In this document: piece after piece, positions 1-26,660 of the stretch
Layout of the letters: every line of letters starts with the position of its first letter
How positions within the stretch are numbered: the stretch's first letter is position 1
Virus record (IMG/VR): IMGVR_UViG_3300025759_000585
Location: 1-26,660 of that record
Length of the DNA: 26,660 bases
Strand: one strand, 5' to 3'
DNA from: a virus
Position numbers and translations under genes: made by a program
Notes under the pieces: model-generated
Told to the model about the DNA's origin: nothing
The model's database searches: none
What the model saw: the letters and a program-made list of their open reading frames with translations, nothing else

Positions 1-135
1 GGGTTTGAAAACATTGGACTCCTCAAAGGTCTGTAGAATTTCTCCACTGAACTTTTTAAGAAACAACGCATCCACATCTCCTGCGGAATTAATCTGACCT
101 ACACGACTGGGGTCTGTTATACCTTCTGCTGCCAT
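1..135 (-). CDS. major capsid protein, N-terminal part (gp10-like), cut by window edge
   Basis: Reading leftward from the ATG at 135 gives 45 codons, open to the window edge. The peptide begins MAAEGITDPSRVGQINSAGD and continues with DALFLKKFSGEILQTFEESNVF. Such a 'DALFLK-FSGE-L-F' N-terminus is typical of T7-like major capsid proteins, and the position after portal and scaffold matches T7 gene 10. An AGGAG sits about 10 bases upstream, one of the few clear Shine-Dalgarno sites in the window, which fits a highly expressed gene. The assignment rests on 45 residues plus gene order. Confidence 0.85.
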   Translation of the reverse strand, partial: MAAEGITDPSRVGQINSAGDVDALFLKKFSGEILQTFEESNVFKP

Positions 136-256
136 AATATATGATCTCCTATTTTAAGTTTATAATTGTGTATGTATTTGTTGTGACTTTCGTTATAACC
201 TTTGATCGAGATTGTCCACCGCAGTGGGTCTTGACATTAGTCGTACTAATTGTCGT
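136..256. other. intergenic leader upstream of the capsid gene
   Basis: This 121-base gap is the longest untranslated stretch in the structural region and lies directly before the major capsid gene, where T7 carries its strongest late promoter (phi10). It holds the capsid ribosome site and one T7-promoter-like string (separate entry). I found no ORF in it and only a weak 4-bp hairpin. Confidence 0.5.
232..248 (-). promoter_or_regulatory. candidate phage RNA polymerase promoter before the capsid gene
   Basis: The minus strand reads TAGTACGACTAATGTCA about 100 bases before the capsid ATG. Its first 12 bases match the T7 class III promoter start TAATACGACTCA at 10 positions; the later half does not match. 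Position mirrors T7 phi10. It is a single occurrence, I found no second copy on this strand, and this polymerase's specificity is unknown, so the call is weak. Confidence 0.25.
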
Positions 257-361
257 TTAAAGTAAATTAAGTATTATAATTCCACCTAAACACAGAACAG
301 TCAAGACAATAGCTTTTTCCTTCTGTGTAAGTAAGTTATAAAATTTTATTAGTTTATTCAT
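257..361 (-). CDS. 34-aa single-span membrane microprotein
   Basis: A short ORF starting MNKLIKFYNLLTQKEKA and ending in a hydrophobic stretch (about residues 17-34, VLTVLCLGGIIILNLL). Its ATG overlaps the TGA of the upstream lipoprotein gene in an ATGA arrangement (358-361), so translation is probably coupled to it. Layout is a short basic cytoplasmic end followed by one transmembrane helix ending almost at the C-terminus. Pairing with a spanin-like lipoprotein suggests a lysis or envelope role, for example a holin or antiholin-like partner. That is inference from topology and context; no family is recognised. Confidence 0.5.
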   Translation of the reverse strand: MNKLIKFYNLLTQKEKAIVLTVLCLGGIIILNLL

Positions 362-774
362 TTGTTTTGTGCTTTATTGTGAACATAGCGAGTGTATATC
401 AACGGAACTACATTCCAAAGGATAACACCAATAAGACAGAGTTTCAAGAACCCATATATCTCATCTAACATAGAATCAAAGAATCCATTATCCATCTCTT
501 CAGTTAGTTGTTGTTGTACGAGTTTCTGTACATCTCCTTCAGTGATAGCTTTTACTTTGTTAGCTAATCCCTTGTTCTCCTCCATTAATTTAGCACCCTC
601 TCCTATCCCCCATCCAAGAGCAGCACCACCAGCAGCAGGACCAGGACCACCTAAAGCACCTACAGTTGCTCCTCCTACACTTCCTGCTAACGGATAAAAA
701 GAAGCCTTGGAACATCCACCTAAAAGAACCAGAACCAACACTGGCAAGAAAAAAGATGGAGTCCAAGGCTTCAT
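358..774 (-). CDS. lipoprotein with C-terminal membrane span, u-spanin-like
   Basis: 138 residues. Residues 1-20 form a signal sequence ending in lipobox LLGGC (Cys21), predicting outer-membrane lipidation. Residues about 28-57 are a Gly/Ala-rich glycine-zipper stretch. Residues 60-105 look helical and charged. Residues about 109-128 form a second hydrophobic span, followed by a short basic tail. An N-terminal lipoprotein anchor plus a C-terminal inner-membrane helix is the topology of unimolecular spanins such as T1 gp11 (131 aa), which fuse inner and outer membranes at lysis. The position between scaffold and capsid genes is unusual for a lysis gene, and T7 itself has nothing like it there. 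A structural or superinfection role is also possible. The next ORF overlaps by ATGA. Confidence 0.6.
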   Translation of the reverse strand: MKPWTPSFFLPVLVLVLLGGCSKASFYPLAGSVGGATVGALGGPGPAAGGAALGWGIGEGAKLMEENKGLANKVKAITEGDVQKLVQQQLTEEMDNGFFDSMLDEIYGFLKLCLIGVILWNVVPLIYTRYVHNKAQNK

Positions 775-797
775 ATATATGAACCTACCAAATAAAA

Positions 798-1577
798 CTA
801 TAGGTAATTGTGACTTACTGCGATGCGTCTGTCAATCTCTTCGTGATAACTTTTGTCACCACTCTTGTATCGAGGATCAGACATTGCACGAGCAAGTTCT
901 TGATTAGATTTAAAAGGCATTGTAGATGAACCATTTACAGCACCTTGTACAAGCTTAGGACTAACTCCATTCTCTGCTTTAAATTGTGCGTATAATCCTT
1001 TGGCAGCAAGTTTAGCTTGTTCGACACTACCGTTTTGTACGATGTCATCAAAAGTATTTACCTCTTCAGGGGATAAGTTATTAGCTGCCCACTCTGCCAT
1101 TTGATCCCAATTACCATCAGCTACAGCTTTAATACTACCTTCTTCACTTTGTTGAAGTGCTTGTTGACCAGCAGCGTAGCTATCTACTAACTCTTTTGGT
1201 AACCCAACCTCAGCAAGATTCTTATAGGTCTCTTCAGATATAACACCGTCATTCTCAAAGAACTCTTTACTAGCTTCAGCAATAACAGTATTAGTATTCG
1301 TATCTTCTGTTGAATCGTCCTCTTGTTGTTCATCGCTTTGCTCCTCTTCTGATTGTTGTTCTTCACCTTCAGCCCCTGCTCCCATTTTCTTTTCAAGTTC
1401 ACCATAGGCATTAGCCATGTCTTCAGGACTCTTGAATTTCTCAGGTAACCAATCAGGTCTATCCTCTTGCGTTTCTGTTGTTTGTTCTTCAGATACTGCA
1501 TCAACAGCTTCCTCTGACTCTGGGTCAATCTCCTGTGGTGCTCTCTCATTTATCTCTACTCGGTGTAATTCAGCCAT
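798..1577 (-). CDS. capsid assembly scaffold protein (gp9-like)
   Basis: 259 residues, strongly acidic in the first third (Glu/Gln-rich, about residues 10-95), then helical. It contains DWLPEKFKSPEDMANAYGEL near residues 42-61, a motif typical of T7-like scaffolds ('P-KF-S-E-L--AY-ELE'). Scaffolds direct prohead assembly and then leave the capsid. It lies 2 bases after the portal gene and upstream of the capsid gene, the T7 order 8-9-10. A purine-rich AGAAGAG precedes the ATG. The C-terminus is basic and polar, as expected for the capsid-binding end of scaffolds. Confidence 0.88.
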   Translation of the reverse strand: MAELHRVEINERAPQEIDPESEEAVDAVSEEQTTETQEDRPDWLPEKFKSPEDMANAYGELEKKMGAGAEGEEQQSEEEQSDEQQEDDSTEDTNTNTVIAEASKEFFENDGVISEETYKNLAEVGLPKELVDSYAAGQQALQQSEEGSIKAVADGNWDQMAEWAANNLSPEEVNTFDDIVQNGSVEQAKLAAKGLYAQFKAENGVSPKLVQGAVNGSSTMPFKSNQELARAMSDPRYKSGDKSYHEEIDRRIAVSHNYL

Positions 1578-1579
1578 GT

Positions 1580-3142
1580 CTACTCTTCTTGTGGTTGTTG
1601 TTGTTGACTACTCATGTACTGCTCTTGTGCAGCATTGATAGCAGGTGCTACAGCAGGTTGACCTAACTTCATCATCATCTCTTGTTGTTGGGCTTGCTGC
1701 ATAGCTTGTTGAATTTCTTCTTCTGTCTTGATCAATCCTTCAGTCTCAATACCTAACGCTGTGGCTCTTCTTTTGAAGTAGTCAGATACATTAACATATT
1801 CTGCAACTGCTTGTGGACCAACGATCTGATTAGCACCTGCAAGGAATAGATCAAGCTTCTGTAAATCATTACCTCGTCCCAGTGCTTCAACACCAGTAAC
1901 AATAGTAGGTTTAACAATGTCTTTAGGTAACTTAGGAAGTCTTCCTTCTTTGCCCATCCTTGTCATTAACCTAGTAACGACAGGCATTTGAAACTCTTGT
2001 GACAATAAAGAATACAGTCCACCAAGTGCAGCTTCCAACTCTTGAGATAACATTCTTATCTCCTCTGCTGTTACTCGTTCTGCATCTCTGACTACACCAC
2101 TGTTCAATAGGAATGCCTGTGACAATCTATCACTTATTCCATTCATTACTCCTTGTGCAGTACGGAAGTCATTAAACTTATTAAGTTGTAAAACAGATAC
2201 ATCTCCGTCACTACCTTGTACGATTGCACCATTGGGAGATTCAGATAAAGTCTTAGCTCTAGTTGTACCGTTAGGATTAACCATGAACAATACCTTAGCT
2301 GCTGCTGCACTACCTTCGACTATCGCTTTTGTTAATGACTCTAAAGATTTAAGATCACCAATGTATTCCTCTACAAATCCACGACCATAATCTTCACCGT
2401 CTATCCTGGTATATCTAAGAGGTAGGAACGGAGTCTTATCGATAGGATACCTACCCTTTGACTCTTCAATAACAATTCCTTTTACATCTTGTTGTACTAC
2501 AAATTCATTACCTTCTCTAATTACAGAGGTGTACAGGTCACAACTATTCTCTTTTTCTTGACGATATACCTCTTCTCTTACAGACTCAGGTAACATCATC
2601 GGAGCAACAGTTTCTTTAATAGCTATGTGTGTTACATTACCCATTGGGTCTCTTTTTACACAGTACCTATCAAGTCTGAATACTCTCATCCCACCGTCAT
2701 CAGGTAAGTATAACAAAGTATTACCAGTGACCAATAGATTCTTTAACGCTTCAAATACTCCTACTCTAAATGCTTCTACTTCTACTTCTTGAGATACACT
2801 TCGTTCTACATCTGCTAGTGCTTTCTCTAAGTCAGATCGTAATTGCTCTCCTCCCTCTGGTCCTAACTCCTGCTTTGCTTTATCTAATTCATACCTGTCA
2901 ATAACAAGACGAAAGAATGGTGCGTTAGGTGGTAACAGTGCTAACAATAATTTAGAAGCTAGGTTGTTAACTCCTCTAGCTCCCACTCCTTGATATGGTG
3001 TATAGTATTTAGTAGCGTGACTATGACCATCAGGAGGCATTATGTAAGGTATTGTTAACTCAGATGAGGTTCTCCCTCTATCCAAGAAAGACCACCTTTG
3101 GTTCTCTAAAGAGTTGTATAGACCTTGTGCTGTTTCTTGCAT
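1580..3142 (-). CDS. portal / head-tail connector protein (gp8-like)
   Basis: 520 residues, close to T7 gp8 (536). The N-terminal half has the family signature: RTSSELTIPYIMPPDG (about residues 24-39), then YTPYQGVGARGVNNLASKLLLALLPPNAPFFRL. Residues 310-380 carry the 'SDRLSQAFLLNSGVVRDAERVTAEEIR' type segment seen in T7-like connectors. The C-terminus is Gln/Met-rich and low-complexity. The portal is the dodecameric ring at the capsid vertex through which DNA is packaged and ejected. The gene starts one base after the upstream 75-aa gene and ends 2 bases before scaffold, so these genes form one tight late operon. Confidence 0.95.
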   Translation of the reverse strand: MQETAQGLYNSLENQRWSFLDRGRTSSELTIPYIMPPDGHSHATKYYTPYQGVGARGVNNLASKLLLALLPPNAPFFRLVIDRYELDKAKQELGPEGGEQLRSDLEKALADVERSVSQEVEVEAFRVGVFEALKNLLVTGNTLLYLPDDGGMRVFRLDRYCVKRDPMGNVTHIAIKETVAPMMLPESVREEVYRQEKENSCDLYTSVIREGNEFVVQQDVKGIVIEESKGRYPIDKTPFLPLRYTRIDGEDYGRGFVEEYIGDLKSLESLTKAIVEGSAAAAKVLFMVNPNGTTRAKTLSESPNGAIVQGSDGDVSVLQLNKFNDFRTAQGVMNGISDRLSQAFLLNSGVVRDAERVTAEEIRMLSQELEAALGGLYSLLSQEFQMPVVTRLMTRMGKEGRLPKLPKDIVKPTIVTGVEALGRGNDLQKLDLFLAGANQIVGPQAVAEYVNVSDYFKRRATALGIETEGLIKTEEEIQQAMQQAQQQEMMMKLGQPAVAPAINAAQEQYMSSQQQQPQEE

Positions 3143-3143
3143 A

Positions 3144-3371
3144 TTACTCAGGGACAGGTGGTGACCATTCGTCAGTCGCTAGAATAGCTAATATTTCAGA
3201 GTGGGAATAAATTGTTTTGCCTTCAAGAAAACTAGGAACATCCCCTTCAAACTTCACGAAGAATTTAGTACCATCGACTGAGTATCTAAGAGTGTCAGAA
3301 GAAGTTTGAAGTACTTGATCGAAGTCTACGCTGGATACCTCGGAGGAATTTATTATACAGTATGTTCTCAT
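3144..3371 (-). CDS. 75-aa protein, paralogue of the 77-aa gene at 4211-4444
   Basis: Small acidic protein that lines up end to end with the product of 4211-4444: both carry SSEVSSVDF or SDEVSSVDF, then RYSVD, FVKF, PSFL-GKT, SHSEIL or THSEIL and LATDEW, and end in a Pro/Glu tail. I recognise the type from marine T7-like phage structural regions but know no function. It directly follows a LamG gene, as its paralogue does, so it probably works with that protein as a virion component or assembly partner. One base separates its stop codon from the portal start. Confidence 0.8.
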   Translation of the reverse strand: MRTYCIINSSEVSSVDFDQVLQTSSDTLRYSVDGTKFFVKFEGDVPSFLEGKTIYSHSEILAILATDEWSPPVPE

Positions 3372-3380
3372 CGTCTTAAA

Positions 3381-4208
3381 TTACGGGGTATTGTTTTGGT
3401 AAGCAGGGCTAGAAACCATAGTTATATTGTTATTAAAGGCACTCATGTCATAGATAGTCGTACCGCTGTTCGCTTCCGTTCCGTCACCCATTCTCCACCA
3501 CGCTTTAGGGTTGAAACTTAGTAGGTTACTAGGTGTGCCGCTATTATAAATCGTACTGATATTGGATGACTGATCGGAGTCCCAAACGGCTACTTCGTCT
3601 ATGTTGCCTGTGAAGAAATTCCCAGCAGACGTTCTTACATGAGAACCGATATTAGTTGAAGTTAAGTTAGTAAGATCACCATACCAAGTACCATCATTAT
3701 TACTATTTGTGAGAGTCTCTGCTGACCCGTCTACATACAAACTGTAAGCAGCTCCGTCAGATACAGCTACTACATGATGCCAATTCCCATCGTTAATAGT
3801 GGTTGATCCATCGGCAGTTTTTACAGTCCCCATACTTTCTCTAAATGTAATCCTTAATTTATTATTGTAGACTGCCATCCAACCCCAAGTACCTCCCACT
3901 GAAGTGTCTGCTGTGGAGACGATAGCTTGGTATGCTGTGCTTGTTGTTTTTATCCAAGCAGAAATTGTACCACTATTGGCTGAAGGAGTGACAACAGAAC
4001 CAGCATCCAATCGATCATCTGTACCGTCAAAGTTTAATGAGTAATCGTTAATGCCTGACCATCCTGACGCAACATCACTGACGAAACCTCGCCAATTTGC
4101 ACCGTCATAGATGATGTAGTTCTGTGTGTCCGTTTCAAAGTAAGCATCTCCTGTCGAGGGTGAACCTGGACGAGTTGATGAAGTGATTGATGGAATTGTA
4201 GTTGGCAT
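3381..4208 (-). CDS. LamG / concanavalin-like domain protein, second copy
   Basis: 275 residues. The N-terminus (PGSPSTGDAYFETDTQNYIIYDGANW) is a tail-fibre-like head motif used for virion attachment. Residues about 55-215 form a LamG/concanavalin-type jelly roll: YSLNFDGTDDRLDAG, ISAWIKTTS, NWHHVVAVSDGAAYSLYVDG, and GNIDEVAVWDSDQSS. The C-terminus has WWRMGDG and matches the C-terminus of the larger protein at 4449-5843. Such domains bind carbohydrate or glycoprotein, so I infer a virion-surface adhesin. There is no signal peptide. It lacks the approximately 200-residue N-terminal extension of its paralogue. Confidence 0.82.
   Translation of the reverse strand: MPTTIPSITSSTRPGSPSTGDAYFETDTQNYIIYDGANWRGFVSDVASGWSGINDYSLNFDGTDDRLDAGSVVTPSANSGTISAWIKTTSTAYQAIVSTADTSVGGTWGWMAVYNNKLRITFRESMGTVKTADGSTTINDGNWHHVVAVSDGAAYSLYVDGSAETLTNSNNDGTWYGDLTNLTSTNIGSHVRTSAGNFFTGNIDEVAVWDSDQSSNISTIYNSGTPSNLLSFNPKAWWRMGDGTEANSGTTIYDMSAFNNNITMVSSPAYQNNTP
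3418..3436 (-). repeat. 19-bp exact repeat, copy inside the LamG gene
   Basis: The minus strand reads TTAATAACAATATAACTAT here, within the codons for the last residues of the LamG protein. The identical 19-mer occurs at 6174-6192 in an intergenic leader. A promoter, a recombination scar or chance in AT-rich DNA are all possible. Confidence 0.55.
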
Positions 4209-4210
4209 AA

Positions 4211-4444
4211 TTAAATGGGTTCGTCAGGTGTCCACTCATCCGTTGCTAATACATTTAGAATTTCAGAGTGTGTGTATTGTGTTTTACCGTCTAGAAAAGA
4301 TGGTGTTGAGTCTGAATCGAACTTAACAAAAGTCTGACTATTATCGACGGAGTATCTCATGGTATCTGCACTTGTCTCTTCGACTTGGCTAAAATCCACG
4401 GAACTAACTTCGTCCGAATCTATTATTACATATTTTCTACTCAT
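4211..4444 (-). CDS. 77-aa protein, paralogue of the 75-aa gene at 3144-3371
   Basis: Small acidic protein starting MSRKYVIIDSDEVSSVDFSQ. It shares about half its residues with the 75-aa product, including VSSVDF, DTMRYSVD or DTLRYSVD, FVKF, PSFL-GKT, HSEIL and LATDEW. It lies between the two LamG genes, 4 bases after the first and 2 bases before the second. The repeated pairing with a LamG gene argues for a joint role, perhaps chaperone, linker or co-assembling subunit; this is inference. No Shine-Dalgarno site is visible. Confidence 0.8.
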   Translation of the reverse strand: MSRKYVIIDSDEVSSVDFSQVEETSADTMRYSVDNSQTFVKFDSDSTPSFLDGKTQYTHSEILNVLATDEWTPDEPI

Positions 4445-4448
4445 AATT

Positions 4449-5843
4449 TTAAGATGGTACTGTTGTTGAGAAGGTTGCTCCGTTAGTTAGCGTGCCGTTA
4501 TTACCTCCGCTACCTTGGTCTGTTATAGTTGTACCTGAGCCTGAGTTATTGTCTCCCATTCTCCACCAACCGACAGGGCTGAAAGTCTTTAGATCACCAG
4601 GTACACCATTAGTTCCCCCACTTCCTCCGTTTGCTTCACCTTTATAAATGTTAGTAACTTGAGACGCAGATAATGCTGTGTTAAAAACAGCTACTTCGTC
4701 TATTAAACCATCGAAATGTGCTGAATCGTTGGTCGCACTACCAAACCTTAAATTTCCATTTGCTGTGTTGGTTGTTGTGGTTGGTGCTGTAGTCGAGTCT
4801 ACTAATGAACCGTCCACATACAATGCGAGTATTCCCCCCGATGCTGTGCAAGTGATAGCATAATGATGCCAATTCGTGTCCGTTATTCCGTTAGCTACTA
4901 TAATGTCCGTATTCACGCTATCCGCTGAAAACAACACTCTTAAATCTTTACTACTGCCTGTTACACTTCGATTGTCGTAAAACAAATATAAGCCGTAGGA
5001 ACTGGAGGTGTAGTTGTTACTTACAAATCCTTGCAAAGCATTGGCGTTAACATTATCAACTTTTAACCAGACGCTCACAGTGAACACACAACTCTGCTGA
5101 ATAAAATCAAACTTATCGGGAGTTTCAATGTAGTCATCACTGCCGTCAAGTGAAACTGAATAACTGTTGAATGGCGTGTCATTAAAAATCAGCCAAGCAG
5201 TTCCGTTATAAATATAAAAATCACCTGTGTCCGTACCAAATGCGATGTTAACTTCGTCCGTTGGATTAGTTGGTGTACTAGCTAAAATGTTTGCTTCGGT
5301 ATTTCGAGTGGTGACATTGAATATGGCGATTGTATCTAACACAGTACCTGTAGCGTTAGCTGTAGTAAATGTATTAGAACTAACACTAACTGTCTTACCA
5401 CTTTGTACTGAAGAAGCGTTAGTTAAATCAAAAGTAATAACAGTATCTGAACCTGTAGGTAGACTCTGCCCACCTGCTACTGTTAAAACTAAAGTACCTG
5501 TTGACTGTGTCCATGAACCACTTGACCCAAAGATTGCAGCTCCTGCTCCACCTACTGTTAACGAAGCATTGTTAGCTGTTTGAGTCCCTTGCATTCCTGT
5601 TAAAGTCAAAGTACCACCAGCTGCTATTGCCACTGAAGGTTGGACTGTAAAGGTTATTGTATCAGCTGAACCTATAGCGTTAGTGTCTGTATCTGCTACC
5701 GTTAAAGTAGTGAATGTATTAGCAGGAGCTACAGCTGTAGAATCAAACCCATACAAAGCACCAAAGATAGGTCTTAGTAAATTAGACGGTTTAGACCTTA
5801 GCTCACTCGGTTTATCGAGTTGCTCTGTAAAGATCAAAGACAT
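4449..5843 (-). CDS. large LamG / concanavalin-like domain protein, first copy
   Basis: 464 residues. The start (MSLIFTEQLDKPSELRSKPS) looks like a virion-anchoring segment. Residues about 40-170 are Thr/Ser/Gly/Ala-rich and beta-like, with ITFTVQP and VITFDL repeats resembling Ig-like stalk domains. Residues about 205-220 repeat the FGTDTGDFYIYNGTAW attachment motif. Residues 228-400 are a LamG fold: YSVSLDGSDDYIETP, FTVSVWLKVDN, NWHHYAITCTASG, LALYVDGSLVDS and DGLIDEVAVFNTALSA. It ends with a WWRMGDN domain shared with 3381-4208. Probable surface adhesin or head fibre binding host glycans. Its Asn/Thr/Gly richness is unlike the replication genes. Confidence 0.85.
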   Translation of the reverse strand: MSLIFTEQLDKPSELRSKPSNLLRPIFGALYGFDSTAVAPANTFTTLTVADTDTNAIGSADTITFTVQPSVAIAAGGTLTLTGMQGTQTANNASLTVGGAGAAIFGSSGSWTQSTGTLVLTVAGGQSLPTGSDTVITFDLTNASSVQSGKTVSVSSNTFTTANATGTVLDTIAIFNVTTRNTEANILASTPTNPTDEVNIAFGTDTGDFYIYNGTAWLIFNDTPFNSYSVSLDGSDDYIETPDKFDFIQQSCVFTVSVWLKVDNVNANALQGFVSNNYTSSSYGLYLFYDNRSVTGSSKDLRVLFSADSVNTDIIVANGITDTNWHHYAITCTASGGILALYVDGSLVDSTTAPTTTTNTANGNLRFGSATNDSAHFDGLIDEVAVFNTALSASQVTNIYKGEANGGSGGTNGVPGDLKTFSPVGWWRMGDNNSGSGTTITDQGSGGNNGTLTNGATFSTTVPS

Positions 5844-5847
5844 CTAA

Positions 5848-6165
5848 TTAAAGAGAGTCAGTAGAACCTGTTGCGTATACGCTGTAAGTACCGTCAGTTC
5901 TAGCTGATAGGTTACCTCTTATTTGTTCGTAGTGTCCGTGATCGTCTCTGACCATTACAGCACCGTTAGCTGTTACATCTTCAGAGTGAATGACATACCA
6001 AGCACCACCGATGTAGGCTTCTATGTCTACCGTACCTCCTGAAGTTACTGATGAAGAAGCGATTACAAAGGTCCAACCCTTAGAACGCTCTACTGAGAAT
6101 GAACTGCCAGCCCCTGTCGCTGTGACAGATGATAGCAAAGTCTTTTTTGAGAGTGTGCGAAGCAT
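5848..6165 (-). CDS. putative virion structural protein, beta-rich
   Basis: 105 residues, no family recognised with certainty. Composition is Ser/Thr/Gly/Val-rich with alternating hydrophobic residues (WTFVIASSSVTSGGTVDIEA, then GGAWYVIHSEDVTANGAVMV), indicating a small beta-sandwich. There is no signal peptide or membrane span. It is 4 bases upstream of the large LamG gene in the same operon, so a decoration protein, fibre adaptor or head-fibre subunit is the likeliest role. The leader is AT-only with no Shine-Dalgarno site and contains a copy of the 19-bp repeat. Confidence 0.65.
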   Translation of the reverse strand: MLRTLSKKTLLSSVTATGAGSSFSVERSKGWTFVIASSSVTSGGTVDIEAYIGGAWYVIHSEDVTANGAVMVRDDHGHYEQIRGNLSARTDGTYSVYATGSTDSL

Positions 6166-6173
6166 GATATTAT

Positions 6174-6192
6174 ATAGTTATATTGTTATTAA
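6174..6192 (-). repeat. 19-bp exact repeat, intergenic copy
   Basis: TTAATAACAATATAACTAT on the minus strand, overlapping the stop codon of the gp7.3-like gene and ending 9 bases before the next ATG. It is identical to 3418-3436. Its site just upstream of a start codon makes it a candidate late regulatory element or phage promoter, but the other copy is inside a coding region. Confidence 0.5.
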
Positions 6193-6395
6193 GAAGACAT
6201 GTTAACACCAGTACCACCTGACATCCCACCTATTGTAGGTCTAGCTGAACGCTTTAACTGAGCTTGTGCTCCTCTCCTCTTCTTCTTAGGCTGCGTTTGT
6301 CTAACAGTCTTAGGTGCTTCAGCAACAGGTGGCGGTGGTGGGGGTGGTGCTGGAGGTGGAGGAGGAGGAGGAATATCTGGTGTTGACATGCACAT
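6189..6395 (-). CDS. proline-rich small protein, gp7.3-like tail assembly candidate
   Basis: 68 residues: an N-terminal run of prolines (about residues 8-23), a basic middle (KKKRRGAQAQLKRSARP) and a Gly-rich end (IGGMSGGTGVNM). T7 gp7.3, also encoded just before the portal region, ends with a similar pattern of a KK-R-G stretch, L--AR, then a Gly run with I/V-N. Proline-rich proteins of this layout are common upstream of portal genes in marine T7-like phages. I infer a virion or tail assembly role. The start could be 6395 or the second ATG at 6389; neither has a ribosome site. Low complexity makes homology calls fragile. Confidence 0.6.
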   Translation of the reverse strand: MCMSTPDIPPPPPPPAPPPPPPPVAEAPKTVRQTQPKKKRRGAQAQLKRSARPTIGGMSGGTGVNMSS

Positions 6396-6397
6396 GG

Positions 6398-6601
6398 TCA
6401 GTCTTTTGTTATGATGTTTTGTTGAAGCTGTTCGTTATAAGTTTGTCTAAGGAATCTAATTACAGACACTTGTCCACTCTTAAACCAAACATCTTTTTCT
6501 GTGTTCGTCAAGTCAGGACATTTATCAGGGAATAGTTTCTCTAGTCTGTTAACTAAAGTTTCACTTATAGCTGGCAGTAGTATCTCTTCTTCGTTATTCA
6601 T
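6398..6601 (-). CDS. conserved small phage protein, function unknown
   Basis: 67 residues, acidic, no membrane span. The core LVNRLEKLFPDKCPDL, followed by WFKSGQVSVIRFLRQ, resembles a small protein found in many T7-like phages ('LE--FP-RCP-L-----E-W---GQ--V--FL'). I know no function. The start overlaps the end of the upstream gene by 8 bases, and the stop lies 2 bases before the proline-rich gene. Position at the boundary of the DNA-metabolism and morphogenesis genes gives no firm clue. Confidence 0.75.
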   Translation of the reverse strand: MNNEEEILLPAISETLVNRLEKLFPDKCPDLTNTEKDVWFKSGQVSVIRFLRQTYNEQLQQNIITKD

Positions 6602-6842
6602 TAGCGTCTGTGTTAGTCCATATAAATATTGGTGTCATCTCTCCTACATAAGCACATCCAATATTAAAGTCAAAGTATTCTATTGCTTCTTCCATTGTCT
6701 TGTTATCAGGTTCTTGCATCATCTTCTCTAACATAAGTTCTATAGCATATACAAACTTACCTTGTGCATAATCAACACCTATAATAGCTTCATCAAATCC
6801 ATCAGCTTTTAAAGGTTCGTCTTCTTTTATAGGTGCAATCAT
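6594..6842 (-). CDS. conserved small phage protein, function unknown
   Basis: 82 residues, acidic. The motif DEPLKADGFDEAIIGVDYAQ near the start and MEEAIEYFDFNIGCAYVGEMTPIF near the end are familiar from marine T7-like phages, where the family is widespread but uncharacterised. It starts inside the end of the DUF5664 gene (ATG overlap at 6839-6842) and has a genuine AGGAG about 13 bases upstream. It ends within the start of the 67-aa gene. There is no catalytic motif I can point to. Confidence 0.78.
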   Translation of the reverse strand: MIAPIKEDEPLKADGFDEAIIGVDYAQGKFVYAIELMLEKMMQEPDNKTMEEAIEYFDFNIGCAYVGEMTPIFIWTNTDANE

Positions 6843-7204
6843 TTATTTATATAACTCCTATCATCTAGTTCTTGTGGTAAGTTACCTTTTGTTATCTGAT
6901 CCTCGGTCCACAGGAAAGCACTGGCATTCCAAAGTATAGCACCTGCGTGATCTTCCTTGTCATCCCCTTCGTTCAATGCTAACAGATGTCTATTCATACT
7001 ATCTATTAATCTACTGAGTGGGAATCCGTTGTGCCAGTTGTTGTCTCCGTAGAGTCTTCCTCCTTCTTCATATCGTTTGGCAAGGGATCGAAGGGCGATT
7101 GGAGGAATAAGGCTGAATCGTCCTCGTCCAGTAGCCCTGTCACGCTGTGCACCTGTGATGTAATTCTCCTTTTGTCCTGAGTTTGGTAGTTCTTTGGTGT
7201 CCAT
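6839..7204 (-). CDS. DUF5664 protein (dATP/dGTP diphosphohydrolase N-terminal-type family)
   Basis: 121 residues. The core reads GRGRFSLIPPIALRSLAKRYEEGGRLYGDNNWHNGFPLSRLIDSMNRHL split by short gaps, then EGDDKEDHAGAILWNASAFL. This is the hallmark pattern of DUF5664: 'D-IPP-AL--LA--YE-G---YG--NW--G-PLSR--DS--RH------G---EDH---A-WN'. The family is named for dATP/dGTP diphosphohydrolase and has an all-alpha MazG-like look, with conserved acidic and His residues (EE at 46-47, RH, EDH). A role in nucleotide-pool control is plausible but not shown. It overlaps the exonuclease gene by 199 bases in another frame; the strong family match supports it as real. Confidence 0.75.
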   Translation of the reverse strand: MDTKELPNSGQKENYITGAQRDRATGRGRFSLIPPIALRSLAKRYEEGGRLYGDNNWHNGFPLSRLIDSMNRHLLALNEGDDKEDHAGAILWNASAFLWTEDQITKGNLPQELDDRSYINK

Positions 7205-7935
7205 AGTTTTGTTATTTGTTTTTGTTTTTTATTGTATTGTTCTTTTCTTAGTAGTCTTGCCATCCAAGCATTTGTTAAAGCATCCTGTTCTGTTTGTCCC
7301 TTCTTCTCATACAAAGCAACAACAGATTCCCAAGTGTATCCGTTCGAGTTCAACCATTTCTCAGCTGCAACAGGACCGACTCCTTTTACCCCACTGAATC
7401 CATCAGTCGAATCTCCCATCAAAGTCTGTATCAAGTGGAAGTTATCTGCTTCTTCCTCTGTTGGTTCATGGTATTCTTCTCTGTTATAATCATAGTATAT
7501 TCCTGGTACTCCTTTGAAGTCCTTGTCTATACTAACAATGATTCTCTTGTCTTGTCTGTTAGGATACTCAGTAGCTAAGATACTCAACACATCATCTGCT
7601 TCTATGTTTGCCCATAGCTGTGCATCTAGTTCGTTGATCATCCATTCCTTCATAGGCTTTAAGATGACAGGTAACACTGACTTCCTTCTGTTAGATTTAT
7701 AATCAGGGAATAGTTTCCTTCTGAAGTTTGCTCGGTCACTAAGTGCTAACACTACTTCATCTGCTTTTAGTAAGTCCTTGAATTGTTCTATCCTTCCAAT
7801 GACTCTGTTCTTTGCTACTGCCATGTCTGCGTGTACAGTCCAAAGCTCCTCTTCCCATTGTATATTTTCTTGTGCTATTATTGATGATTCAAATGCTAAT
7901 ACATCTGCGTCAATTAGTATGGTTGTTTTACTCAT
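7006..7935 (-). CDS. 5'-3' exonuclease (T7 gp6-like, FEN/PIN fold)
   Basis: 309 residues, near T7 gp6 (300). Metal-binding acidic motifs are visible: ILIDADVLAFES (Asp9, Asp11), DRANFRRKLFPDYKSNRR (about 75-92), EADDVLSIL and IVSIDKDF. A helix-hairpin-helix-like DNA-binding segment is GFSGVKGVGPVAAEKWL. Such enzymes remove RNA primers and make nucleotides from degraded host DNA. The last roughly 65 residues, Ser/Thr/Asp/Glu-rich and disordered-looking, are encoded over the start of the DUF5664 gene. The start overlaps the end of the PD-(D/E)XK gene by 8 bases, with GGAG upstream. Confidence 0.92.
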   Translation of the reverse strand: MSKTTILIDADVLAFESSIIAQENIQWEEELWTVHADMAVAKNRVIGRIEQFKDLLKADEVVLALSDRANFRRKLFPDYKSNRRKSVLPVILKPMKEWMINELDAQLWANIEADDVLSILATEYPNRQDKRIIVSIDKDFKGVPGIYYDYNREEYHEPTEEEADNFHLIQTLMGDSTDGFSGVKGVGPVAAEKWLNSNGYTWESVVALYEKKGQTEQDALTNAWMARLLRKEQYNKKQKQITKLWTPKNYQTQDKRRITSQVHSVTGLLDEDDSALFLQSPFDPLPNDMKKEEDSTETTTGTTDSHSVD

Positions 7936-8401
7936 AGAATATGCTCCAGTTTTCTTGGTATTTTTTATGTTTTGATTTACTATCTGGTAGGATGTTTAGT
8001 TTTAGGGATAGTCCCTTTATGTGTCCTCTTGGTATTAACCACCACATCTTTTCAGGTAACACATAGCAACCCACCACATCTATTGAGTCACACATAGCAG
8101 ACTTTCCCTTACATCCTGTGCTACTATTTATAGTGTATGTATTAGCTGATGACTTCTTACCTGTCGCTTTAATCTGTACTCTTAAAGTACCTGCTGGACA
8201 AGTGACAATGAAGTCCCAAGGCATAGGTGTGGTAGGTACATGAGGTTCAAAGTCTCGTTCTAAACATTCAGTGGTAAACCTAGACTCTGCTATTGCTCCG
8301 ATTCGTTGGGTCTTAGAGGATGGCATAGGATATGTAAGGTCAACTGTATCGTACAATTCTGCAACCTTCAAGTAGTAATCGTGTTCAAGTTCCGATGTCA
8401 T
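7928..8401 (-). CDS. PD-(D/E)XK-family nuclease
   Basis: 157 residues. The catalytic pattern is visible: GAIAES with Glu39, WDFIV with Asp63, and LRVQIKAT with Gln76 and Lys78, that is E-D-X12-QxK. This is typical of small PD-(D/E)XK endonucleases related to archaeal Hjc-like resolvases and mobile-intron nucleases. The C-terminal half has CDSIDVVGCYVLPEKMWWLIP, common in the same family. It sits between endonuclease VII and the exonuclease, overlapping both neighbours. A role in branched-DNA resolution, host DNA breakdown or homing is possible; I cannot choose between them. Confidence 0.72.
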   Translation of the reverse strand: MTSELEHDYYLKVAELYDTVDLTYPMPSSKTQRIGAIAESRFTTECLERDFEPHVPTTPMPWDFIVTCPAGTLRVQIKATGKKSSANTYTINSSTGCKGKSAMCDSIDVVGCYVLPEKMWWLIPRGHIKGLSLKLNILPDSKSKHKKYQENWSIFYE

Positions 8402-8834
8402 GTCTTCTTTCCCATCCGATTAGGTAAGCTAGGAACTTCTTTAACAAATCTATATCATCTTTAACTTTACCCATTGATTGATTACATCGGTTACATAACA
8501 GACCTCTTATCTTCCCTGTCTTATGACAATGGTCTACATCTAAAAGTCTTTTATTACCTGGACTTTGTCCCTGCCGATCACATATAGCACACTTTCCCTT
8601 CTGATTTGATAACATTGCTTCGTAATCTTCAGGAGTTATACCATATCTATTTTTAAGATGTTGTCTCCTCCATATCGCTTCGTAATGCTCAGGGTTTTCT
8701 TCGATGCGTCTTCGTTGTTGCTCTCTTCTGCAATTCTTGCATCTTTTCCCATAACCTGTTTTTGATTTTTTATCTTTAATCATTTCCGTTATGAGCATAG
8801 TCTCTTTGCAGATATTACAAGTTTCCGTTTTCAT
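8385..8834 (-). CDS. recombination endonuclease VII-type nuclease
   Basis: 149 residues. The core LLDVDHCHKTGKIRGLLCNRCN (residues 98-117, with gaps) is the endonuclease VII signature. Zn ligands are Cys82, Cys85, Cys114 and Cys117, with the catalytic DHCH at 101-104. An extra N-terminal zinc-ribbon-like pair, CNIC (6-9) and CKNC (32-35), followed by an Arg-rich helix, probably aids DNA binding. Endonuclease VII resolves Holliday junctions, and related free-standing versions can home. It starts one base after DNA polymerase and overlaps the next nuclease by 17 bases. Since the phage also encodes T7 endonuclease I, this is a second resolvase or a selfish nuclease. Confidence 0.85.
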   Translation of the reverse strand: MKTETCNICKETMLITEMIKDKKSKTGYGKRCKNCRREQQRRRIEENPEHYEAIWRRQHLKNRYGITPEDYEAMLSNQKGKCAICDRQGQSPGNKRLLDVDHCHKTGKIRGLLCNRCNQSMGKVKDDIDLLKKFLAYLIGWERRHDIGT

Positions 8835-8835
8835 C

Positions 8836-10710
8836 TTAGTGTGTCTCTGCCCATGACTTACCTATCTTGTATTCACCATCCATTGGACAGAGTAACTTCA
8901 AGTCTTTACCTGCTTGCTTGATTGCTTGCACAGCTAACTGTCCGTATGTCTCAGCTAGGTCAGGTTTAACTTCAGCTTGGAACTCATCGTGTATGTTACC
9001 CACAAAGGTGTACTCTCTACCGTGTTCCCAACCTAACTCATTTAATCTACGGTGTAAGCTAATCAAAGCTACCTTCATAACCACAGCACCTGCTGATTGA
9101 AGTAACATATTAAGTGCAGCGTGTTCTGATCTGACTGGTAATACTCTACCATCTAGTCCTGTTAAACAAGCAGATCGTTTTACTTTCTCCTCTATCCTGA
9201 GCTTCAGTATCTTTAACGCAGGTAAGTTAGACAGGAACTTCTTCTTTAAGATTGCTCCCTCCTTTGAACCACCACCTACAATCTCTCCTATCTTAGATGG
9301 TCCAGCACCGTAAAGGAATCCATAGATGAATGTCTTTGCTTGGTCTCTGGTTTTTAGGTTAGCTGCTTTCTGATTAACAGTGTGTATATCTCCTTCCAAT
9401 ATATTCCTAGCGTACTCACCCTTGTCCCAATTAGCTAGGTAATGTGCAAGCATTCTTAACTCAAGTCCACTAGCATCAACACCTACTAATACATTACCGT
9501 TAAGTGGAATGAATAAACTTCTACACTCCTCTCCATACTCTGCTCTAGTGGCAGGTACTTGTGCTAAGTTAGGTTTGGAATGTGTACATCTACCTGTCAC
9601 TGCACCGTTTGTATTGACTCGTCCGTGTAGCCTCTTATCTTTAACTAGTTTAAGCCACCCATTCTCGCCCTCCGCTAATGCTCCTAGTCTTTTTACGACT
9701 AACAAATATTCGAGCAGAAGCTCGGCAGCTGGGTGGTTTATCTTTTTAAGAGTAGATTCATCTACCTTGATTGTCTTACCATCCTCACTGACAGGTATCT
9801 CAAACCCTAGTTCTTCAAAGCGTTCCTTGATCTGCTTCCTGCTACCAGGGTTGAACGGTATGATCTCCTCCTTTACATCAAGTGCTTCAGCTTTGTTAAC
9901 TAGGTTCTGTACCATGCCTCTCTCTTTGAGAATAGCTTTTAACTTTGCTTTGGTAGGTGCGTTGATTACTTCCACTCCATCCTTTTGTTCAACAGTTAAT
10001 GTGTATCCCTTCGGAGTCTTCATCTTCTTAACTGTAGGTTCAAACATAGATTGTAGTTTGTCTTGTAACCTAGCTCGTGTGACATTCAGCTTTTGTTCTA
10101 ACGCTTCTGCTGCTGCTATATCAAACCCAAACCCTGCTTGTTCTTGTAAGCGAATGACATAAGCGAACCAATGTTCTATATCCACCATCTTCTTACTGGG
10201 TTCTTTACTGAGGAAGTGTTCGTACAAGGTCTTAGTAACAAGGACATCTCGTTCACAATACTTCTTCATCTCTTCATTGTAGCTATCCCAAGCATCCTCG
10301 TTCTCACCGTATGTAAGCTTTAACATCTTACCCATCCTGTGTCCCCATGCTTTCAAGCTATGACTACCAATCATCTTAGGATCAAAGTCCTTTCGCTTGA
10401 AGTCATCCTCTCTAAGGTCAGGGTATATAACACGAGACATAATCAATGTATCCTGTACTTGTACTAACGGTGGATGGAAGTTGTATAACTTAGCTAATGC
10501 AGGTAGGTCAAACCCTACGATGTTATGTCCTACAATCTTGTCAGCTTTTGCTAACATCCTTGTTCCTTCCTTTATCCCATCTCCACTAAAGGTAATCATC
10601 TTACCTGCTATTGGATCGTATATGGATAAGCAATGACAGACCTTTAGGTCACTTAGATTAGTGAAGTCCTCGATGCCATTTGTTTCTATATCAAAGAATA
10701 GTATTTTCAT
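8836..10710 (-). CDS. DNA polymerase, family A (T7 gp5-like)
   Basis: 624 residues. The 3'-5' exonuclease motifs are FFDIETNG (Asp7, Glu9), IVGHNIVGFDLPAL and YCERDVLV. Polymerase motif A is VGVDASGLELRMLAH (Asp412); motif B is RDQAKTFIYGFLYGAG (Tyr463 equals T7 Tyr526); motif C is NIHDEF (Asp575). Relative to T7 gp5 (704 aa), motif A lies 63 residues earlier while the N-termini align within 2 residues. The missing stretch is in the thumb region where T7 carries its 76-residue thioredoxin-binding insert, so processivity is probably not thioredoxin-dependent. Its start overlaps the DUF3223 stop by ATGA, and its leader has AACC and ACCAAT motifs. Confidence 0.97.
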   Translation of the reverse strand: MKILFFDIETNGIEDFTNLSDLKVCHCLSIYDPIAGKMITFSGDGIKEGTRMLAKADKIVGHNIVGFDLPALAKLYNFHPPLVQVQDTLIMSRVIYPDLREDDFKRKDFDPKMIGSHSLKAWGHRMGKMLKLTYGENEDAWDSYNEEMKKYCERDVLVTKTLYEHFLSKEPSKKMVDIEHWFAYVIRLQEQAGFGFDIAAAEALEQKLNVTRARLQDKLQSMFEPTVKKMKTPKGYTLTVEQKDGVEVINAPTKAKLKAILKERGMVQNLVNKAEALDVKEEIIPFNPGSRKQIKERFEELGFEIPVSEDGKTIKVDESTLKKINHPAAELLLEYLLVVKRLGALAEGENGWLKLVKDKRLHGRVNTNGAVTGRCTHSKPNLAQVPATRAEYGEECRSLFIPLNGNVLVGVDASGLELRMLAHYLANWDKGEYARNILEGDIHTVNQKAANLKTRDQAKTFIYGFLYGAGPSKIGEIVGGGSKEGAILKKKFLSNLPALKILKLRIEEKVKRSACLTGLDGRVLPVRSEHAALNMLLQSAGAVVMKVALISLHRRLNELGWEHGREYTFVGNIHDEFQAEVKPDLAETYGQLAVQAIKQAGKDLKLLCPMDGEYKIGKSWAETH

Positions 10711-11003
10711 AATTGGTTTATAGGTTTTTTAGTGGAGAAATCTTCAACGCTTCCGTCAGTGCGTCTGATATAAAAACAACGACCAGGATAAACAGGAGGT
10801 TCGCCTACAAAAAAGTTCCTTAGTCCTACTCCTATTTTCTTATCGCTGTTAGGGTGCTTATATAATAAATCTTTTAGAACCCAATATAATTCTTCTCCCT
10901 CTTTAATAGTATCTCCTAACTCAGCGTTTTGTAAGTGTTTAGAAAGATAACCTATGATACTTACTTTGGTTGGGAATATTTCATTTCCTAATTTTATTTT
11001 CAT
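10707..11003 (-). CDS. DUF3223 / DCL-domain protein
   Basis: 98 residues. The C-terminal half, LKDLLYKHPNSDKKIGVGL then FYIRRTDGSVEDFSTKKPI, matches the DUF3223 pattern ('L-DLL--HP---KKIG-GI-------------RCF---R-DGS--DFS--KC'). The same fold occurs in plant DCL proteins and in the DeCL domain at the C-terminus of plant RNA polymerases IV/V. Its biochemical role is unknown. Bacterial and phage versions are common but unstudied. Placement between primase-helicase and DNA polymerase, 4 bases after one and overlapping the other by ATGA, suggests a replication-linked or nucleic-acid-binding role. Confidence 0.75.
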   Translation of the reverse strand: MKIKLGNEIFPTKVSIIGYLSKHLQNAELGDTIKEGEELYWVLKDLLYKHPNSDKKIGVGLRNFFVGEPPVYPGRCFYIRRTDGSVEDFSTKKPINQL

Positions 11004-11007
11004 ATTA

Positions 11008-12609
11008 TTAAAACGGACTCGCTCCGTTGTTGGTTGTTATTGTTTTGTCTTTGAATACATTCTCATCTTCTGTGTACCTACCACTGTCTTGATCGTATAA
11101 CAAGGTAGTAGCAAGCCCAGTCTCACCTGAGAATCTATTCTTTAAGACCCTTACTTTTGTTTCGTTATTGTCTTCTTTTTGTTGATGTCTCTCCAATCCT
11201 ATTACCATATCACTGAGTTGTGGTATCGAATGACTACCTCTCAGGTCTGATAACCTAGTGACTCCACCCTCTTCATGTCCTCCACCATTCGGTGGTCTTC
11301 TAAGGTGTGACACAAGTACCATTCCACATCCTGTCTCTTCTACTAAGCTCCTCAGTTGTGTCATCGTGTTATCAATTAACCGTCGTTCATCATCTCCTTG
11401 AATACCACTAACTACAATAGATAGATGGTCAAGGAATATCCACTTACATCCTAATCCTTTGCACAGGTACTTGATCTTACTTAACAGGTTATCACTCTCC
11501 GTACTCCCGAAGTGGTCATAGGTATAGAAGTTCTTGTTACCCATTGTCTCATCGAATGCTTTGCGTAACTCCTCTTCCTTCAAGTCATTCTCTAAGTGCA
11601 ATGGTTTATTCAGATGGATGCCCATGATACCAAGTGCAGTTCGTCTGACTGATTCTTCCAGTGCGATATAACCTACCGTCTCACCAAGGCTGAGAAGATG
11701 GTGACAAACTTCACGACAGAACAAGGACTTACCTATCCCTGATCCAGCACAAAGTGTCACCAACTCCCCTCTCCTCAGTCCATGTGTCATGTTATTAAGT
11801 GAAGCATACGGATAAGGCTGACATTCAGAAGTATCCTCCTTTATAACAGCTTGCCATATATCCTCTCCACTTACTATCCCATCAGGTCTGTACTCTCTCG
11901 CTTGCCACAGACAATTCACCATCTCCTCGCTACGCTTTGCCACTAACATATCATTAGCATCCTTCAAAGGTAGTTCTGCAATGTGTGCTTTGCCAGGAGT
12001 CAGTAGGGCTGCACATTTCGCAGCTCCATCTCGTCCTGGATCATCATTATCAAAGCAGAAGATTACCTTTTCAAAGGACTCTAACCAATCAATAGCTTGT
12101 TCCACATACTTCTTTGCTCCACCTGCTCCGTTAGGTACAGATACTACTGCCCACTTGTTTCCGAATGCCTGACTAACAGATAGTGCATCGATCTCACCTT
12201 CACATACCACTACTCTTCTTCCACCACTACTCCAAAGGTGCTGACCATATAACCCATACAGCTCTCCTTTAATAGAAAAAGTTTTGTTACTGAATCGTAG
12301 TTTCTGTGCGACAAGTGCTCCATTCCTACTCTTGTAGTTAGCAATGTGTACTGGTTCTCCGTTGTGTGTTCCAATGTGATACCCCCATTTCTGACAGGTC
12401 TCCTTAGTTAAGTTCCTCCTTGCAATCTCCTGTGCTTTTCCAGTGATGAATGAGGTGTTGGTTGTTGGTTGTGTCATTGTTGTAGTTAGTTGTTTGCCTC
12501 TACTGTATGTATCACAGACGAAACATTTTGTGCTTCCGTCTTCGTTGATACTGAGACCGTCACTCGATCCACATTTTGAACACTGCTGATGCGTTCTAGT
12601 GAAAGCCAT
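11008..12609 (-). CDS. bifunctional DNA primase-helicase (T7 gp4-like)
   Basis: 533 residues (T7 gp4A 566). The zinc-binding domain has Cys10, Cys13, Cys29 and Cys32, the same spacing as T7. The TOPRIM primase core has VVVCEGEIDAL (Glu137) and FCFDNDDPGRDGA (Asp187, Asp189). The hexameric helicase has Walker A GSGIGKSLF (Lys294), IALEES, Walker B WIFLDHLSIV, VSHLRRP, LRGSHSIPQLSDMVIGLER and the RVLKNRFSGETG arginine-finger region. It unwinds DNA and makes primers at the fork with the DNA polymerase. Its first 124 bases overlap the 3' end of endonuclease I out of frame; the zinc finger fixes the start at 12609. Confidence 0.97.
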   Translation of the reverse strand: MAFTRTHQQCSKCGSSDGLSINEDGSTKCFVCDTYSRGKQLTTTMTQPTTNTSFITGKAQEIARRNLTKETCQKWGYHIGTHNGEPVHIANYKSRNGALVAQKLRFSNKTFSIKGELYGLYGQHLWSSGGRRVVVCEGEIDALSVSQAFGNKWAVVSVPNGAGGAKKYVEQAIDWLESFEKVIFCFDNDDPGRDGAAKCAALLTPGKAHIAELPLKDANDMLVAKRSEEMVNCLWQAREYRPDGIVSGEDIWQAVIKEDTSECQPYPYASLNNMTHGLRRGELVTLCAGSGIGKSLFCREVCHHLLSLGETVGYIALEESVRRTALGIMGIHLNKPLHLENDLKEEELRKAFDETMGNKNFYTYDHFGSTESDNLLSKIKYLCKGLGCKWIFLDHLSIVVSGIQGDDERRLIDNTMTQLRSLVEETGCGMVLVSHLRRPPNGGGHEEGGVTRLSDLRGSHSIPQLSDMVIGLERHQQKEDNNETKVRVLKNRFSGETGLATTLLYDQDSGRYTEDENVFKDKTITTNNGASPF

Positions 12610-12974
12610 GACTTTGGTATTTGTTTATGTGCATATAATATTCCTTTCTTTTCACACCACATTGCATAGGTTGTCTTACTACCCTTACGAATCTTGTTGT
12701 AAGCATTCTGAAATAACAACCTAATGTCTAAGTCAGGATGTTGTTGCTTAACTAACAGATGTTTTGTCCTGTCCTCCGAGACCCACCTCCCCTTGGTTTC
12801 AATAATGATTCCGTTGGGGAGGATGAAGTCAGGAGTATATGTACTCAGTCGCTCGTACTCAATGACTAACGACTCGTAAGAATACTTTATACCATTTCGT
12901 CTAAGCTGTGATGCTATTCTCTCTTCAAATCCAGACCTAAAAGTCTGCTTTAATTTCTTCTTCGTCTTCGCCAT
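12486..12974 (-). CDS. endonuclease I, Holliday-junction resolvase (T7 gp3-like)
   Basis: 162 residues from the ATG at 12974 (a longer frame extends to 13067, but its first 31 residues have no counterpart in T7). The catalytic set matches T7 endonuclease I: SGFEERI (Glu17), YTPDFILPNGIIIETKGRW (Asp49, Glu59, Lys61), followed by DRTKHLL, QHPDLDIRLLF and CEKKGI. It cuts branched DNA and degrades host DNA. The N-terminus overlaps SSB by 38 bases. The C-terminal tail of about 38 residues after IPKSWL is Ser/Val/Thr-rich instead of the basic T7 tail, and it is read over the primase zinc-finger sequence in another frame. Confidence 0.9.
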   Translation of the reverse strand: MAKTKKKLKQTFRSGFEERIASQLRRNGIKYSYESLVIEYERLSTYTPDFILPNGIIIETKGRWVSEDRTKHLLVKQQHPDLDIRLLFQNAYNKIRKGSKTTYAMWCEKKGILYAHKQIPKSWLSLERISSVQNVDRVTVSVSTKTEAQNVSSVIHTVEANN

Positions 12975-13563
12975 CGAGTGCTTGGTCAAGTGTTTCACCT
13001 CCGTTAACATACCCACCTTCAACTTCAGTAAAACCAAAGCTTTCAGCAGCTTGCTCGGATAGTCCACCCTCTGCTAACTCAATGACTTGTAAAGCCATGA
13101 TCTCCAATGTGATACCCACTCCAAGTAACGGTGCAAACCAGACCTTCGGACGCAAGTTTAACCGTACCTTTGAACCACCTCTAATAATGACTGATTTATC
13201 CCAAGGGTTTCCCTTTGAATCAAACAATCCAAGTGATCGAGTGTAACTAGTACCGTCTTTCCTTGTACCATTCACTGGTTTTAACTTACTCTTTAACTTA
13301 TATGTATCTCCATCCAACTCCAAAGGTAGCTCGTATGTCTTTACCTTCTTACCTAACTCCTTTGCTTTCTCTGCGTTAGCTTCCTCAAGAAGAGGTGTAA
13401 GTTTAAGGATGATTGCATCTCCTTCTTCCTTTGTTAATGTAAGACCACAACTAAACTCACCTTCTGGCACAAACTTTGTACTTGGTGTGTTAACCCAAGG
13501 GTACTGTGCAATACCTATCGGTGTTGTGAATGCTTCCTGTTTATCTCGCGTTGTATTCGCCAT
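12937..13563 (-). CDS. single-stranded DNA-binding protein (T7 gp2.5-like)
   Basis: 208 residues (T7 gp2.5 is 232). No enzyme motifs; the body is an OB-fold-like mix with NLRPKVWFAPLLGVGITLEIMALQ near residues 135-158, a pattern shared with gp2.5 ('L--V-V--Y---G-GV-L-L--VQ'). The C-terminus is acidic and ends in Asp-Phe (GEDEEEIKADF), the hallmark tail that contacts polymerase and helicase in gp2.5. Gene order RNAP, SSB, endonuclease I and primase matches the T7 class II block. A strong AAAGGAGAG ribosome site precedes the ATG, the best in the window. Confidence 0.88.
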   Translation of the reverse strand: MANTTRDKQEAFTTPIGIAQYPWVNTPSTKFVPEGEFSCGLTLTKEEGDAIILKLTPLLEEANAEKAKELGKKVKTYELPLELDGDTYKLKSKLKPVNGTRKDGTSYTRSLGLFDSKGNPWDKSVIIRGGSKVRLNLRPKVWFAPLLGVGITLEIMALQVIELAEGGLSEQAAESFGFTEVEGGYVNGGETLDQALDGEDEEEIKADF

Positions 13564-13586
13564 GTTATCTCTCCTTTTTTTATTAA

Positions 13587-15959
13587 TTAAGAGAACATAT
13601 AAGTGCAGTCGTTTAGTGCCGACACATCTAGTGTGCCAAGTTCAAAGCTGTCTGTCACTTCGGTGTTCCCTGATTGATTCAATAACTCACTCTTGAACTT
13701 TCCTGTGAGGTCTTGATTAAATATGTTTTGGTAAATCTCTCTTAAATCTTTGTGCATCTTCGGTGCGTGTGGACTCTGCGTAGCAAAGCAATCATGTATA
13801 GTTGTTACATCGTAATCAGATTTGCAAGCTAAAAAATGTACCACACTTGCATCAATACTGTGTATGTAGTTGGCAACCACTGCTTTAGCTTGTCTTTTTG
13901 GATCAACTATATCTTTGTTCTTTCGATAGTTCAGTGTAGTCTTTTCCATTCCTAACACAGATACCAATCCAATTTGTACGGACTCGTAAATGTGTTGTTG
14001 AATCTCAATACCAAATGGTGTCTCCCACTTCAAGGTATCCTGACAGGTAAGAACTTGTGCTTTGATCCACTTCATAAAGTTGATGTGGTTCTCTAGTACA
14101 ATATTAGTTTGCTTGTTAACAATGGTGGACAGGTAAAGTAAAGCCTCTAAGTATTCACTCTTACTGAACGGATTACTCCTGCCATTCTTTATCTCCTTTA
14201 GGAATACATTCTCCAACTCAAAGGTACTAGTGTATCCATTCATACCAAAAGGTTTAGTCATTACTATTCTCTTGGTATACTTTCTATTTATCCCCCACTT
14301 TAACCAGTCTCCTGCCAAGCTATTCTTACTCTTTTGTTTGTGCAGGGTCTCGTTCACTCGGTCTGCGATGTGCTGATATACATCCTGTGGTGGTAGGTCA
14401 GGTATTAGGTTAGTCAGCTTGCCTATCTTCTCATCTCGTAACAATAAAGATAGTATCTGTACACCATTACAACTAGCATCCATTCGACAAGGTAAGTGAG
14501 TAACAAATCCATACCCCTCCTTCTTATACCCTGCATATTCAAAACAAAAAGCCAGGAAAGCCCAAGGTTCAGATGCATCTTGCCATAGCTTATAGGTTCT
14601 AGGGTCTTCAGCTATCCTAATAATCTCTTTTGTGTTCTGTTCTATCCAAGCTATGCGTTCTTTAAACTCACCCTTTCTCCCCCATACATTCGCTCCGTGT
14701 ATCTTTAACCACTTAGCATCTTCCTCACACTTGATTGGTACACCTCGGTAAAACTCCAAGCAACTCCGTCCTAAGTCACAGCTCTGTGGATCAACAAAGG
14801 ATGGTACACTATACACTCTACCTCGGTAGTCCACCTGTACTGGAAAGTAAAACTTCTCAAGCTGTGCGTACATCTTTGCAACATACATAACTCGTAGTGA
14901 TCTCATCCTTCTACCACTGGTCTCTAAGTTCCAGTCGTGTACATACTTTGCTTCTCTTTTCCAAGCGATGAATGCTTCAGGGTCTGTTTGTTTGAGGTTC
15001 TCAATGGGTTCAAGGACAGGTAACAGGTCTCTCTTTTCCATAGTACCTATTGATACATCCCCTTCCCATGCCCATTGCATTATCTCGTACACCTTCTTGT
15101 TTATTCTATAAGGTACTTCTTGCAGTCGGTTAAGTGGTTCATATAACTTACTCAAGTCTCTGTTCCGTAAGTCAAAAGCATTCTTCATAATAGGAAGGAC
15201 AGGTAACTCATCGCTCAAGTATCCACCTCCGTAATTACTCTCCCACTTGACAGGTTCTTCAGTACAAGCTAACCAAAAAGGACGCAGTGCTTCACTGTTC
15301 TCATCAAATTGTTTAACCCATTCTTGTAGCTTAGGATTAGGTGCAATCTTTTTTATTGTTGATCCCTTCCTAGTCAGTGTACTCTTCAATGTGAATAAGT
15401 TTGTTTGCATACGGATGATCTCCAGTAACCAAGCACCAATCTTTCCTTTGTTTGTCTGTGTCCACAGCGTGAAGCGTTCGTACCTACCCTTCGAGTGTAA
15501 GTTCTTTTCTCTGTCCCAGAACTTGGACATATACTGCTGTCTACTACGGACATTTTTCCTGTCCCTTTGTAATAGCTTCCAAGTATTCTTGTCTACATAT
15601 TCTTTAAAGTAACGGACGCGTACTTCATCCTCTATCGCTTTAGCTAATTCAAATGCAACATATGCGAAGGTCATGTCGTTACCATCCAGTAAATCAAATG
15701 ATCTTTTAATTGCTAACAGAGCTACTTCGTCAGGTTCTAATTCCCAAACTAAAGGTAACCAAACAGGACAAGGTGCGTGGACTTGCGAGCAATCATCAAA
15801 GAACTTAGCTATCACACGAACAACATCTCCGTGCATCTGATCGGCTAGTCTTTTATAAGCAGGTGTCTCAGATGATAACTGGTTCTGTGTGCGTAGTTTC
15901 TTAGCGTTCCTATACCTAGCCTTGCCAAGCTCAACCATTGAAGCAGTTAAGTGTTCCAT
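13587..15959 (-). CDS. single-subunit DNA-directed RNA polymerase (T7 gp1-like)
   Basis: 790 residues (T7 883). Motif A is MDASCNGVQ with catalytic Asp494 (T7 Asp537). The O-helix motif B is KRIVMTKPFGMNGYTS with Lys563 (T7 Lys631). Motif C is IHDCFAT with Asp723 (T7 Asp812). The position equal to T7 Tyr639, which helps select ribonucleotides, is Phe571 here. The C-terminus ends TYMFS, aromatic like the functional T7 foot. It transcribes middle and late phage genes from phage promoters. It overlaps the preceding 74-aa gene by 13 bases and has AGAAG before the ATG. About 90 residues are missing relative to T7, mostly N-terminal. Confidence 0.97.
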   Translation of the reverse strand: MEHLTASMVELGKARYRNAKKLRTQNQLSSETPAYKRLADQMHGDVVRVIAKFFDDCSQVHAPCPVWLPLVWELEPDEVALLAIKRSFDLLDGNDMTFAYVAFELAKAIEDEVRVRYFKEYVDKNTWKLLQRDRKNVRSRQQYMSKFWDREKNLHSKGRYERFTLWTQTNKGKIGAWLLEIIRMQTNLFTLKSTLTRKGSTIKKIAPNPKLQEWVKQFDENSEALRPFWLACTEEPVKWESNYGGGYLSDELPVLPIMKNAFDLRNRDLSKLYEPLNRLQEVPYRINKKVYEIMQWAWEGDVSIGTMEKRDLLPVLEPIENLKQTDPEAFIAWKREAKYVHDWNLETSGRRMRSLRVMYVAKMYAQLEKFYFPVQVDYRGRVYSVPSFVDPQSCDLGRSCLEFYRGVPIKCEEDAKWLKIHGANVWGRKGEFKERIAWIEQNTKEIIRIAEDPRTYKLWQDASEPWAFLAFCFEYAGYKKEGYGFVTHLPCRMDASCNGVQILSLLLRDEKIGKLTNLIPDLPPQDVYQHIADRVNETLHKQKSKNSLAGDWLKWGINRKYTKRIVMTKPFGMNGYTSTFELENVFLKEIKNGRSNPFSKSEYLEALLYLSTIVNKQTNIVLENHINFMKWIKAQVLTCQDTLKWETPFGIEIQQHIYESVQIGLVSVLGMEKTTLNYRKNKDIVDPKRQAKAVVANYIHSIDASVVHFLACKSDYDVTTIHDCFATQSPHAPKMHKDLREIYQNIFNQDLTGKFKSELLNQSGNTEVTDSFELGTLDVSALNDCTYMFS

Positions 15960-16171
15960 ATCTTCTTGTGTTTATTCTTCTTGTTCCTGTAATCGAAGTC
16001 AGGTTTAGGTTTCTTCCGTGGTTTATTAGTACGGATCAACTTGCCATTCTTATCGTAGCCTAGTTCATTGTTCTGCCAGAATAACTCAAACTTTTCAGCT
16101 ACCTCAAAAGAGAATTGTCTAGAGTCAGCTAGGTAATAACTTTCAAAGTCCTCGTAGTTATGTGTTGTCAT
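15947..16171 (-). CDS. 74-aa hypothetical protein, basic C-terminus
   Basis: Not recognised. Residues 1-35 are acidic and aromatic (YEDFESYYLADSRQFSFEVA), then ELGYDKNGKLIRTNK and a Lys/Arg-rich tail (RKKPKPDFDYRNKKNKHKK). The two-part charge layout suggests a nucleic-acid or protein-binding adaptor. The ELGYDKNG segment loosely resembles ELGYGYDRDG in the 17314-17511 product. It overlaps the RNA polymerase start by 13 bases and the preceding 48-aa gene by 14, so it is translated in step with the polymerase. GAAGAAG lies about 7 bases before the ATG. Confidence 0.7.
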   Translation of the reverse strand: MTTHNYEDFESYYLADSRQFSFEVAEKFELFWQNNELGYDKNGKLIRTNKPRKKPKPDFDYRNKKNKHKKIWNT

Positions 16172-16304
16172 TATTATCTTCTTCCATTTCGTCTAGTATA
16201 TCCTGTTCCTTTTTAGCTTTTGCTAAGGTCATGCAGTCAAGTTCTTCCTCTTCATTATCGTCATCATCATTGTCAGGTATGTTATGCCAGTATTTATTTT
16301 CCAT
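16158..16304 (-). CDS. 48-aa highly acidic hypothetical protein
   Basis: Starts MENKYWHNIPDNDDDDNEEE, has a short amphipathic middle (LDCMTLAKAKKEQDILDEME) and ends with acidic and Asn residues. Nearly half of its residues are Asp, Glu or Asn. Small acidic early phage proteins can mimic DNA or bind host enzymes; that is only an analogy. It overlaps the next gene by 14 bases and lies 12 bases after the HNH gene. No Shine-Dalgarno site is seen. Confidence 0.6.
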   Translation of the reverse strand: MENKYWHNIPDNDDDDNEEEELDCMTLAKAKKEQDILDEMEEDNNDNT

Positions 16305-16316
16305 TTTCTTTAAGTT

Positions 16317-17168
16317 TTATTTGTTGGTTATTGTTCTGTAGTTATTAATTAGAAGTGTAAACAAAATACTGCAATGTAATTTATCTCCTTTTGAGCAGTT
16401 ATCTTTTTCCCATAACGGCTGAAGATTTTGCCAGTTAAAACATACCTTTTGGTGATTTAATTTACTTAGGTCAAAGAATGCACAAGGAATGATGTGATCG
16501 ATATGCCAACCACCTCTTCCCATGTTATCCCAAGTCATTCCATCTTGAAACTTAGATTCTAAATGTTCTTTTAAGTTATCTATGTTACAACCTAATAGTT
16601 TACTTGTGCTTGTTTCTTTTCTTATTTGACCTTGAACTAAAGCCATCCTAACTCGTCCTGACAGATTCTTTCTTAATTTGAATGAAATGTTTTGTTCATA
16701 TCTCTTTATTCTTTTTTTACGGAGTTCTATAGCTTTATCTGTTTTGGTATAAGACTGCATATAAATTCTATTTTTTGCGTTCTTAATTGATTTGTTTTTG
16801 CGACTCCATTCTTTTGTTTTCTCATCACATCTCTCTTTGTTTTTAACCTTATATTCTCTCTGTTGTTTAAGAATACGCTCTTTATGTTTCTCTCTGTATT
16901 CTTTCATATATGATGATCTATTTTGTGTGTTTTTAACTCTCCATTCCTTAGCTTTGTTTTTTGTTTTTAATAATTTTTTATCAAACAATTCTTTTATCAT
17001 CCATATCTGTCTGATGCCATCACATCTCAGTGACCAAAAAAACAATTCTTTTATAAAAGGGTGCTGATCTCCTCTATCAAAGTTACCTGAAGCAAAGATG
17101 TTATTCTGTATAAACTTCCCTTTATTCTTACCTTGTTGGTATATGTATTTTTTAGGTATGTTTTTCAT
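16317..17168 (-). CDS. free-standing HNH homing-type endonuclease
   Basis: 283 residues. The HNH site is WHIDHIIPC (His222, Asp224, His225), then FNWQNLQPLW (Asn245, Asn248) and DNCSKGDKL (Asn257, Lys260). Before it, residues about 70-130 hold repeats of a Lys-rich unit (KEWRVKN, KEYREKHKER, REYKVKNKER, KEWSRKNK), a DNA-binding array typical of phage HNH proteins. The GCNIDNLKEHLESKFQDGMTWDNMG stretch is common just before HNH sites in this group. It cuts DNA, probably to spread itself. It is joined by ATGA to the 50-aa gene upstream and sits near RNA polymerase, a common homing location. Its AT and Lys content exceeds that of its neighbours, suggesting later acquisition. Confidence 0.88.
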   Translation of the reverse strand: MKNIPKKYIYQQGKNKGKFIQNNIFASGNFDRGDQHPFIKELFFWSLRCDGIRQIWMIKELFDKKLLKTKNKAKEWRVKNTQNRSSYMKEYREKHKERILKQQREYKVKNKERCDEKTKEWSRKNKSIKNAKNRIYMQSYTKTDKAIELRKKRIKRYEQNISFKLRKNLSGRVRMALVQGQIRKETSTSKLLGCNIDNLKEHLESKFQDGMTWDNMGRGGWHIDHIIPCAFFDLSKLNHQKVCFNWQNLQPLWEKDNCSKGDKLHCSILFTLLINNYRTITNK

Positions 17169-17317
17169 CGGTGGTTGTTGTTATTATTATTATACTCATC
17201 CAACAGGTGCTGAAGGGACAGGTAAAGTGGAAAGTATTTATGGTTGTGGTATTCGTTGTTCTTTAACTTATCTTTAAAAAAGGTATCATATATGTACCTC
17301 ATAGTTTCTTCTATCAT
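17165..17317 (-). CDS. 50-aa hypothetical protein with Asn-rich tail
   Basis: Starts MIEETMRYIYDTFFKDKLKN and ends in six Asn residues then His-Arg. Both ends are ATGA overlaps: its ATG overlaps the TGA of 17314-17511, and its TGA overlaps the HNH start. This double coupling is the main support. The Asn run is encoded by AAT/AAC repeats that also serve as the AC-rich leader of the HNH gene, so the tail may be a by-product of a regulatory sequence. Not recognised. Confidence 0.6.
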   Translation of the reverse strand: MIEETMRYIYDTFFKDKLKNNEYHNHKYFPLYLSLQHLLDEYNNNNNNHR

Positions 17318-17511
17318 AGTGGTCTGTCCCATTGTTTTTCAATACTTCCATCTCGATCATAGCCATAGCCTAATTCTTCCATGATCCATGCCATGCCAGT
17401 CTTAACATCATCTTCACTATATTCTTTATCGGTAGCTTGTTCATTCCATTCATGTATAGCTTCCCATACTACCTCTAAGGATTCTTTAATACTAAAGTTT
17501 GTTGGTTTCAT
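17314..17511 (-). CDS. 65-aa acidic hypothetical protein
   Basis: From the ATG at 17511: MKPTNFSIKESLEVVWEAIH, then EYSEDDVKTGMAWIMEELGYGYDRDGSIEKQWDRPL. Mostly helical and acidic; not recognised. I chose 17511 because it is preceded by the CAACCAATAAATAAT leader found at many starts here. The frame is open to an ATG at 17571 (20 more residues), which overlaps the TGA of a 23-codon membrane ORF, so a coupled longer form is possible. The stop overlaps the next start by ATGA. Confidence 0.65.
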   Translation of the reverse strand: MKPTNFSIKESLEVVWEAIHEWNEQATDKEYSEDDVKTGMAWIMEELGYGYDRDGSIEKQWDRPL

Positions 17512-17570
17512 ATTATTTATTGGTTGTTTTATGGTTTGTCTAATTACTCCCTCTATCGTGCTGTAATTCA

Positions 17571-17642
17571 TCAGTCTTTATATAAGAATCCAAGGCTAAT
17601 CAAGAAGATAATTATATATAGTAATAACATTTCTAAGCTCAT
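17571..17642 (-). CDS. 23-aa membrane microprotein (tentative)
   Basis: The ORF encodes MSLEMLLLYIIIFLISLGF plus LYKD: one hydrophobic helix with a short charged end. It begins 10 bases after the stop of the lipoprotein gene, with an AACCACTAATATTATTAAT leader like other early starts, and its TGA overlaps a downstream ATG. Microproteins of this shape are known in phages, but at this length chance cannot be excluded. Confidence 0.4.
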   Translation of the reverse strand: MSLEMLLLYIIIFLISLGFLYKD

Positions 17643-17652
17643 ATTAATAATA

Positions 17653-17775
17653 TTAGTGGTTAAATTTACAGATCGGACAGAGTCCATGACCCTTGTCACT
17701 ACATTTGTCGGTTAGTCGAGGTGATTTGCAACTCGATAAGACGAGTAAGCATATAAGTATAAGTTTAGTTTTCAT
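17653..17775 (-). CDS. 40-aa early lipoprotein
   Basis: MKTKLILICLLVLSSCKSPR gives a Lys-containing N-end, a hydrophobic core and the lipobox LSSC with Cys16. The mature part has only 25 residues, including CSDKGHGLCPICKFNH with a CPIC pair. It should be lipidated and exported. An early phage lipoprotein could mask a receptor or block superinfection, as T5 Llp does; this is analogy. It starts inside the end of 17765-17950 (11-base overlap) with AGGA just upstream. The LSSCK style is also common in Bacteroidetes lipoproteins. Confidence 0.6.
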   Translation of the reverse strand: MKTKLILICLLVLSSCKSPRLTDKCSDKGHGLCPICKFNH

Positions 17776-17950
17776 CGTCCTGTTCCCAACCCTTATTGAC
17801 TTCCATATTGTCGCACCATGCACGACTGATTTCTTCATCATCCCATGCATCTTCTTCAGCTCTGTTAATAGCATCATCCATGCTGTCAGCGTTAACATAA
17901 AAGGTACGATAAGTTGTACTCTTTAATTCTATTTCGTATTGTTTACTCAT
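17765..17950 (-). CDS. 61-aa acidic hypothetical protein
   Basis: MSKQYEIELKSTTYRTFYVN, then ADSMDDAINRAEEDAWDDEEISRAWCDN. A short beta-hairpin-like start followed by an acidic helix; this layout is frequent among small phage proteins ('YEV-V---T-Y----V-A-S-DEA---A') but has no known role to me. The leader is TATAACCAATAAACCAA, in which TAA is the stop of the upstream gene. It overlaps the lipoprotein gene by 11 bases. Confidence 0.75.
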   Translation of the reverse strand: MSKQYEIELKSTTYRTFYVNADSMDDAINRAEEDAWDDEEISRAWCDNMEVNKGWEQDDEN

Positions 17951-17962
17951 TTGGTTTATTGG

Positions 17963-18160
17963 TTATAGTGTTTTAACATATGCTTCCATTGATTCATACA
18001 TTGACTGGTCGATTACATAATGTTCTGACTCTTTAAATTTTTTCATGTGGTATTTTATTACTTTCCATGATTCATCGCATTCAATGAATCTAAGTTGATC
18101 TGTATAAGAGTCTAATAAATGGCTCATTAAGTAATGGTGATATGCTTGTTGGTTTGTCAT
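17963..18160 (-). CDS. 65-aa hypothetical protein
   Basis: MTNQQAYHHYLMSHLLDSYT, then mixed-charge helices ending YESMEAYVKTL. Soluble, helical, no motif recognised. It starts one base after the upstream gene ends, with an AAATAGAAAGAAATAAT leader rather than the AACCAAT type. Its own stop codon forms the start of the next gene's leader. Confidence 0.65.
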   Translation of the reverse strand: MTNQQAYHHYLMSHLLDSYTDQLRFIECDESWKVIKYHMKKFKESEHYVIDQSMYESMEAYVKTL

Positions 18161-18161
18161 A

Positions 18162-18314
18162 TTATTTCTTTCTATTTAATTTCTTTAGTTCTTTAAGAAC
18201 ACTTTTATATTGCTCAATCTTTTCCTCATGACTACTAGCTCGCCCAGTAAACAGGTGAGGTAAATCTTTAAAGTTGAATACCCATTGAGGTACGAATTCT
18301 ATATCTATTTTCAT
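18162..18314 (-). CDS. 50-aa hypothetical protein, paralogue of 18491-18694
   Basis: MKIDIEFVPQWVFNFKDLPH, then LFTGRASSHEEKIEQYKSVLKELKKLNRKK. The second half matches the 18491-18694 product nearly residue for residue: (K)(D/N)LP(H/D)LF(T/N)G-A-SHEEKIEQYK---KELKKLN. The DNA is also alike in this part, so a tandem copy was made and one copy has lost the N-terminal half. A start at 18314 gives the AACCAACTAATAT leader. Function unknown; the C-terminus is an amphipathic helix. Confidence 0.65.
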   Translation of the reverse strand: MKIDIEFVPQWVFNFKDLPHLFTGRASSHEEKIEQYKSVLKELKKLNRKK

Positions 18315-18317
18315 ATA

Positions 18318-18494
18318 TTAGTTGGTTTCCTGTTCGTCTTGTTCAAATATAGTTTTATGTATAGACTTCAATTCCTCTTCATTCATATATTCATAGCCTT
18401 TTATGCCATACCTAAACAGGTCATAAAATTCTCCCATGTCGAAGTTTTCAGCGTCATATTCAGATAGTTTGTGTATTATTTCCTCTTTATTCAT
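18318..18494 (-). CDS. 58-aa acidic hypothetical protein
   Basis: MNKEEIIHKLSEYDAENFDM, then GEFYDLFRYGIKGYEYMNEEELKSIHKTIF and an acidic tail. Helical and soluble, not recognised. It lies between the two copies of the duplicated gene. Its ATG overlaps the TGA of the upstream copy, and the AAACCAATAAAACAAC leader is read as the last codons of that copy. Its ACC AAC TAA end forms the next leader. Confidence 0.62.
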   Translation of the reverse strand: MNKEEIIHKLSEYDAENFDMGEFYDLFRYGIKGYEYMNEEELKSIHKTIFEQDEQETN

Positions 18495-18694
18495 GTTGTT
18501 TTATTGGTTTGGTTTAATTTCTTTAGTTCTTTAATCGCTTCCTTGTATTGCTCAATCTTTTCCTCATGGCTATAAGCAACGCCATTAAATAAATCAGGCA
18601 GGTTTTTCATATTCCATTTTATATAGACTTTATTATAGTGGTGAACTATTCGGTAAAAGAAGTCTATTCCGTCTATGTATTCGGTAACGCTCAT
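18491..18694 (-). CDS. 67-aa hypothetical protein, paralogue of 18162-18314
   Basis: From ATG 18694: MSVTEYIDGIDFFYRIVHHY, then WNMKNLPDLFNGVAYSHEEKIEQYKEAIKELKKLN and QTNKTT. The frame runs upstream to a TTG at 18742, but ATG 18694 follows the previous stop by one base (TAAGATG) and is preferred. The C-terminal 38 residues match the 50-aa paralogue. The last residues, QTNKTT, are encoded by the leader motif of the next gene and are absent from the paralogue, suggesting the coding end was extended to include it. Confidence 0.65.
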   Translation of the reverse strand: MSVTEYIDGIDFFYRIVHHYNKVYIKWNMKNLPDLFNGVAYSHEEKIEQYKEAIKELKKLNQTNKTT

Positions 18695-18695
18695 C

Positions 18696-18839
18696 TTATT
18701 GGGAGCAAATCCAAAGGAGTAAACCCCATGAACTAAGTACAATTACTGGACTGATAAGCCAGACTACAAGTTGTTCCTTTTTGCTTGGTTTTAGTGAGTC
18801 CCAGGTTTCCTTGGGACATGAATGGTCGATATTTTTCAT
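18696..18839 (-). CDS. 47-aa membrane protein
   Basis: MKNIDHSCPKETWDSLKPSK, KEQ, then a long hydrophobic segment (LVVWLISPVIVLSSWGLLLWICSQ, split here as one span of about 24 residues) reaching the C-terminus. It is preceded by AACACCAAACCAAT right at the ATG, the early leader type, and its TAA is one base from the next ATG. An early inner-membrane protein could alter host envelope or exclusion; this is only inferred from topology. Confidence 0.6.
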   Translation of the reverse strand: MKNIDHSCPKETWDSLKPSKKEQLVVWLISPVIVLSSWGLLLWICSQ

Positions 18840-18860
18840 ATTGGTTTGGTGTTTTATCGG

Positions 18861-19052
18861 TTATTTTATAAGGTTTCTGTATCCGTTCAATACATGGGAT
18901 TTGTGTAAAAGCTTGTGATCTAATTCTACTAATTCTTTATCGGTTAGAAATCCGTACTTATACAATCTCTCAAAACTCTTTTCTAACTCACTTAATGAGT
19001 TAAAGTCTTTTACTTTATTTATTCTTTCAATAGCTGAATCAAAGTTTTTCAT
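18861..19052 (-). CDS. 63-aa hypothetical helical protein
   Basis: MKNFDSAIERINKVKDFNSL, then SELEKSFERLYKYGFLTDKELVELDHKLLHK. Amphipathic helices, soluble, no family recognised. The ATG overlaps the TGA of the upstream gene (ATGA). Its stop, TAA, begins the leader TAACCGATAAAACACC of the membrane protein that follows. Confidence 0.65.
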   Translation of the reverse strand: MKNFDSAIERINKVKDFNSLSELEKSFERLYKYGFLTDKELVELDHKLLHKSHVLNGYRNLIK

Positions 19053-19246
19053 ATTGTATGTATCGATAAATGGTTATCCTTAATCGCTCTTTCTCTTTTC
19101 CTTAATTCGGTAATGATTTCTTTTATTTTATCATTTCCTAGAAGCTTTGTAGAATCAGATAAAACACTATTTTCCTCAAGTAATATCTTTTGATAATTAT
19201 CTAGTAAAACATGTAATTTCTTTGTACTTAAATCTTTTATTTCCAT
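19049..19246 (-). CDS. 65-aa hypothetical coiled-coil protein
   Basis: MEIKDLSTKKLHVLLDNYQK, then NSVLSDSTKLLGNDKIKEIITELRKRERAIKDNH. Heptad-like Leu/Ile spacing suggests a short coiled coil. It starts at the last base of the 114-aa gene, with AAAGGTGA a few bases upstream, one of only two early genes here with a Shine-Dalgarno-like site. Coupled at both ends; function unknown. Confidence 0.65.
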   Translation of the reverse strand: MEIKDLSTKKLHVLLDNYQKILLEENSVLSDSTKLLGNDKIKEIITELRKRERAIKDNHLSIHTI

Positions 19247-19590
19247 TACTTCACCTTTCTATTAAGTCGAAGTATTAAAGAACAAGCTTGCGATAATGCA
19301 CGTGCTTGAACATCCAACCAACTCTCATTTTTGCTTGGTTGCCATTCACCACCTTTTCGGGCTTTTAACTCACTAGGTGTTGATAAATGTTCGGCAATGT
19401 CGGCATCATATATAAAGGCACAGCCACCATATGAATACTGTGACCAGTCGCTTGCACCGTTTAACAAGTTATCTTTAGTAATATCTCGACCTTCAAGGTT
19501 ATCTAATAAGTCAAAGGCAAATGCTTTGACACCTTTAGACCAAGCTGATCGTGTTTTATGGTTGTTTAGTAATTCTTTTAATTGGTTCAT
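19246..19590 (-). CDS. 114-aa conserved hypothetical protein
   Basis: MNQLKELLNNHKTRSAWSKG, then KAFAFDLLDNLEG, SDWSQYSYGGCAFIYDADIAEHLSTPSEL and SWLDVQARALSQACSLIL. I recall the 'RSAW-KGV---A---L' and 'YGGC--IYD-DIAE-L--P-EL ... W--VQARAL-QA' pattern from hypothetical proteins of plasmids, integrative elements and gut phages, with no known function. It is the clearest evolutionary link between this early region and non-T7 mobile DNA. The leader AACCATCAAATCAAATAAAT starts within the upstream stop codon. Confidence 0.78.
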   Translation of the reverse strand: MNQLKELLNNHKTRSAWSKGVKAFAFDLLDNLEGRDITKDNLLNGASDWSQYSYGGCAFIYDADIAEHLSTPSELKARKGGEWQPSKNESWLDVQARALSQACSLILRLNRKVK

Positions 19591-19623
19591 AATGTTTTAT
19601 TTTCTATTTATTTGATTTGATGG

Positions 19624-20001
19624 TTAAGAAAGTAATTCGTTTGAATGATCGCAATAAACTTCGTCATCATATTCTGCTACAGATGACAAGCCAGTTATTT
19701 TCCAGCCGTCATTTATATCATGCATAATTGAATAATAAATTTCTTGTAAGTTATCTAAGACAGATGAAAAGGATAAACACGCACCGTCATCTGTAATAAA
19801 AAATAATCGATACATTCCTACAGAGGTATATTCACCTGCTCGCAAGCATGATTTTAATTTATTGATTGAGTCAATTTGTCTGTAATGTCTTGCGACATCT
19901 TTTCTAACTAGTTGCAAGTTATCGTTTCGATAGCAATCACCTTCAAAGGTATAAAATTTCTGTGATTTGTCAGATGGTCTAAATGATTTTAATAATTTCA
20001 T
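19624..20001 (-). CDS. 125-aa hypothetical protein
   Basis: MKLLKSFRPSDKSQKFYTFE, then mixed segments including YRLFFITDDGACLSFSSVLDNLQEIYYSIM and an acidic C-terminus with EYDDEVYCDH. Alpha/beta-looking, soluble, no motif I recognise. Its leader AACCATCAAATCAATAGAAA is nearly the same as that of the 114-aa gene, and begins in the stop codon of the gene upstream. Probably an early host-interaction protein by position only. Confidence 0.68.
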   Translation of the reverse strand: MKLLKSFRPSDKSQKFYTFEGDCYRNDNLQLVRKDVARHYRQIDSINKLKSCLRAGEYTSVGMYRLFFITDDGACLSFSSVLDNLQEIYYSIMHDINDGWKITGLSSVAEYDDEVYCDHSNELLS

Positions 20002-20031
20002 AATTTTCTATGTTTTCTATTGATTTGATGG

Positions 20032-20220
20032 TTAAAGTAAATTGGTTTTATTGAATCTTTGCATCGTGGCAAGGATAAATTTCTTAGGTTGTCTTTGCCA
20101 ATTTGTTACAGCATTCCCATCAATCAATTGTCTTTGATAAAAGTGATGGCAAGTTGATTGTTTGAATTGTACAAGTTTAGAGTTATTAAATGGGCATTGA
20201 ATGGAGATGATATTTTTCAT
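20032..20220 (-). CDS. 62-aa hypothetical protein, first gene of the early cluster
   Basis: MKNIISIQCPFNNSKLVQFK, then CHHFYQRQLIDGNAVTNWQRQPKKFILATMQRFNKTNLL. Basic, Gln/Asn-rich, two Cys and paired His, no known family. It is the first ORF after the long non-coding control region, so it is probably made earliest. The leader is ACTAACCAACCAATCAAAAT, the early motif without any upstream gene, which shows that the motif is not just a stop-codon by-product. Confidence 0.6.
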   Translation of the reverse strand: MKNIISIQCPFNNSKLVQFKQSTCHHFYQRQLIDGNAVTNWQRQPKKFILATMQRFNKTNLL

Positions 20221-20389
20221 ATATTTTGATTGGTTGGTTAGTAGTTAAAATAAATATGATATCCTTAAACTATAAAATTGAATTTCTGTAAAGACTTATT
20301 TTTTAACTTTGTTGTAAGTTATTGATTTTACTTAATAGAAAAAAAATAAAAAAAGTTTTATAGAATTATTTATCAAATGAGATTAAAAG

Positions 20390-20407
20390 ACTTTGATTAG
20401 TCAAAGT
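20390..20407. repeat. palindrome ACTTTGATTAGTCAAAGT, copy 1
   Basis: Perfect 7-bp arms ACTTTGA and TCAAAGT around TTAG. An identical copy lies 68 bases away and a half-site (GACTTTGATT) lies between them at 20434-20443. Such a symmetric site is a likely dimer-protein operator. No A/T run follows that would suggest a terminator. Confidence 0.75.
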
Positions 20408-20457
20408 AGATAGTTTGATCAGTAGTGAATAAAGACTTTGATTGATGATTGTAATAG

Positions 20458-20475
20458 ACTTTGATTAGTCAAAGT
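20458..20475. repeat. palindrome ACTTTGATTAGTCAAAGT, copy 2
   Basis: Identical to 20390-20407. On the minus strand its first bases are part of TAACTTTG, a candidate promoter box, so binding here would compete with polymerase. Confidence 0.75.
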
Positions 20476-20496
20476 TAAACAAAGAAGAAAATACAA
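20470..20496 (-). promoter_or_regulatory. candidate promoter box TAACTTTG
   Basis: Minus-strand TTG (20496-20494) and, 16 bases on, TAACTTTG (20477-20470). TAnnTTTG is the Bacteroidetes -7 consensus; the spacing is shorter than usual. The box overlaps palindrome copy 2. Weaker than the candidate at 20494-20524. Confidence 0.3.
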
Positions 20497-20524
20497 ATTT
20501 ACATGTGTCTCAACAAGGTCTCAA
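20494..20524 (-). promoter_or_regulatory. candidate Bacteroidetes-type promoter TTG-N20-TAAATTTG
   Basis: Minus strand: TTG at 20524-20522, then 20 bases, then TAAATTTG at 20501-20494. This fits the Bacteroidetes sigma pattern (TTG near -33, TAnnTTTG near -7). The TTG is part of a TTGAGAC heptamer. It points to the early cluster about 270 bases downstream. It may be chance in AT-rich DNA. Confidence 0.4.
20507..20524. repeat. phased TTGAGAC heptamer pair, copy A
   Basis: Minus strand TTGAGACCTTGTTGAGAC: two identical heptamers 11 bp apart, so on the same helix face. A second pair is at 20556-20573. This arrangement suggests cooperative protein binding. Confidence 0.75.
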
Positions 20525-20555
20525 TAAGTAAACTATAACTAAAGAAATAGACTCA

Positions 20556-20573
20556 GTCTCAACATTGTCTCAA
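20556..20573. repeat. phased TTGAGAC heptamer pair, copy B
   Basis: Minus strand TTGAGACAATGTTGAGAC, the same 11-bp phase as copy A and offset from it by 49 bases. Both are preceded by TTA. Together they give four direct heptamers. Confidence 0.75.
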
Positions 20574-20582
20574 TAAGGATAG

Positions 20583-20612
20583 ATTATTACCTAAGTCATT
20601 GATTATTAACAA
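20583..20612 (-). promoter_or_regulatory. candidate sigma70-type promoter
   Basis: TTGTTA (20612-20607), an 18-base spacer, then AATAAT (20588-20583): 4/6 and 5/6 matches to -35 and -10. Correct direction for the early genes. AT-rich context makes this only a candidate. Confidence 0.3.
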
Positions 20613-20701
20613 TTAGACATAATACAGATTGTACGATTTAATTTCATAAACCTATTGATTGCCAGTGCTTTATAAAAAACATTAATTGCTTGTTTTCTAA
20701 T

Positions 20702-20746
20702 AATACCCCACCCACAGCTAATTTTTAGGGTAGGCTAAGGGGTATT
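20702..20746. repeat. GC-rich inverted repeat AATACCCC...GGGGTATT
   Basis: Perfect 8-bp arms at 20702-20709 and 20739-20746. A competing inner pair lies at 20707-20713 (CCCACCC) and 20728-20734 (GGGTAGG). It is a GC island in very AT-rich DNA, upstream of the promoters and downstream of the lone 62-aa gene. It could be a terminator for the upstream transcript, a structured RNA or part of a genome-end sequence. Confidence 0.55.
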
Positions 20747-20808
20747 TTAACGCACGCGTATATAGCGTAACCCCCTCAGATTTTTCTACCAAAAATTAAA
20801 AGTAGTAC

Positions 20809-20997
20809 TTACTTATCACCATCATCTATATCATCTTCAAAGTCGATGGTGAAAGAATCTATAACCAATAACTTAGAAGCTTCAATGCATCCTATAAGTG
20901 TTTCATCGTGTAGGTCATATTCACTTTTATATCGATAAATTAAGTTCTGTAAGTCATTGTTAAACAGGTCTATCTGATCTTCATATGTAGTTGTCAT
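20809..20997 (-). CDS. 62-aa acidic hypothetical protein, isolated
   Basis: MTTTYEDQIDLFNNDLQNLI, then YRYKSEYDLHDETLIGCIEASKLLVIDSFTIDF and an Asp-rich end. Acidic and helical. It stands alone between two non-coding stretches, after terminase and before the early control region. Its leader lacks both the AACCAAT motif and a Shine-Dalgarno site. Either the very first early gene or the last late gene; not recognised. Confidence 0.6.
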   Translation of the reverse strand: MTTTYEDQIDLFNNDLQNLIYRYKSEYDLHDETLIGCIEASKLLVIDSFTIDFEDDIDDGDK

Positions 20998-21346
20998 AAA
21001 TTTAAGTCTTTACTTTTTTGATATTGTGATATAATTCTTATCTATAGGTATCATAGGTTTGTTGTTATAATACCAATCTATTACCTAAAGAAGAAAATAC
21101 CTGATCTGTTTAATAAAGTCGATACTTCGTTCTTCTCCTTTATCATCAATACGACAAGAATAGACCTTGACTATAACCTATGTTTTTAAATATGAAAAGA
21201 TTTTTAAGGACAGGTGTGTCTATTGACATAGAGTTGTTGGTCATAGTCTATATTTCTTATCTACTATTTATGTATCTACACTAACTATCGGAGCACTTAT
21301 ATTAATCACTAAAGTCTAAAGATTTGTTAATAAGGAGTAGCTTCAG
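20998..21346. other. mostly non-coding gap between terminase and the 62-aa gene
   Basis: About 350 AT-rich bases. It contains a possible gene remnant (21010-21177) and a hairpin at the terminase end. In T7-like phages this interval lies at the joined genome ends, so a terminal repeat or packaging site may be here. I see no clear long direct repeat within the window to prove it. Confidence 0.5.
21010..21177 (-). pseudogene. possible gene remnant with internal amber codon
   Basis: One frame reads VIVKVYSCRIDDKGEERSID, FIKQIRYFLL, TAG (21087-21085), VIDWYYNNKPMIPIDKNYIT, ISKK, TAA. Both halves look protein-like and share one frame, but there is no good start codon. It could be a decayed early gene, a readthrough gene or chance. 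Confidence 0.25.
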
Positions 21347-21350
21347 CTAC
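21337..21350 (-). terminator. hairpin at the terminase stop codon
   Basis: GTAGCT-GA-AGCTAC on the minus strand is a perfect 6-bp inverted repeat spanning the terminase TAG. The next bases, TCCTTATT, are T-rich but not a T-run, so a late terminator is possible but weakly supported. Confidence 0.25.
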
Positions 21351-23032
21351 GACCAAAGCATAGCTCTAGAACGACCTTTAACAGTTCTTTTATAAAAGCT
21401 ATCAGTAAAGGATGTTAATTCTTTATCAAGTAGTTCCTGTTTCCTAGAAGATATGTTATTATCTACAACCTGATTCATTTGTTCTACCCAATAAGCTACA
21501 GCAATAGATAGAGCATCTAATCTATCATCATGAATAAGACTACCTTTATCTTTTGTTATTCTACTGAGTTGATACATTAACATATACTTAGCTTGATGTT
21601 CTATAGGATACCCTTGAGCACTCTTATAGTCATGTTGAACAACAGAAGGGTCTACAATAAGTTTATGTTGATTAAGGACAGGTTCTAGTACATCAATGAT
21701 CCTGAGTTCTTTTTGTTTACTGTGTCTTACTTCTTCAACAGAACAAGGGTACATAGTGAACAGGATAGGTTTAAGTAGTTCCTGGAACATACCATCCCCA
21801 AAGTTAGACTCTATAATGATCTTATTTACTTTGTTATCCTTTGCTATGTTAACTAGTAGTTTAAGGGTTTGTTCATCGTACCCACCTTTTAGACCACCAG
21901 CTTGAGGAACAAAGAGTTGACCGTTAAGCATCTTAACAACAGCATATCCTGTTTCATCCTTTCCTCTACCACTAGGGTCAATGGACAACACAGAACCTGT
22001 ATATGGAATCATATCTCCGATAGTCTTAGATGGTTTATGATACCTGTCACCACCTAGTCCTACATTAGGAAGGTCTTTATTTTCGTTATCTTTATCAGAT
22101 GACCATATGATCTTTTCAGGAGCTAGGTCAGTATCAATATCTGTTATAACAAGGTCATTTATCTTTAGTGGGTATCTATCAGCATCAGATAGCCTGGGAT
22201 TAAGCATGAACTGTAAAGCATACCCAGTTCTACCGTATGACATCTTACGCTCTTCTAGGTCAAGGTCAGAGAATCTAGTAGGTTCTGTAGTAGTACCAAC
22301 TGACTCATCTGTTATCTTATTTGTTATAAAGGGTGCTATATCGTCGTCATAGTTCTTTACCACTAAATCCTCACTGGGGTATTCAGAGGTCCATATACGA
22401 GCGTTGTAGCCCCTTTCTCGGAGCTTATTATAGATACTGTCCTCACACTGTGGAGTACCTAGGAATAGTATTCTAGATGTATCTAATGGTTTAATGATAG
22501 CTTCAAACTCTTTTACTTGTTCATCTAGCTTATCTCTCATGCCTTGAGTAGCAGAGTTGTTAGGTACTTCTATGTCATCTGCAATGATTATATCTGCACG
22601 AGAACCAGTTAGCTGAGAGGATATACCTAGTGACTTAACAGAGGGAGCGTGTGCAGCAGGTGCAGGACCAACATCAAAAGCTATCTTAGAGAACCTTTGA
22701 TCGTTCTTAGGTATTAAGTCTTGAAGAACAGGAATGTCGTGGATGATTTTCAAGGTAAAAGTGGAGAAGTCATCTGCTCTGTTTTTAGATGCAGATACAA
22801 CAAGTATGTTCTTTGTTGGGTCTAGTAGGAGTTGATGTACAGCATAAGCAGAACATATCCAGGACTTACCTACTCCACGGAACGCCATGATAACAGATCG
22901 TTTAGGACCGTCTTGCATGAAGTCTGCAATGTCGTACTGTAACGGTGTAGGATCAGGTAGATTCAAGTGCTTCCAAACTAGGTATAAGAAGTTACGGAAG
23001 TCCTTGAGTTGATGAAGTTTCGATTTACTCAC
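21347..23032 (-). CDS. terminase large subunit (T7 gp19-like)
   Basis: 561 residues (T7 586). The N-terminal ATPase has DFRNFLYLVWKHLNLPDPTP as in T7 gp19, Walker A MAFRGVGKSW (Lys56) and Walker B ADIIIADDIEVPNN. The C-terminal RNase H-like nuclease has VLSIDPSGRGKDETGYAVV, IIIESNFGDGMF and HDDRLDALSIAVAYW. It packages concatemeric DNA into proheads through the portal and cuts it. The start is GTG at 23032; the T7-like N-terminus supports it, and no in-frame ATG fits better. A purine-rich AGAGAGAG lies about 13-20 bases upstream. Confidence 0.96.
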   Translation of the reverse strand: MSKSKLHQLKDFRNFLYLVWKHLNLPDPTPLQYDIADFMQDGPKRSVIMAFRGVGKSWICSAYAVHQLLLDPTKNILVVSASKNRADDFSTFTLKIIHDIPVLQDLIPKNDQRFSKIAFDVGPAPAAHAPSVKSLGISSQLTGSRADIIIADDIEVPNNSATQGMRDKLDEQVKEFEAIIKPLDTSRILFLGTPQCEDSIYNKLRERGYNARIWTSEYPSEDLVVKNYDDDIAPFITNKITDESVGTTTEPTRFSDLDLEERKMSYGRTGYALQFMLNPRLSDADRYPLKINDLVITDIDTDLAPEKIIWSSDKDNENKDLPNVGLGGDRYHKPSKTIGDMIPYTGSVLSIDPSGRGKDETGYAVVKMLNGQLFVPQAGGLKGGYDEQTLKLLVNIAKDNKVNKIIIESNFGDGMFQELLKPILFTMYPCSVEEVRHSKQKELRIIDVLEPVLNQHKLIVDPSVVQHDYKSAQGYPIEHQAKYMLMYQLSRITKDKGSLIHDDRLDALSIAVAYWVEQMNQVVDNNISSRKQELLDKELTSFTDSFYKRTVKGRSRAMLWS

Positions 23033-23067
23033 AACTCTATGTGTCTCTCTCTTTTGGTGTTGTTAAT

Positions 23068-23307
23068 TTATTTAACTTTAGCTTTTAGCTCTTGGTCTTC
23101 TTCAAATGGTAATACTACATTTAACAAGTCATTGATGGGAGTGTCTTTACCTGCTGTAAGAACTATCTCGTTATCCTTTAGAAGTTGCCTAGCACCGTTC
23201 AGCAGGGATGGATTGTATTCACCTGTCTCGTGCATCTGATCGATTGCAGCACGGTATGTATCTGCTATGTATCCTTGTAAGTTACCTAGTTCTTCAAAAG
23301 TTTTCAT
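23068..23307 (-). CDS. terminase small subunit (T7 gp18-like)
   Basis: 79 residues (T7 gp18 is 89). MKTFEELGNLQGYIADTYRA, then GEYNPSLLNGARQLLKDNEIVL fits the T7-type small terminase layout: a helical N-terminal part followed by 'LL-AA-KFLKDN-I' and an acidic/basic tail. It recognises phage DNA and regulates the large subunit. The position directly before the large subunit supports the call. GGAAG precedes the ATG. Confidence 0.82.
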   Translation of the reverse strand: MKTFEELGNLQGYIADTYRAAIDQMHETGEYNPSLLNGARQLLKDNEIVLTAGKDTPINDLLNVVLPFEEDQELKAKVK

Positions 23308-23311
23308 ATTG

Positions 23312-23554
23312 TTAACACTTCCACCTTCTAAGAGCTAAAGCTTTTCTAGTGGGTCTACCTTTACTATCTTTCATTGGTCCTTTGTTACCTGACATCCTGG
23401 CACAGAAGCTACGCTTTCTAGGACCACCACCAGGTTGAGGAGCTTTTAAGTTAGAACCTGTAGCTCTGTTATACTTATCCCTTCCTTTCTTAGTGAGACC
23501 ACCTTTACGACTCTTCTCACCTCTACCTAGAGATAACGATACACTCCTAGCCAT
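23312..23554 (-). CDS. DUF6321-type small basic protein
   Basis: 80 residues, very basic. It contains GGLTKKGRDKYNRATGSNLK, APQPGGG, KRSFCARMSGNKGPM and GRPTRKALALRRWKC. This is the typical DUF6321 string ('GGLT-KGR-KYNRATGSNLKAP ... R--SFCARM ... GKPTRKALALR-W-C'), widespread in phages. Function unknown. Conserved Cys and Arg/Lys content suggests nucleic-acid contact or a virion component. It sits in the late block between fibre and terminase genes, starting 2 bases after the 39-aa gene. Confidence 0.82.
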   Translation of the reverse strand: MARSVSLSLGRGEKSRKGGLTKKGRDKYNRATGSNLKAPQPGGGPRKRSFCARMSGNKGPMKDSKGRPTRKALALRRWKC

Positions 23555-23556
23555 CC

Positions 23557-23676
23557 TTACTTCTTTTTAAAGCCACGCTTCATATTAGCGTATGACTTAG
23601 GTGTAATAGTAGATTTATTCTTGCTACGACTAATGCCTAGCTTCCTTCTTCTGTTTATGTTTTTATATAAGCTCAT
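23557..23676 (-). CDS. 39-aa very basic conserved phage protein
   Basis: MSLYKNINRRRKLGISRSKN, then KSTITPKSYANMKRGFKKK. I recognise this 'LYKNIN-R---GTSRSK-KSTIS---Y--M--GF-KK' peptide from many T7-like and other phages, where it usually pairs with a DUF6321 gene, as it does here. Function unknown. Its ATG overlaps the upstream TAA (TAATG). It may bind DNA or RNA given its charge. Confidence 0.78.
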   Translation of the reverse strand: MSLYKNINRRRKLGISRSKNKSTITPKSYANMKRGFKKK

Positions 23677-23927
23677 TATTTCCTCATTAACATTTCCATC
23701 ATTCTATCTAGTTTACCGTTAATTTCTTTAACAGTAGTTTCTAGACCACTCATTCTATTCTCCACAGCAGTGTCTCGTTCTCGTTGTGTAGCAAGTTCCA
23801 CTTCAATCTTTGTTAATCGTTCTTCATCTTTATCTAATCGATCAGCAAACTTTTTTACTATCCAACCAAATACACCGATTATAATTGCCAGTGCAGTATC
23901 AAGAAAATGTGATATTGTTTCAGTCAT
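23676..23927 (-). CDS. membrane protein with coiled coil, holin or i-spanin candidate
   Basis: 83 residues. An N-terminal span (about residues 10-26, TALAIIIGVFGWIVKKF) is followed by a charged coiled coil to the end (DKDEERLTKIEVELATQRER, then MSGLETTVKEINGKLDRMMEML). T7 encodes its class II holin (gp17.5) at this place, between fibre and small terminase. One N-terminal span plus an outer coiled coil is also the shape of an i-spanin (Rz type), though Rz is usually longer. Pairing with the lipoprotein at 358-774 is conceivable. It overlaps both neighbours by a base or two. Confidence 0.62.
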   Translation of the reverse strand: MTETISHFLDTALAIIIGVFGWIVKKFADRLDKDEERLTKIEVELATQRERDTAVENRMSGLETTVKEINGKLDRMMEMLMRK

Positions 23928-24676
23928 TATAGATTAAATAAAATAGGTGATGTACCTGACTTGAGTTGCAACTGACCTGCATCTGATAACTGAAATAAAC
24001 GAGTTGCACTACCTCCGGATATTAAATCAATGTAAATAGAATCATTTTGAACTCCGATATTAAAAGTCTTTCCTGTGGATGCTGTTGTGTCTTGGCATTG
24101 GATAATAGGGTCTGGACCTTTTAACACTAACACAGAAGAACCTGTAGCTGCTGCATTTTCTATAGAAGCTACTACTTGACCAGTGGTATTACCCACTACA
24201 GCAAACTTAGAAGACTCTGTTGGAGCATCAGCACCTATAACTACTCGGTCATTTGTTGCGTCACATACGAGAAGGTTTTGATCGGTATCCCCTTCCACTC
24301 GGAAATCTACATCTGCACCTACTTCATTTACTACCACTTTCTTTTGAGTAGAAGTATCATCCACTAAAAATTGATCGTCCGTGTCACTAATCCTGGCAGC
24401 AGTAATTGAGTTATCAGTCAGTCCTACCTTTGCTGTGTTAGCTGCAACAGATGTGTTATTAGAAACCTCTGTATCAAAGTCAGATATAGTCGAAGCAAGT
24501 TGAGTACCTGTATGATTAGCTCTGTTCTTTAAGTTAGAGTCTGTATCATTAGCTGTTGCACCTGCTGCAATACCTGCAAGCTTAGTGGTGTTAGTTGCGA
24601 CATCAGCAGCGGAAGCGTAAGTTGAACCAGCGTCCAAATCGCTAATCATATTAGAGTTTGTTTTTGTAATAGCCAT
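23927..24676 (-). CDS. tail-fibre-like or fibre-associated protein
   Basis: 249 residues, Thr/Asn/Asp/Ala-rich. The N-terminal part has SDLDAGSTYASAADVATNTT, then HTGTQ, STISDFDTEVSNNTSVAANT and AKV, a collar-type repeat also present in the large fibre gene. The C-terminal half is beta-rich (TDQNLLVCDATNDRVVIGAD, AVVGNTTGQVVASIENA). No enzyme motif. Likely a second fibre segment or receptor-binding tip following the main fibre, as in phages with split fibres. It starts 19 bases after the fibre stop. Confidence 0.72.
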   Translation of the reverse strand: MAITKTNSNMISDLDAGSTYASAADVATNTTKLAGIAAGATANDTDSNLKNRANHTGTQLASTISDFDTEVSNNTSVAANTAKVGLTDNSITAARISDTDDQFLVDDTSTQKKVVVNEVGADVDFRVEGDTDQNLLVCDATNDRVVIGADAPTESSKFAVVGNTTGQVVASIENAAATGSSVLVLKGPDPIIQCQDTTASTGKTFNIGVQNDSIYIDLISGGSATRLFQLSDAGQLQLKSGTSPILFNL

Positions 24677-24695
24677 AGTTTTAAAGTTTAAGATG

Positions 24696-26567
24696 TTATG
24701 CTGATATTGCTGAACCTGGGGTTGCTAATACTTTCCAAGAACCACCTAACCCTGCCTCTCCTGTGTACATTGCTAGACAAATAGAACCAGAGTTCCCATT
24801 AGATACAACTGCAACTTGACCTTCTATCGCACCATCTGCCGCTGTTAAAGCGTTCATTTCTGCTACTGTACCACCTGCTAAAGTTATGTTTCTACCAAAC
24901 ACTGCAAATGCTTGTGTACTAGGTGCATCTTGAAAACCAAACCTTAATGCTTTTGAGTTAAGGGACAGAGCAATTTCTGTAGGAGTACCTGTCTCATCTG
25001 TATCTTCAAAGAATAGTTGAGTAGCAGTTCCTTTAAGTTTTACCTTTGTTGCAGTAAGATCGTAACCAGATTCATTAAGAGTGCCTATTCCCACACCACT
25101 GTTAACATAGTTTAACTCAGTATCCGTAGAACTAACTTTTGCAGCTGTAACAACACCGTCTGAAAGCGTAAGAGCAGTAGCACCTGTAACATCTCCTGTA
25201 TGAGTAGCATTAGTAACCTTAGCTGTGTTGGCAGTAACAGCAGTATTATTACTTACCTCTGTATCAAAGTCTGTAATGTTAGAAGCTGTGTGAGTATGTG
25301 AAGCAGCTGCGAAAGCTGTAGCCTCTTGACCATCTAACAAGTCAGCATCCAACCCACTACCTGCACCATCAACAGTTTTAATTGAAGTTAATATTTCAGA
25401 TGCAGATTGATCAGCTGTAGCTCCGTTCTCTACATTTAGAACAGTTCTTACTTCAGCTGCTGTTAGAGCTTGCGGAGCAGCACTACTGCCACTATCATTG
25501 CCTAGTAAAGTGTTATTGGCAATATTTTCTATACTAGATAAAGTAAGACCAGCTGAAACAGGAACTGAGTAACCTCTTTGTATAACTACAATGTTAGAAG
25601 TGTTAGGAGGAGCACTAGTGAAAGTAATTGTGTTTGCTGTGGAGTCTATAGCATAGGCAACGGTAGGTTCTTGCATTACACCATCAATAGCTACTTCATA
25701 CATCGTATCACCGTTTAAATCAATCCCTGGACTAAATGTAAAAGCAGTTGTAGAACCATTACCTGCAAAAGTGTATTTAGACGAAGCAGTGGAAGACCCT
25801 GTTATTTGATTGGATATTTGCTGATTAACATAATCTTCAGAAGCCCCAGAAAAAGATAGACCATCAGCGTATGATTTATTTACTGCATCAGTTGTTGCTG
25901 TGGGAGTAGCTAGACCTGTGATCTTATTACTTCCCATTGCTAACTCACCAGTCATAGAGTCCCCTGCCTTAGCTACCTTTAAAGCATCCGCAGCAATTCT
26001 CGCACTTTCCTCTGCACTAACAGCAGCAATCCTAGCAGTCTCTTCAGTGTCTACATCTGCAACTCTAGCTGTTCTTTCAGTAGTAATTTCATTATCCACA
26101 TAGTTCTTAGTGGCAGCATCCTGTGCAAGAGTAGGATCAGCTACATCAACAATCTTAGCTAAGTCAGCTTCAAAGTTACCAGCACTGTTCTTAGTCATTA
26201 CATTCTTACCACTACCTTCTTCTATCTCTTCATTCAGATATAAGTTATGTAAGTAAGCACGGTCTAGTTCTACTTCAGTAAGTACACTACCATTCTCAAA
26301 GTCTACAAGAGCAGTATTAGATGCACTGTCTCTTTTAATTCTTATCCTGTCACCTGTCGCTGGAGCACTGTTAAATATAATAGCACTGGAAGGAGAAGTT
26401 TGTATGGTGTAATCAGTGGTCAATGCCTTAGTAACAAAAGCACCACCTGATACACTCGCTTGATCTACTTGTACTACAACATGAGAGTCATCAAGATAAG
26501 GAAATGAAAAAGCAAAAGAGGTAGTTGAATTGTCCCCTGTGTGATCTGCGAATGTTTGAATACTCAT
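24696..26567 (-). CDS. tail fibre protein (T7 gp17-like N-terminus)
   Basis: 623 residues. Residues 1-155 match the T7 fibre N-terminal domain, which joins the tail: MSIQTFADHTGDNSTTSFAF, SFPYLDDSHVVVQVD, DRIRIKRDSAS, FENGSVLTEVELDRAYLHNLYLNEE (in parts) and DPTLAQDAATKNYVDNEI. A second similar beta domain begins about residue 265 (YTFAGNGSTTAFTFSPG). Coiled Glu/Arg/Ala repeats (ERTARVADVDTEETARIAAV) and AVNKSYADG linkers lie between. The C-terminal part has HTHTASNITDFDTEVSNNTA and a final globular region for receptor contact. It defines host range. There is no Shine-Dalgarno site. Confidence 0.92.
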   Translation of the reverse strand: MSIQTFADHTGDNSTTSFAFSFPYLDDSHVVVQVDQASVSGGAFVTKALTTDYTIQTSPSSAIIFNSAPATGDRIRIKRDSASNTALVDFENGSVLTEVELDRAYLHNLYLNEEIEEGSGKNVMTKNSAGNFEADLAKIVDVADPTLAQDAATKNYVDNEITTERTARVADVDTEETARIAAVSAEESARIAADALKVAKAGDSMTGELAMGSNKITGLATPTATTDAVNKSYADGLSFSGASEDYVNQQISNQITGSSTASSKYTFAGNGSTTAFTFSPGIDLNGDTMYEVAIDGVMQEPTVAYAIDSTANTITFTSAPPNTSNIVVIQRGYSVPVSAGLTLSSIENIANNTLLGNDSGSSAAPQALTAAEVRTVLNVENGATADQSASEILTSIKTVDGAGSGLDADLLDGQEATAFAAASHTHTASNITDFDTEVSNNTAVTANTAKVTNATHTGDVTGATALTLSDGVVTAAKVSSTDTELNYVNSGVGIGTLNESGYDLTATKVKLKGTATQLFFEDTDETGTPTEIALSLNSKALRFGFQDAPSTQAFAVFGRNITLAGGTVAEMNALTAADGAIEGQVAVVSNGNSGSICLAMYTGEAGLGGSWKVLATPGSAISA

Positions 26568-26609
26568 GGTAATCTATTATTAATTTGTTTGTTGTAAAAG
26601 TTCAAGCAC

Positions 26610-26660
26610 TTAGTCAGTGCGTTGCATTTGTGGGTTAGCTTGTAAAAGTTCATCTAAATC
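26610..26660 (-). CDS. C-terminal end of an upstream structural gene, cut by window edge
   Basis: Only one frame is open from the edge. It reads DLDELLQANPQMQRTD and a TAA at 26612-26610. In T7 order the gene before the tail fibre encodes the large internal core protein (gp16), so this is probably its last 16 residues; the identity is inferred from order alone. Confidence 0.5.
   Translation of the reverse strand, partial: DLDELLQANPQMQRTD

Follow-up and report, generated by a model that had tools for sequence, protein, structure and literature searches.

Two genes for LamG-domain proteins, each followed by a gene for a small acidic protein, lie directly before the portal gene of a T7-like phage, and they raise the questions of what such a pair does and how two of them came to stand side by side. 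The window, by which we mean the whole stretch of DNA analyzed, is a virus record of 26,660 bases (IMGVR_UViG_3300025759_000585). Pfam matches to PF00940, PF21268, PF00476, PF22530, PF12236 and PF03906 place it in the Autographiviridae, and genes for a single-subunit RNA polymerase, a T7-type helicase-primase, a DNA polymerase A, a T7-type terminase, scaffold, portal and tail fibre can be recognized. Its closest cultured relatives are Pelagibacter, Roseobacter and related marine autographiviruses. LamG genes are absent from the matching place in HTVC019P, CRP-113 and KM23-C739, where only small hypothetical genes were found, and T7 is not known to have any between 6.7 and the portal gene. The T7 stretch at the same genome position encodes virion and assembly proteins, gp6.7 and gp7.3, and T7 particles assembled in the absence of gp7.3 do not adsorb (PMC11784390), which makes the portal-adjacent site a plausible place for virion genes.

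The four ORFs described in an earlier, sequence-only reading of this DNA are present on the minus strand, with the portal gene next and only a few nucleotides separating the members of the block (Table 1). Both large proteins carry the LamG domains attributed to them, scoring 93 and 68.6 bits against a PF13385 gathering cut-off of 27.6, and belong with the Laminin_G_3/ConA-like domains of phage adhesins. The small proteins are, as had also been proposed, acidic and paralogous to each other, and the mean net charge over members of their family is -8.4.

Table 1. Positions of genes and protein segments at the LamG locus, with related features (positions are those of the window unless a locus or amino acids are named).
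Feature	Position	Strand	Description
Portal (head-tail connector) gene	1580..3142	-	3' border of locus; PF12236 E 2.1e-85, phrog_449 E 5.5e-181
Small partner B	3144..3371	-	75 aa; 67% identity to partner A, E 5.3e-29
LamG B	3381..4208	-	275 aa; PF13385 E 8.4e-19
LamG B head motif	aa 1-56
LamG B core	aa 57-232
LamG B C-terminal tail	aa 233-275
Small partner A	4211..4444	-	77 aa, acidic; predicted-model pLDDT 85.6
LamG A	4449..5843	-	464 aa; PF13385 E 2.6e-26
LamG A anchor	aa 1-44
LamG A Ig-like beta region	aa ~45-190
LamG A head motif	aa ~191-224
LamG A core	aa ~225-418
LamG A C-terminal tail	aa ~419-464		conserved, WWRMGD...TVPS
D105, conserved 105-aa protein	5848..6165	-	5' border of variable locus
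T7-type tail fibre (gp17-like)	24696..26567	-	PF03906 E 1.8e-25; apart from cassettes
Short protein before adhesin locus	L055:6471-6836, L061:4673-5026, L017:5703-5960		hhalign

The head motif (GD-Y--T-----YIYDG-W) is shared by the two LamG proteins, as the earlier reading stated. Its suggested role as a virion-attachment segment was not supported for LamG A, because a conserved anchor occupies the N-terminus of that protein and Ig-like proteins that stand alone carry the motif at their C-terminus. Here LamG is fused to the anchor and to the Ig-like part, whereas loci L073, L103, L039 and L222 encode these parts in separate genes, which suggests that their products are part of one structure. 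The predicted model of LamG A is of moderate confidence (pLDDT 70) and matches pentraxin/ConA-like jelly rolls; its matches to pentraxins and to the receptor-binding domains of clostridial neurotoxins were set aside as functional clues, since they reflect a common fold and not a function. Over the last 54 residues the mean pLDDT is 82-96 per 10-residue block, and the tail is therefore probably a folded part of the LamG domain; the tail profile had no match in the PDB. What sets these proteins apart from other Laminin_G_3/ConA-like adhesins is the recurring C-terminal WWRMGD...VPS tail together with a near-obligate small neighbour. The core and C-terminal tail are also matched by phrog_347, named "tail terminator", a name that may be wrong for its LamG-matching members.

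How general the pairing is was assessed in 122 loci, with contained duplicates removed, that hold 129 small ORFs. By profile, a LamG gene lies directly before the small gene in 122 of the 126 cases with a readable upstream ORF, the other four being one LamG-like upstream ORF end (immuto) and three copies of a single recombination scar. A Pfam scan found PF13385 in 92 of 95 proteins upstream of small genes, and the gaps between the two genes are mostly -4 to +17 nt. In the converse direction, where the searches favour close relatives, a small gene directly follows 81 of 86 LamG ORFs found by the C-terminal motif, and 30 of 85 that were retrieved by their likeness to LamG B, some of which are remote LamG proteins lacking the motif. 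Presence of the tail is associated with presence of the small gene (156/18/19/36, p 3e-15, in a table partly seeded with small genes; 67/16/9/30 for LamG-seeded loci only), and in several of the cases with a tail and no partner the LamG gene is followed by another LamG gene. A few small genes (those of L077, L096, L116 and L123) are missed by a simple ORF caller and are present by other searches.

The idea of a two-component unit is thus borne out as near-obligate adjacency, and the counter-case named with it, small genes that never accompany LamG genes in relatives, does not occur. The fixed 1:1 pairing that had been assumed fails in two ways. One small gene can serve a cluster of two LamG genes, a LamG copy without a small gene of its own standing beside one that has it (L115, L145, L151 and L183), and in L222 an unrelated 85-aa ORF (L222:5414-5668), for which no phage match was found, fills the slot after the LamG gene. 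Other ORFs of 76-90 aa follow LamG adhesins in L245 and L248. No fusion of LamG and small protein was found among 337 LamG and 263 small ORFs.

The small family has at least 551 relatives in viral contigs, nearly all of them from metagenomes, whereas a search of 84,980 bacterial and archaeal genomes yielded it in only 5 contigs; the cultured phages found to carry the gene are S-SKS1 and the Flavobacterium phages "immuto". No family match was obtained in Pfam, PHROGs, NCBIfam, PADLOC or PDB sequence searches. The structure is predicted with confidence (pTM 0.67 in addition to the pLDDT in Table 1), and good fold matches in BFVD are mainly uncharacterized viral proteins of similar size, mostly from phages where a source is named. 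Against the PDB no fold match had E <1, leaving only weak Foldseek/VIA rows; RRM, PII and ferredoxin-like folds were considered and rejected, the best VIA Z of 3.7 being at noise level.

The LamG proteins vary in a segment-specific way between phages that are otherwise nearly identical. In the sister phage L070, the portal and D105 are each 99% identical to those of the window, the anchor 91% and the Ig-like part 97%, while the members of pair A reach 39% (LamG core), 78% (tail) and 90% (small protein), and those of pair B 28%, 51% and 79%, respectively. Across sister phages D105 is 93-99% identical, against 28-44% for the LamG cores of the same phages; the locus is thus a variable region set in a near-identical backbone. 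No homology could be detected between D105 and an 86-aa protein encoded ahead of the cassette in other phages. In 202 pairs of loci whose downstream genes share at least 85% identity, the small proteins have a mean identity of 0.80, the tails of 0.67 and the cores of 0.35, and the cores fall below 50% identity in 97% of the pairs. The small protein tracks neither the core (rho 0.13) nor the tail (rho 0.09) closely, which gives it the appearance of a generic partner. Co-evolution of small protein and tail was rejected as a sign of a specific interface, since the correlation is weak and 9 of 200 permutations were as high.

To account for these patterns we propose, with a probability of about one in two, that the LamG proteins are swappable accessory virion adhesins served by a generic, chaperone-like small partner. 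The interval from D105 to the portal gene would be a hypervariable accessory-adhesin locus, in which the N-terminal part of the LamG protein is kept for virion attachment, the core forms an exchangeable receptor- or glycan-binding face and the C-terminal tail is a conserved end. The small gene would provide, as a separate chain, an assembly or maturation partner for the constant part of the LamG protein, outside the binding face, much as Tfa/gp38-type chaperones do for tail fibres, and the cassettes would be gathered and exchanged among phages through recombination. Virion presence, glycan binding and chaperone action of the pair are what we infer here, and glycan binding and virion attachment of the LamG proteins fit the domain-swap pattern plausibly. 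A chaperone-like role is preferred because the partner hardly tracks the core, is never fused and can be shared by two LamG genes; the lack of fusions carries weight by contrast with the anchor and Ig-like parts, which occur both fused and separate.

Adhesin genes followed by a helper gene are already known, and the LamG gene with its 75-aa partner is a new and widespread variant of that arrangement. In phages V22 (gp26/gp27; PMC7289586) and Pam3 (gp24/gp25; PMC9608196), a receptor-binding protein is followed by its chaperone. The present pairs resemble these, and Tfa and T4 gp38, in that a small gene lies directly downstream of an adhesin gene (122/126; 81/86) and in that such chaperones serve fibres with a variable binding end (PMC7289586, PMC9608196). 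Unlike the Tfa/gp38-type proteins of ~20-22 kDa, the small partner is only 75 aa long, is tied to LamG, has no sequence or fold match to them that we could find, although kinship may escape such searches, and is better conserved than its client. At the level of the locus, the closest likeness is to the variable (metaviromic) islands of marine phages, known for their many lectin-like genes (PMC3909814), and to host-recognition clusters; these are likewise hypervariable, hold many genes with a putative carbohydrate-binding or lectin-like product and occur in phages that otherwise resemble each other (PMC3909814, PMC7029224). The site here differs in lying directly before the portal gene of a T7-like phage, and a text search of the two papers gave no mention of LamG, nor was a paired small gene found in them. 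Searches of the literature returned no prior description of the LamG/small pair, a weak negative because they covered open-access texts only.

If the proposal is correct, unrelated phages would exchange host-recognition proteins by means of a simple two-gene unit, and a widespread marine phage protein family with no name would gain a function. A more specific version, which we put forward tentatively, is that the 75-aa protein is a mobile, generic factor for the maturation of LamG-type phage adhesins and the founding family of its kind; a single conserved partner could then serve many LamG faces on unrelated phages, and the two-gene cassette could pass from one phage family to another. To judge from the portal-adjacent locus, T7-like phages may also be able to carry several adhesins in addition to the tail fibre, a point that matters for host prediction in uncultured phages.

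The serious rival is that the small protein is a stoichiometric structural subunit, forming a tip, cap or base on the conserved part of LamG, and we regard this as a real possibility. It would explain why adjacency is nearly fixed, why the core is so much less conserved than either the partner or the tail, and why the partner is predicted to fold into a compact, stable structure. Most of the patterns described above would indeed be expected of a stable tip or cap subunit, and the chaperone-like role has further points against it: searches showed no sequence or fold link to known chaperones, and 75 aa is far below the size of Tfa, gp38 and V22 gp27 (20-22 kDa). The tail as a docking site for the partner is also open to objection, since it is confidently folded in the model and may simply belong to the LamG fold. 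What speaks against a structural subunit is the absence of a LamG fusion in several hundred ORFs, the single small gene common to two LamG genes, and the unrelated ORF in the slot of L222.

Rather unlikely, and compatible with either role for the small protein because it concerns place, is that LamG decorates the virion, with the small protein helping or capping it. In its favour, a T7-type tail fibre is already present, part of LamG A is Ig-like, and an additional, Ig-like minor capsid protein sits at the vertices of the T7-like phage Peru-2, where it apparently touches the flagella of the host (PMC13320782). Connections to the tail point the other way: the LamG domain ends a 1453-aa protein in L042, LamG lies within proteins annotated as baseplate/tail-fibre connector or carbohydrate-binding module in S-H68/S-B05, and genes of the same locus in relatives match tail and tail-fibre families.

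That the small protein is a regulator or anti-host protein hitchhiking in the cassette, with no partnership with LamG, is improbable. Its family has no known function and shares a predicted fold with uncharacterized viral proteins of similar size, which leaves room for such a role, but no PADLOC defence-system model matches it, and at least four phage architectures have the small gene behind LamG, with no instance found away from LamG.

As for the origin of the two pairs, sequence comparisons indicate that they are cassettes in a recombining adhesin locus and not a local tandem duplication; under recombinational exchange they would be two adhesins collected side by side. Among all ORFs collected, LamG B comes only 174th among the core matches of LamG A, LamG A holds rank 140 for LamG B and small B rank 99 among the matches of small A, and the fourth rank is 71, so that the pairs are not mutual closest relatives. 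L017, whose phage architecture is a different one, has an Ig-like part with 62% identity to that of LamG A, and in a tree of proteins too short for resolving the history of the copies, small A clusters with L070 and L017 at modest support (96/79). For LamG B, the best relatives of the head are not those of the core, which points to mosaic assembly. The paralogy claimed in the sequence-only reading therefore stands while its local duplication and divergence in this lineage is highly improbable, for although both members of the pairs are paralogous and short repeats (71-73% identity, 1067-1068 nt apart) link their corresponding parts, each pair has many closer relatives elsewhere, those of the LamG A Ig-like part and small A include L017, and type-B pairs stand second in several phages.

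The architectures that carry the cassette are T7-like phages, in which it precedes the portal gene (46 loci with this portal type); other podovirus-like contigs, some from Verrucomicrobiota genome bins, in which it precedes a lipoprotein gene and a holin-like gene; GroEL-bearing contigs of another type; large cultured phages; and also L042. A likely trace of movement between two of these settings is preserved in L022 (8238-8381), L024 and L025 as a scar ORF of 48 codons that joins a portal start to the 3' end of a small gene and is followed by the lipoprotein gene. Its portal part covers the first ~66 nt and is 95% identical to L008, its small-gene part is 97% identical to L011 over 63 nt, and the two overlap by ~14 nt at the joint. 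Lysis-site phages match L022 at up to 94% identity in its flanks but not in its cassette region. Read most simply, these sequences record the transfer of a cassette out of the portal site in one type of phage and into the lysis site in another.

In two unrelated phage types, the adhesin locus is preceded by members of one short-protein family, perhaps virion proteins (hhalign probability 94%; Table 1), to which D105 of the window shows no detectable relation. In the portal-site loci L073 (1603-3648) and L103, a suite of fibre-like genes and a 68-aa gene precede the LamG cassette, and lysis-site phages carry almost the same set. The window also encodes a glycine-rich lipoprotein (361-774) between the scaffold and capsid genes; a lipoprotein of similar-looking type lies directly 3' of the LamG cassette in other phages. 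Finally, Shine-Dalgarno-like motifs precede the start codons of 3 of the 34 window genes, against 17% at random positions, and this rarity could reflect a host group in which such motifs are not used.
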